DNA of 64,000 nucleotides. It comes from Arthrobacter gallicola. GTDB lineage: Bacteria > Actinomycetota > Actinomycetes > Actinomycetales > Micrococcaceae. Location of the stretch: assembly GCF_014836775.1 (NCBI RefSeq), contig NZ_JACSQD010000001.1, positions 110,255 through 174,254 of the forward strand, read 5' to 3'. Below the pieces are notes generated by a model. That model ran no database searches, was not told the origin of the DNA, and worked only from the letters and a program-made list of their open reading frames with translations. The first letter of the stretch is position 1. Every line of letters starts with the position of its first letter. The translations under genes and the position numbers were made by a program. Positions 1 to 64,000 of this stretch are shown here, piece by piece.

Positions 1-41
1 CCGCGGGGGGGGGGGCCCCCCCCGGGGGCCCCCCCCCCCGT
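1..41. repeat. G/C homopolymer tract at window edge
   Basis: The first bases are runs of about 11 G, 9 C, 5 G and 11 C with almost nothing else. The alternating G and C runs could fold into a very stable hairpin, but such tracts at a sequence edge are also typical of a failed assembly or sequencing end. No gene is seen here. Confidence 0.6.
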
Positions 42-61
42 CGTCGCTCTGTCACTGCATC

Positions 62-126
62 GTGTTCTGGGGCGGTGTTCTGGGGCGGTGTTCCTGCACC
101 GTGTTCTGGCCCGGTGTTCTGGCCCG
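62..126. repeat. 13-bp tandem repeat, five units
   Basis: Five head-to-tail 13-bp units that all begin GTGTTC: two GTGTTCTGGGGCG, one GTGTTCCTGCACC, two GTGTTCTGGCCCG. The array ends 3 bp before the stop codon of the serine hydrolase on the other strand, so it lies just 3' of that gene. The period is not a multiple of three and no open frame makes sense of it. Confidence 0.85.
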
Positions 127-129
127 GTG

Positions 130-1257
130 TCAGGGCCGCGCTGTGCGCATCGCGCCCAAGGGCTCCCAGAAGTAGTCAAAGCCGTCGGTGGGCCCGGTGA
201 GGAAGCGCTGCGTGAAGAGGACTCCGATGTCCCCGTTTGGATAAACTGCGGCGCTGGTCCCGGAGCCTCCGGCCCAGCCCCACATCCCGGGTTCCGACCA
301 GCCGGCGCCGGTGCCGGTCTGCACGGCGCTCAGGTAGCCCCAGGACTCCTCCGGACCGGCCATTTCGGTGAAGCCTTCGCGCTGGCTGCCCTCCAGCTGG
401 TCGCTGGTCATTTCTTCCCGGAGTCCGGAGGGCAGCAGGGTATCGTCAGCCAGCGCCGCCAGGAATGTCAGGTAGTCGGGCACTGTGGAGACCAGACCGC
501 CCGCCAGCGATTCGAACCGTGGGGGTGCGGCGAAGGCATCGCGGTAACCGGCGGCTTCCACTAGCCCGTTTTCCGTGGGTTCGTAGATGGCCGGCAGCTG
601 TTCGCTGCCCGTCGGGAAACCTGTACGGGTCAATCCGAGCGGACCGGTGATCCGCTCTGCCAGCAGCTCGCCCACCGAGCGTCCCGAGGCCGTTGCCAGC
701 AGTACGGAGAGTACGTCTGCTCCGGCGTGGTACATCCAGCGGCTCCCCGGCTGTGCTGCCAGCGGCAGTCCGCCCAGCCGGGCGAGGTACTCATCCGGGG
801 TCATCCCGGGAGGGTTGGGTCCCCAGAGGAAATCCCGGGTCGCGGCAGCGTACGGCGTTTGGCCGAAATCCAGCCCAAAACCTGCGGTGAGGGTCAGGAG
901 ATGCCGGACGATGACCGGCCCGCGGGCATCAACCGTGTCAGTCAGTGGCGTTTCCGGGGACGCCAGCACCCGCAGCCCCGCGAGTTCGGGCAGCCAGCGG
1001 GCGACGTCGTCGTGCAGTTCCAGCGTGCCGTCCGCAACCAGGCTCAGCGTCAGCGCGCCGCCCATCAGCTTGCTCAGGGAAGCGATCCGGAACGGTGTCT
1101 GTGCGTCCATTGGCCGCGGATCGTCAAACCCGTAGCTGCCCAGCGCCAGGATTTCCCTCCGGCCGCCCAGCCGTACGCCGGCCACCAGGCCGGGACACCA
1201 GCCGGCGTCGACCTGGGCCTGCAATGACTGCCGCAGGCTGGCGGAGGATTCAGGCAT
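130..1257 (-). CDS. serine hydrolase of the beta-lactamase / DD-peptidase-like family
   Basis: About 375 residues, related to penicillin-binding-protein-like esterases (Beta-lactamase family, EstB type). An SxxK motif is visible as S60-L-S-K63, giving the catalytic serine and its lysine. The second motif is YHA at about 176-178, where classical enzymes have Y-x-N, so esterase or peptidase activity is more likely than true beta-lactamase activity. A Gly-rich GWAGGSGTSA stretch near the C-terminus fits the third active-site strand. No signal peptide is seen, so the protein is probably cytoplasmic. The start at 1257 was chosen because GGAGGGTGG lies just upstream; a longer frame would run into the glnA terminator hairpin. 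The gene follows glnA on the same strand but is separated from it by that terminator. The substrate cannot be inferred. Confidence 0.85.
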   Translation of the reverse strand: MPESSASLRQSLQAQVDAGWCPGLVAGVRLGGRREILALGSYGFDDPRPMDAQTPFRIASLSKLMGGALTLSLVADGTLELHDDVARWLPELAGLRVLASPETPLTDTVDARGPVIVRHLLTLTAGFGLDFGQTPYAAATRDFLWGPNPPGMTPDEYLARLGGLPLAAQPGSRWMYHAGADVLSVLLATASGRSVGELLAERITGPLGLTRTGFPTGSEQLPAIYEPTENGLVEAAGYRDAFAAPPRFESLAGGLVSTVPDYLTFLAALADDTLLPSGLREEMTSDQLEGSQREGFTEMAGPEESWGYLSAVQTGTGAGWSEPGMWGWAGGSGTSAAVYPNGDIGVLFTQRFLTGPTDGFDYFWEPLGAMRTARP

Positions 1258-1335
1258 GCGTCCACCCTCCACCAGTGCAAAGATGTGGTCAACCGCTGCG
1301 GGGCGTCCACGCCGCCTGAGTCCTGGCATGCAGAA

Positions 1336-1375
1336 GGGCCCGTACACCTGCCGTTTCCGGCAGGTGTACGGGCCC
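1336..1375 (-). terminator. hairpin terminator after glnA
   Basis: A perfect 17-bp stem (GGGCCCGTACACCTGCC and its complement) around a 6-nt loop, 16 bp past the glnA stop. It has no clear U-tract, as is usual in high-GC actinobacteria. Confidence 0.85.
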
Positions 1376-1391
1376 TGGTGCGTTCGGAGTC

Positions 1392-2816
1392 TTAGACGCC
1401 GTAGTAGAGCTCGAACTCGAAGGGGTTCGGGCGAAGCGACAGCGGGAAGATTTCCTGCTCGCGCTTGTACGCGATCCAGGCGTCGATCATGTCCTGGGTG
1501 AACACGCCGCCTGCCTGCAGGAACTCGTTGTCGGCTTCCAGCGCCAGCAGAGCCTCCTCAAGGGAACCGGGAGCCTTCTGGATGTGCTTGGCTTCTTCGG
1601 CGGGGAGCTCGTAGAGGTCCTTGTCGATCGGGTCAGCCGGCTCGATGCGGTTCTTGATGCCGTCCAGGCCGGCCATCAGCTGCGCGGCGAAGGCGAGGTA
1701 CGGGTTGGAGGAGGGGTCCGGAGCGCGGAACTCGATGCGCTTGGCCTTCGGGTTGGAACCGGTGATGGGGATGCGGATACCGGCGGAGCGGTTGCCCTGC
1801 GAGTAAACCATGTTGACCGGAGCTTCGAAGCCCTTGACCAGACGGCGGTAGGAGTTGACCGTCGGGTTGGTGAAGGCCAGGACGGCGGAGGCGTGCTTGA
1901 GTAGGCCGCCGATGTACCAGCGGGCCAGATCGGAAAGGCCGGCGTAGCCCTTCTCGTCGTAGAACAGCGGCTCGCCGCCGTTCCACAGCGACTGGTGGCA
2001 GTGCATACCGGAGCCGTTGTCGTTGAAGACCGGCTTCGGCATGAAGGTCGCGGACTTGCCCCACGCATCGGCAACGTTCTTGACGATGTACTTGAACTTC
2101 TGCAGGTCGTCGGCGGCGTGCGTCAGGGTGGTGAACTTGTAGTTGATCTCGGCCTGGCCGGCGCCGCCCACCTCGTGGTGGGACCGCTCGACCTCAAGGC
2201 CGGCGTTGTCCAGCTCGACGCAGATCGCATCGCGCAGGTCCGCCTGCTTGTCCACGGGGGCGACCGGGAAGTAACCGCCCTTGAAGGGGGTCTTGTTGCC
2301 CAGGTTGCCGCCTTCTTCTTCGCGGCCGCTGTTCCAGGGCGCCTCGATGGAGTCAACCTTGTAGAAGCTGCCCTGGGGAGCCGATTCGTACTGGACGTTG
2401 TCGAAGATGAAGAACTCGGCCTCGGGAGCAAAGAAAGCGGTGTCGGCAATGCCGGTGGAGGCCAGGTACGCCTCGGCGCGCTCGGCGACGCCGCGGGGAT
2501 CCCGCAGGTACGGCTCACCGGTGCGCGGGTTCACGATGGAGAAGTTCAGGGCGAGGGTCTTCTCGATGCGGAACGGGTCCAGGAATGCGGTGGTGACATC
2601 GGGGATGAGCTGCATGTCCGACTCGGCGATGCCCTGGAAACCGCGGATGGAAGAACCATCGAACAGCTGGCCGTGAACGAAGAAGTCTGCATCGACGGAC
2701 TTAGCCGGCACGTTGAAGTGCTGCTGCACACCGGGGAGATCGGTGAACCGGATGTCGACGAACTTCACATCTTCGTCAGCGATGAACTTGAGGACCTCGT
2801 CCGCAGTCTTGAACAT
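1392..2816 (-). CDS. glnA: glutamine synthetase, type I (beta subtype)
   Basis: Makes glutamine from glutamate, ammonia and ATP in the cytoplasm; central to nitrogen assimilation. The 474-residue length is typical of dodecameric GSI. An N-terminal beta-grasp region is followed by the catalytic domain with the [10 protein letters not shown] and NRSAGIRIP motifs. Tyr402 in [10 protein letters not shown] matches the tyrosine adenylylated by GlnE, so post-translational control by adenylylation is expected. The start is supported by AAGGAG ten bases upstream. A four-half-site GlnR-type box sits 115-150 bp upstream of the start, next to a likely -10. The gene is monocistronic, with its own terminator. 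By sequence this is the housekeeping GlnA1-type enzyme. Confidence 0.98.
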
Positions 2817-2915
2817 CGTGTCTATGCTCCTTATAAAGGTTGAGAGGAAAGGCCCCGGGCGGTGGACCTATCCACGCACCGGGCGGAAAATCCGCTCGAT
2901 CCGGTAACTCCAGTA

Positions 2916-2921
2916 ACTCTA
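2916..2921 (-). promoter_or_regulatory. candidate glnA -10 element
   Basis: TAGAGT on the glnA strand fits the actinobacterial TANNNT -10 pattern and lies ten bases downstream of the GlnR-type box. It would start the mRNA near 2909, giving a leader of roughly 90 nt. No convincing -35 is seen, which fits an activator-dependent promoter. Confidence 0.5.
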
Positions 2922-2931
2922 GGCGGGCCCG

Positions 2932-2969
2932 ATTACCCGCCCGTGTCGCTAATGTTTCGGCGACGTTAC
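2932..2969 (-). promoter_or_regulatory. GlnR-type nitrogen regulator box upstream of glnA
   Basis: On the glnA strand the sequence reads GTAAC-N6-GAAAC-N6-GACAC-N6-GTAAT, matching the four-half-site layout known for GlnR in Streptomyces and mycobacteria (gTnAC-n6-GaAAC repeated). The first two half-sites are perfect; the last is weaker. Its centre lies about 40 bp upstream of the inferred transcription start, a usual position for an activator. No glnR gene lies in the window. Confidence 0.75.
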
Positions 2970-3078
2970 ATACGCCGGGCCATTTCTTCCACCCTAGCGT
3001 GTGCCCGGTCACCGGAGCACACCGTGGCCTGTCATGACGGCGCAATCGGGGACCTGTGCCAGCCGGTAGTCTTAAACC

Positions 3079-3528
3079 GTGGTTGACAGACGAAGCTTAG
3101 GTTCATGGCTCCAGGGCCCGCCGTCCGATGAGGAAAACTGGCCCGGGCGCCGGCTCGGCCGCCCCCGGACAGGTCCGGGATCCATCGCCCGCGTAGGGCC
3201 GCGGCTCGGCGCGCTCATTATCGACTGGGCGCTGGCGTCACTGATTTCCTACGCGTTCTTCGGGGGAACGGCAACGGCCAACCTTCTGGTGTTCGCGGCA
3301 GAGCAGATCATCCTCGTAGGGCTGCTCGGTTACAGCGTCGGCCACCGGGTCTTCAGCCTCCAGGTTCAAAAGCTGAACGGTTCCGCCGCCGGCCCCCTGG
3401 CCGGCGCCGTCCGCTCCATTCTGATCTGCCTAGTCATTCCGGCACTGATTTTCGACGCCGACCAGCGCGGCCTGCATGACAAGGCAATGAACACCGTTCT
3501 GGTGCGGGTGAAGCACGGCAGTCGATAG
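3079..3528 (+). CDS. RDD family integral membrane protein
   Basis: 149 residues. A soluble, basic N-terminus (about 1-40) is followed by the RDD signature region: RVGPRLGALIIDWALAS near 38-54 carries the conserved Arg and Asp. About three hydrophobic helices follow. RDD proteins are small membrane proteins; some are linked to transport or ion homeostasis, but the role of this type is unknown. The GTG start has no Shine-Dalgarno; a TAGTCT -10-like element ends six bases before it, suggesting a leaderless mRNA. The gene is divergent from glnA, sharing a 262-bp promoter region, and has a strong terminator. Conservation next to glnA in related genera is a recollection, not shown here. Confidence 0.85.
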   Translation: MVDRRSLGSWLQGPPSDEENWPGRRLGRPRTGPGSIARVGPRLGALIIDWALASLISYAFFGGTATANLLVFAAEQIILVGLLGYSVGHRVFSLQVQKLNGSAAGPLAGAVRSILICLVIPALIFDADQRGLHDKAMNTVLVRVKHGSR

Positions 3529-3554
3529 GCACCTGGCGTCAAAGGTGCACACCC

Positions 3555-3584
3555 AAAGAGGGCTTCTCTGGAGAAGCCCTCTTT
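3555..3584 (+). terminator. rho-independent terminator after the RDD gene
   Basis: A perfect 14-bp stem, AAAGAGGGCTTCTC and its complement, with a 2-base centre, ending in a short T run, 27 bp after the stop codon. Confidence 0.9.
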
Positions 3585-4298
3585 GTATGTTCAGGTAGCT
3601 GCTAGCTCCTGGCGCCTGACGGCCGACCACGCTCTGCCGAACCAGGTCTGTCCGGCGGCCGATCGCGCCTGCGCCAACCCACCCTTCCTGCGCCAGCCGA
3701 CCGTTCCTGCGCCAGCCCACCCTTCCTGCCGCCTGGACGAAGGCGAACACTTTCAAGCCGGGCTCTCTCAGCCCGCAGCAGTTCCGGCGATGGCAGGTCC
3801 GTGTGCACAGGTTCCCACTCTGCGTGACAGGTGTTTCTTCCTGTGGTCACACCAGCCCCAACAGAAACGTTGGCTGGGAGCCTGTGCCGCGGTGGACCAG
3901 GGGCGGCGGTGTTTTCCTCCGTTTTGGGACAAACCGGAGGGTTTGGGACTTTCCTGCCGTGGCGCCGCGGCAGGAAAGTCCCAAAGTGGCAGGGAAGTCC
4001 CCCAACGGAGGATTCCGGCGCGCCCCCAGCCGGTTCCGCCGTGTGCCGTCCGGGCATCGGCCCCGGTCGCGCCCGATGCGCCTGGTGCCGCCCGGTCGCG
4101 CCCGATGCGCCCGACGTCGCCGATCTCCCAACGACGCCCGACCTGCCGGGCGTGCCCGCCGTCGCCGAGCTCCCAACGACGCCCGACCTGCCGGGCGTGC
4201 CCGTCGTCGCCCGTCGTCGCCCGGCGCGACCCGCCGCTGAGCGTCACCCACACCCGGACTTCCCCGCCCACCCGTCCATACCCTGCATACTGCACACG
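3585..4298. repeat. repeat-rich non-coding island between two terminators
   Basis: About 700 bp without a credible gene. It holds three tandem 19-bp units starting CCTGCGCCA (3668-3724), a perfect 18-bp inverted repeat (3942-3985), a 21-bp direct repeat (4062-4082 and 4091-4111) and two 45-bp tandem units differing at two positions (4116-4205). Open frames cross it on both strands but give only Pro/Ala/Arg-rich low-complexity protein and run on through the terminators. The sequence just after each flanking terminator is similar (both contain ATGTTCAG followed by a TA), which hints at duplication or insertion. Confidence 0.7.
3942..3985. repeat. 18-bp perfect inverted repeat (REP-like palindrome)
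   Basis: TTTGGGACTTTCCTGCCG and its exact complement flank an 8-base spacer. Partial copies lie beside it (TTTTGGGACAAACC at about 3922 and GGCAGGGAAGTCCC at about 3988), so the region looks like a degenerate cluster of one palindromic unit. Confidence 0.8.
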
Positions 4299-4326
4299 AA
4301 AAGGGCCCTCGAAGAGGGCCCTTTTT
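4299..4326 (-). terminator. rho-independent terminator after the DUF4191 gene
   Basis: A 12-bp perfect stem (AAAAGGGCCCTC) with a 3-nt loop and T runs on both sides, 33 bp past the stop codon on the minus strand. The symmetry means it could also stop reading from the repeat island. Confidence 0.88.
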
Positions 4327-4358
4327 CGATGTTCAGCTACCGGTTTCCCGGACTCCGG

Positions 4359-5111
4359 CTACCGTCCGCGTGCTGCCTTGCGGTCCGGGCGGGCCTTGTA
4401 CGGGTCAATGCCCTTGGGGATCGGGAGGCGCTGGCCCAGGGCCGACAGGCGCTTGTTGACGGCCTGGACTTCCTGCTTGGTCAGCGACTTCTTGAGCTTC
4501 CGGACCTTTTTGGCCACCTGCTGCAGGGGCACCTGGCCTTCCCCGCGGCCAGTCTGGATGACATGGACCGGAACGTTCGGTGCGATGCGGTTCATTTTCC
4601 GGCGTTCGCCGTCAACCAGCGCACGGACCCGGTTGGAGGGACCCTCGGTGACCAGCACAATACCCGGGCGGCCGATCGCGCGGAAAACTGCGTCCTGGGT
4701 GCGCGGGCTCACTGCAACCGGCTGCTCTTCCAGGATCCAGCCACGGCGCAGAACGCTCAGGGCTGCGCCGGATGCACCCGGCTGGCCTTCAATCTGCGAA
4801 AACGCAGCGCGCTCCGCACGGCGCGAGAGGATGAAGACAGCGGCCAGCAGGCCCAGCGGGATAGCGATGATGAGCATCGTGACCCAGTTGTCGATCAGGA
4901 AGCCAATGGCGAGACCGAGGACGATGATGCCGAGGAAGGCACCAGCCATCCACCAGACCACGCTGGGATCGTTGCGCCGCGTCATCTTAAAGACATCGGC
5001 GATCTGTTTCATGCGGCCGGGCTGCTTGTTCTTCTTTTCCGCCTTCGGCTTGCGGGAGAAGAGGCCGCGGCGGGCGCCCTTGGATGCGTCGGAATCAGTG
5101 CTGTTGGCCAT
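4359..5111 (-). CDS. DUF4191 family membrane protein
   Basis: 250 residues, a conserved actinobacterial family of unknown function. The N-terminus is a basic cytoplasmic segment rich in Lys (about 10-35), followed by two close transmembrane helices (about 52-73 and 76-95) and a soluble C-terminal domain with an ILEEQPVAVSPRTQDAVFRAIG segment that ends in a basic tail. The ATG has no clear Shine-Dalgarno; TAGAAT lies nine bases upstream and may be a -10. The gene lies downstream of lipA on the same strand with a 100-bp gap. Members of this family are often found beside lipoate genes in actinobacteria (recollection), but no functional link has been shown. Confidence 0.85.
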   Translation of the reverse strand: MANSTDSDASKGARRGLFSRKPKAEKKNKQPGRMKQIADVFKMTRRNDPSVVWWMAGAFLGIIVLGLAIGFLIDNWVTMLIIAIPLGLLAAVFILSRRAERAAFSQIEGQPGASGAALSVLRRGWILEEQPVAVSPRTQDAVFRAIGRPGIVLVTEGPSNRVRALVDGERRKMNRIAPNVPVHVIQTGRGEGQVPLQQVAKKVRKLKKSLTKQEVQAVNKRLSALGQRLPIPKGIDPYKARPDRKAARGR

Positions 5112-5211
5112 AATAAGTCAATTCTACGTGATGGAGGCGCGGCATCTTCTCCCTGTGACACGGGTAGTCGGCGAGGGCTGCAGCGGGTTTTTCTCTGGCG
5201 GAGATGTGCGG

Positions 5212-6216
5212 TCAGCGCCGCGCCAGGATCGAGGACGCTTCCTGGGCTGCCGTGCCGGAATCCTCGATGTGTGCCAGATTCGGGGGAAGCTCGCGCCCCT
5301 TTTTGCGCATCGCGCCGGCCCAGAGCCGTCCGGCACGGTACGAGGACCGGACCAGCGGCCCGCTCATCACACCCAGGAACCCAAGTTCCGTGGCCTCGTC
5401 GCTGAGTTCAACAAATTCCTCCGGCTTGACCCAGCGGTCCACCGGCAGATGGCGTTCGCTGGGGCGGAGGTACTGGGTGATGGTCAGAAGGTCACAGCCG
5501 GCGTCGCGCAGGTCCCGCAGCGCTCCCGAGATTTCCTCCCGGGTTTCGCCCATGCCCAGGATCAGGTTGGATTTGGTCACCATGCCCAGTGCCTGCCCCT
5601 GCGTGATCACGTCAAGGGAGCGCTCATAGCGGAACGCCGGGCGGATCCGTTTGAACAGCCGGGGAACCGTTTCGACGTTGTGTGCGAAGACCTCCGGGGC
5701 GGCGTCGCAGATGGCCTGGATGTGTTCGGGCTTCCCGGAGAAGTCCGGGATCAGGATTTCGACGCCGGTGCCCGGGTTGAGGGCGTGAATCTGACGGATC
5801 GTCTCGGCGTACAGCCAGGTGCCTTCATCTTCCAGGTCATCACGGGCGACGCCGGTGACCGTGGCGTAGCGCAGGCTCATGGACTGGACGGACCGCGCCA
5901 CCTTCATCGGTTCCATCCGGTCCAGCGGGGACGGCTTCCCGGTGTCGATCTGGCAGAAATCGCAGCGGCGGGTGCAGTCGGAGCCGCCGATCAGGAACGT
6001 GGCCTCTTTGTCTTCCCAGCACTCGAAGATGTTGGGGCAGCCTGCCTCTTCACAAACCGTGTGCAGGCCTTCCTTCTTGACCTGACCCTTGAGCTGGACG
6101 TACTCGGGGCCGATGTTGACCTTGGCCTTGATCCAGTCGGGTTTGCGTTCCACGGGCACGGCGACATTGCGCTGCTCGATCCGCAGGAGGCGGCGGCCTT
6201 CGGGGGCGAGTGTCAC
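5212..6216 (-). CDS. lipA: lipoyl synthase (radical SAM)
   Basis: Inserts two sulfur atoms into octanoyl groups on carrier proteins to form lipoyl, the last step of lipoate synthesis. All hallmarks are present in the 334 residues: the auxiliary cluster cysteines C55, C60 and C66, the radical-SAM cluster C81-x3-C85-x2-C88 in [10 protein letters not shown], and the RSSY motif at 290-293 whose serine ligates the auxiliary cluster. The GTG start overlaps the lipB stop as GTGA, so the two are translationally coupled with lipB first. The products would modify the lipoyl domains of SucB encoded at about 14 kb. Confidence 0.98.
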
Positions 6217-6926
6217 TTCAAGGCTCCTTCGTTCCGGACTGCGCCGGCTTCTGCTGCGGTTGCGGGGGATGACCCCGGCCGGTTTGCCAGGGCTCCCAAG
6301 CTGCGGATGAGCTGGGTTTCCACCTGATCCGCGATGGCTGCCGGCGGCACCGGCGTTCCGGTTTCGGCACTGATGGATGTGGTTCCGGCGTCGGTGATGC
6401 CACAGGCGATGATCTGCCCGTAGGGGTTGAGGTCATTGCTGCAGTTCAAAGCGAACCCGTGCATCGTGACCCCGTGGTCCACCCGGATGCCGACGGCGGC
6501 GATCTTCCGGTCCTGGCGCAGGCCGTCACCGCGGATCCAGACGCCTGAACGTCCCTCAACGCGCTCTCCGTGAAGCCCGTAGTCGGCCAGCACCGTAATC
6601 AGGGCATCCTCCAGGGCGGCAACATAGTCAACCACCAGAACCGGATCCGGCAGACGGAGGATGGGGTAACCCACCAGCTGTCCCGGCCCGTGCCAGGTCA
6701 GTTTGCCGCCGCGGTCCACGCTGATGACGGGAGTGCCGTCGAAGGGCCGCTCGTGTTCCTCGGTCCGCCGCCCTGCCGTGTAAACCGGGAGATGCTCCAG
6801 CATCAGGACGGTACCGGGCCGGGTGCCGGCGCTTACTTCTGCGTGTATCCGGCGCTGAAGATCCCAGCCGTCCTGATAATCGACATAATCCGGGGCAAAT
6901 CCAACGCGCTGAAACTCCAACTCCAT
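6213..6926 (-). CDS. lipB: lipoyl(octanoyl) transferase
   Basis: Transfers octanoyl from acyl carrier protein to lipoyl-domain lysines; first step of lipoate synthesis. 237 residues with the conserved [18 protein letters not shown] segment (about 72-89), catalytic Lys141 in RKIAAVGIR and Cys175 in IIACGITD. The frame stays open a further 210 codons upstream, but the family starts at [10 protein letters not shown], so 6926 is used. No Shine-Dalgarno precedes it; TACGCT ends seven bases upstream, consistent with a leaderless transcript. First gene of the lipB-lipA operon and divergent from the kinase gene. Confidence 0.96.
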
Positions 6927-7037
6927 AGGAGTCAGCGTAGCGCCTGTCACACCCGGAAACCGCATGAGTCGTGTCACATGAAATCGCGCTGTGGATAACT
7001 TCTGCAGGATTCGGCGGTCCGCGCTAGAACTGTCGGC

Positions 7038-9044
7038 ATGGAAACAGCAGGGCGCGAGGACTGGGAAAGCGGGCAGGACTGGGAAAGCGCACAGGGCCGG
7101 AACACCGGGCGGTCGGTCAACCGGTCTGCCGGAGGTACGCCGGAGGCGGAGGGAGCCGCGGGGTCCGCGGCGGAAGCGCGCCGCCCGTCGGTACCCGATC
7201 CGGGCTGGAAAATCGGCAGGTGTCTTGGCCAGGGCGGCATGGCGGCCGTATGGCTTGCGGAACGGAGCGCTGACGGCGCCCGGTTCGCTCTGAAGATGCC
7301 CTATGGTGCGGCGGCTGACGAGTTTGAGCTGCGGCGCGAGCTCGCGATTCGTTCCCGGGTCCGGCACGAGAACCTGCTGGAGGTTCATGGTCTTTTGGCT
7401 ACGGCCGACGGACCGGGCCTGCTGCTGGAATACGCTCCCGGCGACAGCCTCGCCCGTCTGGTGGCGGTCCGGAAAACGCTCGGTGAAGGTGAGACCGTTA
7501 CGGTCTTGGTTGCTGTGGCACGCGCCCTGGCCTGCCTTCATGCGGAGGGATCGGCGCATGGAGACGTGTCACCGGGAAACGTGTTGTTTACGGCGAACGG
7601 CAAGCCCCTGCTGGCTGATTTTGGGACCGGCCGGATGCTCGGCGAAACCCGGGACGCGGGCGCGGGAACGCCTGGATTCGAGGCTCCTGCGATGGAGAGG
7701 GGCGGGCGGGCAGGCGGCACCGCGTTGGAATCAGATGTCTACGCACTGGGCGCTTTGGGCTGGTTTATGCTGACCGGCCGTGCGCTGATGCCGGGCCTGC
7801 GCCCACCGCTGCGGGTGGTGCTGCCCGGGCTGCCGGAAGCACTGCGGCGGCTGCTGGACGCTGCCCTCGATGAGGACCCGGCCCAGCGTCCCAGTGCGGA
7901 GACGTTTGCGGCCGAAGTATTCCGGGCCTGGCCGGCCGAGCCGATCGATCTCCTGGCCGCGGTGCATCCCAGTGTGCGTCCTGAATTGCGGACACGGCGC
8001 AGCGTCCTGGCCCCGGGCAAACCGTCCAAGCAGGGCAAGCCATCCAAGCAGGGCAAGCCATCCAAGCAGGGCAAGGCAGTCAAAAGGCACCGGCACCTAG
8101 GCAAAGGCCGCCGCTCGAGGCAGGTGCCCTGGGAGGATACCCGACGTCCCCGGAGGCGCCGGTTCGCAGGACCTGCAGTCTTCGCGGGACCTGGTCTCTC
8201 CGGGCCCGGGCCCGGGCCCCTGGCGCCGGCACCCGCCCCGGGCACCGCACCGGCGGAGCGGAAACGCAGGCACCGTTCCATCCGGCGGCCGGCCCGGCGG
8301 CCAGCCCGGAGGCCGGTGTGGCTGGGCGCGGCCTCTGTCCTGGTGGCTTTGACTGTGGGGCTTGGCGGTGTCGCCGTCCTGGCTCCGGAAGCGCTCCGCA
8401 CCCCGGGCGAGGTGAGGGTGCCCGCTTCCAGTGAGGCTTCCGCGGGTGAGTCCGGTTCCGGTGAACCACGAACCGTAGACGGCGCCGCCGACGGCAATCC
8501 GGCAGCCGGGGACCCGGCAGTGAATACCGGGGCCGAAGCTCCGGCTGCGAATCCCGGACCGGCAGCCGAATCGGCGGTATCCGGCCCGGCGGAGACGGAA
8601 CTGGCTGTGCTGACGGGCGAGGACCCCGTCGCCGCCGTGCGGATACTGTCCACCCTCCGTGCCCGGGCCTATGCGGAGGGGAATCCGGGGCTTCTCGCCT
8701 GGGTCAACCAGCCGGACTCTGCTGCGGAAGCGGCCGACCTGGCCGGTGTTGGACGTCTCGGACGTCAGGGTGAGCGGCTCGCAGGGTTCACGGTGGAGCT
8801 GGTTCAGGCGGAGCGGCTCGGCAGTCTGCTCATCGGGACGGATCCGGGGGAGCAGGTGGCAGTCACGACAGAGAACTCGGCGTACGAACAGGTCGGCGCA
8901 GACGGAGTCCCGTCAGCCGCTCCGGGAGCCTCTGCCCGGCAGGAACTCGTGCTTGAGCTGGTCCGGACGGAGCAGGGGTGGAGGATTGCAAGGGTGCTTC
9001 CTGCCGCGGCGGGGCTCGAACGGCGCGGAGGTGCACAAAGATAG
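7038..9044 (+). CDS. membrane-anchored Ser/Thr protein kinase
   Basis: 668 residues. The kinase domain spans about 55-310: Gly loop GQGGMA (64-69), catalytic Lys86 in FALK, H174-G-D176 in place of HRD, Asn181, and D194-F-G. All catalytic residues are kept, but the missing Arg makes it a non-RD kinase, so it may not need activation-loop phosphorylation. A basic linker follows with three GKPSKQ hexapeptides (327-344) and many Arg/Pro, then one transmembrane helix (about 428-452) and an extracytoplasmic part (about 450-668) rich in Ala/Gly/Glu, ending in a folded-looking domain. No PASTA repeats. It differs from PknB in lacking them and is not next to division genes. An imperfect -10 (TAGAAC) lies seven bases before the ATG with no Shine-Dalgarno. 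Targets cannot be predicted. Confidence 0.88.
   Translation: METAGREDWESGQDWESAQGRNTGRSVNRSAGGTPEAEGAAGSAAEARRPSVPDPGWKIGRCLGQGGMAAVWLAERSADGARFALKMPYGAAADEFELRRELAIRSRVRHENLLEVHGLLATADGPGLLLEYAPGDSLARLVAVRKTLGEGETVTVLVAVARALACLHAEGSAHGDVSPGNVLFTANGKPLLADFGTGRMLGETRDAGAGTPGFEAPAMERGGRAGGTALESDVYALGALGWFMLTGRALMPGLRPPLRVVLPGLPEALRRLLDAALDEDPAQRPSAETFAAEVFRAWPAEPIDLLAAVHPSVRPELRTRRSVLAPGKPSKQGKPSKQGKPSKQGKAVKRHRHLGKGRRSRQVPWEDTRRPRRRRFAGPAVFAGPGLSGPGPGPLAPAPAPGTAPAERKRRHRSIRRPARRPARRPVWLGAASVLVALTVGLGGVAVLAPEALRTPGEVRVPASSEASAGESGSGEPRTVDGAADGNPAAGDPAVNTGAEAPAANPGPAAESAVSGPAETELAVLTGEDPVAAVRILSTLRARAYAEGNPGLLAWVNQPDSAAEAADLAGVGRLGRQGERLAGFTVELVQAERLGSLLIGTDPGEQVAVTTENSAYEQVGADGVPSAAPGASARQELVLELVRTEQGWRIARVLPAAAGLERRGGAQR
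8016..8069 (+). repeat. 18-bp in-frame tandem repeat in the kinase linker
   Basis: Three units of GGCAAGCCATCCAAGCAG (the first with two changes), encoding Gly-Lys-Pro-Ser-Lys-Gln three times. The units two and three are identical, so copy number may vary between strains. It adds positive charge to the cytoplasmic juxtamembrane linker. Confidence 0.9.
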
Positions 9045-9054
9045 GATCGGGAGT

Positions 9055-12000
9055 ATGAGTTCTTCTCCTTACCTCCGTTATCCCGATCTCCACGGCGACC
9101 GCGTTGCGTTTGTGGCCGAGGATGACGTCTGGGTTGCTCCGCTTTCCGGCGGCCGGGCCTGGCGTGTTTCCTCCCTGCAGCTGCCCGCCCGGAACCCGAA
9201 GTTTTCCCCTGACGGGTCCCGGATTGCCTGGACGGTTGTGCAGGGCGGTGCCCCTGAAGTGGTCACCGCGGACACCGAGGGAGGGGATTTCCGGCAGCTG
9301 ACGTTCTGGGGCAACCAGAACACCCGGGTGCGCGGCTTCAGCGCCGCCGGCAGGGTCATTGCCACCAGCCCCTTCGAATTTGAGGATTTCCGGCTGCGCT
9401 GGGCTTATGAGGTGCCGCTGGACGGTTCCGCGCCCGTGCGCCTGCCCTACGGGCCGCTCGACACGTTCGCCGAGGGTCCGGCGCTGGGAGACGAACGTCC
9501 CGTGGTCATCGGTTCGGTTCTCAGCCGGGAGCCGGCCCGCTGGAAGCGTTACCGCGGCGGAACAGCCGGAAAGCTCTGGATCGACGCCGACGGTAACGGC
9601 GAGTTCATCCGGCTGATGCCGGAGCTGGACGGCAACCTGGCCTATCCGATGTGGGTGCAGGGCCGGATCGCCTTTTTCTCCGACCATGAAGGCTACGGCA
9701 ACATTTACTCGGTGACGCCCCAGGGCACCGGGCTGCGGCGCCACACCGACTTCCAGGACTTCTACGTGCGGCATCCGTCCAGCGACGGGACCCGCATCGT
9801 CTTCGAATCCGCCGGGCAGCTGTGGCTGCTGGAAACCCTGGACTCTGAGCCCGTACGGCTGGACATCCGCCTGGGCTCTGCGGGGACGGGGCGCCGGCCG
9901 CGCCCGCTGAATGCAGCCCGAAGCCTGAGCGCAGCGATGCCCGCCGCGGATGGCACGGCCAGCGTTGTGGAAAGCCACGGAACCCTCCACTGGCTGGCCC
10001 ATAAGGACGGTCCTTCCCGCGTCATCGAGGCCACGTCCGGAGTGCGGGCCCGCCTGGGCCGTCCGCTGTCCGGCGGGCGCGCTGTCTTCGTCGCTGATCC
10101 GGGCAACGAAGAAGCCCTGTTCATCAAAGATGTCTTCGCTTCCCTGCCTGCCGGCAGCCCGGCTCCCGCACCGGCCGCACCTGAGGCACCGGCGGCGGCG
10201 GAACTGGAGCTGCCCAAACCGGTGTCCGCTGCTGGACGGGCGCACGGCGCAGCGGAGGCCGCGGCCGCCGGCACGGACGCCTCCGTCCGGACCGGGAAGG
10301 ACACGGACACCGGTCCGGCCAGCGGCGCGTCAGAGGCCGTTCTGGCCTCGCAGGACACCGCGATGGAGACCGGCACCTTCCGGATCCCCTTCGACACACC
10401 CACCCGCACAGCGGAACTGCTTCCGAGCCCGGACGGGAAGCTGGTGGCCGTGGCCACGGAAAAGGGGCAGGTCTACCTGCTGGATGTCGACGCACGGGAG
10501 CTCCAACTTATTGCGGACGAGGGGCACGGCGCTGTCGAGGAGCTTGCGTTCAGCCCTGACTCACGCTGGCTTGCCTGGGCGGAACCGGTGGTCGGCGAGG
10601 GCGCCCGCTCACGGATCCGGCTGCGCGAAACGTCCGGTTCCGCTCCTGAAACCCGGGACGTGACTGACGGGCGGTTCCATGACCACAGTCCGTCCTTCAC
10701 TCCTGATGGCCGCTTCCTGGCTTTCCTCTCCGAGCGCAGCTTCGACCCGGTCTACGACACCCATGGTTTCGATCTTGGGTTCCCTACCTCCACCAAGCCG
10801 TTTATGGTGGCGCTGGCTGCGGCGACTCCGTCTCCCTTCGGGCCCGCTGCTCACGTGGTGGAGGAGCCGAAACCGGAAGGAACGGTTGCATCAGATGATC
10901 CCGAAAGCTCCGGAACCGCATCGCCCAAGGAAGTCCGCGTCGACGTGGACCGTTTGTCCGAGCGGCTCATTGCAGTGCCGGTTCCGCAGGGACGCTACTC
11001 CAAACTGCGGGCGGCAGACGGCGCCCTGCTGTGGCTTGCCGAGGATGTCTACGGTGTAACCGGAGACGGCCGGGCACACTCCGCAGACCGCGACCCGGGC
11101 AAGCGGCTGGAACGCTTCGACCTGGGGAAGAAGGACGTGTCCGTCCTGGTGCCGGCGCTGGGGGACTATGAACTCAGCGGGGACGGCGGCACCGTGGTGC
11201 TGCAGCACGAGCACCGGCTGCGTGCGGTTCCCGCCGGCGCCCGCGCAGACGAAGACTCCGCCGAGAGCACCGACATCGACCTGGCCCGTATCCGGGTCCT
11301 GCTGGAACCGGTAAAAGTCTGGGGACAGGCCTTCGACGAGGCATGGCGGCTGCAGCGGGACTTCTTCTGGACCCCTGACATGGGTGGACTGGACTGGGAC
11401 GCAGTGCATGCACGCTACCGGCCGCTCGTGGAGAACCTCGGCTCCCATGACGACCTGGTGGACCTGCTGTGGGAACTGCACGGGGAACTGGGCACCTCCC
11501 ATGCCTACGTCACCCCGGCACCGGTCGCCGAACCAGGCGCCGGCGCACAGGGATTCCTGGGCGCCGACCTGCGGCCGGGCCCCGGAGGGTGGGAAGTGGT
11601 GCGGATCCTGGACCCGGAGTCATCCGATCCGCAGGCTATTTCCCCGCTCAGCGCCCCGGGAGCGGACGTCGGCCCGGGGGACATCATCTCCGCTGTGGAC
11701 GGTCTGCCGGTACCGGCAGACAAGGGCCCGGCAGCCCTCCTGATCGGTGCGGCAGGGCGGGTAGTGGAACTGAGTGTTGTCCGGCCCGAGGAAGGCGCAG
11801 CTCCCAGGCAGCGCCGTATCGCTGTCATTCCGCTGCGCAGCGAAGAACGTCTGCGTTATCAGAACTGGGTCAACGGGAACCGCAGGGCGGTCCGCAGCGC
11901 CTCGGAGGGAAGGTTCGGCTACCTTCATATTCCGGATATGGTCGCCAGCGGGTGGGCCCAGCTGCACCGCGACCTGGACAGCGAAGCTGCGAAGGACGCA

Positions 12001-12561
12001 CTGATCATCGACGTCCGGCATAACCGCGGCGGCCACACATCGCAGCTCGTGGCGGAATTGATCGGCCGGAAGGTGACCGCCTGGAGCCTTCCGCGCGGGG
12101 AACAGCCGGGAACGTATCCGGCTCAGTCGCCGCGCGGGCCCGTGGTCCTCCTGGCTGATGAGTTCGCAGGGTCCGACGGCGATATCGTCACCCAGGTTGC
12201 GAAGCTGCGTGGCATTGGTCCGGTGATCGGCACCCGGACCTGGGGAGGCGTCGTCGGGATTGACGGCCGGTTTGCGCTGGCGGACGGCACGGGTGTGACG
12301 CAGCCGCGTTACGCCTACTGGTTCACCGGCGGTATCGGCTTTGGAGTGGAGAACCGCGGCGTTGAGCCGGATATCGAAGTTCCGTATCCTCCGCATGCTT
12401 ACGCCGCAGGGGAGGACCCGCAGCTGGAACACGGTGTGGGAATTCTCAAGGAGATGCTTTCCGAGCTCCCGACAGACCAGCCGCCGGCCAGGGAGGGTTA
12501 TCCCAGCCTCCGGCCCGCATCGCTGCCGCCGCGGCCGCAGGACGCGGCCGCGAAGTCCTAG
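9055..12561 (+). CDS. tricorn protease homologue (S41 family)
   Basis: About 1168 residues, close to the usual tricorn length. The N-terminal part (about 1-330) and the segment around 430-650 look like the two beta-propellers, with repeated SPDG motifs; an Ala/Pro/Glu-rich linker (about 360-440) separates them. A C1 helical domain, a PDZ domain (about 820-930) and a C2 catalytic domain follow. The catalytic set is recognisable: Ser815-His816 in GTSHAYV, Ser1040 in AGSDGD and Glu1104 in NRGVEPD. Tricorn cuts oligopeptides into 2-4-mers downstream of the proteasome or other ATP-dependent proteases. No Shine-Dalgarno: TAGGAT ends seven bases before the ATG, indicating a leaderless transcript separate from the kinase gene, whose stop is 10 bp upstream. 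A longer reading from within the kinase gene was rejected. Confidence 0.95.
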   Translation: MSSSPYLRYPDLHGDRVAFVAEDDVWVAPLSGGRAWRVSSLQLPARNPKFSPDGSRIAWTVVQGGAPEVVTADTEGGDFRQLTFWGNQNTRVRGFSAAGRVIATSPFEFEDFRLRWAYEVPLDGSAPVRLPYGPLDTFAEGPALGDERPVVIGSVLSREPARWKRYRGGTAGKLWIDADGNGEFIRLMPELDGNLAYPMWVQGRIAFFSDHEGYGNIYSVTPQGTGLRRHTDFQDFYVRHPSSDGTRIVFESAGQLWLLETLDSEPVRLDIRLGSAGTGRRPRPLNAARSLSAAMPAADGTASVVESHGTLHWLAHKDGPSRVIEATSGVRARLGRPLSGGRAVFVADPGNEEALFIKDVFASLPAGSPAPAPAAPEAPAAAELELPKPVSAAGRAHGAAEAAAAGTDASVRTGKDTDTGPASGASEAVLASQDTAMETGTFRIPFDTPTRTAELLPSPDGKLVAVATEKGQVYLLDVDARELQLIADEGHGAVEELAFSPDSRWLAWAEPVVGEGARSRIRLRETSGSAPETRDVTDGRFHDHSPSFTPDGRFLAFLSERSFDPVYDTHGFDLGFPTSTKPFMVALAAATPSPFGPAAHVVEEPKPEGTVASDDPESSGTASPKEVRVDVDRLSERLIAVPVPQGRYSKLRAADGALLWLAEDVYGVTGDGRAHSADRDPGKRLERFDLGKKDVSVLVPALGDYELSGDGGTVVLQHEHRLRAVPAGARADEDSAESTDIDLARIRVLLEPVKVWGQAFDEAWRLQRDFFWTPDMGGLDWDAVHARYRPLVENLGSHDDLVDLLWELHGELGTSHAYVTPAPVAEPGAGAQGFLGADLRPGPGGWEVVRILDPESSDPQAISPLSAPGADVGPGDIISAVDGLPVPADKGPAALLIGAAGRVVELSVVRPEEGAAPRQRRIAVIPLRSEERLRYQNWVNGNRRAVRSASEGRFGYLHIPDMVASGWAQLHRDLDSEAAKDALIIDVRHNRGGHTSQLVAELIGRKVTAWSLPRGEQPGTYPAQSPRGPVVLLADEFAGSDGDIVTQVAKLRGIGPVIGTRTWGGVVGIDGRFALADGTGVTQPRYAYWFTGGIGFGVENRGVEPDIEVPYPPHAYAAGEDPQLEHGVGILKEMLSELPTDQPPAREGYPSLRPASLPPRPQDAAAKS

Positions 12562-12578
12562 CCGGCTTCCGGAATTCC

Positions 12579-12612
12579 AGAGGACCTCTTCCCGGATGGG
12601 AAGAGGTCCTCT
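12579..12612. terminator. bidirectional terminator between tricorn and osmC-like gene
   Basis: A perfect 15-bp stem, AGAGGACCTCTTCCC and its complement, with a GGAT loop, lies between two convergent stop codons. Confidence 0.88.
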
Positions 12613-12617
12613 GTCGT

Positions 12618-13046
12618 CTAAGCCTCCAGCGACGCGTCCATGGTGATCTTGATGCCGGCCAGGGCCTGGGATACCGGGCATCCGGTTTTGGCGGAATCCG
12701 CCAGATCAGCAAATTCTTCGGCGGTCAGCCCGGGAACGGCCGCGGAAACCCGCAGATGGCTGCCCGTGATGCCGGTTCCCGGCACGAAGGTCACTTCAGC
12801 CGAGGTCTCGATGCGCTCGGCAGTCTTGCCTGCATCTGCCAGGGCCAGGCTGAAGGCCATGGAAAAACAGGCTGAGTGGGCGGCGGCGATCAGCTCCTCC
12901 GGGCTGGTGCGGCCCCCGGCCTCCTCCGCCCGCGCTTTCCAGGTGACGTCGTAGGTGCCCAGATGGGACGAGTCGAGGGTGACTTCACCCTTGCCGTGGA
13001 GGAGGTCGCCGTGCCAGACGGTGTGGGCTGCGCGGACAGTAGCCAT
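12618..13046 (-). CDS. OsmC/Ohr family peroxiredoxin-like protein
   Basis: 142 residues; thiol peroxidase that reduces organic hydroperoxides. The two redox cysteines are in place: Cys60 in AAHSACFSMAF and Cys123 in KTGCPVSQAL. The glutamates of PEELIAAAHS just before the first Cys are also conserved. It resembles the OsmC subgroup. The start at 13046 has AGGAG five bases upstream, so an upstream in-frame ATG 18 codons earlier is not used. It stands alone, convergent with the tricorn gene; the gene behind it ends in a strong terminator. Confidence 0.93.
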   Translation of the reverse strand: MATVRAAHTVWHGDLLHGKGEVTLDSSHLGTYDVTWKARAEEAGGRTSPEELIAAAHSACFSMAFSLALADAGKTAERIETSAEVTFVPGTGITGSHLRVSAAVPGLTAEEFADLADSAKTGCPVSQALAGIKITMDASLEA

Positions 13047-13135
13047 GAATGCTCCTAAATCGGGATGGGCGCGTTCGGTGTCCCGGGCGCTGCGGCCCAT
13101 CCTTGCAGGTCATCCGTGCCGGGACCAGACCCACT

Positions 13136-13174
13136 AAAAAGGTTCCTCCTCTCCGGAAGCGGAGAGGAGGAACC
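13136..13174 (-). terminator. rho-independent terminator after the small membrane protein gene
   Basis: A perfect 15-bp stem (GGTTCCTCCTCTCCG and complement) with a 4-nt loop, followed on the minus strand by five T. Confidence 0.92.
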
Positions 13175-13209
13175 CGAGGTTTAGTGCGTGGGCACCGGAG
13201 AAACCGCTG

Positions 13210-13557
13210 TTACCACATGGTCGCCACGGCGATGTTCACCACGGCCAGGATGCCGACGCCGTTGGCCAGGGTGCGCGACACGGGCTCATCCTTCTTGTAC
13301 TTGCGCTGGCCGATGAAGGCCAGGACCGCAACCACCAGGGTGATCAGCAGCTTGACGCCGACCTTGATCTGGTTGACGTCCCCGTCACCCATCTCGTTCA
13401 GCCCAACCAGCAGGATGCCGGTAACCAGCTGCAGCAGTGCGGCGTGGAACTGGCCGGGCAAAACGGTCGGGTTCTTGATCCGTGCGATCCAGAGACCGAC
13501 AATCATCGCCGCGCCAAGAATGTGCAGGAAAACAAGGAAGCTGTGAAGGAAATCCAT
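13210..13557 (-). CDS. small four-helix membrane protein, unknown function
   Basis: 115 residues with four predicted membrane helices (about 4-24, 35-55, 65-84 and 96-114) and short charged loops, including KYKKDEP before the last helix. A His sits in helix 1 (FLHILG) and another before helix 2 (QFHAAL), as in some haem-binding small membrane proteins, but no family could be assigned. It is monocistronic. The ATG has no Shine-Dalgarno; TAAGAT ends exactly six bases upstream, a leaderless arrangement. About 60 bp upstream lies a perfect palindrome, TTTTCTAC-N5-GTAGAAAA, the same motif found three times in front of cydA. It may therefore be under the BlaI-type repressor encoded at 28.5 kb and have a role linked to respiration; that is inference. 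Confidence 0.75.
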   Translation of the reverse strand: MDFLHSFLVFLHILGAAMIVGLWIARIKNPTVLPGQFHAALLQLVTGILLVGLNEMGDGDVNQIKVGVKLLITLVVAVLAFIGQRKYKKDEPVSRTLANGVGILAVVNIAVATMW

Positions 13558-13607
13558 GCTTCGATCTTACCGACACTATGTCAGCGACACGCAATCCGCG
13601 GGATAAC

Positions 13608-13628
13608 TTTTCTACAACAGGTAGAAAA
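13608..13628 (-). promoter_or_regulatory. BlaI-type operator candidate (TTCTAC-N5-GTAGAA)
   Basis: TTTTCTAC and GTAGAAAA form perfect 8-bp arms around a 5-base centre; one more base pair (C/G) extends it to 13607-13629. It matches the three sites between blaI and cydA. It is centred about 61 bp upstream of the small membrane protein start and just downstream of the sucB terminator, so the membrane protein is the only likely target. Confidence 0.65.
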
Positions 13629-13653
13629 GGGGGGGGTCTGCCGGTGCTTAACG

Positions 13654-13694
13654 ACGACGGCGGGCGGCCCCGTGAGGGAACCGCCCGCCGTCGT
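13654..13694 (-). terminator. hairpin terminator after sucB
   Basis: ACGACGGCGGGCGG and its complement form a 14-bp stem with a 13-nt loop, 9 bp after the sucB stop. Confidence 0.85.
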
Positions 13695-13702
13695 TCGCTG
13701 GC

Positions 13703-15445
13703 TTAGAGGCCCAGATCTGCCTCGAAGTTGCCTTCTTCCAGCCGTGCCCGCAGGGTCTGCAGGAAGCGGCCGGCGTCGGCACCGTCCACCAGGCGGTGGT
13801 CGTACGTGAGCGAGAGGTACATCATCGAGCGGATGGCAATGGTGTCATTGCCGTCCGCATCGGTGCGCACCACGGGACGCTTGACGATCGCGCCCGTGCC
13901 CAGGATACCGACCTGCGGCTGGTTGATGATCGGGGTATCGAAGAGGGCTCCGACGCTGCCGATGTTGGTGATCGTAAACGTTCCGCCGGACAGCTCATCC
14001 GGGCCGATCTTGTTGTTGCGGGTGCGTGCCCCGACGTCGGCGATGCGCTTGGCCAGGCCGGCGATGTTCAGGTCTCCGGCATCGTTGATGACCGGAACCA
14101 GGAGGCCCTTTTCGGTGTCCACCGCGATCGCCAGGTGTTCGGCGTCGTGGTAGGTGATCTCCTGCTTCTCGGAATCGTAGGCAGCGTTGAGCACCGGGTG
14201 CTGCTTCAGTGCCTCGACGACTGCCTTGGCGATGAAGGGCAGGAAGGTCAGGTTGGCGCCGTTCTGTGCCTTGAACCCGGCCTTGGCCTGCTGGCGCAGA
14301 GCGGCAATGCGGGTCATGTCCACTTCGTGGACCTGGGTCAGCTGTGCCGATGTATCCAGGGACTCGACCATCCGGCGTGCGATGGTCTGCCGGATCCGGG
14401 GAGCCTTGACCGTAGTGCCGCGCAGCTTGGCGCTTTCCTCACTGATCTTGGTGGCCGGTGCAGCCTTGCCCGAGGAGGCGGAAGCGGCAGGAGCAGCCTG
14501 TGCTTCAGCCTTCTTGGCTTCGGCCGCGGCCAGCACATCCTGCTTGCGGATGCGGCCGGCTACGCCGCTGCCCTTGACGGTGGAGAGGTCCACGCCGTGC
14601 TCGTTGGCCAGCTTGCGGACCAGCGGCGTGACGTAGGTGCCTTCGGAGCCTGCGGCTTCGTCCTTCGGCGACTCCTGCTTGGGGGCTGCCTTGGGGGCTT
14701 CCTTCGGAGCTTCGGCCTTGGGGGCTTCCTTGGCAGCTGCCTGCTTCGGCTCGGCGACCGGCTCTTCGCGTTCCGTCGACGGCGCGGCGGCAACCGGCTC
14801 GGCTTCCTTCGGCTCTGCCTTGGCGGGCGCGGCGGAGCCGGAACCGATGACGGCCAGCACGGAGCCAACCTCCGCGGTGTCGTCTTCGTTCACCCGGATC
14901 TCCAGCAGCTTGCCGGCTACGGGGGAGGGGATCTCGGTGTCAACCTTGTCGGTGGAGACCTCAAGCAGCGGCTCGTCCACGGCTACGTCGTCGCCGACAG
15001 CCTTCAGCCACCGGGTAACGGTGCCTTCGGTGACGCTCTCACCGAGTGCGGGCAGGGTGACCTCGGTGCCTTCGGCGGAACCGGAGTCGGCGGAACCGGA
15101 GTCCTGGGCCGGAGCGGCCTCTTCTGCGGGGGCTTCCGGGGCCGGAGCTTCTTCCTTGGCCGGCTCTTCCGCTGCCGGGGCATCGGAAGAGGACGCGGAG
15201 GAGCCGGATCCGTCGCCGATGCGGACGAGTGCCTCGCCAACCTCTGCGGTCTCGTCTTCGGCGACGAGGATCTCCTCGATAACACCGGCTACGGGGGAGG
15301 GGATCTCGGTGTCGACCTTGTCGGTGGAAACCTCGAGCAGGGGCTCGTCTACGGCGACGGTATCGCCCACCTGCTTCAGCCAGCGGGTAACGGTGCCTTC
15401 GGTGACGCTCTCACCAAGCGCGGGTAAGTTCACGGTTTCAGACAT
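13703..15445 (-). CDS. sucB: 2-oxoglutarate dehydrogenase E2, dihydrolipoamide succinyltransferase
   Basis: 580 residues. Two lipoyl domains (about 1-78 and 127-203) carry the lipoylated lysines Lys43 and Lys167, each in [11 protein letters not shown]. Ala/Pro/Glu-rich flexible linkers follow, then a peripheral subunit-binding domain (about 265-300, [16 protein letters not shown]) and the catalytic domain with His550 and Asp554 in DHRLVDG. It moves the succinyl group to CoA in the TCA cycle. In actinobacteria this SucB-named E2 often serves pyruvate dehydrogenase too (as in mycobacterial DlaT), so either complex may use it. It lies downstream of lpd, 120 bp away, with a hairpin between them, so expression may be partly coupled. 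lipA and lipB nearby provide its cofactor. Confidence 0.93.
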
Positions 15446-15514
15446 ATTGTCCCCGTTTCTCCTTGTTAGTTCTTAGACCAGCCGTGCCGCTGGTGCTGGT
15501 TGGTTTGAAGCCTA

Positions 15515-15545
15515 GTGCACCCGGCGGCAGCGCTGCCGGGTGCAC
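15515..15545 (-). terminator. hairpin between lpd and sucB
   Basis: GTGCACCCGGC and its complement form an 11-bp stem 20 bp past the lpd stop. It probably acts as a partial terminator that lets some reading into sucB. Confidence 0.7.
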
Positions 15546-15565
15546 CAGGGAATACTTGCTGTGTG

Positions 15566-16948
15566 TCAGCCGTGCAGCGGCTTGCCGGCCAGGGCCATGG
15601 CAGCCTCGCCGAGGGCTTCGTTCTGGGTGGGGTGTGCGTGGAGCAGGCCGGCCAGGTCCTCCGGGTATGCTTCCCAGTTCACGATCAGCTGTGCTTCACC
15701 GATCTGCTCACCGATGCGGCCGCCGATCATGTGGACGCCGATGATGGGGCCGTCCTTTTCCCGGACCATCTTGATCAGGCCGGAGCTGCCCAGGATGGAG
15801 GTCTTGCCGTTGCCGGCCAGGTTGTATTCCTGGACCTGCACGTTCTCGGCGCCGAGCTTTTCCTTAGCCTTGGCCTCGGTGAGACCCACGGAAGCGATTT
15901 CGGGCTCGCAGTAGGTGACCTTCGGGATGTTGACATCTTCAACAACAACGGGCTTCAGGCCGGCGATTTCCTCGGCAACGAAGATGCCCTGCTGGAAACC
16001 GCGGTGTGCCAGCTGCAGGCCGGGAACGATGTCACCCACGGCGTAGACGTTGCCGACACCGGTGTGCAGCCGGTCGTTGGTGATGACAAAACCGCGGTCC
16101 ATGGTCAGGCCGGCCTCTTCGTAGCCCAGGTTCGCGGTGACGGGACCGCGGCCGACGGCAACGAGCAGCAGATCAGCTTCAAAGGTCTTGCCGTCAGCGA
16201 GGGTGACAACAACGCCGTCGTCGTTCTGCTCAACCTTGTCGAAGAAGATTCCGGTGCTGAACTTGATGCCGCGCTTCTTGTAAGCGCGCTCCAGGTTCTT
16301 GATGATTGCGGCGTCCTCGTTGGGGACCAGGGAGGGCAGGCCCTCAACGATGGTCACGTCAACACCGAAGGAGTTCCACACCGAGGCAAATTCGACGCCG
16401 ATGACGCCGCCGCCGAGGATGATGGCGCTCTTGGGAACGTAGTCCAGGGTCAATGCCTGGTCGGAAGTGATAACGCGGCCGCCGATTTCCAGGCCCGGAA
16501 GCGAGCGGGAGTAGGAACCCGTGGCGAGGATGATGTTGGAACCCGTGTAGGTTTCGCCGTTCACCTCAATGGTCTTTTCACTCGTGAGACGGCCTTCGCC
16601 CTCGATCACGGTGATGCCCTTGGACTTAATCAGACCCTGCAGGCCGCGGAACTTGCCCGCAATGATGTTGTCCTTGTAGGAGTTCACAGCATTCATGTCC
16701 ACGGAGTCGAACGTGGCCTTGATCCCGTATTTCTCCGCCGTCTTCGCGTTTTCGGCGATCTCCGCCGAATGCAGCAGGGCCTTGGTCGGGATGCAGCCGT
16801 TGTGCAGGCAGGTGCCGCCGAGCTTCCCCTTCTCGATGAGGCCAACGGAAAAACCAAGCTCCACGGAACGGAGAGCTGCGGCGTATCCGCCGCTGCCTCC
16901 ACCGAGGATCAGGATGTCGAATTCTTGCGCAGTTGCCTTATCGGCCAC
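15566..16948 (-). CDS. lpdA: dihydrolipoyl dehydrogenase (E3)
   Basis: 460 residues. Reoxidises dihydrolipoyl groups of 2-oxo acid dehydrogenase complexes with NAD+. FAD-binding GGGSGG at 16-21, redox disulfide C47-LHNG-C52 in GGTCLHNGCIPTKA, a second nucleotide fold with GGGVIGVEFAS near 180, and the C-terminal His439/Glu444 pair in HPTQNE. The GTG start at 16948 has GGGAG seven bases upstream; an in-frame ATG 11 codons earlier lacks such support. It precedes sucB on the same strand, as expected for one complex. Confidence 0.97.
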   Translation of the reverse strand: MADKATAQEFDILILGGGSGGYAAALRSVELGFSVGLIEKGKLGGTCLHNGCIPTKALLHSAEIAENAKTAEKYGIKATFDSVDMNAVNSYKDNIIAGKFRGLQGLIKSKGITVIEGEGRLTSEKTIEVNGETYTGSNIILATGSYSRSLPGLEIGGRVITSDQALTLDYVPKSAIILGGGVIGVEFASVWNSFGVDVTIVEGLPSLVPNEDAAIIKNLERAYKKRGIKFSTGIFFDKVEQNDDGVVVTLADGKTFEADLLLVAVGRGPVTANLGYEEAGLTMDRGFVITNDRLHTGVGNVYAVGDIVPGLQLAHRGFQQGIFVAEEIAGLKPVVVEDVNIPKVTYCEPEIASVGLTEAKAKEKLGAENVQVQEYNLAGNGKTSILGSSGLIKMVREKDGPIIGVHMIGGRIGEQIGEAQLIVNWEAYPEDLAGLLHAHPTQNEALGEAAMALAGKPLHG

Positions 16949-17096
16949 GTGGACGCTCCCTCGCGTAATCGGTTGACGCACATCGAGCGCGTCGGTTAGT
17001 GATTTGGGCGGTTGTGATCAGGTCTCACACTATCTCCCACTTTGTTCCTCAGCCACTCAGCTAAGGCAGCGGAATAAGGAATGTAAGCAGGAACAC

Positions 17097-17123
17097 GCGC
17101 AACAATTGCCTAATACGTTGCGC
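17097..17123 (-). terminator. inverted repeat after pepA
   Basis: GCGCAAC and GTTGCGC flank a 13-nt loop, 20 bp beyond the pepA stop and about 150 bp upstream of lpd. The short stem could be a weak terminator or a protein site for lpd; nothing else marks the 193-bp gap. Confidence 0.4.
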
Positions 17124-17141
17124 AGGTAACAGCAATGGGTG

Positions 17142-18668
17142 TTATACCGAACGCGAAATAACGTCTTCCGCGTAGGAAACCAGGGTCCGCACGGCAACGC
17201 CGGTGCCCTCCTTCGGGGTGTACCCGTACGGGGCGCCCTCGTTGAACGCGGGACCGGCAATGTCCAGGTGCGCCCAGGGGATCTTCACTCCGTCGACCTC
17301 GCCGACGAACTCACGCAGGAACACCGCCGCGGTCATCATCCCGCCGAAGCGCTCACCGATATTCGCCAGGTCCGCGGTGGGAGAATCCAGGCTCGCGCGG
17401 AGTTCCTCCGGCAGCGGCATGGGCCAGAACAGTTCCCCGGCGCGGTCCGCAGCGGACTTTACGGCGTCACGAACGCCGTCTTCGCCCATGACAGCGGAAA
17501 CGCGGTTGCCCAGGGCGACCATCTGCGCTCCGGTGAGGGTGGCGACGTCGATGATCACGTCCGGCTCTTCCTCGCTGGCGACGGCGAGGCCGTCCGCCAT
17601 GACCAGGCGGCCCTCGGCATCGGTGTTCAGCACCTCGACTGTGCGCCCACCGTAGGTGGTCAGCACATCGGACGGACGCTGGGCGGTACCCGAGGGCATG
17701 TTTTCGGCCAGGCACAGCCAGGCCGTCACCTTGACGGGCAGGCCCAGCTCGGCCACGGCCAGCAGGGCATTCAGGACGACGGCGGCGCCGCCCATATCCG
17801 ATTTCATGGCCTGCATGCCTGCGGCGGGCTTCAGGGAGATACCGCCGGTGTCAAAAGTGATTCCCTTGCCGACCAGGGCCAGCTTGGCCTTGGCCCGTGC
17901 GGGGGAGTACTCCACCTTGACCAGGCGGGGCGGGCGGGCTGAACCCTTGCCGACGCCGAGAATTCCGCCGAAGCCCTCCCGTTCGAGCTTCTTCTCGTCC
18001 CAGACGGTGACCTTGACCGGCAGGGACCGTGCAGCTTCGCGGGCGGCCGCGGCGAACGTCTCGGGGTAGAGGTGGCTGGGCGGCTGATTGACCAGGGACC
18101 GGGTTGCGTTCACTGCCCGGCCCAGGATGCGTGCCCGTTCGACGGCGGGCTTCAGTGCTGCATCACCCGCTGCAGAGGTGACCACGGTGATCGCGGACAC
18201 CGGGGCGGGAGATTTTGCGGCGTGGGTGCTGCGGAATTCCGTAAAGCTGTACGCGCCCAGCAGGGCGCCTTCGGCCACGGCGGCTGCGTCCTCGACAGTG
18301 GCGGCAGGCAGTGCCAGGGCCACGCTGCCGGTTCCGGCGAGCTGGCGGACCGCGGACCCGGCGGCCCGGCGGAGGGCCTCTGGGCTCAGGGACTCACCGG
18401 CGGAAACCGGACCAAGCCCGGCAAGAACCAGCAACTGGGCGTCGTGTTCGGGCAGGCCGGGGATCCGGATCACCTGGTCGGGTGCACCGGTAACCCCGAG
18501 CAGGGCAAAGGAGCCGGCCAGGGCCGAGGAGGCCTTCTGCGAGAGCGGGCTGTCAACGAGCACGGGACCGTCCGGGCTTTGCCCAACCCCCACCACCAGG
18601 GCCTGCGCTGCTACCTTGCGCGCATCCCGGGAAACCACCTGCAGGTCCGGCTCACTGGCTTTGCTCAC
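17142..18668 (-). CDS. pepA: leucyl aminopeptidase (M17)
   Basis: 508 residues. Cytosolic hexameric dimetal aminopeptidase that removes N-terminal residues from peptides. The C-terminal catalytic domain has the GKGITFDTGGISLKP metal site and the NTDAEGRLVMADGL signature; the N-terminal macro-like domain (about 1-170) is less conserved. The GTG start has GGATGAAG upstream. Family members can also bind DNA (E. coli PepA in cer recombination), but no evidence for that exists here. Together with the tricorn protease it would complete peptide breakdown to amino acids. Confidence 0.96.
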   Translation of the reverse strand: MSKASEPDLQVVSRDARKVAAQALVVGVGQSPDGPVLVDSPLSQKASSALAGSFALLGVTGAPDQVIRIPGLPEHDAQLLVLAGLGPVSAGESLSPEALRRAAGSAVRQLAGTGSVALALPAATVEDAAAVAEGALLGAYSFTEFRSTHAAKSPAPVSAITVVTSAAGDAALKPAVERARILGRAVNATRSLVNQPPSHLYPETFAAAAREAARSLPVKVTVWDEKKLEREGFGGILGVGKGSARPPRLVKVEYSPARAKAKLALVGKGITFDTGGISLKPAAGMQAMKSDMGGAAVVLNALLAVAELGLPVKVTAWLCLAENMPSGTAQRPSDVLTTYGGRTVEVLNTDAEGRLVMADGLAVASEEEPDVIIDVATLTGAQMVALGNRVSAVMGEDGVRDAVKSAADRAGELFWPMPLPEELRASLDSPTADLANIGERFGGMMTAAVFLREFVGEVDGVKIPWAHLDIAGPAFNEGAPYGYTPKEGTGVAVRTLVSYAEDVISRSV

Positions 18669-18897
18669 GAAGCTTCATCCTCACGTCTTGAATCTGTTTG
18701 GTAATGCTCTGCTGTACCGATCGTAGTCTCTCCGGGGCGGGAGAGTTGGGACGCCGCCCGGGGCCCGGAATGAATCAGGTCCCCGCTGACGTTTACCCTG
18801 TAGTAAGGGATTGACAACACCGCGCTTGTTTTAACGCGTTTGTTCTAAACAGCGCCGCCCGCCGACCAAACGGGACGAGTTGCAGGAAGGTAAGAAC

Positions 18898-19980
18898 ATG
18901 CTTGATCCGCTGACCCTGTTTAACCTGAACCCGGAACTGGCCGAATCCGCTGACCTGCGGGGCCTTCGGCTGATCGCCGGGTTCACCGGTTTCGGCGAGG
19001 CAGGACACGTCGTCACCCAGGTGCGCGACGAACTTTTCGAGAATCTCGAACACGAGCTGGTGGCGACATTCGACGCCGATCAGCTCATCGACTACCGGGC
19101 GCGCCGCCCGCAGCTGACTTTCGTGGAAGACCACTTCACCGGATACGAGCCTCCCCGGATCGAACTGCACCGGTTCTATGACGGGCTGGGGGAGCCATTC
19201 CTCTTCCTCACCGGGTTTGAACCGGACTTCCAGTGGGAACGGTTCACGGCGGCCGTCCTGCGGATCGTGGAAATGCTGGAGGTTTCGCTCGTGGCCTGGG
19301 TGCACTCCGTGCCCATGCCGGTGCCGCACACCCGGCCCATCGGCGTCACGGCGCACGGTAACCGTCCGGACCTCATTGAGGGCATCAGCTCCTGGAAGCC
19401 GACCGCCCAGATCCAGGCCAATGTCGGCCACCTGCTGGAGCTTCGGCTCACCGAAGCCGGTGTCGACGTCGTTGGTCACGTGGTGCACGTACCGCACTAT
19501 CTTTCCGAGGCAGAGTTCCCGCCCGCAGCCGTGGCTGCGCTTGAATATCTCGGAGCGGCCGCGAACCTGGTCCTGCCCACCGACCGGCTCCGGGAATCCG
19601 GGCGCGAGGTCGAAAGGCAGATCGCCGAACAGGTCGAAGCTTCCGCGGAGGTCCGCGGTGTGGTCGCCACATTGGAAAGCCGGTACGACGAGTTCACCGG
19701 CAGCACCTCCCGGCGTTCGCTGCTGGTCAAGGACAATGATGAGCTTCCCGACGCCGAGGAACTTGGTGCCGCGGTGGAGGCCTACCTGGCGAGCCCGCAG
19801 GCCGAGGAAGAGACGGAAGCGCTGCTGGATGCGCTGGGTCAGGAATCCGAGGAAGAGCCCGATCCGCAGCAGGTAACGAAGGACGAGGAAACTGTTGAAC
19901 CGAATGGCCCCACTGCGCTTCCCGGCAGGGACGAAGACCCCGGACGTTCCGGGGGAGCGGGGACGCCCCCGGCCGGGTAA
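18898..19980 (+). CDS. PAC2 family protein
   Basis: 360 residues of the PAC2 family, named after the proteasome assembly chaperone, common in actinobacteria and of unknown function there. The core (about 1-260) has the typical LRGLRLIAGFTGFGEAG start and the WVHSVPMPVPHTRPIGVTAHG block. The C-terminal 80 residues are acidic, Glu/Asp-rich and probably disordered. The ATG at 18898 is preceded by AGGAAGG at good spacing. A TTGACA lies about 85 bp upstream. The downstream MFS gene begins 27 bp later and is likely co-transcribed. Confidence 0.88.
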   Translation: MLDPLTLFNLNPELAESADLRGLRLIAGFTGFGEAGHVVTQVRDELFENLEHELVATFDADQLIDYRARRPQLTFVEDHFTGYEPPRIELHRFYDGLGEPFLFLTGFEPDFQWERFTAAVLRIVEMLEVSLVAWVHSVPMPVPHTRPIGVTAHGNRPDLIEGISSWKPTAQIQANVGHLLELRLTEAGVDVVGHVVHVPHYLSEAEFPPAAVAALEYLGAAANLVLPTDRLRESGREVERQIAEQVEASAEVRGVVATLESRYDEFTGSTSRRSLLVKDNDELPDAEELGAAVEAYLASPQAEEETEALLDALGQESEEEPDPQQVTKDEETVEPNGPTALPGRDEDPGRSGGAGTPPAG

Positions 19981-20007
19981 TCCCTGCAACGCTGCGGGGA
20001 GGGCAGC

Positions 20008-21366
20008 ATGAAGCACAGGGGAGCCTGGCTGGTCTGGGGAGTCGGTGTTTTTGCCTACATGGTGGCCGTTACCCAGCGCACCTCCTTTGGCGTGGCCGGG
20101 GTGGAAGCGACGGAGCGGTTCTCCGCGACAGCCTCCGTACTGTCCGTCTTTACCGTCGTGCAGCTGCTGGTCTACGCGGGACTGCAGATCCCGGTGGGGA
20201 TGCTTGTGGACCGGTTTGGCCCACGGCTGCTGATCGCCGCCGGCGCCGCTCTGATGTGTGCCGGCCAGTTTCAGCTGGCCGTTGCGGATTCCGTAACCGG
20301 CGGTATAGCGGGCCGCTCCCTGGTTGGAGCGGGAGATGCCCTGACTTTCATATCGGTGCTGAGGCTGTTGCCGGCCTGGTTCCCGGCACCCAAAGTTCCC
20401 ATTCTGACGCAGTGGACGGGAATCATTGGGCAGCTCGGGCAGATCGCCAGCGCCATACCGTTCGCGTTCGTACTGCGCAGTTACGGCTGGAACACCGCCT
20501 TCCTCAGTGGCGCGGCGCTCTCGGTACTGGCCCTCGTCCTTGCCGCAGCGCTGATCCGCAACTATCCCGGCGGCTCACGGCCTGCCGCTGCTGCCGCTGC
20601 GGCAGGCGGCGCTTCGCTCGCAGCAGCCTGGCGGCAGCCCGGGACCCGGCTGGGCCTCTGGACACACTTCACCATCCAGTTCCCCGGTACGGTCTTCGTG
20701 TTGATGTGGGGCTACCCCTATCTGGTCAGCGGCGAAGAGGTTTCTCCGGCCACCGCCTCGCTCCTCATGACGCTGTTCGTCGCCATTGCCATCCTCTGCG
20801 GGCCCTGGCTGGGCACCTGGGTAGGCCGCCATCCCATGCGCAGGTCCACCATGGTCCTCCTCATTGCCGTGGGCATGGCTGCGGCATGGCTGGCTGTGAT
20901 GCTCTGGCCTGGCCCGGCACCGGTCTGGCTGCTGGCGGTTCTGGTGGCCATGCTCGCCGTCGGCGGCCCGGGATCCATGATCGGTTTCGACTTTGCCAGG
21001 ACGTTCAACCCCAGCAACCGGCTTGGAACCGCGACCGGAATCGTGAATATGGGCGGGTTCGTGGCGTCCCTGATCTCGATGTACCTCATCGGCCTGGTGC
21101 TGGATGTTCTGAACTCGGGTGGATACTCCAACGGGGACCTCTACGACCTCTCGTCCTTCCGTATTGCCCTGGCCGTCCAGTTCGTCGTGATGGGCCTGGG
21201 CATCGCCGGAATCCTGCGGAGCCGCCGGATCGTCCGGGCCCGGATGGCGGGTGAAGGGCTGCGGCTTCCGCCGCTCCGGGAGGCCCTTGCCCGGGAACGT
21301 CAGCGCCGGCGGGATGAGCGGCAGACCCGCGGCAGCACCGGACAGGACACGGCCGGCCGGGAGTAG
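20008..21366 (+). CDS. MFS transporter
   Basis: 452 residues with about twelve membrane helices, a loop-2 motif MLVDRFGPRLL (about 68-78) matching the MFS GxxxDRxGRR signature, and a basic C-terminal tail of about 40 residues. The N-terminus KHRGAWLVWGVGVFAYMVAVTQRTSFGVAG resembles the NarK/NreB-like and cyanate-type MFS branch, but the substrate is unknown. GGGGAGGG precedes the ATG. It follows the PAC2 gene with a 27-bp gap. Confidence 0.88.
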   Translation: MKHRGAWLVWGVGVFAYMVAVTQRTSFGVAGVEATERFSATASVLSVFTVVQLLVYAGLQIPVGMLVDRFGPRLLIAAGAALMCAGQFQLAVADSVTGGIAGRSLVGAGDALTFISVLRLLPAWFPAPKVPILTQWTGIIGQLGQIASAIPFAFVLRSYGWNTAFLSGAALSVLALVLAAALIRNYPGGSRPAAAAAAAGGASLAAAWRQPGTRLGLWTHFTIQFPGTVFVLMWGYPYLVSGEEVSPATASLLMTLFVAIAILCGPWLGTWVGRHPMRRSTMVLLIAVGMAAAWLAVMLWPGPAPVWLLAVLVAMLAVGGPGSMIGFDFARTFNPSNRLGTATGIVNMGGFVASLISMYLIGLVLDVLNSGGYSNGDLYDLSSFRIALAVQFVVMGLGIAGILRSRRIVRARMAGEGLRLPPLREALARERQRRRDERQTRGSTGQDTAGRE

Positions 21367-21482
21367 TCCCTCCACATCCACCAGCCCTCCACAACAGCTG
21401 GCCGGCGGCGGCTGGAACGGCCGGGGTCCACAACTGCTGCGGGCGCGGCCTGATCCTGGCCGGTCCGGGGCAGGCTGGCCCG

Positions 21483-22925
21483 ATGAACGAATCCCAAAGC
21501 TCCAGGCATCCCGTGGCAGGGCGGGCGGCAGAAAATACAAGCAGAGACCCAGCCGCCGCAGACCCAGCTGCCGCAGACCCAGACGCCGCAGACCCGGCCG
21601 CCGGTCCGGATACGGCGCCAGACGGTTGTGCAGCAGAAGACGCTCCTCATCAGACCCGGTCCGCCGCAGACTGGCCGTCCTTCCAAGCTGGAGAGGCGGG
21701 AGCGGAGAACTCCGGGTTGAGGGCCGGATCCCCGCAGGACATCCTGGCGTTTGTGCCGCACTGCCTGGGGTTTGTTCCGGAGGAATCGCTGGTTTTGATG
21801 ACGCTCCGCGGACGCAGCCTGGGAGCCACGCTGCGCCTCGACCTCCCGGGCAGGAGGGACAATGGGCGGGGGCGGGCGCGGCCCCGGGCTGAGAGCAGGT
21901 TTGAAGCAGACTACTGCGCCCGGATCTGCAGTGTCCTCGGCGGAGACCAGGAGGCCGATGGCGTGCTGATGGTCATCTACACCCGGGAGCACTGGATGGC
22001 CGGGGAGCCGCCGCCCTACAACAGGCTGGTCCACCGGCTACGGCGGGATCTGGCGGCGGAAGGGCTGGAACTGCGGGACGGCTGGCTGTCCGGAGACGGA
22101 CACTGGCGGGACTACTTCTGCCTGTCGCAGGAATGCTGTCCCTGGCCGGGTTTCCCCCTGGACCAGATCGCGGGAAGCAGGCTCAATGCGGAACTGGTCT
22201 TCCGGGGCAGCTCCTATTCTTCATCGCTGCAGACGGCTGTGGGACTGCCTGCTGCAGGCCTTCCCGCCAGCAGCGCCCCCGATCCGGAAACGGCCAGGGC
22301 ACTGACTGCCAGCCGGCGGCGCCTGGCCGGAAAATGGACGCAGCCCGAGCATTTCAGCCGGACGATGGAGGCCTGGGAACGGTGTTTTGAGGGGACCCGC
22401 AGCCCTGCGCGGGATGGCCTGCTTCTGGCGAGTCTGGAAGCCAAACCCATCCGGGATGCGGTGCTGGTGCTGGCTGCGGCGGATCTGTCTACAGCGGTTG
22501 CCGGGTCCCGGTATTGGCTGAGTGCGGACGGGAGTGCCGCCGGTGGCGAGGAGGCGGGCGGAGCCACTGCGGGCCGCAGCTGGGCCAGCTCCCCGGAAGC
22601 GGGCAGTGTCTTCCGCAGTGTGCTGATCGGGCGGGGAAGCCGTTTCGTTCCGGACTGGGAGCGTCTGGACCGCGCCCATGATGCCCTGACCTCACTGCTG
22701 CATTCTGCGTCCGGTGAACCGGCGGCGGCCCTGCTGACGCTGCTTGGCTGGCTGGAATGGGCCCGCGGACGCAGTTCCCGTGCAAATCTCTGTCTGTCCG
22801 GGGCCCTGCAGGTGCATCCGGGCTACCGGCTGGCCCAGCTGCTCCAAGCCCTCCTGATGCGCGGTGAATTACCCGAATGGGCGCAGTCGCCGAAGACAGC
22901 GTGGCGGGGCGGAGGCGCTGCTTAG
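21483..22925 (+). CDS. DUF4192 domain protein
   Basis: 480 residues. The DUF4192 core (about 78-470) opens with GSPQDILAFVPHCLGFVPEESLVLMTL, the family hallmark; function unknown, actinobacterial. The N-terminal 75 residues are low-complexity, with an ADPAA motif repeated about four times, coded by a 15-bp tandem repeat at about 21545-21602, so the true start might lie after it. The C-terminal part has a TPR-like ARGRSSRANLCLSGALQVHPGYRLAQLLQAL segment. It lies 116 bp behind the MFS gene and 310 bp before sigA. Confidence 0.85.
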   Translation: MNESQSSRHPVAGRAAENTSRDPAAADPAAADPDAADPAAGPDTAPDGCAAEDAPHQTRSAADWPSFQAGEAGAENSGLRAGSPQDILAFVPHCLGFVPEESLVLMTLRGRSLGATLRLDLPGRRDNGRGRARPRAESRFEADYCARICSVLGGDQEADGVLMVIYTREHWMAGEPPPYNRLVHRLRRDLAAEGLELRDGWLSGDGHWRDYFCLSQECCPWPGFPLDQIAGSRLNAELVFRGSSYSSSLQTAVGLPAAGLPASSAPDPETARALTASRRRLAGKWTQPEHFSRTMEAWERCFEGTRSPARDGLLLASLEAKPIRDAVLVLAAADLSTAVAGSRYWLSADGSAAGGEEAGGATAGRSWASSPEAGSVFRSVLIGRGSRFVPDWERLDRAHDALTSLLHSASGEPAAALLTLLGWLEWARGRSSRANLCLSGALQVHPGYRLAQLLQALLMRGELPEWAQSPKTAWRGGGAA

Positions 22926-23235
22926 TGATTCCGCTTCATCCATGCGTTCGTCAGCGTTCACATGCTGCCGGACACGGTACACGGCGGCCGCGCCGTAGTG
23001 CTGGTGGTTGACCGAAAACATGCGACAATGGGAACCGAGACCCGGTTGGGTTCGTGTATCAAGTGTCGTTCCACACCTTTCGTTGACAAACGGAGGGAAT
23101 AAGGAACCGGGCGCGGTGCGTTTTCATAGAAAGCACCCCGCGCACCGACCATTTGGTTTTAGCACGGACTTGACAGGGTCATAGTGGTGTTGCCCCCATG
23201 GTGGCGCCGCAGCCCGCCGTATTGAAAGGTTTTCT
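22926..23235. other. intergenic leader and promoter region of sigA
   Basis: 310 bp without a gene. It holds two TTGACA elements (23083-23088 and near 23173) without good matching -10 boxes, and a GGGAAT...GTT pair described separately. No terminator for the DUF4192 gene was found. The length suggests several promoters for the primary sigma factor. Confidence 0.5.
23095..23122 (+). promoter_or_regulatory. candidate SigR/SigH-type promoter for sigA
   Basis: GGGAAT, 19 bases, then GTT, which fits the -35/-10 pattern of thiol-stress ECF sigma factors (SigR in Streptomyces, SigH in mycobacteria). It lies about 115 bp upstream of the sigA start. In Streptomyces, the primary sigma gene hrdB has a SigR-dependent promoter, which makes the match plausible. 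Confidence 0.4.
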
Positions 23236-24486
<1,251 letters not shown>

Positions 24487-24542
24487 TCCGGGCCGGCAGT
24501 CCCCAGGCACAATCACATAGGCAAAATCACATAAGCACAGCC

Positions 24543-24585
24543 CCGAGGGCCTGAGTCCGGTAATCCACCGGTCTCAGGCCCTCGG
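24543..24585 (+). terminator. terminator after sigA
   Basis: CCGAGGGCCTGAG and its complement form a 13-bp stem, extended by an inner CCGGT/ACCGG pairing, followed by a short T-rich stretch. Confidence 0.88.
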
Positions 24586-24680
24586 TGTTTCTCAACCCGC
24601 CAGTGTCCCTGCGGAACGCCCTGGCACGCATCGTCGAACCCGTGCCAAGCGCCTGCAGTCTGGTCCTGATCCGGGCAGAA

Positions 24681-24711
24681 CGAAGGCCCCTCCCAGGGGG
24701 AGGGGCCTTCG
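24681..24711 (-). terminator. terminator after the DUF7455 gene
   Basis: CGAAGGCCCCTCCC and its complement form a 14-bp stem with a 3-nt loop, 27 bp past the minus-strand stop. The DNA between it and the sigA terminator holds nothing recognisable. Confidence 0.85.
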
Positions 24712-24737
24712 TCAAGTCTGGAAATGCCGGTGCGGAA

Positions 24738-24959
24738 TTACTCTTCCGAAGCGCCGGCCTTTTGGTGCAGGCGTGCGCTTTCATCCTGCCACTCAGAGGT
24801 GAGGGGCCGAAGGTTGGCCTCCACCGCCCGGGCATGATGAGCGCAGAAGAGCAGTTCCCCACCGGAGGATTCGAGTACCGCACGAACGTATGCCTGCGCA
24901 CCGCAGCGGTCACAGCGGTCCAGCGTGTTGAGATGACGGGTAGCAACTGCTGCTGTCAT
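24738..24959 (-). CDS. DUF7455 small zinc-ribbon-like protein
   Basis: 73 residues. Cys16 and Cys19 in CDRCG and Cys39/His41/His42 in CAHH suggest one bound zinc. The family is a small actinobacterial one, commonly found between sigA and the topoisomerase gene; function unknown. AAGGAGG lies seven bases before the ATG. It faces sigA, each gene having its own terminator. Confidence 0.85.
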   Translation of the reverse strand: MTAAVATRHLNTLDRCDRCGAQAYVRAVLESSGGELLFCAHHARAVEANLRPLTSEWQDESARLHQKAGASEE

Positions 24960-25228
24960 GAGTGCCTCCTTAGGGGTGTTGATACCTCATATAACCACCT
25001 TTGTGCCGGAAGCCTTTCCATCATGCCGTGTCTTTCGCTCTGCGCGTAGGAACCGCGTTGCTGCACCCGCCGGCGTGACGCACCTGTTGCCTCCGGCGCT
25101 GAGTCGCTGACGGCGACTGTCACCGCCGGGCATTAACCTAGAGAGAGGCCGGTTTTCTTTCCGCCGCCCAGCCGAAAGGCTATCCGCATCACAACAGGCC
25201 GCACCCCGGCCCGAGGAGTTCAGCACAC

Positions 25229-27355
25229 GTGGTTCCCCTGGATACTGAGTACAACGCCCGACACCTTTCCGTGCTCGAAGGCCTTGAAGCCGTTCGCAAA
25301 CGGCCCGGCATGTACATCGGCTCCACCGATTCCCGCGGGCTGATGCACTGCCTGTGGGAAATCATCGACAACTCTGTGGATGAGGCCCTGGCAGGTTACG
25401 GCCAAAGCATCAGGATCATCCTGCACGCGGACAACTCCGTGGAAATCCACGACGACGGCCGCGGCATCCCCGTGGACATCGAACCCAAAACGGGTCTCTC
25501 CGGCGTTGAGGTCGTGTTTACGAAACTCCACGCCGGCGGCAAGTTCGGCGGCGGCTCCTACGCGGCCTCCGGCGGCCTGCACGGGGTTGGTGCCTCCGTG
25601 GTCAACGCCCTGTCCTCCCGGCTTGACGTCCAGGTGGACCGGGCCGGCAAGACCTACCAGATGACCTTCCGCCGCGGGGAGCCCGGTGTTTTCGCGGACA
25701 CCGGATCCAAGCCGTCGCCGGACGCCAAGTTCACCCCCTTCCTCGAGAGCTCCAAACTGGAAGTGGTCGGCAAGGCCAAGCGCGGAGTCACCGGCACACG
25801 GATCAGGTACTGGGCCGACCGGCAGATCTTTACCCTCGACGCGAAGTTCTCCTACCAGGAGCTGGAGGCACGGGCCCGCCAGACGTCCTTCCTGGTGCCT
25901 GGCCTGCGCATCACGCTGCGCGACGAACGCCGGCTGCCGGGCACTCCAGGTGAGGACGGACCGGTGGAGGAGGTATTCCACCACGACGGCGGCATCTCCG
26001 AGTTCGTCGAGTTCCTCGCAGCGGACGCTCCGGTCACGGACATCTGGCGGCTTCACGGAACCGGCAAGTTCAAGGAATCCGTTCCGGTCCTGGATGAGCG
26101 CGGACACAGCCAGATCGCCGAAGTGGAGCGGGACTGCGAGGTCGATATCGCCCTGCGCTGGGGGATCGGCTACGAAACCAATGTGCGCAGCTTCGTCAAC
26201 ATCATCGCTACACCGAAGGGCGGCACACACCAGGCCGGTTTTGAGCAGGCACTGCTGAAGACCTTCCGCAAGGTGATTGAAGCCAACGCGCGCAAGCTCA
26301 AGGCCGGCAACGACAAAATCGAGAAGGACGATGTGTTCGCGGGCCTCACCGCGGTTCTCACTGTCCGCCTGGCCGAACCGCAGTTCGAAGGACAGACCAA
26401 GGAAATCCTCGGTACCTCCGCCGTCCGGGCGATCGTGTCCAAAGTCGTTGAAAAGGAAATTACGGCCCGGCTGAATTCCACCGCCCGCGGAGACAAGGCC
26501 CAGGCAGCCCAGCTGCTGGAAAAAGTCGTCTCGGAAATGAAGTCACGCATCTCTGCGCGCGTGCACAAGGAGACCCAGCGCCGGAAGAATGCGCTGGAAA
26601 CCTCCTCCATGCCGGTCAAGCTGGCTGACTGCCGCATCGATGACCCGGAGCGTTCAGAGCTGTTCATCGTGGAAGGTGACTCAGCGCTGGGTACCGCCAA
26701 GATGGCCCGGTCCTCGGACTACCAGGCGCTGCTTCCCATCCGCGGCAAGATCCTGAACGTGCAGAAGGCTTCCGTGGCGGACATGCTCTCCAACGCCGAA
26801 TGTGCGGCCCTGATCCAGGTGGTCGGCGCCGGTTCCGGACGCAGCTTCCAGCTGGATGCGCGCCGGTACGGCAAGGTGATTTTTATGACCGACGCCGACG
26901 TCGACGGCGCGCACATCCGTACTCTGCTGCTCACTCTGTTCTTCCGGTACATGCGGCCCCTTGTGGAGGACGGCCGGGTGTATGCCGCAGTCCCGCCGCT
27001 GCACCGGGTTGAAGTCATCAATTCCGGGTCCAAGGCTAACGAGATGGTCTATACCTACAGCGAGAAGGAGCTGCACCAGCTCCTTGCCCGGCTGGAAAAG
27101 GAAGGCAAGCGCTACAAGGAGCCGATCCAGCGCTACAAGGGCCTGGGTGAAATGGACGCTGATCAGCTTGCCGAGACCACCATGGATCCGCGCCACCGCA
27201 CCCTGCGCCGGATCCGCCTCAGTGAAGCGGCGGAGGCCAACCAGCACGTGGATGAGGCCACCTTCGAACTGCTCATGGGCAGCGACGTGGCTCCCCGCAA
27301 GGACTTCATCATCGCGGGGGCTGCCATGCTGGACCGGGATCGAATCGACGCATAG
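25229..27355 (+). CDS. parE: DNA topoisomerase IV subunit B (GyrB/ParE family)
   Basis: 708 residues. The GHKL ATPase domain shows IIDNSVDEALAGY, DDGRGIP and the GGLHGVGASVVNALS ATP lid; the Toprim domain has EGDSA near 475 and TDADVDGAHIR; the C-terminal part has the YKGLGEMDADQL motif. It is named ParE rather than GyrB because its partner gene at 40.4-42.9 kb lacks a GyrA box and because the actinobacterial gyrB lies near dnaA. The proteins cannot be told apart from sequence motifs alone. The GTG start has GAGGAG about ten bases upstream. The 269-bp region upstream has no other feature than a TAACCT that may be a -10. Confidence 0.9.
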   Translation: MVPLDTEYNARHLSVLEGLEAVRKRPGMYIGSTDSRGLMHCLWEIIDNSVDEALAGYGQSIRIILHADNSVEIHDDGRGIPVDIEPKTGLSGVEVVFTKLHAGGKFGGGSYAASGGLHGVGASVVNALSSRLDVQVDRAGKTYQMTFRRGEPGVFADTGSKPSPDAKFTPFLESSKLEVVGKAKRGVTGTRIRYWADRQIFTLDAKFSYQELEARARQTSFLVPGLRITLRDERRLPGTPGEDGPVEEVFHHDGGISEFVEFLAADAPVTDIWRLHGTGKFKESVPVLDERGHSQIAEVERDCEVDIALRWGIGYETNVRSFVNIIATPKGGTHQAGFEQALLKTFRKVIEANARKLKAGNDKIEKDDVFAGLTAVLTVRLAEPQFEGQTKEILGTSAVRAIVSKVVEKEITARLNSTARGDKAQAAQLLEKVVSEMKSRISARVHKETQRRKNALETSSMPVKLADCRIDDPERSELFIVEGDSALGTAKMARSSDYQALLPIRGKILNVQKASVADMLSNAECAALIQVVGAGSGRSFQLDARRYGKVIFMTDADVDGAHIRTLLLTLFFRYMRPLVEDGRVYAAVPPLHRVEVINSGSKANEMVYTYSEKELHQLLARLEKEGKRYKEPIQRYKGLGEMDADQLAETTMDPRHRTLRRIRLSEAAEANQHVDEATFELLMGSDVAPRKDFIIAGAAMLDRDRIDA

Positions 27356-27374
27356 CCGGGGAAAGTGCCCGCTC

Positions 27375-27413
27375 CAGGCGGGCTGGGGCTCCGGCGGAGC
27401 GTCAGCCCGCCTG
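27375..27413 (+). terminator. terminator after parE
   Basis: CAGGCGGGCT and its complement form the outer stem, with an inner GCTCC/GGAGC hairpin, 19 bp after the parE stop. Confidence 0.8.
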
Positions 27414-27419
27414 CCTCAG

Positions 27420-27473
27420 AATCGATCCGGCTCAGTGAACCGGTCCAGCCCAGTGAATCGATCCGGCTCAGTG
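27420..27473. repeat. 18-bp tandem repeat between convergent genes
   Basis: Three 18-bp units AATCGATCCGGCTCAGTG, the outer two identical and the middle one with three changes, fill the gap between the parE terminator and the M56 gene stop. Confidence 0.85.
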
Positions 27474-28448
27474 AATCAGGCCGGGTGCGAACAGGAGCAC
27501 GGTGGGAACCGCCAAAAGCAGCACGGAGCACGCCTGGACCAGGGCCTTGGCCCACTGGGGGAGCGGCGGCTGCGGCGTCAGCAGCCGGCTCAGCCTCCCG
27601 GCCATGCCCACTCCCTCCCCGGCGCTGCCACCGCCGGTGACCGTTGCCGTGCTGGCCGCCGGGATGCCGGCGGCGGACTCGGTCCCGGAAACCGAGCCAG
27701 CGCCGGACCCGACGATGGCCACGGCACGGATGAGGGTTGGCCGGTCCACCTTCTTCAGCGCCTCGTCATCGGCCAGCATCTCGATCAACTCGTTGACTGA
27801 CCGCTGGGCAAGCTGGGACGTCGGCAGCCAGGGAAGCGCCGCCCGCCAGGCCGCAAAAGCCCACAGCAGCAGATGATGACGCTGGCTCAGATGCGCCTTC
27901 TCGTGTGTCATGACCGCGGACAGTTCCGACTCGGTAAGAATGTCCATCAGCCCATCGGAGAGCACCGTGACGGACTGCGCACCTCCGGGAAGGCAGTACG
28001 CCACGGGTGAAGGATGCGGGATCACGAGGGTTGCCGGTGCGTCAAGGGATGGGGAGCTCAGCAGATTGAGCATGTCCCGGTGGCGGCGCCGGGCGCCTTG
28101 GATCCGGTAGAAGGTCAGCAGCAGCGTGAAGACCAGGTGGGCGGAGAGCAGCAGGGCTGCGCTGATAGCGAAAACGTGGACCAGGCCGAGGGTCTCGGCG
28201 GGCCGGCGCTGAATCAGGATGTCCCAGAGGGCTGAAATGCCCTGAGCGAGGTTGTCACCGATCGGTTCGAGGCCCCACGTCAGCATGGCACCGATCATGG
28301 ACAGGCCGCCGGCCAGAGCGATCGCCTGCCACAGCACCATGGCGGTAAAGGGGGAGCGGGCCGGCCATTTGGCGCGGGAGAGCAGCACCGGCACGGGCCA
28401 TGCCAGGATTATTGCCAGCCCGGCAAGAAGGTAGGAAGCCCAGAACAT
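27468..28448 (-). CDS. M56 family membrane metallopeptidase (BlaR1-like, no sensor domain)
   Basis: 326 residues. About three N-terminal helices (4-24, 34-58, 88-113) precede a cytoplasmic zinc-protease domain with H182-E-K-A-H186 and the downstream Glu-rich NELIEMLADDEA (219-230) that would give the third ligand. One more helix ends the protein (about 302-322). Unlike staphylococcal BlaR1/MecR1 there is no penicillin-binding sensor domain, so the signal is not a covalent beta-lactam adduct. It follows the blaI-like gene by 21 bp and is surely in one operon with it. By analogy it would inactivate that repressor on a signal, perhaps from the membrane or respiratory chain. A short Gly/Ser-rich insertion lies at about 243-275. 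Confidence 0.88.
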   Translation of the reverse strand: MFWASYLLAGLAIILAWPVPVLLSRAKWPARSPFTAMVLWQAIALAGGLSMIGAMLTWGLEPIGDNLAQGISALWDILIQRRPAETLGLVHVFAISAALLLSAHLVFTLLLTFYRIQGARRRHRDMLNLLSSPSLDAPATLVIPHPSPVAYCLPGGAQSVTVLSDGLMDILTESELSAVMTHEKAHLSQRHHLLLWAFAAWRAALPWLPTSQLAQRSVNELIEMLADDEALKKVDRPTLIRAVAIVGSGAGSVSGTESAAGIPAASTATVTGGGSAGEGVGMAGRLSRLLTPQPPLPQWAKALVQACSVLLLAVPTVLLFAPGLIH

Positions 28449-28469
28449 ATGGCGCGCTGCCCTGCCGGA

Positions 28470-28841
28470 CTAGGCGCCTTCCAGGAGCTTGCGCAGAGTC
28501 TGGGCTTCGGTTGCGGACACGGAGCCGACGAACCGGGCCAGGACGGCCTCGCGGTCGTTGGCTGAGCCCAGGACCTCATGCATCAGCTCAGCGGTGTGCT
28601 CCGCGCGGGACGTCACAGCGCGGTAGCGGTGCGGACGGATGTCGCGTTCACGCGCCACCAGCCCTTTTTTCTCGAGCCGGGACAGCACGGTCAGCACGGT
28701 GGTGACGGCAAGGCCCTTCGCCTCGGTGCGTCCGGCGTCATTCTGCGCCAGCTGTTCCCTCAGCTCATTGGCGGTGGCCGCTTCGGGGGACTCCCACAGC
28801 AGGTCCATCATCGCCCGTTCAAGCTCTCCGAGAGTCGCCAT
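28470..28841 (-). CDS. BlaI/MecI/CopY family transcriptional repressor
   Basis: 123 residues. A winged helix (about 1-78) with MATLGELERAMMDLLWESP and the recognition region TTVLTVLSRLEKKGLVARER is followed by a helical dimerisation tail (about 80-123). In this family the M56 partner ends repression by proteolysis. AAGGAA precedes the ATG. Divergent from cydA: three TTCTAC-N5-GTAGAA-type palindromes lie in the shared 228-bp region, one of which overlaps the predicted cydA -10 and a candidate -35 of this gene (TAGAGA, 17 bp, TATTGT). So it likely represses both cyd and itself. M. tuberculosis BlaI is reported to control ATP synthase genes as well as blaC, a precedent for a bioenergetic role. 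Confidence 0.92.
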   Translation of the reverse strand: MATLGELERAMMDLLWESPEAATANELREQLAQNDAGRTEAKGLAVTTVLTVLSRLEKKGLVARERDIRPHRYRAVTSRAEHTAELMHEVLGSANDREAVLARFVGSVSATEAQTLRKLLEGA

Positions 28842-28942
28842 GTTCTGTTCCTTCGTTATTCGGTCCTGCGTTGGGTCCCCGCCGGGGCATCCCCGGACTG
28901 GATATCCGCCGAAGCCAGACCCAGATCATTGTGACGAGAGGG

Positions 28943-28971
28943 TTAACAATACCGGCTTTTAGGACTAGTCT
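28943..28971 (+). promoter_or_regulatory. predicted cydA promoter
   Basis: TTAACA, a 17-bp spacer, then TAGTCT: a good -35/-10 pair for the housekeeping sigma factor. Transcription would start near 28978, inside the first BlaI-type palindrome, leaving a 90-nt leader that contains the other two palindromes. Confidence 0.65.
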
Positions 28972-28985
28972 CTACGTCTTGTAGA
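28971..28985. promoter_or_regulatory. BlaI-type operator, site 1
   Basis: TCTAC-GTCTT-GTAGA. It begins on the last base of the cydA -10 and covers the predicted start site, an ideal repressor position. Confidence 0.7.
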
Positions 28986-29002
28986 AATAAGTCTCCAAAG
29001 TG

Positions 29003-29019
29003 TTCTACGATCTGTAGAA
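29003..29019. promoter_or_regulatory. BlaI-type operator, site 2
   Basis: TTCTAC-GATCT-GTAGAA, perfect 6-bp arms, centred 33 bp downstream of site 1. Confidence 0.7.
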
Positions 29020-29026
29020 GAACCTT

Positions 29027-29043
29027 TTCTACTCCTTGTAGAA
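29027..29043. promoter_or_regulatory. BlaI-type operator, site 3
   Basis: TTCTAC-TCCTT-GTAGAA, perfect 6-bp arms, centred 24 bp downstream of site 2 and 35 bp before the cydA start codon. Confidence 0.7.
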
Positions 29044-29069
29044 CTTGCCTCAACTGAAGGATTCCTCAC

Positions 29070-30671
29070 GTGGAAGCACTGGAGATTGCCCGCTGGCAAT
29101 TCGGCATCACAACCGTCTATCACTTCCTGATGGTTCCACTGACCATCGGGCTCGGGCTGGTTGTAGCCTCGCTGCAGACCGCCTGGGTACGCACCGGCAA
29201 GGAAGAGTACCTCCGCCTTACCAAGTTCTGGGGGAAGCTCTTCCTCATCAACTTCATCATGGGTGTAGCCACCGGACTGGTGCAGGAATTCCAGTTCGGC
29301 ATGGCCTGGAGTGAGTACAGCCGGTTCGTCGGCGACGTCTTCGGCGCCCCGCTGGCGCTGGAGTCCCTGCTCGCCTTCTTCACCGAGTCCGTATTCCTGG
29401 GACTCTGGATCTTCGGCTGGCAAAGGCTGCCGAAAAAACTGCACCTGGCCACGATCTGGCTGGCCACCGGCGCTTCGGCCCTGTCCGCCTACTTCATCCT
29501 CGCTGCCAACTCCTGGATGCAGCACCCGGTAGGTGTTGAACTGGTCGACGGCCGTGCCGTCATGACGGACATCTGGGCTGTCCTCACGAACAACACACTG
29601 CTGGTTGCCTTCCCCCACACCATTACCGGCGCCTTCGCCGTCGCCGGCGGCTTCCTGCTGGGAATCTCCTGGTACCACCTGTGGAAGCGGCGCCGCGACG
29701 GAATCGACACGGTCGATGAGAAAGGCCGCGTCGTGGTGGGCGAAAACGCCGCCATTGGACGCGACAAGACCGACTACAACGTCTGGATCAAGGCACTGCG
29801 TGTCGGCGCCGCCGTCGCCGTCGTTGCCTTTGCCGGCACAGCGATCACCGGCGACCTGCAGGCCAAACTGATGTTCGAACAGCAGCCCATGAAGATGGCG
29901 GCAGCGGAAGCTGCCTGCCACAACGGCACCTCCTTCTCCGTCCTGTCCGTCGGCGATGTCGGCGCGCAGAACTGCGAGGATGTCAAGACCCTGATCGAGG
30001 TCCCCGGCCTGCTTTCCTTCCTAGCCAACGGCGACTTTGAGACCGAGGTCGACGGCGTCAACACCCTCATTCCGGAGTACCAGGAAAAGTACGGCACCCA
30101 CCTGCCGGACGATCCGATGTACGGGGAGCAGGCGGGCGCCGAAATCAACTATCTCCCCGTGATGTCCGTGACGTACTGGGGCTTCCGGATCATGATCGGC
30201 TTCGGCGCTATCGCTGCTGCCGCCGCCGCCGTCGCCCTCTGGGTCACCCGCAAGGGCACGGTTCCGCAGTCCAAGTGGCTGATGCGCCTGGCCGTGTTCG
30301 GCATCCTGGCTCCGTTCGGCGCCAACAGCGCCGGCTGGATCTTCACCGAAATGGGCCGCCAGCCGTTCGTCGTTGTGCCCAACCCCAGCTTCACGGGTAT
30401 CGACAATGTGTTTATGTTCACCGCCGCGGCAGTCTCGCCGGGAGTGAGCCGAGCCGAGCTGCTGTTTTCCGTCATCTCCTTCACGGTGGTCTACCTGGCG
30501 CTGCTGGTCGTGGAGGTGAGACTGCTCTTCAAATACGTGCGGGGCGGAGTTCCCTCAGCCATGCCTGAGCTGGTCCACGCCGGCGGGTCCGGTGACGGTC
30601 CGGATTCGGAGGATACTCCGGACAAACCAGGCGGACGGAAGTCCGACGACGTCCTTGATTTCGCCTACTAG
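29070..30671 (+). CDS. cydA: cytochrome bd quinol oxidase subunit I
   Basis: 533 residues, polytopic. Holds the three haems of the bd oxidase, which reduces O2 with quinol at high affinity. His18 matches the b595 ligand (E. coli His19), His183 in AFPHTITG matches the b558 ligand His186, Glu98 and Glu106 match the conserved Glu99/Glu107 pair, and a TEMGRQP segment carries the methionine ligand region. The Q-loop is short, as in actinobacterial forms. The GTG start has GAAGG about 11 bases upstream. First gene of the cydA-cydB-cydDC operon; the leader has three BlaI-type sites. Confidence 0.97.
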   Translation: MEALEIARWQFGITTVYHFLMVPLTIGLGLVVASLQTAWVRTGKEEYLRLTKFWGKLFLINFIMGVATGLVQEFQFGMAWSEYSRFVGDVFGAPLALESLLAFFTESVFLGLWIFGWQRLPKKLHLATIWLATGASALSAYFILAANSWMQHPVGVELVDGRAVMTDIWAVLTNNTLLVAFPHTITGAFAVAGGFLLGISWYHLWKRRRDGIDTVDEKGRVVVGENAAIGRDKTDYNVWIKALRVGAAVAVVAFAGTAITGDLQAKLMFEQQPMKMAAAEAACHNGTSFSVLSVGDVGAQNCEDVKTLIEVPGLLSFLANGDFETEVDGVNTLIPEYQEKYGTHLPDDPMYGEQAGAEINYLPVMSVTYWGFRIMIGFGAIAAAAAAVALWVTRKGTVPQSKWLMRLAVFGILAPFGANSAGWIFTEMGRQPFVVVPNPSFTGIDNVFMFTAAAVSPGVSRAELLFSVISFTVVYLALLVVEVRLLFKYVRGGVPSAMPELVHAGGSGDGPDSEDTPDKPGGRKSDDVLDFAY

Positions 30672-30689
30672 CGCCACCGGAGACCGAAA

Positions 30690-31706
30690 ATGACGCTTCC
30701 AACAATCTGGTTCATCGTTATCGCCTTCCTGTGGGTCGGCTACCTCTTCCTGGAAGGCTTCGACCTGGGCGTGGGCATGCTCATGAAGCTCTTTGCCCGC
30801 AATGAACGCGACCGCCGCGTGCTGCTGAACACCATCGGCCCCGTCTGGGACGGAAACGAGGTGTGGCTGATTACCGCCGGTGCCATGACGTTCGCGGCTT
30901 TCCCCTTCTGGTACGCAGCCCTGTTCTCGGCTCTCTACGTGCCGCTGGTACTGGTGCTGCTGGGGTTGATTTTCCGCGCCGTGTCCATCGAATACCGCGG
31001 CAAGCACGATTCAGACCGCTGGCGGAGCCGCTGGGACTGGGCCATGTCGCTGGGTTCGTTTGTCAGTGCATTCGGTGTCGGCGCCGCGCTGGCGCTCACC
31101 TCCACCGGCCTGCCGCTGAATGCCAACGGGGACCGCGTGGGTGGAGCCTTTGCCTGGCTGACCCCGTGGGCTGTTGTTGGCGGGCTCGCAGTGGTGGGCT
31201 TCAGCCTGATCCATGCCTGCGCCTTCCTCATGCTCAAGACCGACGGCGAAATCCGCGCCCGCGCCCGGCGTGCCCTGGTCCGCTGGCTTCCGCTGGGCAT
31301 CCTGCCGCTGGCTGCCTGGGCCGTCGGCGTGCAGGTCCTGAACGGGGACGCTTTCTCGCTGGTCCCGCTGATTGTCGCTGTTGTTGCCGTGGTGATTGCC
31401 TGGCGTATGGCCCACCTGGGCAAGGAAGGCCTGGCCTTCACGTTCCTGGGCCTGTTCCTGCTGGCCGGAGCCGTCTCGATTTTCGCGGCCATGTACCCCG
31501 TGGTGCTGCCGTCCACGCTGGATTCCGCCTGGAACCTGACCGTCGACAACGCCTCATCCAGCCCGTACACGCTGCAGGTCATGACCTGGGTCTCCCTGTT
31601 CGGCCTGCCGATCGTGCTGCTCTACCAGGGCTGGACCTACTGGGTGTTCCGCAAGCGTGTCTCCGCCGAGTCCATACCTGCCGTCCATAAGGTCAACGCT
31701 CAGTGA
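30690..31706 (+). CDS. cydB: cytochrome bd quinol oxidase subunit II
   Basis: 338 residues with about eight or nine membrane helices. The start TIWFIVIAFLWVGYLFLEGFDLGVGML and the GPVWDGNEVWLITAGGA-like block (here GPVWDGNEVWLITAGAMTF) are the family signatures. It completes the bd oxidase with CydA. GGAGA lies seven bases before the ATG, 18 bp after cydA; its TGA overlaps the GTG of the next gene, so CydDC synthesis is coupled. Confidence 0.97.
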   Translation: MTLPTIWFIVIAFLWVGYLFLEGFDLGVGMLMKLFARNERDRRVLLNTIGPVWDGNEVWLITAGAMTFAAFPFWYAALFSALYVPLVLVLLGLIFRAVSIEYRGKHDSDRWRSRWDWAMSLGSFVSAFGVGAALALTSTGLPLNANGDRVGGAFAWLTPWAVVGGLAVVGFSLIHACAFLMLKTDGEIRARARRALVRWLPLGILPLAAWAVGVQVLNGDAFSLVPLIVAVVAVVIAWRMAHLGKEGLAFTFLGLFLLAGAVSIFAAMYPVVLPSTLDSAWNLTVDNASSSPYTLQVMTWVSLFGLPIVLLYQGWTYWVFRKRVSAESIPAVHKVNAQ

Positions 31707-34700
31707 AACCCGTCCTTCCGGTCAGCGCCACCAGCCGCCGGGCCCTTTACCTGCTGGGCCTGCTCGCGGCTGTGAAGGCAGTGGGGCTGGTCCTGCTGGC
31801 CACCGGAATTGCCGCCGGCATAGCAGGGCTGGCCGGCGGCGGACCGGACTGGGGCTACGTCGCAGCAACCGGGGTAACCGGTGCGCTGCTGCGTTCCCTG
31901 GCGATGTGGGCCCAGGAAACCGTGGCTCAGCGGGCCGCCGCCGGAGTCAAGGATGAGCTGCGCAGCCAGCTCACCAACCGGGTGCTGGAAGACGGCGGTT
32001 CGGTTCCCGGAATGGGCAGTGGTGCGCTCAGCGTCCTTGTGACCCGGGGCCTGGACGGGCTGGACAACTATTACGCCAAGTACCTGCCCGCGCTCGTCAC
32101 CTGCGCCGTCGTGCCGCTGGTGGTGGGTGCCCGCATCCTGGCTGCCGACTGGATCAGCGCCGTCGTCATTGTGCTCACGGTTCCGCTGGTTCCGGTGTTT
32201 ATGGTGCTGATCGGCCTGCACACCGGAGACAAAACCGCTAAGGCAATCGACGCGCTGAACCGGCTTTCGGACAACATGCTGGAACTGGCCAAAGGCCTTC
32301 CGGTCCTGGTGGGCCTGGGCCGCGCCAAGGCGCAGACCCGGGCGCTGCGCGACGTCGCCGAGCGCTACCGCACCACCACACTCGAGACCCTGCGGGTGGC
32401 GTTCCTGTCCTCCCTGGCACTGGAACTGATTGCGACGATCTCCGTAGCCGTAGTGGCAGTTTTCATCGGCGTCCGTCTGGTTCATGGCGACATGTCCCTG
32501 GAAATGGGCCTGCTGGCACTGATCCTGGCACCGGAGTGCTACCAGCCGCTGCGCGATCTGGGCACCGCACACCACGCCAGTGAAGACGGGCTGGAAGCGC
32601 TGAAGCGGACCAACACCGTCCTGGACGCCCCCGCCAGCAGGCCGCTGACGCCCGCTGCCGCCGTCACCGCAAAGGCGGCCGCACCCGCGGTGAGCCTCCA
32701 CGGATTGACTGTCCGCTACCCGGGGCGTTCCGAACCGGTGATCAACGGGCTGGACATCACCGTTCCCCAAGGCAGCATCGCGGCTCTGACCGGCCCCAGC
32801 GGGAGCGGAAAAACCACCGTTCTGGAAATCCTGGCCGGCCTGCGCCGCAGCGGGTCCGGAACCGAAATTTCAGGAGAAGCAGAGGGAATCGACCGCAGTT
32901 CGATTGCCTGGATACCGCAGCACCCCGTGCTGGTTGAAGACACGGTTGAGGCGGAGATTGGCCTGTACTCCGGGCTGGCAGATCCCCGGGAGCGGCGCCG
33001 GGCTGCGCGCCGGGCGCTGGCTGAAATCGGCGCGGCACACCTGCTCCAGGCACAGTCGGGTGACCTGAGCCCCGGTGAGCAGCGCCGGGTCGCCGTCGCC
33101 AGGGCCATAGCCCGGGTTCAGAACTGCCCCGGAGTCCGGGTCCTGCTGGCCGACGAGCCCACCGCCCATCTGGACGCACGCAGCGCGGCCGCGGTGCGCG
33201 CAGCCCTGTCCCGGCTGCGTGGAGAATGCACAGTCCTGCTCGTGGCCCACGATCCGGAAACGGCGGCCATTGCCGACGTCGTTATCCCTGTTTCGGGTGG
33301 AGCGGATCCTGGGGGAGTCCTCCGGCACTCCGTTGGTGGGCCGGCCGCAGCCTCCATCCGTCAGGAGGAGGCCGACAGCCTGGCCACCGCCGCTGCCGCC
33401 GATACCAGCGGCGTAAAACGCCAGCCGCTCTGGAAAAATCTGCTCATCCTGCGTCCCTGGAGCCGCCGGTTCCTGCAGGCGCTGGCGTACGGCACCGGTG
33501 CCACTGTTTTCGCTGTCGCGCTGAGCGCCCTGTCCGGCTGGCTGATTGTCAGGGCCTCCGAGCAGCCGCCCATCCTGTACCTGCTGACAGCGATTGTTGG
33601 TGTCCGGTTCTTCGGAATCGGACGCGCCGTGCTGCGGTACCGTGAACGCCTGCACCTGCACGACGCCGTGTTCCGGGCGACCAATACCCTGCGCATCAGG
33701 CTCTGGAACGGTCTGTTGAACCGCCCCGAGGGGTGGCGCAGACTGTCCCGCGGCGGGGGAGCCCTGGAACGGCTGGTGGGCGACGTCGATGAACTGCGGG
33801 ACATTGCGCCCCGGGTGGTCTTCGCGCCGCTGACAGGTTTGATCACCGCGGTGGCTGCCTGCACCGCCACCTGGATCCTGATCCCCGAGGCCATCTGGGT
33901 TCAGATCGGTCTCTGCCTGGTGGGTCTGGTGGGCGCACCGCTGCTGGCCCACTGGGCCGATTCCTCCGCCCGTGCCCGGACAGTATCCCTGCAGGCCCGC
34001 GCCATGGCCGGCATGACCAAGCTACTGACGGCCGCCCCGGACCTGGAAGCGAACAGCAGCTCAGGCCCGGTGCTTGACCGGCAGCGGAGCTACGACTTGG
34101 CTGCTGCCCACGCCGTGCGCCGCAGTGCCTGGGCCCAGGGACTCGCCAATGCCGTCACGGCCCTGGCCTGCGCCGGAGCCGCCCTGTGGGTCATGTTCCT
34201 TGCCCAGGGTGCACCTGCGACGGTCGCCGCGGTGATTGTGTTGATGCAGCTGGCCCTGCTTGAGTGCTTTGCCTCCGTCAACGGTTCAATCCAGCAACTC
34301 GGTGCCTGGCGGATCCTCGGGGATAAGGTACTTCCCGATCTTGGCTCCAGCGACGTGGACCCGGGAACGGTCCCGGACGCCGGAGAAACAGCGCAGGGTT
34401 CCCGGGAGCCGGATAACGGACTGCGGACCGTGCCCCGGAAGCTTGGCACCCTTGAGCTGCACGGCATCCACTACCGGTATCCGGGTGCTTCCACGGATGT
34501 GCTGGATGGTGTGGACCTGTCCCTGCGGCCCGGCGAATGGCTTGCCGTCACCGGCGAATCGGGCAGCGGAAAATCGACGCTGCTCGGTGTGCTGCTGGGC
34601 TTCCTGACCCCCCAGCGCGGCACCTTCCTCATCGACGGCAAACCGGCGTCGGAATTCCCGCGGGAGGCCCGGGGTATGGCCTGGTGCCCGCAGGAGGCCC

Positions 34701-35113
34701 ACCTGTTCGATTCAACGCTGCGGGGGAACCTCCTGCTGGCCCGTGACCGCGCAAACGCACCTTCCACAACGGAAATGCTGGATGCCCTGGAAGCCGTTGG
34801 ACTCGGACAGCTGATCAAGGAGCTTCAGGACGGGCTGGATACCCGAATCGGCAATGGAGGTCATTTCCTTTCCGGTGGCCAGCGCCAGCGCCTCGCCGTC
34901 GCGCGGGCACTGCTGACGGAAGCGGACGTTGTGCTGCTGGATGAACCCACTGCCCATCTGGACCCTGCGGCGGGAGCACAGCTGATGGCGGACCTGCGGC
35001 GCGGCCTGGGCGGCAAGTCGGTGGTGGTGGTGACGCACAACCCTGCTGACGCGGCGTGGTGCAGCCGGCACCTCGAACTGGGTTCAGCGCAGCGGAGTCT
35101 TGCCGTACGCTAG
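31703..35113 (+). CDS. cydDC: fused CydD-CydC ABC exporter
   Basis: 1136 residues in one chain: membrane domain, ATPase, membrane domain, ATPase. Needed for assembly of cytochrome bd; in E. coli CydDC is a heterodimer that exports reduced thiols or handles haem. First ATPase: Walker A GPSGSGKTT at about 364-372, a degenerate signature LSPGEQ at about 455, Walker B LLADEPTAHLD. Second ATPase: GESGSGKST at about 951, canonical LSGGQRQR at about 1055, LLDEPTAHLDP. The degenerate first signature fits an asymmetric exporter with one working site. Streptomyces also has a fused CydCD, so the fusion is a known lineage trait. A linker of about 50 residues (545-580) joins the halves. Confidence 0.95.
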   Translation: MKPVLPVSATSRRALYLLGLLAAVKAVGLVLLATGIAAGIAGLAGGGPDWGYVAATGVTGALLRSLAMWAQETVAQRAAAGVKDELRSQLTNRVLEDGGSVPGMGSGALSVLVTRGLDGLDNYYAKYLPALVTCAVVPLVVGARILAADWISAVVIVLTVPLVPVFMVLIGLHTGDKTAKAIDALNRLSDNMLELAKGLPVLVGLGRAKAQTRALRDVAERYRTTTLETLRVAFLSSLALELIATISVAVVAVFIGVRLVHGDMSLEMGLLALILAPECYQPLRDLGTAHHASEDGLEALKRTNTVLDAPASRPLTPAAAVTAKAAAPAVSLHGLTVRYPGRSEPVINGLDITVPQGSIAALTGPSGSGKTTVLEILAGLRRSGSGTEISGEAEGIDRSSIAWIPQHPVLVEDTVEAEIGLYSGLADPRERRRAARRALAEIGAAHLLQAQSGDLSPGEQRRVAVARAIARVQNCPGVRVLLADEPTAHLDARSAAAVRAALSRLRGECTVLLVAHDPETAAIADVVIPVSGGADPGGVLRHSVGGPAAASIRQEEADSLATAAAADTSGVKRQPLWKNLLILRPWSRRFLQALAYGTGATVFAVALSALSGWLIVRASEQPPILYLLTAIVGVRFFGIGRAVLRYRERLHLHDAVFRATNTLRIRLWNGLLNRPEGWRRLSRGGGALERLVGDVDELRDIAPRVVFAPLTGLITAVAACTATWILIPEAIWVQIGLCLVGLVGAPLLAHWADSSARARTVSLQARAMAGMTKLLTAAPDLEANSSSGPVLDRQRSYDLAAAHAVRRSAWAQGLANAVTALACAGAALWVMFLAQGAPATVAAVIVLMQLALLECFASVNGSIQQLGAWRILGDKVLPDLGSSDVDPGTVPDAGETAQGSREPDNGLRTVPRKLGTLELHGIHYRYPGASTDVLDGVDLSLRPGEWLAVTGESGSGKSTLLGVLLGFLTPQRGTFLIDGKPASEFPREARGMAWCPQEAHLFDSTLRGNLLLARDRANAPSTTEMLDALEAVGLGQLIKELQDGLDTRIGNGGHFLSGGQRQRLAVARALLTEADVVLLDEPTAHLDPAAGAQLMADLRRGLGGKSVVVVTHNPADAAWCSRHLELGSAQRSLAVR

Positions 35114-35118
35114 GGCGC

Positions 35119-36111
35119 ATGACTGTCCCGGAAAACGTGGAGCGCCCTGGCCCGCAGACCGGTTTGATCTGGCGTCCCATCACTCCGGAGGACCTGGATG
35201 AGTGGCACGCCCTGATCCGCCGGATGGCGGAAACGGATCGGCCCGGATGGGTGGAGGACCGGGCGGACCTCGAACATATCCTCGCCCGCCCCAATGACGA
35301 TCCGGCCCGTGACACCCTCCTGGGCCATGACAGCAAGGGAACGGTCCGTGCCTTTGGCTCTGTGACCGCCAACCCCGGTTCCGGAAGGGTCCTCGGATTC
35401 GGCGGGGTCGATCCGCAGTGGCGCCGGCGGGGGATCGGTACAGCGGTCTACCAATGGCAGGCGGCCCGCGCCCGTGCCCGGCTCACCGGTAAGGAAAAGG
35501 GTGAGTCCGTGCTGCGCAGTTTCGCCGAGGAAAACAATGCATCACACGTTGCGCTGCTCTCTTCTGTCGGTGCCAAGGTAGTCCGTTACTTCACGGAGAT
35601 GACCCGTCCGCTGACCGGGGAGCTGCCCAACGTTCCGCTTCCCGAAGGCATGGAATTCGTCACCTTCCGGGAGGATCTCTCCGAACGGTTCCGTCTGGCG
35701 CACAACGAGGCGTTCCTGGACCACTGGGGCAGTGAACCGCGGGACGCGGCGAGCTGGAAGTTCACGGTCACCCACCCGCAGTTCCGCGCCGACTGGAGCT
35801 TTGCCGTGGTTGAAAAGGCCTCCGGCGGCATTGCCGCGTACCAGCTGGCCAGCTTTGATCCGGAGACAAAGGAGATCTTCGGCTATACGGAGGGTTATAC
35901 CGAACTGCTGGGGGTGCTGCGGGACTGGCGCGGGATGAGGCTCACACCGGCCATGCTCTCCGAGGCGATGCGCCGGTTCCGGGAGTCCGGGATGGAGCAC
36001 GCCGGCCTGGGTGTGGATACGGAGAACCCCTCCGGTGCCCTGCGGATCTATGAACAGCTGGGCTACACCCCTGTGACCCGCCAGATCACTTTCGATCTGC
36101 CGCTTACCTGA
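35119..36111 (+). CDS. tandem-domain GNAT acetyltransferase
   Basis: 330 residues with two GNAT folds. The first has VDPQWRRRGIGTAVYQWQ (about 101-118), an intact acetyl-CoA loop. The second ends in LGVDTENPSGALRIYEQLGY, a typical GNAT motif, but its acetyl-CoA loop is replaced by LRDWRGMRLTPAML, and R-G-M may still bind. The layout recalls mycothiol synthase (MshD), yet the known MshD substrate-site residues could not be confirmed, so only the fold is named. The ATG at 35119 has no Shine-Dalgarno; TACGCT ends seven bases upstream and overlaps the cydDC stop, suggesting a separate leaderless transcript. Confidence 0.85.
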   Translation: MTVPENVERPGPQTGLIWRPITPEDLDEWHALIRRMAETDRPGWVEDRADLEHILARPNDDPARDTLLGHDSKGTVRAFGSVTANPGSGRVLGFGGVDPQWRRRGIGTAVYQWQAARARARLTGKEKGESVLRSFAEENNASHVALLSSVGAKVVRYFTEMTRPLTGELPNVPLPEGMEFVTFREDLSERFRLAHNEAFLDHWGSEPRDAASWKFTVTHPQFRADWSFAVVEKASGGIAAYQLASFDPETKEIFGYTEGYTELLGVLRDWRGMRLTPAMLSEAMRRFRESGMEHAGLGVDTENPSGALRIYEQLGYTPVTRQITFDLPLT

Positions 36112-36153
36112 TCTGCGCGAGGCTGGCTGACCTGCCGCTTACCTGACCTGCGC
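36097..36153. repeat. 22-bp direct repeat at the 3' end of the GNAT gene
   Basis: CTGCCGCTTACCTGATCTGCGC, which includes the GNAT stop codon, recurs 35 bp later with one change. Probably a recent small duplication; the second copy is non-coding. Confidence 0.7.
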
Positions 36154-36191
36154 TAACGCTGACGAGCCGGCGACGCCGGAAGAGCCGGGGA

Positions 36192-36860
36192 CTAGGCGGG
36201 AACCACCCAGATGGCCTCAGCGGCCGGCAAACCGAGCTCAACGCGGTCACCGCTGCGCTCAAGGGTGAGGGTTCCTGCGTAGGCCTGGCGGTCCACGATG
36301 CTGAGCTCGGCATCGAGTCCCAGGCCGATGCCCCCCAGGTAGCGCAGCAGTTCCGGGCTGTCGTCCGAGACGCGGGCAATCCGCAGGCGGCGGCCGGTCT
36401 CACTTTGGCTCAGCTTGGCGGCCTCAAGTGGGGGCAGACTGCCGTCACGGGCCGGAATCGGGTCGCCGTGGGGATCGCGGACCGGGTTGCCCAGCCGCAG
36501 GGCCAGGGCCTCCACCATCTTGTCGGAGACAGCGTGTTCCAGGTTTTCGGCCTCGTCGTGAACCTCGTCCCAGCCGTAGCCCAGGTAGTCCACCAGGAAG
36601 GTCTCAATCAGGCGGTGCCTGCGGACCATGTTCACGGCCGCTTGTTCGCCTTCAGCGGTCAAAGCCACGGATCCGTAGCGGGCGTGGGTCAGGAAACCCT
36701 GGGCAGCCAGCTTCTTGACCGCCTCCGACACGGAGGACGCGGAAAAACCGAGGTGGGCCGAGAGCGCAGACACGGTGACGGGCTTGTCCGTCCATTCCTG
36801 GGCAGTCCAAATGACCTTGAGGTAATCCTCGCCGGCTGTACTCAGTGCTTTCTTTCCCAC
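36192..36860 (-). CDS. DtxR/MntR family metal-dependent regulator
   Basis: About 222 residues. N-terminal winged helix with STAGEDYLKVIWTAQEW and SASSVSEAVKKLAAQGF as recognition helix; dimerisation and metal-binding domain with HRLIETFLVDYLGYGWDEVHDEAENLEHAVSD, whose His/Glu ligands match the family; and a C-terminal FeoA/SH3-like domain (about 150-220). It would bind DNA with Mn2+ or Fe2+. Assigning MntR or IdeR from sequence is unsafe; the HxxxHxxE-type set fits either. The GTG at 36860 has AGGTGG five bases upstream; a GTG three codons earlier is possible. It follows the proX-like gene after a terminator hairpin. No metal transporter is adjacent. Confidence 0.87.
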   Translation of the reverse strand: MGKKALSTAGEDYLKVIWTAQEWTDKPVTVSALSAHLGFSASSVSEAVKKLAAQGFLTHARYGSVALTAEGEQAAVNMVRRHRLIETFLVDYLGYGWDEVHDEAENLEHAVSDKMVEALALRLGNPVRDPHGDPIPARDGSLPPLEAAKLSQSETGRRLRIARVSDDSPELLRYLGGIGLGLDAELSIVDRQAYAGTLTLERSGDRVELGLPAAEAIWVVPA

Positions 36861-36880
36861 GCGTCCCACCTTACGCCAGC

Positions 36881-36916
36881 GGCGCCCGCCCCCTGGGAAG
36901 CCAGGTAACGGGCGCC
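36881..36916 (-). terminator. terminator after the substrate-binding protein gene
   Basis: GGCGCCCG pairs with CGGGCGCC, with an inner CCTGG/CCAGG hairpin, 20 bp after the stop of the ABC transporter operon. Confidence 0.75.
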
Positions 36917-36936
36917 GCCGGTGTGGATCAGGCCAG

Positions 36937-37833
36937 TTAGTCCTGGGTCAGGGAGTCCACGAAGTCCTGGTTCTCTTCCATCCAGGCCTTGACGGCGGGG
37001 GCGTAGTCCTTGCCGCCCTCTTCGCTGTTGAACATGGCGTTCTCGAGGGAGAACAGGGTCTCGGAGTCCATGGTGAAACCCTTGATCCACTCTGCCAGCG
37101 CCGGGAAATCGGCTTCGAAGTCCGTGCTCGCGAAGGAGTGGATGCCTTCGGCGTCACCGAGGGTGCCCTTGGGATCCTCAAGGTCCTTGATCGGGAAGGC
37201 ATCGTAGGCCCAGTGCGGACGCCACAGCGTGACGGCGATGTTCTCTCCGTTGGCCGTGGCGCTCTTCAGCTCGGAGAGCATGGCCGGGGTCGAGGAGGTC
37301 AGGTACTCCATGGACTCCAGGCCGTACCCGGGGATCACTTCGTTGGTGGTGGCCCGGGTCAGTCCGGCGGCCGGCTCGATGCCCACCAGCCGGTTGCCGA
37401 ACAGGTCCGCATTGGCAGCGAGTTCCTCGAGCGAGTCGATGGGTGCATCCTCGTTGACCGCGATGGTCAGCTTGGCGTCCTCGTTCCAGGTGCCCAGATC
37501 CACCATGTCTGCCCCGTACTTCTTGAGGTAATCAGCGTGGGTTAGCGGCAGCCAGGTGTCCAGGGACAGGTCGTAGTCGCCCGCAGCCAGGCCCGCGTAC
37601 ACGGTCCCCGGATCGGCGTACTCGAGTTCGACGTCGTATCCCTTGTCCTCCAGGACCGCCTTCCACAGTTCCGAGGCGGCAATGCCTTCGTCCCAGCCGT
37701 TGAAGACGCCGATGGTGAGGTCCTTCTTGTCTCCGTTGTCCGGCCCGGAGCTGGCGTCGGCTTCGGCACCGCAGCCGGTCAGTGCCAGGGCTGCCACCGA
37801 TACTGCGGCGGCGAGTTTAGCGAGGTTCTTCAT
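36937..37833 (-). CDS. proX: glycine betaine/choline ABC transporter substrate-binding lipoprotein
   Basis: 298 residues. A lipobox LTGC with Cys21 follows a short signal peptide, so the protein is anchored outside the membrane. The mature OpuAC-type domain starts KDLTIGVFNGWDEGIAASELWKAVLED and continues DLSLDTWLPLTHADYLKKYG, typical for quaternary-amine binders with a Trp cage; several Trp are present (WDE, WLP, WRPHWAYD). AAGGAAAG lies six bases before the ATG at 37833. Last gene of the proV-proW-proX operon. Substrate by family: glycine betaine, proline betaine or choline; exact one not decidable. Confidence 0.9.
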   Translation of the reverse strand: MKNLAKLAAAVSVAALALTGCGAEADASSGPDNGDKKDLTIGVFNGWDEGIAASELWKAVLEDKGYDVELEYADPGTVYAGLAAGDYDLSLDTWLPLTHADYLKKYGADMVDLGTWNEDAKLTIAVNEDAPIDSLEELAANADLFGNRLVGIEPAAGLTRATTNEVIPGYGLESMEYLTSSTPAMLSELKSATANGENIAVTLWRPHWAYDAFPIKDLEDPKGTLGDAEGIHSFASTDFEADFPALAEWIKGFTMDSETLFSLENAMFNSEEGGKDYAPAVKAWMEENQDFVDSLTQD

Positions 37834-37881
37834 TCGTTCTTTCCTTTCGCGGCTGTGCAAGGATGCACAGGCTGTGTGAGG

Positions 37882-38742
37882 TCAGGAGGCGCTGACACCG
37901 GCGGGCACGCGCTTTTTCGCCCGGCTGCCGACGCTGGAGGTCAGGCGGTCCAAATAGACGGCCACGATGACGACGGCGATGCCGGCTTCGAAGCCGAGAG
38001 CCGGATCCAGGCGGGTCAGACTGGCGACCACGTCCTGGCCCAGGCCACCGGCACCGACCATGCCCGCGATGACCACCATGGACAGGGAGAGCATGATGAC
38101 CTGGTTGACGCCGGCCATGATGGTGGGCAGTGCCAGGGGGAGCTGGATCTGGCGCAGGATCCGGCCGGGCGTGGAACCGAAAGCTGCACCGGCTTCGACC
38201 ACTTCGGCGTCAACACCCCGGATGCCGAGTTCGGTGAGACGGACACCCGGAGCCATTGCGAAGATGATCGTTGCGACGATGCCCGGCACCACGCCGACCC
38301 GGAAGATGATCAGGGCCGGGACGAGATAGACCATCGCCGGCATGGTCTGCATGAAGTCGAGCACCGGACGGATCACCCTGGATGCCGTCCGGGAGCGGGC
38401 GGCGACGATGCCCAGCGGAATGCCGATCAGGATGGCAACGGCGCTGGCCACGAGAACCAGGGCCAGGGTCTCCATGGCGTGCTCCCACTGGTCAACGCCG
38501 TAGATCAGCACGAACCCGGCTGCGGTACCCACGCCAAGTTTCCACCCGCGGAGGAACCAGGCCAGTGCGGCCAGGATGATCAGGACAGCCCAGAAAGGGG
38601 GAGCCTGGAAGAGCCACTCGAGGCCGTCGTAAGCGCCCCGGAAAACAGTACGGATGGCGTTAAATACCGGAGCGAAGACCTCGGTGACCCAATCCAGGCC
38701 GACCTCGATCCAGTCGCCAAGGGGAATACGGAAGCCGTTCAT
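37882..38742 (-). CDS. proW: glycine betaine/choline ABC transporter permease
   Basis: 286 residues with about six helices and the BPD permease loop VVEAGAAFGSTPGRILRQIQLPLALP (about 180-205) that contacts the ATPase. The N-terminal 55 residues include an amphipathic stretch typical of ProW. The ATG overlaps the proV stop as ATGA, showing tight coupling. The next gene starts 48 bp later. Confidence 0.94.
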   Translation of the reverse strand: MNGFRIPLGDWIEVGLDWVTEVFAPVFNAIRTVFRGAYDGLEWLFQAPPFWAVLIILAALAWFLRGWKLGVGTAAGFVLIYGVDQWEHAMETLALVLVASAVAILIGIPLGIVAARSRTASRVIRPVLDFMQTMPAMVYLVPALIIFRVGVVPGIVATIIFAMAPGVRLTELGIRGVDAEVVEAGAAFGSTPGRILRQIQLPLALPTIMAGVNQVIMLSLSMVVIAGMVGAGGLGQDVVASLTRLDPALGFEAGIAVVIVAVYLDRLTSSVGSRAKKRVPAGVSAS

Positions 38743-40040
38743 GCTGGGTCTCCTGCCCGGGCGGAAGAATCAAGGGTTGCGGTGACGAGTGGTTCCGGCA
38801 GGGGTGGCGGCGGGGCATCCACCACTGGAATATCCGTGGTGGAGGAGGGCACGTTGCCGAGGGCTGCCAGCAGCGTCACGCGGGGGACGGCGCCGATGAG
38901 GCGTCCGGACGCGTCCGTGACCGGCAGCGGCACGGGACTCTCCACGGCCATGCCGAACAGCTGTGCCAGCGCGGTCTCGCCGTCCACCGGGTTGCCGGGG
39001 CGGATGGCCGGAGCAAGGTCGGGACTGCGCTGCTCAACCAGTGCCATCACGTCGCGGTCGGTGACGGTGCCGAGGAAAGTGCGCCGGCGGTCGACGACGA
39101 ACGCAGCCGAGGTCTGCAGGTCCCGCATGGTGCGCAGCGCACCCCGCGGCCCGCCGGTGAGGGTCACAACGGAACGGGCCGGCTCCATGACGCTGGCGGC
39201 GGTCAGGACCCGGGTGCGGTCAACGTCCTGCACGAACTGGGCCACGTAATCATTGGCCGGATGGCTCAGGATGTCATCGGGGGTGCCGATCTGGATGATC
39301 TCGCCGTCCTTCATCACAGCGATCCGGTCACCGAGGAACATCGCTTCGTTGAGGTCGTGGGTGATAAAAATGATGGTCTTCCCGAGGTCCTGCTGGAGCG
39401 TCACGAGCTGCTCCTGCATCTCCCGGCGGATCAGCGGGTCCAGGGCGGAGAACGCCTCGTCCATCAGGAGGATGTCCGTCTCAGACGCCAGAGCTCGGGC
39501 CAGGCCGACGCGCTGCTGCATTCCGCCGGAGAGTTCCGACGGATAGCGGCTGCCCCAGCTCCCCAGGCCAACCAGCTCCAGCACCTTGGCAGCGGCCTCG
39601 AGCCGTTCGGACTTTGCCATGCCCTGGACTTCCAGCCCGTAGGCGGCGTTCTCCAGGACGGTCCGGTGCGGAAACAGCGCGAAGTGCTGGAAGACCATCG
39701 AGATCTGCCGCTGGCGGACTGCGCGCAGCTCCTTGTCCGAGACGGTGGAAAGGTCGGTGCCCTGCACAGTGACCGAGCCTGCCGTCGCGGGCTGGAGTCC
39801 GTTGAGGGTCCGCAGCAGGGTGGATTTACCGGACCCGGAGAGTCCCATCACCACAAAGATTTCGCCGGCTTTGACCTGGAAGGAGGCGTTGATGACGGCC
39901 GCCGTGCCCAGTCCCGCAACCTCGGAACGCGAGGCTCCGGTTTTCAGGCGGCGGACGGCCTCGGCTGGTCGTTTTCCGAAGACCTTGTACACGTTCTCCA
40001 CCTTCAGGACCGTGTCCCGGATGGTGTCGTTCTCACTCAA
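38739..40040 (-). CDS. proV: glycine betaine/choline ABC transporter ATPase with CBS domains
   Basis: 433 residues. Walker A GLSGSGKST, signature LSGGMQQRV, Walker B ILLMDEAFSALDP and the switch His in FITHDL are all present (to about 280). The C-terminal part (about 290-410) holds a pair of CBS-type repeats, which in OpuA sense ionic strength through the membrane surface, so osmotic gating is likely. A TTG at 40040 is used as start because AAAGGGA lies about nine bases upstream; the frame stays open to an ATG 44 codons further, with an unlikely Pro/Gly-rich extension. First gene of the operon. Confidence 0.92.
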   Translation of the reverse strand: MSENDTIRDTVLKVENVYKVFGKRPAEAVRRLKTGASRSEVAGLGTAAVINASFQVKAGEIFVVMGLSGSGKSTLLRTLNGLQPATAGSVTVQGTDLSTVSDKELRAVRQRQISMVFQHFALFPHRTVLENAAYGLEVQGMAKSERLEAAAKVLELVGLGSWGSRYPSELSGGMQQRVGLARALASETDILLMDEAFSALDPLIRREMQEQLVTLQQDLGKTIIFITHDLNEAMFLGDRIAVMKDGEIIQIGTPDDILSHPANDYVAQFVQDVDRTRVLTAASVMEPARSVVTLTGGPRGALRTMRDLQTSAAFVVDRRRTFLGTVTDRDVMALVEQRSPDLAPAIRPGNPVDGETALAQLFGMAVESPVPLPVTDASGRLIGAVPRVTLLAALGNVPSSTTDIPVVDAPPPPLPEPLVTATLDSSARAGDPA

Positions 40041-40289
40041 TGTCGTTCCCTTTCCATGCGTGCCTGCACCGAAGCTGCCAGGCCGCATGGGTGTTCTGGT
40101 TCTGTGCTCAGCACCTGCCACGGCCGGATTCGGCGGGCAGGGACCCGGAGAGGTCGTTGGCAACCCTAACAATCACGTGTTCGCTATCAGCGCAATTTCG
40201 TATGGTTTGGCTGGGGGCCTCACGGTCGGGCCTGCCCGCAGCCCGCGCCCAGACTGGGAAGCGGGGGAGTTATGGCATCGTGACCTAAA

Positions 40290-40306
40290 ATACCCCTATG
40301 GGGTAT
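40290..40306. promoter_or_regulatory. CsoR-type palindrome ATACCCC-TAT-GGGGTAT
   Basis: Seven-base perfect arms around TAT, the classic operator shape of copper/sulfide-sensing CsoR-family repressors. A TAAAAT that could be a -10 overlaps its left end. It lies in the 369-bp gap between proV and parC, facing only the parC terminator to the right and proV 250 bp to the left. No csoR, copA or copZ gene is in the window. The rest of the gap holds no gene. Confidence 0.55.
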
Positions 40307-40338
40307 GGTGCCGCTGGCATTCTCCGCCGGAAAACGAA

Positions 40339-40392
40339 AGAGCTCCGCCCGCGCAGTCCGGTGGATGCACCGGACTGCGCAGGCGGAGCTCT
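40339..40392 (-). terminator. long hairpin terminator after parC
   Basis: AGAGCTCCGCC and GCGCAGTCCGGTG pair with their complements on either side of a short loop, giving about 24 paired bases with one bulge, 17 bp past the parC stop; T-rich sequence follows on the minus strand. Confidence 0.9.
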
Positions 40393-40409
40393 GTTCTGTC
40401 TTGGCCCGC

Positions 40410-42905
40410 CTATTCCGGCGGGGTGAGGCTGGGGCCGATATGGTCCACAGGGCTGGCCAGCGGCACGCCGGAGCCGTCCCGCCGCCCATGTTCAGTCGGC
40501 AGGGCACGGGCCACACCGTTCGCGGCAGAAGCCTTGGCCGGACCGTGACCGGCCCAGGCCACCACCAGGGAGTCTTCGCCCTTCAGGAAGCGGTGTGCCC
40601 GGACACCGGCGGTGGCGCGTCCCTTGGCCGGGTATTCGGCGAAGTCGGTGACCTTCACCGTCCCTCCGGGTGTCCCGGGCAGGGTTTCGGTGCCGGAGGC
40701 CACGGTCACCACGACGGCAGCCGGGTCAGACTCGGCCACAACACCGAAGAAAATAACCTCATCGCCGTCGCCCAGCTTCATTCCGGCAACACCGCCGGCG
40801 GTTCTTCCCTGCGGCCGGACCAGGGAAGCAGCAAAGCGCAGCAACTGGGCGCCCTTCGTGGCAAAGACCAGCTGGTCCTCGTCGTTCGCCGCCACTGCGG
40901 CTCCGACCACTTCGTCCCCGGGCTTGAGGGTGATGGCTTCCCAGTCGTCCCGGTTCAGCGGGTAGTCGGGGTTGATCCGCTTCACCACGCCGTTGCGCGT
41001 TCCCAGCGCCAGGACGGTGTTCAGCGGCACCAGGCCGATCAGCTTCTCGCCCTTGGCCAGGGTCATAAAGTCCTTGACCGGAACGCCGCCTGCCAGGTTC
41101 GGCAGCCCGTTCGTCGGCGGAAGCGCGGGCATATCCATGACCTGGACCCGGATCATCCTTCCGGCGGAGGTCACGGCGCCAATTTCGCCGCGCGCCGTCG
41201 TCGCCACGACGGACCGGAACACATCGTGCCGGGTGCGCTGGCCGCCTTCCACCAGGGGCTCCTGGTTGGAGGTGCGCGCCAGCTGGCCGGAAGCGGAAAG
41301 CAGCACCCAGCAAGGATCGTCTGGAATCTGAAGCGGAAGGACTGCCTTGGCGCCCTTGCCTGTCTTGACCGCTGCGGCTTCGGCGGCCAGGGGCGCTACG
41401 GCCTCGGACTCGAGCAGGACCGTCCGGCGCGGAGTTGCGTACTTGGCCGCCACCTCGCCCAGCTCATCCGAGACCAGCGAGCGGAGGCGTTCCTCGGAGT
41501 CCAGGATGGCCTGGAGCTCCCCGATTGCAGCCCGCAGTTCATCCTGTTCCTTTTCCAGCTCAAGCCGCGAGTACTTGGTGAGCTGGCGCAGCCGCAGTTC
41601 CAGGATGTGGTTGGCCTGGATTTCAGTGAGGTCGTAGATGGACATCAGCCGTGTCCGGGCTTCGGCTGTCTCATCCGAGCTGCGGATGATCTGGATGACC
41701 TCGTCAATGTCGACGATTGCGATCAGCAGGCCCTCGACCAGGTGCAGGCGGTCCTTTTTGCGCCCCAGCCGGTAGGCGGTCCGGCGGCGGACCACGCCCA
41801 GGCGGTGCGCCACATAGACCTGGAGGAGTTCCACCAGGCCCAGCGTCCGGGGCTGCCCATCCACGAGGGTTACGTTGTTGATGCCGAAGGAATCTTCCAT
41901 CGGGGTGTACCGGTAGAGCTGCGCCAGCACCGCCTTGGGGTTGAACCCGTTCTTCAGCTCAATCACCAGACGGAGGCCGTTCATCCGGTCCGTCAGGTCC
42001 ACGACGTCCGAAATGCCCTGCAGCTTCTTGGACGTGACGGCGTCCTTGATCTTCTCAATGACCTTTTCCGGTCCCACCATGTACGGCAGTTCGGTGACCA
42101 CCAAGCCGGTGCGGCGGGCGGTGAGCTGCTCCACTTCGACCTTGGCCCGCGTCTTGAACGATCCGCGGCCCGTGGCGTAGGCATCCCGGATGCCGTCCAG
42201 GCCTACGATCCGCCCGCCGGTGGGCAGATCCGGTCCGGGAACGAACCGCATCAGGTCATCGAGGGACGCGCCGGGATGCTTGATCAGGTGCTGGGTTGCT
42301 GCGATGACCTCACCGAGGTTATGCGGGGCCATGTTGGTGGCCATGCCGACGGCGATGCCCGTGGTGCCGTTGACCAGCAGGTTCGGGAACGCGGCGGGCA
42401 GGACCTCCGGCTGCAGCAGCTGGTTGTCGTAGTTGGGGACGAAGTCCACCACGTCTTCATCCAGGTGGTCAGTGAGGGTCAGCGCGGCAGCAGCCAGGCG
42501 CGCCTCGGTGTACCGGGACGCGGCAGGTCCGTCGTCGAGGGAGCCGAAGTTGCCGTGGCCGTCGATCAGGGGCAGGCGCAGCGCCCAGTCCTGCGCCATG
42601 CGGACCATGGCATCGTAAATAGCCGAGTCGCCGTGCGGGTGCAGCTTGCCCATGACCTCGCCGACAACCCGTGCGCTCTTCACATGGCCGCGGTCCGGCC
42701 GCAGGCCCATCTCCGCCATCATGTACAGGATGCGGCGCTGCACCGGCTTAAGGCCGTCGCGCGCATCAGGCAGGGCACGGGAATAGATCACCGAATACGC
42801 GTACTCGAGGAAGGATTCCTCCATCTCGGTGGAAACATCGATGTCGATGATGTTCTCGGCGATCGGTTCGCCGGGAGGGGGTGCGGAGGCGGAGCGCCGG
42901 GCCAT
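40410..42905 (-). CDS. parC: DNA topoisomerase IV subunit A (GyrA/ParC family)
   Basis: 831 residues. Catalytic Tyr132 follows Arg131 in [10 protein letters not shown]. The quinolone region [35 protein letters not shown] has Ser94 and Asp98 in the positions of E. coli Ser83 and Asp87, the drug-sensitive state. The tower and coiled-coil gate (about 340-490) and a C-terminal beta-pinwheel follow. In place of the gyrase QRRGGKG box the sequence reads [10 protein letters not shown], so DNA wrapping by gyrase is unlikely and topoisomerase IV is favoured. The partner is the gene at 25.2-27.4 kb. Divergent from the GNAT-synthetase gene. Confidence 0.93.
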
Positions 42906-43044
42906 GGAGTTGTTGCGTCCTTGCGGTTGTCGGTTGGGGGTTCTGCCTGCAGTTCTGATCCGGTGCCGGTCCCCTTGGGAATCCCGGTGACGGTCACAGG
43001 CGGTTCGGTGGCGGGTTCTGGAAGATGCCCACTACGCTGAGTCT

Positions 43045-45816
43045 ATGGCGGAGCAGGGACAATACCCCGAATATTGGGAAGCTGATGTCGTGTTGCGGGA
43101 CGGCGGCACGGGCCATCTCCGGCCCGTCTCCCCGGGGGACGCCGAGGCGTTGCAGGCATTCCACATGAGGCAGTCGCAGAGCTCCATCTATCTGAGGTTC
43201 TTCACTTACAAGGCTAAACTGAGCGGCCGTGAGCTGAAGCGTTTCACACACGTGGATTACCGGAACCGCGTTGCGTTTGTCATCACAATCGGGTCCGAAA
43301 TCGTCGGAATCGGCCGTTACGACCGGCTTGATGACCCCACTGAGGCCGAGGTTGCCTTTAACATCTCGGATGAGCATCAGGGGCGCGGGATCGGGTCGAT
43401 CCTCCTGGAGCACCTGGCCGCAGCTGCCCGGGAGAACGGCATCCGCCGCTTCAGTGCCGAGGTGCTGCCGGAGAACCGCAAGATGCTCGGTGTCTTTGCG
43501 GACGCCGGGTACGAGGTGCGGCGGGCCTTCGACGACGGCGTGATCGCGCTGGACTTCGACATTGATCCCACGGACAAGTCCCGTGCCGTGATGGAAGCCC
43601 GTGAGCACCGCGCCGAGGCGCGCAGCGTCGCGGACCTGCTGGCGCCGTCGTCCATTGCCGTGATCGGGGCCAGCCGCGAGTGGGGCACCGTGGGATACCA
43701 GCTCATGGAGCACATCGTGGAGGGCGGCTTCACCGGGTCTGTCTATGCGGTGAACCCGGAGGCCTTTGAACTGGCGGGCATGGTGTCCTACGGAAAAATC
43801 TCCGAGGTCCCGGAACCGGTCCAGCTGGCCGTCATCGCCGTGCCGCACGAACAGGTGCTCGGCGTCGCGGAGGAATGCGCCGCTGCGGGCGTGAAGCACC
43901 TGCTGGTGGTCAGTGCCGGGTTCGACGACGGCGAGGCAGGCCTGGCCCGCCAGCGCACCCTGGTGCGGCGGGCCAGGGCCAACGGCATGAGGGTGGTGGG
44001 CCCGGCGTCCCTGGGGCTGATCAATACCCGGCCGGATGTCTCCCTGAACGCTTCCATGGCCCCGGCCCTGCCCCGGCGCGGCGGGCTGGGCCTGTTCAGC
44101 CAGTCCGCCGCGATCGGGGTGCTGCTGTACGCGGCAGCCCAGCGTCGCAGGCTGGGACTGTCCTCCAAAATCTCCGCCGGCAACCGGGCGGATGTCTCCG
44201 GCAATGACGCCATGCAGTACTGGGAGGACGACGCCGATACCCAGGTGGTGGGGCTGTACCTGGAATCTGTCGGGAACCCGCGTAAGTTCTCCCGCATTGC
44301 CCGGCGCCTGGCATCGAGCAAACCGGTCATCGTCGCGAAGTCCGACGTCACGGGACTGCACCTGCCTCCCGGGCATGCTGTCCGGCTGACGCAGGCGCCC
44401 AAGGGAGCGCTGGACGCGATGCTGCGCCAGTCCGGGGTTATCCGCGTGGACACGAACGAAGAGTTGATGGACGTGGCGCAGATTGCCTGCTCCCAGCCGC
44501 TGCCGCGCGGGAGAGGACTGGCGGTGCTGAGTAATTCGGTGGCTCTCGGCCGGGTGCTTGCCGACGCCTCGGGCGCGCTGGATCTGGAAACGGTGCACCT
44601 GCGCACGGACCTGGAGCTGGACCGGGGGATGAGCGTGGCCCTGCCGCTGCTCCGTGACGCGGTGGCGAAGGCGCTCGCCGATGAAGCGGTCCACTCCGCC
44701 GTCGTCACGCTGCTGCCCTCACCGGGGCTGACCACGGAACACATCGCCGAATGCCTGCTGGACTGCGCAGCGGAGGCGGATAAGCCCGTCATTGCCGTTT
44801 TCACCGGAATTATGGACCCCAGTCTCTCCGCGGAGGGGATCCTGGCGGAACGCGAGAGGCCGGCAGTGGCTGCCCGGCAAACCGGCGCCGGTGAAAACGG
44901 TGACGGGACGCCTGGAACAGGTGAGGACGGGGGAGGTCCCGCAGGCCGGCTCCCCGCGGGGCTCCCGTGTTTCTCCAGTCCGGGGGCCGCAGTAAGTGCC
45001 TTGTCCGCCATTGTCCGCTACACGGAGTGGGCGGGGCGGGAGCACGGACTTTTCGCGGATCCGGCCGGTGTGGACATTGACGGTGCGCACGCCTTTATTG
45101 CTGCGCAGATGTCCCGGGTGGCCAACACGGATCTGCTCCGCCTGGGGCCGGAGGAAACCACCGAACTGCTGGGCTACTACGGTGTCCGGCTGCTTCCGTC
45201 GCTGCCGTTCTCCACAGAAGATGAAGCGGTGGCGGCAGCTGAAAGCCTGGGCTGGCCGGTGGTGCTGAAGACGATGGACGAGCACCTGCGCCACCGGCTG
45301 GACCTGGGTGGCGTGCGGCTGAACATTTCCTCGCCGCAGTCGCTGCGCAGCAACATTTCCGAGATGCGGGCCGCGCTGGAGCCTTACGGCCGGTTTGAAC
45401 TCGAAGTGCAGTCCATGGCGCCGTCCGGCCAGGGCTGCGTGCTGCGCGCCATCGAAGATCCCCTGCTGGGGCCGGTGATCTCCTTCGGCATCGCCGGAGA
45501 CGCCGTGAATCTGCTGGATGACTGGGCGCACGGCATTCCGCCGCTGACCGACGTCGACATCGCCGACCTCGTCCGCACCCCCCGGGCGTCCCGCCGGCTG
45601 TTCGGCTACCAGGGGCTGCCCGAAGTGGATGTTGCCGCCCTGGAGGACGTCATTTCCCGGCTGGCACTGCTGAAGGATGAACACCCGGAGATTGCCCTCG
45701 TGGAGATCAACCCCATCCTGGTCTCGGTCCAGGGCGTCACCGTGCTCAGCGCGGATATCCGGCTGGGAAACCCCCAGCAGCGCACCGACAGTGCCCGGCG
45801 CGCAATGCGGGACTAG
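43045..45816 (+). CDS. GNAT - ADP-forming acyl-CoA synthetase-like fusion (Pat-type protein acetyltransferase)
   Basis: 923 residues. The N-terminal GNAT domain (about 15-180) has the acetyl-CoA loop HQGRGIGS at 111-118. A CoA-binding Rossmann domain (from about 195, SIAVIGASREWGTVGYQLMEHI), a ligase-CoA domain and a C-terminal ATP-grasp domain (about 695-910) follow, as in ADP-forming acetyl-CoA synthetases. The His of PPGHAVRL (about 450) aligns with the phospho-His region of that family. Streptomyces and Saccharopolyspora PatA-type enzymes with related fusions acetylate lysines, notably of acyl-CoA synthetases; there the synthetase part is often inactive. A Gly-rich insert lies at about 615-640. 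No Shine-Dalgarno: TACGCT ends six bases before the ATG, so probably leaderless. Confidence 0.88.
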   Translation: MAEQGQYPEYWEADVVLRDGGTGHLRPVSPGDAEALQAFHMRQSQSSIYLRFFTYKAKLSGRELKRFTHVDYRNRVAFVITIGSEIVGIGRYDRLDDPTEAEVAFNISDEHQGRGIGSILLEHLAAAARENGIRRFSAEVLPENRKMLGVFADAGYEVRRAFDDGVIALDFDIDPTDKSRAVMEAREHRAEARSVADLLAPSSIAVIGASREWGTVGYQLMEHIVEGGFTGSVYAVNPEAFELAGMVSYGKISEVPEPVQLAVIAVPHEQVLGVAEECAAAGVKHLLVVSAGFDDGEAGLARQRTLVRRARANGMRVVGPASLGLINTRPDVSLNASMAPALPRRGGLGLFSQSAAIGVLLYAAAQRRRLGLSSKISAGNRADVSGNDAMQYWEDDADTQVVGLYLESVGNPRKFSRIARRLASSKPVIVAKSDVTGLHLPPGHAVRLTQAPKGALDAMLRQSGVIRVDTNEELMDVAQIACSQPLPRGRGLAVLSNSVALGRVLADASGALDLETVHLRTDLELDRGMSVALPLLRDAVAKALADEAVHSAVVTLLPSPGLTTEHIAECLLDCAAEADKPVIAVFTGIMDPSLSAEGILAERERPAVAARQTGAGENGDGTPGTGEDGGGPAGRLPAGLPCFSSPGAAVSALSAIVRYTEWAGREHGLFADPAGVDIDGAHAFIAAQMSRVANTDLLRLGPEETTELLGYYGVRLLPSLPFSTEDEAVAAAESLGWPVVLKTMDEHLRHRLDLGGVRLNISSPQSLRSNISEMRAALEPYGRFELEVQSMAPSGQGCVLRAIEDPLLGPVISFGIAGDAVNLLDDWAHGIPPLTDVDIADLVRTPRASRRLFGYQGLPEVDVAALEDVISRLALLKDEHPEIALVEINPILVSVQGVTVLSADIRLGNPQQRTDSARRAMRD

Positions 45817-45904
45817 CCCTGCAGCCGGGGCCCGGCGGCAGCTGCCCGTAAGATTGCGCGTGCCTTTTTAGGTGCTCAGGCCCGGTCTGGGGGAAACTGG
45901 ATAC

Positions 45905-46576
45905 ATGTCGCCGCTACTTTCCGCTGAACGCCGCAGCCTTGACGCCTCCATGGAACGCGCCGGCTTTTATCCCACCCTGCTGGCTGACGTGGTCCACGAT
46001 GCCCTGGACGGCCGTGAACCGCTCTCCCACATCATCCATCTGGAAACCCATTTCGAGCGTACCGAGGTGCACCGGCACATCACCGTGCTGGTCCTCACCG
46101 ACGACATGCTGGTGATCACCCATGTGGACGACCAGCAGCTGGATGAGGAGGGTGAGCAGATGATGGCCCAGGTCTCCACCGAATCCGTTCCCGTCTCCCA
46201 AATCCGCTCCGTGGTGCTCGGGTACATGTATTCCCAGCCGCAGAACTACAAGCCCTCAGACCAGGCCCGCGAACTTACCCTGGCCATCGCCTGGTCCGGC
46301 GGACAGCGGCTGGACATGGGGCCGGCCGGCTGCGCCGATCCCCAGTGCGAGGCCGACCACGGCTACACCGGCACCATTGCCCAGGAGGACATTGTCCTGC
46401 GGGTCAGCGCCGAGGCTGACGGCATCCAGGCGGTGCAGAACGCGAAGGCCTTTGCCCGCGCCCTGCGCAAGGTCAACACTGACACCGTGAACATGCGTGC
46501 CTTTGACGCCGCCGCAGACAGGCAGCGCATGCCAGGCATCGGCAGCCGCTTCAACCGCGGCCACCACCAGCGGTAG
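45905..46576 (+). CDS. DUF5998 family protein
   Basis: 223 residues, soluble, no membrane segment. It matches the conserved actinobacterial DUF5998 family (MSPLLSAERRSLDASMERAGFYP...). A compact CADPQCEADHGYTG motif near 150 has two Cys and one His that might bind a metal. Function unknown. The ATG at 45905 was preferred over an upstream in-frame start because the family begins there. It is separated from the next gene by only 4 bp, so DUF5998, the phosphodiesterase and thymidine kinase (2-bp gap) form one operon. Confidence 0.83.
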   Translation: MSPLLSAERRSLDASMERAGFYPTLLADVVHDALDGREPLSHIIHLETHFERTEVHRHITVLVLTDDMLVITHVDDQQLDEEGEQMMAQVSTESVPVSQIRSVVLGYMYSQPQNYKPSDQARELTLAIAWSGGQRLDMGPAGCADPQCEADHGYTGTIAQEDIVLRVSAEADGIQAVQNAKAFARALRKVNTDTVNMRAFDAAADRQRMPGIGSRFNRGHHQR

Positions 46577-46580
46577 GGGC

Positions 46581-47762
46581 ATGGAATCAGCATCCGCTCC
46601 CGCGGAACCGCTGCCCAAGGCGCCGGGATACGGCCAAAGCTCCGTCGCTGAGGTCCTGACCAGCGCGGCCGCGGCGCTCAGCGTTCCCGGCTACACGAAC
46701 ACCCTGGGGCTTCCCGCCGCACGCCGCGTCTGCGTCATCATGGTGGATGGTCTGGGGCGAAGCCTGCTCAAACAGCGGTCGGGGCATGCCCCGTATCTTC
46801 GCTCGCTGATGCATACCGGCCGCACGCTCAGTGCCGCTTTTCCGACGACGACGGCAGCCTCCCTGGCCTCGCTGGGGACCGGCCTGGCACCGGGGCAGCA
46901 TGGCATGGTCGGCTATGACGTCCTCGATCCGGGCCAGGACAAAGTCGTTAATATGCTCGGCAACTGGGACGCGGGGGTGGACCCTAAACTGTGGCAGCCG
47001 TTCCCGACGGTGCTTGAGCGTGTGGCGGAGCATCTTCCCGTTGCCACCGTGAGCCTGCCCAGGTTCGGCGATTCGGCGATGACCCGCGCGGCCCTGCGCG
47101 GTGGAACCTTCGTTGCCGGAACCGGCATCCATGCCCGGGTCCAGGCCGCCGCGGAGACGCTCGCTTCCGAGAAGCGCATGCTGATGTACTTCTACTTCAA
47201 TGAGCTGGACAAGGCCGGGCACCGGTACGGTGCGCAGTCCTCCGAATGGGGTGGAGCGCTGGAGGAAATTGATTCCGCCCTGAAGCGGTTCAGCACCAGA
47301 CTGCCGCCGGACACTCTGGTGCTCCTCACCGGAGACCACGGCATGGTGGATACGGCAGTCCAGGACAGGTTTGATTTCTCCTCCGACCCGAGGCTGGTGG
47401 AGGGGGTGCGCCATACCGCGGGGGAGCCGCGGATGGTCCACCTGTATCTTGAACCCGACGCCCCGGCAGCCGCCCGGGAAGACCTGAGGGCGGCCTGGCG
47501 GCAGGCCTATGGTGCTAAGGCCTGGATCCTGACCCGGGCCGAGGCTGTCGAAGCGGGACTGTTTGGTTCCGTCCGTCCGGAGGTCCTGCCGCGCATCGGA
47601 GATTTGCTCATCGCGGCGCGGGAACCCATTGCCCTCTATGACATGCGGCGGACCAATCCGTCTGCTCTGCAGATGGTCGGGCAGCACGGGTCCCTGACCC
47701 GTGCCGAACGCGAGGTTCCGCTCCTGACACTCGCGCAGCCGGCCAAGGGCGGGCGGAAATAG
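46581..47762 (+). CDS. nucleotide pyrophosphatase/phosphodiesterase (alkaline phosphatase superfamily)
   Basis: 393 residues. Metal-binding Asp56 in VIMVDGLGR, a Thr nucleophile in FPTTT (87-91), NELDKAGHRYG with Asp and His ligands near 225, and GDHGMVD near 255 mark the type I phosphodiesterase/NPP fold. No signal peptide, so cytoplasmic, unlike most eukaryotic NPPs. Substrate unknown. The start is 4 bp after the DUF5998 stop; the thymidine kinase ATG comes 2 bp after its own stop. Confidence 0.88.
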   Translation: MESASAPAEPLPKAPGYGQSSVAEVLTSAAAALSVPGYTNTLGLPAARRVCVIMVDGLGRSLLKQRSGHAPYLRSLMHTGRTLSAAFPTTTAASLASLGTGLAPGQHGMVGYDVLDPGQDKVVNMLGNWDAGVDPKLWQPFPTVLERVAEHLPVATVSLPRFGDSAMTRAALRGGTFVAGTGIHARVQAAAETLASEKRMLMYFYFNELDKAGHRYGAQSSEWGGALEEIDSALKRFSTRLPPDTLVLLTGDHGMVDTAVQDRFDFSSDPRLVEGVRHTAGEPRMVHLYLEPDAPAAAREDLRAAWRQAYGAKAWILTRAEAVEAGLFGSVRPEVLPRIGDLLIAAREPIALYDMRRTNPSALQMVGQHGSLTRAEREVPLLTLAQPAKGGRK

Positions 47763-47764
47763 CG

Positions 47765-48481
47765 ATGGCGGAACTGGTTTTCTTCTCCGGCACCATGGAC
47801 TGCGGTAAGTCCACCCTTGCACTGCAGATGGACTACAACCACAGCGCCCGCGGACGGGGCGGCATCCTCTTCAGCCGGAACGACCGTGCCGGGGAGTCTG
47901 TTATCTCCAGCCGTCTGGGCCTGCGCACACGTGCCGTGGAGGTCCGCGACACCACCGACTTCTGGGAGGAGGCAGTGCGCCGCCGCAGCGCCGGAGACCG
48001 GGTGGACTACCTCATCTGCGACGAAGCGCAGTTCTACAGCGAAGAACAGGTGGAACAGCTTGCCCGGATCGTGGACGAGCTGGGGATCGACGTCTTTGCC
48101 TTCGGTATTGCCACGGACTTCCGTACAAAGCTCTTCCCCGGTTCACAACGCCTGATTGAGCTCGCCGACCGGATTGAGGTCCTGCAGGTCAGGGCACTGT
48201 GCTGGTGCGGACGCAGAGCCACGCACAACGCCCGGACCGTAAACGGAGTCATGGTCGTGACCGGAGACCAGGTGGTGGTGGGGGATGTGGAGAAGCGTTC
48301 CCCCGAGCCGGATCCGGAGGCCCTTTTCGCACCGGAAGAAGCCGGTGCGGCACCCGTTGTTGGTTACGAAACACTGTGCCGGCGTCACTACATGCGCCGG
48401 ATGGGTGCCCAGCAGGCGGCCAGGTTCAAGGAACTTGGCGAAGATCCCGGCGTCTGCGCCGTTGATACGCCGCACCCCTAG
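47765..48481 (+). CDS. tdk: thymidine kinase
   Basis: 238 residues, type II TK. Phosphorylates thymidine to dTMP for salvage. P-loop GTMDCGKST (9-17), the Asp-Glu-Ala-Gln-Phe motif at 86-90 with Glu87 as likely base, and a zinc site formed by CWCG (about 143-146) and the C-terminal CRRHY. The lasso region carries VVTGDQVVVGD. The C-terminal 40 residues are extended compared with the E. coli enzyme. Last gene of a three-gene operon, convergent with sepH. Confidence 0.95.
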   Translation: MAELVFFSGTMDCGKSTLALQMDYNHSARGRGGILFSRNDRAGESVISSRLGLRTRAVEVRDTTDFWEEAVRRRSAGDRVDYLICDEAQFYSEEQVEQLARIVDELGIDVFAFGIATDFRTKLFPGSQRLIELADRIEVLQVRALCWCGRRATHNARTVNGVMVVTGDQVVVGDVEKRSPEPDPEALFAPEEAGAAPVVGYETLCRRHYMRRMGAQQAARFKELGEDPGVCAVDTPHP

Positions 48482-48502
48482 CACTTCATACGCCTAGTCT
48501 CC

Positions 48503-48542
48503 GCCCGCCCGGCATGCCGCGTGGCGGAGGCATGCAGCGGGC
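48503..48542. terminator. bidirectional hairpin between tdk and sepH
   Basis: GCCCGC and GCATGCC pair with GGCATGC and GCGGGC across a loop, with a small bulge; it lies between two convergent stop codons. Confidence 0.7.
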
Positions 48543-48562
48543 AGGGGAGCAGCCGGGTACAG

Positions 48563-49789
48563 CTAGTCGCCCTTACGTCCGAACACAATCTCGTCCCAGC
48601 TGGGGACCGAGGAGCGCTTGGGTTTAATCGGGCGGCGCTCCACGGGTTCCTTGGGCGTCTCTTCTGCCGGCGGGTGATCTTCGCGGGGTTCATCGCGGGC
48701 TGCGCCGGGTTCCACCGGCTCCGGACGGGAGCCGCGCACCGGCCGGACCAGAACACTGATTTCGCGCGTGGAAGTGCTGACCCCTTCATCAAGCCGCAGC
48801 GGGTCAGTCTCCGCCTCGGTGTCGTTCCCCACCGTTTCGGGCGCCGGAGGCAGCGCAGCCGGAGCCAGGCTCAACCTCCCGGTCCGCGGGCGGAGACTGG
48901 ACTCCTCTTCAAGTTCGGCCTGTCCCTCCCGTGGATGGGCAGCAGGAATACTGCCCTTGGCCAGGAGCGCAGCCAGGGCATCGTCGCCGTCCTCATCGGT
49001 GCCCAGACGCTGCCCGCGCCGGGACCGGAGGACATTCAGCAGTTCATCGGTTTCTTCCCCGGTAACTCCGGCAGCTGCGTCCGGTTCGGGACCTTCGGCT
49101 TCGAAATCGAACACGCGGTCAGCCACGGCGGAAAGCCGCCGGGACGGCACGGGGGAGTCGACCGGGGCCAATTCGCTGAGCAGCTGCGCCCAGCGGTTGG
49201 CGTTGGTGACCTGACGCCGCAGCGGGTTGTAGGTCCAGCGCGCCGGCGGTTCTTCGCCAACCGAAACCCGGGACGCCTCCCCAAGGCTGAAGCGGGCGAC
49301 GACGTCCCAGGAACCTTCGGGGCGCCGCCAGGAATCCCATTCCACCGTCTCGGGATCAACGCCGAACGCGCGGAGCCGGTGGCTGACCATCTCCCCAAGG
49401 TTGACGGGTGAGTCGCCGAAGGCCGAACGGTGGCTGTCCTGGGCCGCGGACATGGGAGCTGCGACCTCCACGCCCTGGGCCTGGCGGGCGATGTATTCCC
49501 GCTCGGCCAGCACCGGACCTTCGTAGCGGTGGATGTGGGCGATGTCGTGTCCGGAGAGTTCGGCGACCTCTTCGGCACTGGCGCCGGCGCGGATCCGTGC
49601 CTGGATGTCCCGCGGGGTCATGCTGGGACCGGCTTCGGGCTCTGCAGGGGTACCTGCCCGCCGTCCCTGGCGGGACGCGGCGACACGCAGGGCTTCATCA
49701 ATGCGCAGCCGGAAGGTCTCGCCGCCTCGTCCGCTCAGCAGTAGATGTTCGCCGCCCTCGTGGATCCCCACAAGCCGTAGATCCTGCAT
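48563..49789 (-). CDS. sepH: cell division protein SepH
   Basis: 408 residues. The N-terminal DUF3071 domain (about 1-170) starts MQDLRLVGIHEGGEHLLLSG and includes a helix-turn-helix-like segment SAEEVAELSGHDIAHIHRYEGPVLAEREYIA. The C-terminal half is acidic and Pro/Arg-rich, probably disordered, ending RSSVPSWDEIVFGRKGD, a conserved tail. In Streptomyces and mycobacteria SepH binds FtsZ and promotes assembly at the division site. AGGA lies eight bases before the ATG at 49789; a further in-frame ATG 20 codons upstream is not needed. Confidence 0.92.
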   Translation of the reverse strand: MQDLRLVGIHEGGEHLLLSGRGGETFRLRIDEALRVAASRQGRRAGTPAEPEAGPSMTPRDIQARIRAGASAEEVAELSGHDIAHIHRYEGPVLAEREYIARQAQGVEVAAPMSAAQDSHRSAFGDSPVNLGEMVSHRLRAFGVDPETVEWDSWRRPEGSWDVVARFSLGEASRVSVGEEPPARWTYNPLRRQVTNANRWAQLLSELAPVDSPVPSRRLSAVADRVFDFEAEGPEPDAAAGVTGEETDELLNVLRSRRGQRLGTDEDGDDALAALLAKGSIPAAHPREGQAELEEESSLRPRTGRLSLAPAALPPAPETVGNDTEAETDPLRLDEGVSTSTREISVLVRPVRGSRPEPVEPGAARDEPREDHPPAEETPKEPVERRPIKPKRSSVPSWDEIVFGRKGD

Positions 49790-49801
49790 GAAACAATCCT
49801 C

Positions 49802-49813
49802 GCTATCGATAGC
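49802..49813. promoter_or_regulatory. 12-bp palindrome GCTATCGATAGC in the sepH 5' region
   Basis: A perfect palindrome 13 bp upstream of the sepH start, next to its Shine-Dalgarno. It could be an operator or chance. The rest of the 323-bp gap between sepH and the DUF4193 gene has no gene and must hold both divergent promoters, but no clear -10/-35 pair was found. Confidence 0.35.
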
Positions 49814-50112
49814 AACTCCTTCTTGAAACAATGCCACCCGGGCTTCCAAATTCCTATCGTTTGGCCCGGTGTGGCGCGGATCCGCAACCTTGCGGGGCCC
49901 TGGCTCCCGGCGCCGGCGCCGCGGCTGGAATGGCCTGGCCCGGCTATTTCGTTCTCCCTCAGCAAAAATCTGTCTCCGGCGGGCACAAACGGCACGTCCG
50001 CGGCGTTGATAGTTCCTAGCCGCTCTAGCGACCCCGGGGAGACGCCTTCCTGGAGCTGCGGACCGGCTGGCAGATACCTTTCAGTACCTACACCGATGGT
50101 GAGATAAAAATT

Positions 50113-50412
50113 ATGGCGACAGATTATGACGCGCCGCGCAAGGCCGACGAGGACGCCAGCGAAGAGTCAATTGAAGAGCTGAAAACCCGCCGGACCAATA
50201 CCCAGTCCGCCGTGGTGGATGAAGACGAAGCCGAGGCTGCTGACAGCTTTGAACTGCCGGGCGCTGATTTGTCCGGCGAGGAACTGATGATCCGGGTGCT
50301 CCCGGCACAGTCCGACGAATTTACCTGTGCGTCCTGCTTCCTGGTCCGCCACAGGTCCCAGATAGCGAAGGAAAAAGACGGCCTCTACTACTGCGTTGAG
50401 TGTGAAGGCTGA
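50113..50412 (+). CDS. DUF4193 small zinc-ribbon protein
   Basis: 99 residues. The N-terminal two thirds are acidic and probably flexible (ADEDASEESIEEL, DEDEAEAADS). The C-terminal 30 residues form a zinc ribbon with Cys72, Cys75, Cys94 and Cys97 (CASC and CVEC). A widespread actinobacterial family of unknown function, usually between sepH and dut as here. GGTGAG precedes the ATG. A small CCCCG/CGGGG hairpin separates it from the convergent DUF3093 gene. Confidence 0.9.
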   Translation: MATDYDAPRKADEDASEESIEELKTRRTNTQSAVVDEDEAEAADSFELPGADLSGEELMIRVLPAQSDEFTCASCFLVRHRSQIAKEKDGLYYCVECEG

Positions 50413-50433
50413 CCCCGCGGTTCTCCGGGGAGG

Positions 50434-50898
50434 CTAGGAACGCAGCGCGTCGACCAGCTTCTCCGGGTGCCGGGTGGAGGTGAGCCAATACGGGGTCCGG
50501 TCCGCCGGATCCGTGATTTCGATCTTCACGACCGGGCTGATCCAGCCGCGGAAGCACATGAAGGCGGTGCCGTTCAGGGCCGGACCGCGCTGCTGCGTGG
50601 CGTCCTCCCCGCGGAAGGCCTCAACATCGCCGATCCAGCGGCGTTCGATCTGGGCGCGCCCGACCTGCAGCGTATCCGCGGTAACCCGGATAACGGGCGT
50701 GGACAACAGCAGCAGGACGGTGAGGCCGACGGCGGCAACCAGGGCAACCACAATGCCCACTTCGATGCTGATCGGCACAAAAGCCAGGAGGAAGGTTCCG
50801 GCGATACCGGCTATGACCACCCAGATCCAGGCGGCGGGCAGCAGCCGCTCGGAGTACAGCACGGTCTGGGAAGGGCTCTGGTCAGCAGGGGTTGACAT
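50434..50898 (-). CDS. DUF3093 family membrane protein
   Basis: 154 residues. Two adjacent membrane helices (about 20-39 and 45-65) are followed by a soluble C-terminal domain with RWIGDVEAFRGEDA and a conserved CFRGWISPVVKIEITDPADRTPYWL block ending RHPEKLVDALRS. Unknown function; an actinobacterial family often found beside dut. The ATG at 50898 has AGGAG immediately upstream with very short spacing, so the exact start is a little uncertain. Divergent from dut. Confidence 0.88.
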   Translation of the reverse strand: MSTPADQSPSQTVLYSERLLPAAWIWVVIAGIAGTFLLAFVPISIEVGIVVALVAAVGLTVLLLLSTPVIRVTADTLQVGRAQIERRWIGDVEAFRGEDATQQRGPALNGTAFMCFRGWISPVVKIEITDPADRTPYWLTSTRHPEKLVDALRS

Positions 50899-51057
50899 AC
50901 TCCTAGCTTTCCACCTTTGAGCGCTCTTTTCATCCTGGGCTTCAGCCCGCCGGACTCCCTGCGCGCCGGGGCAGGTGCGGGCAGGCCCAGGCGCTAAAGT
51001 GGCAGAGGTGCTGTTATAGGCCCTGAACCAAACCCTCAACGAAACCCGGAGACAGCT

Positions 51058-51528
51058 GTGCAGCAAGCAGGACCCAGTGTGAAAGTCCAGCTGAAGATGC
51101 TCGACGACGGCCTCGAAGCGCCGTCCTACGCCCACCCAGGTGATGCCGGAGCGGACCTGCGCTCCCGCATCGACGTCGAACTGGCACCCGGCGAACGCCG
51201 GCTGGTGCCCACCGGCGTGTCGATCGCACTGCCCTTCGGCTACGTGGCGCTGATCCACCCCCGCTCCGGGCTGGCCACCAAGCACGGGCTGAGCATTGTT
51301 AATGCACCCGGAACGGTCGACGCCGGCTACCGGGGTGAAATCTCCGTCACACTGTTAAATACAGATGTGTCAGAGCCGATCAGCCTGAAGCGCGGTGACC
51401 GGATTGCCCAGATGGTGATCCAGCGCGTGGAATACGCGGACTTTGAACCGGTGGACGAGCTCACCGGCTCGGTTCGCGGAGCGGGCGGTTTCGGTTCCAC
51501 CGGCGGCTTCGGCACATCCCCGGCCTAG
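51058..51528 (+). CDS. dut: dUTP diphosphatase
   Basis: 156 residues, trimeric dUTPase that turns dUTP into dUMP. All five motifs are seen: DAGADLRS (29-36), [10 protein letters not shown] (68-77), [10 protein letters not shown] with catalytic Asp88 (85-94), [10 protein letters not shown] (near 120) and the Gly-rich C-terminal [18 protein letters not shown] precedes the GTG start. A CCGGGC/GCCCGG hairpin (51541-51559) lies between it and the DUF3710 gene. Confidence 0.96.
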
Positions 51529-51586
51529 TGCCGGCACATCCCGGGCTGCAACGGCCCGGCTCCAGATGAGGAAAGAGGACTAGGCG

Positions 51587-52330
51587 ATGGCATTTGGGCG
51601 CCGTAAGAAAACGAACCCGCAATCCGCTGACGCAGCAGGATCCGCCGAAGCACCGGTGCCCCCGGCCGGCACGGGAAAGGATGCCGCGGGGAACGCTGGC
51701 CGCGGGCCTGAGCATGGACCCTTCGACGCCGAGGACCGGCCCTCAGAAGAGGGCTACGTGGACCTTGGGGCACTGCGCATCGCGGCAACCCAGGGACTGG
51801 CCCTCCGGCTCGAAGTGGAGGAGAAAACCAAGCGCGTAGTCGCCGTGACCCTGGATCTGGACGGTTCCAGCCTCCAGCTCCAGGCCTTCGCGGCGCCGCG
51901 GTCGGAGACCCTCTGGGATGAGATCCGCGCGCAGATCGTCAAGTCCGTCTCATCCCAGGGCGGCACGGCAGACGAGCTCGAGGGCAGGCTTGGCACCGAG
52001 CTTCTGGCCAGGGTTCCGGCTCAGGCGCAGGACGGGTCCAAAGGTTACCGGGTAGCGCGCTTCGTTGGCGTCGACGGCCCGCGGTGGTTCCTCCGCGGCG
52101 TCTTCGGCGGACCGGCAGCCATGAACCCGGAGGCCGCTGCGCCGCTCGAAGAAGTGTTCCGCAACGTCGTCGTGGTCCGCGGTGACGCACCCCTGCCGCC
52201 CCGCGATCTGCTGCAGCTGACCCTGCCAAAGGACGCCTCACCGCTGCCCCGGCGCGGCACCGAGGCAACGGGAGATGCATCGAAGCCGGAGCCGCCGCAG
52301 CGTGGCCCGGAAATCACGACCATTGGCTAG
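51587..52330 (+). CDS. DUF3710 family protein
   Basis: 247 residues. A basic start (MAFGRRKKT) and a low-complexity stretch to about 45 lead to the DUF3710 domain (about 50-225), with LRIAATQGLALRLEVEE and YRVARFVGVDGPRWFLRGVFGG. Cytoplasmic, function unknown, actinobacterial and always near dut and DUF3159. It ends 4 bp before the OB-fold gene, so dut-DUF3710-OB-DUF3159 behave as one transcription unit. Confidence 0.9.
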   Translation: MAFGRRKKTNPQSADAAGSAEAPVPPAGTGKDAAGNAGRGPEHGPFDAEDRPSEEGYVDLGALRIAATQGLALRLEVEEKTKRVVAVTLDLDGSSLQLQAFAAPRSETLWDEIRAQIVKSVSSQGGTADELEGRLGTELLARVPAQAQDGSKGYRVARFVGVDGPRWFLRGVFGGPAAMNPEAAAPLEEVFRNVVVVRGDAPLPPRDLLQLTLPKDASPLPRRGTEATGDASKPEPPQRGPEITTIG

Positions 52331-52334
52331 GCGG

Positions 52335-52679
52335 ATGCCGCCGGCTGCAGGAGCTTCGGCCCTGCTCAGGATTGCCGATCTTCCGTCCCGGGGCCGGGTC
52401 CACAGCAGCGGCTACGTTGGATCCGTCACCCTGGCTCCTGCAGGCGCTCCGCCCCGCTTCTGCGCAGTGCTGGATGAGCTTCAGGGCGTTTACAGTGATC
52501 CCGGCGCCGAGCAGGCCCGCCGCCGCGTGCGGCTTGTCTGGATTGGCCAGCGCCGCATCCCGGGGCTCGTGGCGGGAACCCAGGTAACCTTCGAGGGCAT
52601 GGTGAGTACCGTCCAGGGATTCCCCACCGTTTTTAACCCGCGCTACGAAATCATGGGACGTCCGGAAGGCGAGCAATGA
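52335..52679 (+). CDS. OB-fold nucleic-acid-binding-like protein
   Basis: 114 residues. GRVHSSGYVGSVTLAPAG, CAVLDELQG and RRRVRLVWIGQRRIPGLVAGTQVTFEGMVS fit a single OB fold of the tRNA-anticodon type. The family is found in actinobacteria between DUF3710 and DUF3159 genes; role unknown. The ATG at 52335 is 4 bp after the previous stop. Its last four bases overlap the next ATG as ATGA. Confidence 0.82.
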   Translation: MPPAAGASALLRIADLPSRGRVHSSGYVGSVTLAPAGAPPRFCAVLDELQGVYSDPGAEQARRRVRLVWIGQRRIPGLVAGTQVTFEGMVSTVQGFPTVFNPRYEIMGRPEGEQ

Positions 52680-53386
52680 ACACCAGCCCAGAACACGAAG
52701 GCAGGGACAGGGACAAAGCCCAGCCTTCGATGAGTGAGCTGGCAGGCCAGTACGCTGCCCGCTCCGGGGTCGAACGCGGCGGCGACGGCCAGATTGATGT
52801 CCTGAAGTCCATCGGCGGAGTCCGAGGGCTGGCCGAGGCAATCCTTCCCGGCCTGCTGTTCACCCTGCTCTTCACCATAACCGGCGGCCTCTATCTTTCC
52901 CTCGGGGCTGCCGTGGTGGCCGCGGGTGCCTTCGCGGTCGCTAACCTGGTGCAGAAGCGGCCCCTGGTGCAGTCACTGACCGGCGTCATCGGCGTCGCCA
53001 TCTGTGCTTTCTTTGCCCTCCGCAGCGGCAGCGGCTCCACGTACTTCGTCCCCGGGTTCTATACCAACGGTGCGTACATCCTGGCCTTCGTGGTGTCGAT
53101 CGCGGTGAAGTGGCCGGTCGCCGGACTGTTGTTCGGATTCATCCGCGGCGAGAACCTGGAGTGGCGTTCCGACCCGAAGCGCCTTCGCGCCTACGCGCTG
53201 GCCACCTGGATCATCATCGCCGTTTTTGCTCTGCGCCTGGCGGTGCAGCTGCCGCTGTACCTCGCCGACAACGTTGCTGCCCTGGGAACCATGCGGCTGG
53301 CGATGGGCGTTCCGCTCTACGCCCTGGGCCTGTGGCTCGCCTGGGTGATTTCCCGGCCGCAGCCGGTGCGCGGCCAAGAAGCCTGA
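52676..53386 (+). CDS. DUF3159 family membrane protein
   Basis: 236 residues with six probable membrane helices (from about 58 to 225) after a soluble N-terminus of 50 residues. The IGGVRGLAEAILPGLLFTLLF start of the membrane part is the family hallmark. Unknown function. The operon position behind dut, DUF3710 and the OB-fold gene is conserved in actinobacteria. Convergent with the TrkA-type genes, 6 bp apart. Confidence 0.9.
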   Translation: MNTSPEHEGRDRDKAQPSMSELAGQYAARSGVERGGDGQIDVLKSIGGVRGLAEAILPGLLFTLLFTITGGLYLSLGAAVVAAGAFAVANLVQKRPLVQSLTGVIGVAICAFFALRSGSGSTYFVPGFYTNGAYILAFVVSIAVKWPVAGLLFGFIRGENLEWRSDPKRLRAYALATWIIIAVFALRLAVQLPLYLADNVAALGTMRLAMGVPLYALGLWLAWVISRPQPVRGQEA

Positions 53387-53392
53387 ACCCGG

Positions 53393-54067
53393 CTACGCTC
53401 CGCCCCCGGCGGACGGCGAGAGCAGGGCACGCAGGTCCTCCTCCGCAGCGATAGTCGTCACGAAGAACAGTTCATCCCCGCCCTCGATCACATCGTCGGG
53501 GCTGGGGGTAATGGGTGCATCGTCCCGCAGGATCGCCACAAGCGTGGCGTCCTGCGGCCACGGCACGGACCCCACCCGGGAACCGGCCATGGGCGAGGCC
53601 GCCGGTACCGTGAACTCCACCATGGAAGCCACACCGGTCTGCAGGGTCAGCAGCCGTACCAGATCCCCGACCTCCACGGCCTCCTCGACGAGGGCAGTCA
53701 TCAGCCGGGGCGTGTTCACGGCCACGTCCACACCCCAGGAATCGTCGAACATCCAGTCGTTCTTGGGGTTATTCACCCGTCCCACCGTCCGCGCCACACC
53801 GAACTCGGTCTTAGCGAGCAGCGAGACCACCAGGTTGACCTTGTCATCCCCGGTGGCCGAAACCACGACGTCGGCCTCGTCCAGCTTCGCGTCCTTGAGT
53901 GTTGTCAGTTCGCAGGCGTCGCCGATCAGCCAGCGGGCGCCGTCGAGGCCGCTTCGTCCCTCAGTCTCGGGTTTGGGATCAATGAGCAGTACCTGGTGCC
54001 CGTGGGAGAGCAGTTCCTTGGCAATGGTGGATCCGACGCTTCCTGCCCCGGCAATCACGACTTTCAC
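53393..54067 (-). CDS. TrkA-type potassium uptake regulatory protein (second of pair)
   Basis: 224 residues. RCK_N nucleotide-binding domain with GAGSVGSTIAKEL (7-19) and the acidic residue at the end of strand 2 (LLIDPKPE), which favours NAD(H); an RCK_C domain (about 140-220) with VGSVPWPQDATLVAILRDD. Such proteins gate Trk/Ktr potassium channels. The GTG start overlaps the stop of the upstream partner gene as GTGA. The pair resembles CeoB/CeoC of mycobacteria. No membrane Trk subunit lies in view. Confidence 0.92.
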   Translation of the reverse strand: MKVVIAGAGSVGSTIAKELLSHGHQVLLIDPKPETEGRSGLDGARWLIGDACELTTLKDAKLDEADVVVSATGDDKVNLVVSLLAKTEFGVARTVGRVNNPKNDWMFDDSWGVDVAVNTPRLMTALVEEAVEVGDLVRLLTLQTGVASMVEFTVPAASPMAGSRVGSVPWPQDATLVAILRDDAPITPSPDDVIEGGDELFFVTTIAAEEDLRALLSPSAGGGA

Positions 54068-54738
54068 TGGATCTCCTTAGCGGGGGAGTGGGACAGAATG
54101 CGGCTGATTTCCGCCGTTCGGTCCACGTTCATCATCGCGTGCAGGACGTCGCCCTGCTGGTAGCTGGTATCAGGACGCGGAAGCATGCCCTCCCCGAACC
54201 GGGTGACGTAGGCGATGCGGACGCCCGCCGCGGCCTCGACGGTGTGCAGGGGATGGCCAAGCCAGGACGGGTCCAGGGAAAGTTCACCCAGGATCAGCCG
54301 CCCGGAAGACTCGCGGAAATCACCGTTGATGCTCTGCTCCGGCAGGATCCGCCGCAGCACCTGGTCGGCGCTCCAGCGGACGGCGGCCACCGTGGGGATG
54401 CCCAGGCGCTGGTAGATCTCCGCCCGCCCCGGATCGTAAATGCGGGCAACAACGTGCGGCACATGAAAGGTCTCCCGGGCCACGCGGGTAGCGAGGATAT
54501 TGGAGTTGTCCCCGCTGGACACCGCCGCGAAGGCAAAGGCCTCTTCGATTCCAGCCTGCATCAGCGTGGTCCGGTCGAAACCCACGCCGGTCACCTGCGC
54601 GCCGCCGAACGTTGGACGCAGCCGGCGGAAAGCCCTGGGCTCCTGGTCAATGACGGCCACGGAATGGCCGGCGTTGTCCAGGGTATGGGCGAGCATTGCC
54701 CCGACCCGGCCGCATCCCATGATCACGTAATGCGCCAC
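54064..54738 (-). CDS. TrkA-type potassium uptake regulatory protein (first of pair)
   Basis: 224 residues. MAHYVIMGCGRVGAMLAHTLDNAGHSVAVIDQEPRAF gives the Rossmann fold with GCGRVG and an acidic tip (Asp in VIDQEP); the RCK_C part starts near 135. It is first in the two-gene operon. Equal length and moderate similarity to its partner point to an ancient duplication. Divergent from the TRAM methyltransferase gene across 140 bp. Confidence 0.92.
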   Translation of the reverse strand: MAHYVIMGCGRVGAMLAHTLDNAGHSVAVIDQEPRAFRRLRPTFGGAQVTGVGFDRTTLMQAGIEEAFAFAAVSSGDNSNILATRVARETFHVPHVVARIYDPGRAEIYQRLGIPTVAAVRWSADQVLRRILPEQSINGDFRESSGRLILGELSLDPSWLGHPLHTVEAAAGVRIAYVTRFGEGMLPRPDTSYQQGDVLHAMMNVDRTAEISRILSHSPAKEIQ

Positions 54739-54878
54739 CTTGCTTCACCTCGGATTTCCGGCGGATACCCCGCCTGCTGCTGCACCCGTTTTTGGGCCAA
54801 GGGACAGCTTAGTCCGGCCCCGGGCTGAAATCGTGGTGTGATGGTGTTTTGGCACCAACACGGAAGTCCCACAGCACC

Positions 54879-56213
54879 ATGCTTCAGGAAAACATGCCCA
54901 GCGAGATCGAACTGACCATTGGCGCACCCGCCCACGGCGGCCACTTTGTGGCCCGGCATGAGGGCCGGGTGGTTTTTGTCCGCCACGCGCTTCCCGGTGA
55001 ACGTGTGCGGGCCCGGCTGACCGATGCAGGGGAGAAGGCGAAGTTCTGGCGGGCTGACGCCGTCGAAATCCTTGAGCCCTCACCGCACCGGGTGGATCAC
55101 TTCTGGGCGCCGGCCGATTCGCTGCGCGCCGCCGGCCGGGACCGGCTGCCCGTAGGCGGCGCAGAGTTCGGACACATTGACCTTGCGGAGCAGCGCCGGA
55201 TTAAGGGCGCAATCTTCGCTGAACAGCTGCAGCGCCTTGGCGGCGTCCAGCGCGAGGTCACCGTCGAAGCCGCTCCGGGAACCGGAGACGGGCTGGGCTG
55301 GCGCACCCGCGCCAGCTTCTCCGTGGCTCCGGGCGGAAAGCTTGCCATGCACCCGCACCGCTCCGAAGACCTGATTCCCGTTCAGGAAATGCCCCTGGCC
55401 TCAGACGCCATCAACGCCCTGAAACTGTGGGAGGTGGACTTTACCGGCGCGGACCGGGTGGAAGTTGCCGCCCCAGCCGCCGGCGGTGCGCCGCTGGTCC
55501 TCGTCATTCCGTCCCCGGGAGCGCATCCGCGGACGCTGGCCCGCATCGCCGGTGAAATCGGCAGCGCTGCCGACTCCGCCGCCGGGGAAACCGTATCGGT
55601 TGCGGCCTGGGATCCCGAAGAGCACGTACTGACCCGGCTGCGCGGCCGCACCTGGGTCCGGGAAACCGCCCTGGGGCATGACTTCCGCGTAACCGGCGCC
55701 GGATTCTGGCAGATTCACCACAGTGCCCCCGAAGTACTGGCGTCCGCCGTCCGCGACGGACTGGACGTGCAGCCGGGGGAGCGGGTGGCGGACCTCTTCG
55801 CCGGTGCGGGCCTGTTCACCGCTCCGCTGGCTGATGCTGCCGGAGAGACCGGGCATGTGCTCTCGGTCGAAGGTTCCCCCGGAGCCAGCCGGGATGCCCG
55901 CAAGAACCTCTTCGCCGCACCGCAGGTCGAAGTGGTCCAGGGACGGGTGGACAAGGTGCTGCGCAGCCATGAAGGCGCGCTCGACGTCGTCTTGCTGGAT
56001 CCGCCGCGCACCGGGACGGGCCGCACCGTGGTCGGTCAGATCAGCGCCGCTGAGCCGCGGGTCATCGGCTACATCTCCTGCGACCCGGCGTCCTTCGCCC
56101 GGGACCTGGGCTGGTTCCGGGAGGCCGGCTGGGAGCTGGATTCACTCCGCGTCTTTGATCTGTACCCCCACACACACCATATGGAGTCCTTCGCGGTCCT
56201 GCGCCGGCCCTGA
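54879..56213 (+). CDS. TRAM-domain class I SAM-dependent RNA methyltransferase (TrmA/RumA family)
   Basis: About 444 residues. A TRAM domain (about 5-65; IGAPAHGGHFVARHEGRVVFVRHALPGERV) for RNA binding is followed by a methyltransferase domain with DLFAGAGLFTAPLA (SAM loop), DPPRTG, catalytic Cys in ISCDPAS and the general base Glu in HHMESF. It would make m5U in tRNA or rRNA. No iron-sulfur cysteine cluster is seen, unlike RlmD. The start is uncertain: ATG at 54879 or at 54894, the latter with AGGAAA four bases upstream. Confidence 0.9.
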   Translation: MLQENMPSEIELTIGAPAHGGHFVARHEGRVVFVRHALPGERVRARLTDAGEKAKFWRADAVEILEPSPHRVDHFWAPADSLRAAGRDRLPVGGAEFGHIDLAEQRRIKGAIFAEQLQRLGGVQREVTVEAAPGTGDGLGWRTRASFSVAPGGKLAMHPHRSEDLIPVQEMPLASDAINALKLWEVDFTGADRVEVAAPAAGGAPLVLVIPSPGAHPRTLARIAGEIGSAADSAAGETVSVAAWDPEEHVLTRLRGRTWVRETALGHDFRVTGAGFWQIHHSAPEVLASAVRDGLDVQPGERVADLFAGAGLFTAPLADAAGETGHVLSVEGSPGASRDARKNLFAAPQVEVVQGRVDKVLRSHEGALDVVLLDPPRTGTGRTVVGQISAAEPRVIGYISCDPASFARDLGWFREAGWELDSLRVFDLYPHTHHMESFAVLRRP

Positions 56214-56322
56214 GAATACCGGCGGAAGCGCTTCGGCTGACCGGCCGGCCTGCTGCCCGGGTGTGGCGAGCGTAATGCTGCCGCCCGGCGCGGTGGGCCG
56301 GGCCGCCGAACCCGCTTCCGGC

Positions 56323-56519
56323 TAGGATGGGGATTAGTTGTCTGGCTCCGTGCCGTAGGGATTCCCGCTGGGGCGCTATGCACGGCAGGGGAACCGACCT
56401 TCCTGGGAATCACCCACCATTCCCCGGCTGGCCCCTTCAGCTATGCCGGTTAGGAAATCCTAACTGGCGTGCGGCGGATCACTGGACAAAGATAAAGCGG
56501 TGGCGAGAGGAGTCCTGTT
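56323..56519 (+). promoter_or_regulatory. acnA promoter element and structured leader
   Basis: TAGGAT at 56323-56328 is a good -10, without a clear -35, and would start a leader of about 185 nt. The leader can form at least three hairpins: CCGTGC with GCACGG (56349-56391), GGGGAA with TTCCCC (about 56389-56424), and GCCGGTTAG with CTAACTGGC (56445-56468). AGAGGAG then serves acnA. The other bases of the 306-bp gap show nothing. Confidence 0.45.
56446..56467. promoter_or_regulatory. 22-bp inverted repeat upstream of acnA
   Basis: CCGGTTAGGA-AA-TCCTAACTGG, ten-base arms with one mismatch, ending 52 bp before the acnA start codon. The TTAGG/CCTAA halves recall DtxR-type iron boxes but the 4-bp spacing is not the usual one. 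It could be a repressor site or an RNA hairpin in the leader. Confidence 0.55.
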
Positions 56520-59345
56520 ATGAGTAATGTGGACAGCTTCGGTTCCAAAGGCGTCTTGAACGTCGGCGGGAACGAGTATGAAATTTTCCGGCTGAATTCC
56601 GTCGAAGGCGCCCAGAGCCTTCCGTTCAGCCTCAAGGTCCTGCTGGAGAACCTGCTGCGCACCGAAGACGGTGCCAACATCACCGCAGACCACGTGCGGG
56701 CCCTGGCCAGCTGGGATCCCGAGGCGGAGCCCAGCACCGAAATCCAGTTCACCCCCGCCCGGGTGATCATGCAGGACTTCACCGGTGTGCCCTGCATCGT
56801 GGACCTGGCAACCATGCGGGAAGCTGTTGCCGATCTTGGCGGCGATCCCAAGCGCGTGAACCCGCTGGCACCGGCGGAAATGGTCATTGACCACTCCGTG
56901 CAGATCGATGCCTTCGGCAATGCCGGCGCCCTTGAGCGCAACATGGAGATCGAATACCAGCGCAACGGCGAGCGTTACCAGTTCCTGCGCTGGGGCCAGA
57001 CCGCGTTTGATGACTTCAAGGTTGTCCCCCCGGGAATGGGCATTGTCCACCAGGTCAACATTGAGTACCTGGCGCGCACCGTCATGACGCGTGAGGTGGA
57101 CGGCGTCCTGCGCGCCTACCCCGACACCTGCGTCGGCACCGACTCCCACACCACCATGGTCAACGGCCTGGGCGTGCTCGGCTGGGGCGTTGGCGGCATC
57201 GAAGCCGAAGCAGCGATGCTCGGCCAGCCCGTCTCCATGCTCATCCCGCGCGTTGTCGGCTTCAAGCTCACCGGTGAAATCCCGGCCGGCGCCACCGCCA
57301 CCGACGTCGTCCTGACGATCACCGAAATGCTGCGCCAGCACGGCGTGGTCGGCAAGTTCGTAGAGTTCTACGGTGAAGGCGTTGCCTCCGTGCCGCTGGC
57401 CAACCGTGCCACGATCGGCAACATGAGCCCCGAGTTCGGTTCCACCGCCGCGATCTTCCCGATCGACGACGTCACCCTGGATTACCTGCGCCTCACCGGC
57501 CGGTCCGAGGACAGCGTTGCCCTGGTGGAGTCCTACGCCAAGGAACAGGGCCTCTGGCACGATCCGGCCAACGAGGTCAAGTACTCCGAGTACCTGGAAC
57601 TGGACCTCTCCACCGTGGTTCCCTCCATCGCCGGCCCCAAGCGTCCCCAGGACCGTGTGGAGCTCACCAGCGCCAAGGCACAGTTCCGCAAGGACCTGCG
57701 CAACTACGTCGACCACGAGGTCGAAGCAGTCGGCGCAACGGTGGACGAGGCACTGGAAGAGTCCTTCCCCGCCTCGGATTCCCCGACCTACACGGACGCC
57801 GGAACCCAGGTTGCGGATTCCCCGCACGACCTGGTCTCCGTCACCGACCGCAGCGCAGGCCGCGTCGAGAACAGCGTGCCCGTCACGATGCCCGACGGCC
57901 GCAGCTTCGAGCTGGACCACGGTGCCGTGACGATCGCCTCGATCACCTCCTGCACCAATACGTCCAACCCGTCCGTCATGATGGCCGCTGCCGTCCTGGC
58001 CCGGAACGCCGTCGAAAAGGGCCTTACCGCCCAGCCGTGGGTCAAGACCTCCATTGCACCGGGTTCCAAGGTAGTCACCGACTACTACGAAAAGTCCGGC
58101 CTGATTCCGTACCTGGAAAAGCTTGGCTTCTTCGTGGTCGGCTACGGCTGCGCCACCTGCATCGGCAACTCGGGTCCGCTCGAGGACGAAATCTCCACCG
58201 CGATCAACGACGCCGACCTGGCCGTTACCGCTGTGCTCTCCGGTAACCGTAACTTCGAAGGCCGCATCAACCCGGACGTGAAGATGAACTACCTGGCCTC
58301 CCCGCCGCTGGTAGTCGCCTACGCCCTGGCCGGCACCATGGACTTCGACTTCGAAAACGATGCCCTGGGCCAGGACGAAGCCGGCAACGACATCTTCCTG
58401 AAGGACATCTGGCCGAACCCGGCCGAGGTCCAGCAGATCATCGATGCCTCCATCGACCAGCAGATGTTCACCGACAGCTACGCCACCATCTTCGAAGGTG
58501 ACGACCGCTGGAAGTCCCTGCCGACCCCCGAAGGCGCGACCTTCGAATGGGATTCGGAGTCCACGTATGTGCGGAAGCCTCCGTACTTCGAGGGCATGAA
58601 GGCACAGCCGGAGCCGGTTACGGACATCGAAGGTGCCCGTGTGCTCCTGAAGCTGGGCGATTCGGTCACCACTGACCACATCTCCCCGGCCGGCTCCTTC
58701 AAGTCGGACACCCCGGCCGGCCGCTACCTGCTGGAACACGGTGTGGCCCGCAAGGACTTCAACTCCTACGGCTCCCGCCGCGGCAACCACGAGGTCATGA
58801 TCCGCGGCACGTTCGCCAACATCCGGATCAAGAACCAGCTGCTCGACGGCGTCGAGGGCGGGTTCACCCGTGACTTCAGCCAGCCCGACGCACCGCAGGC
58901 TGCCGTCTACGACGCCTCGGTTAACTACCAGGCCGCCGGCATCCCGCTGGTTGTCCTGGCCGGCAAGGAGTACGGTTCCGGTTCCTCCCGTGACTGGGCT
59001 GCCAAGGGCACCGCACTGCTGGGCGTCAAGGCTGTCATCGCCGAGAGCTACGAGCGCATCCACCGCTCCAACCTCATCGGCATGGGTGTTCTTCCCCTGC
59101 AGTACCCGGCCGGCGTCAACGCCGATTCCCTGGGCCTGACCGGCACCGAGACCTTCTCGGTTGAGGGCGTTACCGAGCTCAACAACGGCAACACCCCCAA
59201 GACGGTTAAGGTCACCGCAACACCGGAAAACGGTGAAGCGGTCACCTTCGACGCCGTTCTGCGCATCGACACCCCCGGTGAAGCCGATTACTACCGCAAC
59301 GGCGGAATCCTGCAGTACGTTCTGCGCCAGATTTCGGCAAAGTAG
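56520..59345 (+). CDS. acnA: aconitate hydratase A
   Basis: 941 residues, monomeric 4Fe-4S enzyme turning citrate to isocitrate. Cluster cysteines C478 (SCTNTSNP), C544 and C547 ([10 protein letters not shown]) are in place. The swivel domain at the C-terminus has [38 protein letters not shown]. An acidic linker at about 395-450 ([21 protein letters not shown]) is longer than in E. coli AcnA, as in other actinobacteria. AGAGGAG precedes the ATG. Unlike corynebacteria there is no acnR repressor gene downstream. Strong terminator follows. Confidence 0.98.
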
Positions 59346-59365
59346 CTAAATCAGCACCAGCATCA

Positions 59366-59418
59366 CGCCCCGTTTCGCTAGGCTTTCGAGTAATCGAAGC
59401 CCTGAAACGGGGCGTTTT
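59366..59418 (+). terminator. terminator after acnA
   Basis: CGCCCCGTTTC pairs with GAAACGGGGCG around an inner GGCTTTCGA/TCGAAGCC hairpin, followed by TTTT. Confidence 0.92.
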
Positions 59419-59454
59419 GCGTGCCGGGGTAAATCCCGGACCGGACGCAGGCGT

Positions 59455-59460
59455 TAGAAT
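59455..59460 (+). promoter_or_regulatory. candidate dxs -10 element
   Basis: TAGAAT, placing the start near 59468 and leaving about 48 nt of leader. No good -35 is seen. Confidence 0.45.
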
Positions 59461-59515
59461 TAGTGGTTGTGACGGTGCGTTTGCCCGTTGCCTAAGACGC
59501 AAGGGAGGCGCCCTT

Positions 59516-61489
59516 TTGGGACTTCTGGAAACCATCCGTGATCCGCGGGACCTCAGTAAACTGAGCGCTTCCCAGCTCTCGGCCCTGGCCGGAGAGATCC
59601 GGTCCTTCCTCATCACGAATGTGGCCCAGACCGGAGGTCACCTCGGTCCCAACCTCGGCGTCGTCGAACTGACCATGGGTATCCACCGGGTCTTCGACTC
59701 CCCGCGTGACAGCATTGTCTTTGACACCGGACACCAGTCCTACGTGCACAAGATGCTCACCGGCCGGCAGAACTTCGAAACACTGCGGCAGCAGGGCGGA
59801 CTGTCCGGATACCCAGCCCGGGCTGAATCCGTGCACGACATTGTTGAAAGCTCACACGCCTCCTCCTCACTGTCCTGGGCGGACGGCATCTCCCGGGCCC
59901 GCCAGCTGACCGGTGAGGGCGACCGCTACACCGTGGTCATGGTCGGCGACGGCGCCCTGACCGGCGGCATGGCCTGGGAAGCCCTGAACAACATCGCGGC
60001 GGATCAGCGGCGGCGCGTGGTGATCGTGGTGAACGACAACGGCCGCTCCTACGCTCCCACGATCGGCGGCGTGGCCGATTACCTGGCGTCCCTGCGCCCC
60101 ACTCTGGACACCGTGCGCACGCACCACATGTACGAAAACACCATGGACTGGTGGAAGGGCCGGCTGCAGCGCGGCGGCCCGGTGGGCCGGTTCGCGTACC
60201 ACAGCCTGCACGCCGCCAAAAAGGGCATCAAGGACTGGTGGGCACCCCAGGGCCTGTTCGAAGACATTGGCATGAAGTACGTCGGTCCGGTGGACGGTCA
60301 CGACCTGGCCGCGGTGGAGCAGGCGCTGATCACCGCGAAGAATTACGGCGGTCCGGTGATTGTGCACGCAATCACCGAGAAGGGCCACGGCTACGCCCCG
60401 GCCCGGGCGAATGACGAGGACCAGTTCCACGCGGTTGGAATCATTGACCCCGAAACCGGCGCGCCCGTCGCCCCGGGCGGGAAGCAGTCCTGGACGTCCG
60501 TGTTCGCCACGGAGATCGCCGAGATCGCCGACGAACGCCAGGACATCGTCGGTATCACCGGCGCCATGCTCATCCCCGTTGGGCTGCACCGCTTCGCCGC
60601 CAAGCACCCGGACCGGGTGTTCGACGTCGGCATCGCCGAGCAGCACGCGCTGACTTCCGCCGCGGGTATGGCGTACGGGGGACTGCACCCGGTGGTCGCC
60701 CTGTATGCGACGTTCCTCAACCGTGCCTTCGACCAGCTGCTGATGGATGTTGCCCTGCACAAGGCGGGCGTCACCATCGTTCTGGACCGTGCCGGCGTAA
60801 CCGGGCCGGACGGGCCCAGCCACCACGGCATGTGGGACATGTCCATGCTGCAGATCGTTCCGGGCCTGCACCTGGCTGCGCCGCGTGATGCCACCCGCCT
60901 GCGGGAGGAACTGCGCGAGGCCGTGGCGATCTCCGATGCCCCCAGCGTGGTGCGTTTCTCCAAGGGCACCGTGGGTGCCGACGTTGATGCTGAAGAGCGC
61001 ACTGACGACGGCGTGGATGTGCTGGCCCGGCGGCCCTCGGGCGATACCCGCAATGACGTCCTGATTGTCAGTGTGGGGGCCATGGCTGAGATGGCGCTGG
61101 ACGTCGCCGACCGGCTGGGCGCCCAGGGCATCAGCTCCACAGTGGTTGACCCGAGATGGGTGCTCCCCGTTCCGCGGTCCATCATCAGCATGGCGGCCGC
61201 CCACCGCATTGTCATCGTGATTGAGGACGGCGTCCGCGCCGGCGGCGTTGGATCACGGATCCGGCAGGAAATGCGGGCAGCCGGCGTGGACACGGCCCTG
61301 AACGAGGTGGGCCTGCCTGCCGAGTTCCTGGACCACGGCACGCGTGCCGAGGTCCTTGAACGGGTGGGATTGACCGCCCGGCAGATAGCCCACGACGTCG
61401 TCGCCCAGGTCCTCGGCACGAAGGTGCCGTTCGCCCGTCCGCTCCCAGGCCAGCAGGCGCCCACCGGACAGATTCCGAAGATCAACTAG
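59516..61489 (+). CDS. dxs: 1-deoxy-D-xylulose-5-phosphate synthase
   Basis: 657 residues. Condenses pyruvate and glyceraldehyde 3-phosphate, the first step of the MEP isoprenoid route, with thiamine diphosphate. [16 protein letters not shown] (about 144-159) is the cofactor-binding motif; [20 protein letters not shown] (about 423-442) is the Dxs signature; the transketolase C-domain starts near 520. The TTG at 59516 was chosen because GGGAGG lies about eight bases upstream and the family begins [12 protein letters not shown]; a longer frame would start within the acnA terminator. Confidence 0.96.
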
Positions 61490-61527
61490 GCTCCGCGGCC
61501 CGGCGGGGCAGGAAAGAAGTGGCCACC

Positions 61528-62379
61528 ATGGCAAATGACCTTCCAACCCTCGCCGTCACCGGAGCCACCGGAGCTCTGGGGGGTGCTGTTGCCCGGCAGC
61601 TCGCTGAGGCCGGCATTCCGCACCGTCTGCTGGCACGGCACGCGGCCAAGGTTCCCGCTCCGCCGGAAACACCGGTCTTCGCGCTGTCCTATGCGGACCG
61701 GGACCATGCCGTCAGGGCGCTGGAGGGGGTGCAGACCCTCTTTATGGTCTCGGCCGCGGAGAACCCCTACCGGGCGCAGGACCAGCGGACGTTCGTGGAT
61801 GCCGCCGTGGATGCGGGCGTACAGCACATCGTGTACACGTCCTTCATGGGGGCGGGACCGGACGACGTGTTTACCCTCGGGCGGGACCACTGGGACACGG
61901 AGCAGCACATCAGGAGCCGTGGCCTGGAGCATACCTTCCTCCGCGATTGTTTCTATCAGGACATCCTTCCCTCCTTTGTGGGGCGCGACGGCGTGATCCG
62001 CGGACCGGCGGCCGACGGGAGGTTCGCGCCGGTCGCCCGCAGCGACGTCGCCGATTCCGCTTTCCGGATCCTCAGGGATCCGCAGCCCCACGCCGGCGCC
62101 ACCTACACTCTGACAGGTCCGCAGTCCCTCAGCATGCGCGATGTTGCCGATACCCTGACCAGAGTCACCGGGCAACAGGTCACCTACCATGCCGAATCGC
62201 TTGATGAAGCTGTCGAATCCCGCCGCGCCGCCGGTGCCTCGGAGTGGCAGGCAGTGGCCTGGGCAACCAGCTACGCGGCCATAGCAACCGGTGAACTCGC
62301 CCGGGTCAGTGACGACGTGGCAGCGCTGACCGGCACGCCGCCGCTGAGCTTCGAAGACCATCTGCGCACCCGAAGGTAG
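61528..62379 (+). CDS. NAD(P)-binding NmrA/SDR-like oxidoreductase
   Basis: 283 residues. Rossmann start LAVTGATGALGGAVARQL with the GxxGxxG pattern and RLLAR after strand 2, which favours NADP. The body (HIVYTSFMGAGPDD, HDWTE-like DHWDTEQHIRSRGLEHTFLRDCFYQDILP) resembles the NmrA/QOR2 (quinone oxidoreductase YtfG) group of atypical SDRs, so a quinone or redox-sensing role is possible. The start could also be the GTG three codons earlier; GGAAAG lies upstream of both. 38 bp after dxs, possibly cotranscribed. Confidence 0.82.
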   Translation: MANDLPTLAVTGATGALGGAVARQLAEAGIPHRLLARHAAKVPAPPETPVFALSYADRDHAVRALEGVQTLFMVSAAENPYRAQDQRTFVDAAVDAGVQHIVYTSFMGAGPDDVFTLGRDHWDTEQHIRSRGLEHTFLRDCFYQDILPSFVGRDGVIRGPAADGRFAPVARSDVADSAFRILRDPQPHAGATYTLTGPQSLSMRDVADTLTRVTGQQVTYHAESLDEAVESRRAAGASEWQAVAWATSYAAIATGELARVSDDVAALTGTPPLSFEDHLRTRR

Positions 62380-62432
62380 TGTTCATCTCCCGGACCCTTC
62401 CCAACCACTGGACCCGTGGCTAGGGTCGAAGT

Positions 62433-62750
62433 ATGAATCAGGTACTAGTTGGCCCCGTCGCGGACTTTTTACGGGAATGCACCATCACCGGACTGGATGA
62501 AACCGAGGCAACGCCCGCTGTGGACCTGTATGGGATGTACATCATCTGGTGCGAGCAGGGGGAGCTGTCACCGGCGTCGATGTCCGAATTTTCACGGCAG
62601 GTCAAGGAGAGCGGCAACGAGCTGCGGCGGCGTCGCCATGAGAACATCTACCCCGGCATGCTCCCGACCGGGCCGATTCCCATTCAGTACATCCTGGAGA
62701 CCGACAAAGCGCCGAGCCTGAACGGCCCCCTGAACTCCCTGGGATTCTAG
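62433..62750 (+). CDS. small orphan protein, resembles the C-terminal winged helix of phage/plasmid primases
   Basis: 105 residues, soluble. The segment AVDLYGMYIIWCEQGELSPASMSEFSRQVKESGNELRRRRHENIYPGML has the pattern of the DNA-binding domain at the end of D5/P4-type primase-helicases (LYxxYxxWCxxxG...PxSxxxFxRxLxE, then a basic wing). No primase or helicase is attached. Function unknown; a stand-alone DNA-binding protein is possible. The ATG lacks a Shine-Dalgarno; TAGGGT ends six bases upstream, so a leaderless mRNA is likely. No clear terminator follows. Confidence 0.7.
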   Translation: MNQVLVGPVADFLRECTITGLDETEATPAVDLYGMYIIWCEQGELSPASMSEFSRQVKESGNELRRRRHENIYPGMLPTGPIPIQYILETDKAPSLNGPLNSLGF

Positions 62751-62885
62751 CTTTGGTGTCCTCCCCGTTTGGCAGCAAGGCTCATGGAGCCTCCATCCTC
62801 CGCGTTTCCGTATCCTTTCATCCCGTCGGATTCTGGGGCAGACCCCGGCGGCAGGGACCGCCGCCGTAGTTGATAGCGTGGGACG

Positions 62886-63863
62886 ATGACCACCTACAAC
62901 AGACTCGGCACGTCCGGTCTCACCGTTTCCACCGTCGGGCTTGGCTGCAACAACCTGGGCCGCGCAGGCACCGCCACCGAATCGCAGGAAGGTACCGACG
63001 CCGTCGTGCATGCGGCCATCGACGCCGGGATCACCCTCTTTGACACCGCCGATACCTACGGGGCGGTGCCTGGACTGAGCGAGGAACGACTCGGAAAGGC
63101 GCTTGGCGCCCGGCGCGGCGACGTCATCCTGGCGACGAAGTTCGGCATGGACATGAACGGCGTCAACGGTCCGGATTTCGGCGCCCGCGGCTCCCGGCGG
63201 TACATCATGACAGCCGTCGAGGCGTCCCTGCGCCGGCTGGGAACGGACTGGATTGACCTCTACCAGTTCCACACTCCGGACCCGCTGACCCCCATCGAGG
63301 AGACACTGTCGGCGCTCGATGACCTCGTCACCAGCGGCAAGGTCCGCTACATCGGGCACTCCAACCGTGCCGGCTGGCAGATCGCCGAGGCAGAGTTTAC
63401 TGCCCGGGCTGCCCGGAGCACCCGCTTCATCTCTGCGCAGAACCACTACAACCTGCTGGACCGCCGCGCTGAACTAGAGGTCACCCCCGCTGCGGAGGCC
63501 TATGGGCTGGGTGTACTGCCGTACTTCCCGCTGGCCAACGGCCTGCTGACCGGCAAATACAGCGCAGGCAAGGCACCCGAGGGAAGCCGCCTGACCCACT
63601 CCCGCACGAATCTGCTGCAGGACGCCGACTTCGACCAGCTGCGTGAGTTCGGGCAGTTCGCTCAGGAACGCGGACTCACGGAAATCCAGGTGGCTTTCTC
63701 CTGGCTGGCCTCACGTCCGTCAGTAGCCTCGGTGATTGCCGGAGCGACCAGGCCGGAACAGATCCGTGAGAATGCCGAAGCCGCTTCCTGGGTGCCCTCG
63801 GAGAAGGACCTGGAAGAGCTGGACCGGATCTTCCCGCGGGCACCGAAGGTTGCTTTGTTCTAG
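62886..63863 (+). CDS. aldo/keto reductase
   Basis: 325 residues, (alpha/beta)8 barrel. Catalytic tetrad: Asp53 and Tyr58 in FDTADTYG, Lys85 in LATKFG, His129 in YQFHTPD. The C-terminal ASVIAGATRPEQIRENAEAASW binds the NADPH. It belongs to the AKR groups that include YghZ/Tas-like and Kv-beta-type proteins; the substrate is not predictable. No Shine-Dalgarno: TAGCGT ends six bases before the ATG, again a leaderless layout. Monocistronic. Confidence 0.92.
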   Translation: MTTYNRLGTSGLTVSTVGLGCNNLGRAGTATESQEGTDAVVHAAIDAGITLFDTADTYGAVPGLSEERLGKALGARRGDVILATKFGMDMNGVNGPDFGARGSRRYIMTAVEASLRRLGTDWIDLYQFHTPDPLTPIEETLSALDDLVTSGKVRYIGHSNRAGWQIAEAEFTARAARSTRFISAQNHYNLLDRRAELEVTPAAEAYGLGVLPYFPLANGLLTGKYSAGKAPEGSRLTHSRTNLLQDADFDQLREFGQFAQERGLTEIQVAFSWLASRPSVASVIAGATRPEQIRENAEAASWVPSEKDLEELDRIFPRAPKVALF

Positions 63864-63885
63864 GTTTGCGCCTGCGCGCGACGGC

Positions 63886-64000
63886 TCAACGAGAGAGCTG
63901 TTCAGACGCCTCGTAGTCGGCCCGGGCGGCGAAGACGTCATCCATATGTGCCTCTGCCCATCTCTTGAACTCGCGGACCGTGCCGTGCAGCGACTGGCCT
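63886..64000 (-). CDS. 3' end of an unidentified gene, cut by the window edge
   Basis: The last 37 codons of a minus-strand frame, ending EASEQLSR and a TGA. The visible part (LHGTVREFKRWAEAHMDDVFAARADYE) is a charged amphipathic helix, as at the end of small regulators, but too little is seen to name a family. Convergent with the aldo/keto reductase, 22 bp apart. Confidence 0.55.
   Translation of the reverse strand, partial: GQSLHGTVREFKRWAEAHMDDVFAARADYEASEQLSR

Follow-up and report, generated by a model that had tools for sequence, protein, structure and literature searches.

The P115 locus and its palindrome

The window, by which we mean the whole stretch of 64,000 nt of Arthrobacter gallicola DNA that was analysed (GCF_014836775.1, contig NZ_JACSQD010000001.1, positions 110,255-174,254 of the forward strand), holds a gene for a small membrane protein of no named family, called P115 here, and the genes of cytochrome bd, with a gene of the blaI type facing away from them (Table 1). 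Upstream of the P115 gene lies a palindrome whose core 17-mer, TTCTAC-AACAG-GTAGAA (13610-13626, forward strand), ends 52 bp from the ATG of the gene on the reverse strand. A reading made earlier from the sequence alone had taken this palindrome for a fourth copy of the cyd operator, about 60 bp in front of a monocistronic gene. The palindrome was present as described, with arms of 9 bp, and so were the three cyd sites, two of them exact and one with a single mismatch; in all four sites the 5-base centre ends with a pyrimidine and T when read in the direction of the gene. Its position upstream of the 115-residue gene was thus correct and only the distance overstated, whereas the label of a fourth cyd operator, apt in that the element is shared with cyd, proved too narrow because sites of this kind front about ten promoters in the genome. 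When up to two mismatches were allowed, the window gave five matches (one of them, at 11116, with two mismatches) against 0.41 expected, a number reached in none of 100 shuffles.

Table 1. Positions in the window of the genes, putative regulatory elements and hairpins discussed in the text
Feature	Position	Strand	Basis or remark
Likely intrinsic terminator, 3' of the P115 gene	13135..13175	-	hairpin, 16-bp stem then U-run; z -6.6
P115 gene, 115-residue four-helix membrane protein	13210..13557	-	no named family
-10-like TAAGAT, 6 nt before the ATG	13564..13569	-	putative, read by eye
Second element, CTGACA-N3-TGTCG-N-TA, beside the -10 of the P115 gene	13568..13584	-	also in some close relatives
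Putative BlaI-type operator, 9-bp arms, CTTTTCTAC-N5-GTAGAAAAG	13607..13629	.	sequence and conservation before the same gene
Likely terminator of the upstream 2-oxoacid dehydrogenase E2 gene, between that gene and the operator	13650..13694 (limits approximate)	-	hairpin; z -6.3
BlaR-like membrane metalloprotease, 326 aa	27468..28448	-	HEKAH (HExxH); Peptidase_M48 9e-10
blaI, putative regulator	28470..28841	-	PF03965, 77 bits vs curated cut-off 22.6
cyd/blaI intergenic operator 1 (1 mismatch)	28970..28986	+	
cyd operator 2 (exact)	29003..29019	+	
cyd operator 3 (exact)	29027..29043	+	
cydA	29070..30671	+	domain scan
cydB	30690..31706	+	domain scan
Fused ABC transporter, 1136 residues, two ABC_tran stretches	31703..35113	+	cydDC name suggested by its place after cydAB

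With a hairpin on either side, the P115 gene is probably transcribed alone, which makes the monocistronic claim plausible, although a simple terminator scan of the locus listed one forward-strand site and neither hairpin. A scan for sigma-70 promoters upstream of the gene found nothing. Read by eye, a TAnnnT hexamer often stands about 6 nt before the ATG in the printed sequences of relatives as well, and it is possible that the P115 transcript is leaderless. The spacing of the palindrome varies among the 67 named loci that have one: its end is 17-22 bp from the ATG in 46 loci, 51-64 bp in 18, 31 bp in two and 7 bp in one, and in all 14 of the closest Arthrobacter loci (L056-L069) it ends 51-63 bp before the start. 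For a leaderless transcript, a site some 20 bp before the ATG would lie over the -35 region, which fits occlusion by a repressor; simple occlusion would not seem to explain both main placements, and at 51-64 bp regulation could be of either sign. The second element beside the -10, kept in several close relatives (for example L056, L061, L093 and L122), is perhaps the site of a second regulator. It was rejected as a regulon motif, having a single exact match in the genome, at the P115 locus, and one more at one mismatch.

Frequency of the palindrome and the genes behind it

Throughout the 3,648,547 bases (3.65 Mb, 14 contigs) of the genome, TTCTAC-N5-GTAGAA occurs exactly six times, compared with 0.03 expected under a base-composition model. 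Another nine sites carry one mismatch (1.5 expected), giving 15 in all against five for the reversed pattern used as a control. At up to two mismatches there was no genome-wide enrichment, with 67 matches against 113 for the reversed control, so that only sites with no mismatch or one are meaningful, and the two-mismatch matches were discarded as noise. This count had been set beforehand as the check on whether the motif occurs at random frequency; it stands far above chance, and the proposal came through unrefuted.

Thirteen of the 15 sites precede genes, at about ten promoters, and nearly all of these genes belong to aerobic energy metabolism or haem; the other two fall inside coding frames. 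Target names come from Pfam and NCBIfam scans where this is stated and were otherwise read by eye. The exact sites front the P115 gene, cydABDC (two sites), a gene for a 129-residue membrane-type protein, hemQ (PF06778; the operator lies between hemY and hemQ, L048:5160-5176, in an apparent hem operon) and a flavohaemoglobin-type gene with globin and reductase domains. The sites with one mismatch comprise the third cyd site and those before ctaE-qcrC (131 bp from ctaE itself, and nearer, at 13 bp, to a divergent trpD-like gene), the atp operon (recognised through the NCBIfam match of atpB, with an intervening atpI-like frame seen by eye), a resA-like gene of thioredoxin fold (named resA from Pfam and a sub-threshold NCBIfam match, with a ccdA-like gene seen by eye after it), sucC, an ABC transporter followed by ctaA, and a gene for a 106-residue protein.

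Besides P115, two of the proteins behind these sites are small and of membrane type. The 129-residue protein (G000:C7, L047:4644-5033, reverse strand) matched no Pfam family at E 0.001, and a homologue of about 50% identity in genome G137 (L154) has the operator upstream too; we name it a putative second unstudied member of the regulon. The gene for the 106-residue protein stands beside purF, with its site 7 bp upstream (L053:4786-4802); it has no obvious respiratory link, and the site is perhaps a chance resemblance.

The pattern TWCTAC-N5-GTAGWA was also searched in five other genomes of the family, where it gave 40 sites (7, 8, 7, 8 and 10) against 12 for the control. As many as 29 of the 40 front homologues of targets in the window's genome: cyd (12 sites, in all five genomes), the stretch between hemY and the hemH side (four sites in four genomes; L152, L156, L160 and L169), flavohaemoglobin (four sites in three genomes), ABC-ctaA (three), resA (three, in L153 before the preceding gene), the P115 gene (two) and the gene for the 129-residue protein (one). 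The remaining 11 front other genes, some of them, as read by eye, for lipoamide dehydrogenase, lactate dehydrogenase, FMN-binding and universal-stress proteins. None of the exact-pattern sites annotated in these five relatives stands before ctaE, atp or sucC.

Conservation of the site upstream of P115 homologues

Relatives of P115 are encoded in 124 of 149 genomes of the family and in 186 of 296 genomes of the class, the window's genome being counted in both. Within the family, the site was sought as TTCTAC with at most one mismatch and was present upstream in 22 of the 30 loci fetched among the matches to P115 (the window's locus included), compared with one of 1500 shuffled upstream regions. 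It was likewise present in 67 of 80 named loci, against none of 1600 permuted-palindrome tests; these loci come from Arthrobacter, Pseudarthrobacter, Paenarthrobacter, Glutamicibacter and others but do not count as independent, since many are of one genus, and L126, whose start is unreliable, was counted among those lacking the site. Four loci of Rothia and Kocuria (L070, L072, L073 and L098) have no such site.

Beyond the family, the looser TWCTAC was used, with controls made equally loose. The 46 upstream regions comprised 26 of 27 fetched loci (L185, at a contig edge, was dropped) and 20 loci hand-picked across families; 15 of them have the site (two in family f10, six in f23, two in f24, three in f26 and two in f4), compared with one of 1380 control tests. 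Among the 31 others, 30 stand at four to six mismatches, and such a two-humped distribution is what one would expect if the site is either kept or lost.

A probable BlaI-type regulator beside cydA

BlaI is best known as a repressor of beta-lactam resistance. The blaI gene of the window is divergent from cydA, with the three cyd sites in between, and encodes the single PF03965 protein found in the genome. Among solved structures, its product finds a match in chain 2g9w (E 5e-18); the entry is labelled a conserved hypothetical protein, and we take it to be BlaI of M. tuberculosis. In the neighbouring BlaR-like protease, a Pfam search at E 0.001 found the peptidase domain only and no beta-lactam sensor domain.

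The distribution of BlaI follows that of the site. Among 75 genomes, the window's own excluded, an orthologue of at least 44% identity was found in all 36 that have the site and in 13 of the 39 that do not (Fisher 8e-11), and outside the family the corresponding figures are 15 of 15 and 7 of 31 (Fisher 3e-7), both P values being weakened because the test ignores shared descent. Six of the eight family genomes that lack the site still have a BlaI orthologue, as do two f10/g46 genomes. Nine of the genomes searched for both blaI and cydA have both; the two genes are close and divergent in five of them (G203, G166, G241, G342 and G368, of other families) and are not divergent neighbours in the other four (G178, G353, G177 and G195).

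From the sites, their conservation, the genes that they front and the co-occurrence with BlaI, we consider it probable, with odds of roughly four in five, that the BlaI-family repressor encoded next to cydA uses the palindrome as an operator, and that P115 has long belonged to a regulon of respiration and haem under BlaI control. In such a scheme, which predicts BlaI binding as well as a sign and a signal for the regulation, a BlaI dimer would bind TWCTAC-N5-GTAGWA and block the promoter, until a respiratory or envelope signal activates the neighbouring BlaR-like membrane protease. The activated protease would lead to inactivation of BlaI and so to expression of the P115 gene, together with cytochrome bd, hemQ, flavohaemoglobin, ABC-ctaA, resA, ctaE-qcrC, ATP synthase and sucC.

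The P115 protein

An AlphaFold2 model built with 51 sequences from the window and the named loci shows four helices (mean pLDDT 95.8, pTM 0.87). Residues H12, G47 and K69 are invariant across 50 homologues, and K65, N108, G15, A17, L104, A112 and W115 nearly so, whereas H5 is variable and P115 of the window has Asn at position 99, where His is common among the family's other genera. The sequence-only reading had pointed out two His at the start of the membrane part and suggested a haem- or quinone-related factor; a pair of His as haem ligands was not supported, with H12 alone invariant; nor does P115 have the two conserved His on facing helices that mark a bis-His haem-b protein.

Searches gave the family no firm kinship. 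For P115 of the window, neither Pfam at E 0.1 nor NCBIfam at E 0.001 gave a family match, and a search of PDB sequences returned a sole row at E 2.2; among the 50 homologues, the best NCBIfam match was a hypothetical-protein model (E 8.7e-5, its cut-off not shown). Foldseek with the model found nothing at E 0.001, its first rows being the designed di-haem bundle 7ah0 (E 0.13) and 9h4c (E 0.30), and the rows shown were generic four-helix bundles only, among which the absence of a family proves nothing. In a structure comparison, P115 and 7ah0 gave Z 11.0 (rmsd 2.0 over 96 residues), a value within the Z 10.4-11.8 of unrelated bundles. Sub-threshold matches to SirB (PF04247), DUF1516 (PF07457) and Tmemb_14 (PF03647) came from a few homologues, Tmemb_14 in five of the 50 with a best E of 0.005; P115 of the window itself has no profile match to these three or to CopD or DUF2269. 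The best homologue scores were 23 bits for L200 against the DUF1516 cut-off of 30.5 and 16.2 for L208 against the SirB cut-off of 30.9, these being the only two families whose match cut-offs were shown. A kinship with SirB by way of E. coli YchQ was rejected, hhalign of A3 against YchQ giving a probability of 0.6%. Across 60 genomes of the phylum SirB had one match, below its cut-off, and DUF1516 had none in the genome behind L071.

The presence of P115 was compared with that of cytochrome bd and hemQ in 40 hand-picked genomes with the P115 gene and in 20 of the 110 class genomes that lack it. A cydA gene occurs in 30 of the 40 and in 11 of the 20 (one of the 11 sub-threshold), and a gene of the hemQ type in 32 of the 40 and in 16 of the 20. 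Eight of the ten P115-gene genomes with no cydA are at least 93% complete, and two are incomplete (72% and 81%). There being no clear association with cydA or hemQ, P115 is tied to neither.

Alternative explanations

Two other readings of the palindrome have to be set against the BlaI operator. It might be a chance resemblance, given that the motif is simple and shows no enrichment at two mismatches, but the excess of exact sites in the genome and the conservation before P115 homologues leave this with next to no credibility. A weightier possibility is that the sites belong to another transcription factor controlling respiration and that blaI is merely a neighbour of cydA: the assignment to BlaI is built on conservation and co-occurrence, and BlaI at 44% identity or more is carried by 13 of the 39 genomes lacking the site. 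Against it stand the place of blaI, divergent from cydA around three sites and the sole PF03965 gene found, its orthologues in every one of the 36 genomes that have the site, the fit of 6-bp repeats spaced by 5 nt to a BlaI motif given in PMC8457756, and the overlap with the M. tuberculosis BlaI targets reported in PMC5473688. On balance we regard a different factor as unlikely and keep to BlaI.

As to the protein, the sequence-only reading had placed P115 in one regulon with cytochrome bd and suggested an accessory role. The shared, conserved operator and the co-occurrence with BlaI bear out the former, whereas a part dedicated to cytochrome bd, as subunit or assembly factor, appears very unlikely: the operator common to the P115 gene and cydABDC and the somewhat higher share of cydA among genomes with the gene would favour it, but a quarter of those genomes (10 of 40) show no cydA, many other promoters have the same operator, and no cydA-type match lies beside the P115 gene in 12 context loci. 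A haem- or porphyrin-handling membrane protein with H12 as axial ligand can be entertained as a minority view, in keeping with the invariant H12 and K69, the many haem genes of the regulon, the di-haem bundle as best Foldseek row and the sub-threshold Tmemb_14 matches; yet E 0.13 is not significant for a four-helix bundle, a second invariant His is absent and hemQ occurs at the same rate with and without the gene. Since the same site fronts its gene in many relatives as well as genes of respiration and haem, P115 probably works in aerobic respiration. As a best guess, it serves there as a general membrane factor, acting through H12 and K69 in redox, quinone or haem handling, and not as a cytochrome bd subunit.

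Relation to known BlaI regulons

Binding of M. tuberculosis BlaI to the cytochrome bd promoter and to that of ATP synthase is stated in PMC5473688, which cites Sala et al. 2009 and also describes a mycobacterial BlaR with no beta-lactam domain. For Rv1303, the first gene of the atp operon, repression and EMSA binding are reported (PMC12565901), and PMC5874750 and PMC7924339 agree that the atp operon is a BlaI target. Going by these reports, the Arthrobacter system resembles that of M. tuberculosis (BlaI Rv1846c, BlaR Rv1845c) in its BlaI-family repressor, in a BlaR devoid of a beta-lactam sensor and in operator-like sites before cyd and atp (the latter with one mismatch); unlike in M. tuberculosis, blaI is divergent from cydA. 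Further likely Arthrobacter targets, some of which may be shared, are hemQ, flavohaemoglobin, ABC-ctaA, ctaE-qcrC, resA, sucC and the P115 gene.

The form of the operator has a precedent in Clostridium thermocellum, where DAP-seq of BlaI_0696, according to PMC8457756, gave 6-bp inverted repeats 5 nt apart, and EMSA confirmed that a single repeat is bound. The half-site there is GTCTAT, however, and the regulon described is small, with sensory genes and one hypothetical gene. A literature search by title and the start of the abstract, with preprints and most subscription papers outside its reach, found no BlaI regulon of respiration outside mycobacteria. This kind of regulon is already known, while the literature searched showed neither the extension of it described here nor a P115 family among its conserved targets. 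These results lend support to a general role of BlaI in regulating aerobic respiration and the supply of haem, in the Arthrobacter family and outside it. They place two unstudied small membrane proteins, P115 and the 129-residue protein, in a testable respiratory setting, and provide a clean operator, TWCTAC-N5-GTAGWA, that can be used to predict such regulons.

A more speculative reading, and one that we think doubtful, is that P115 genes belong to the ancestral core of BlaI targets across the Actinomycetes and that their product is a factor of respiratory state in the membrane, either a quinone or haem handler or a partner that reports the state of the respiratory chain to the sensorless BlaR. 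If true, this would explain how a BlaR with no beta-lactam domain senses anything.

The surroundings of the P115 gene vary across the class, with pcrA, ribH, nuoN or amine oxidase genes as neighbours (mostly named by eye). One homologue directly follows an apparent nuoN (L232), and others follow ribH-like genes (L228 and L233), these names again being read by eye. A homologue 64% identical to that of the window was also found on a contig labelled Sporosarcina beigongshangi (L071), whose label or assembly may be wrong.
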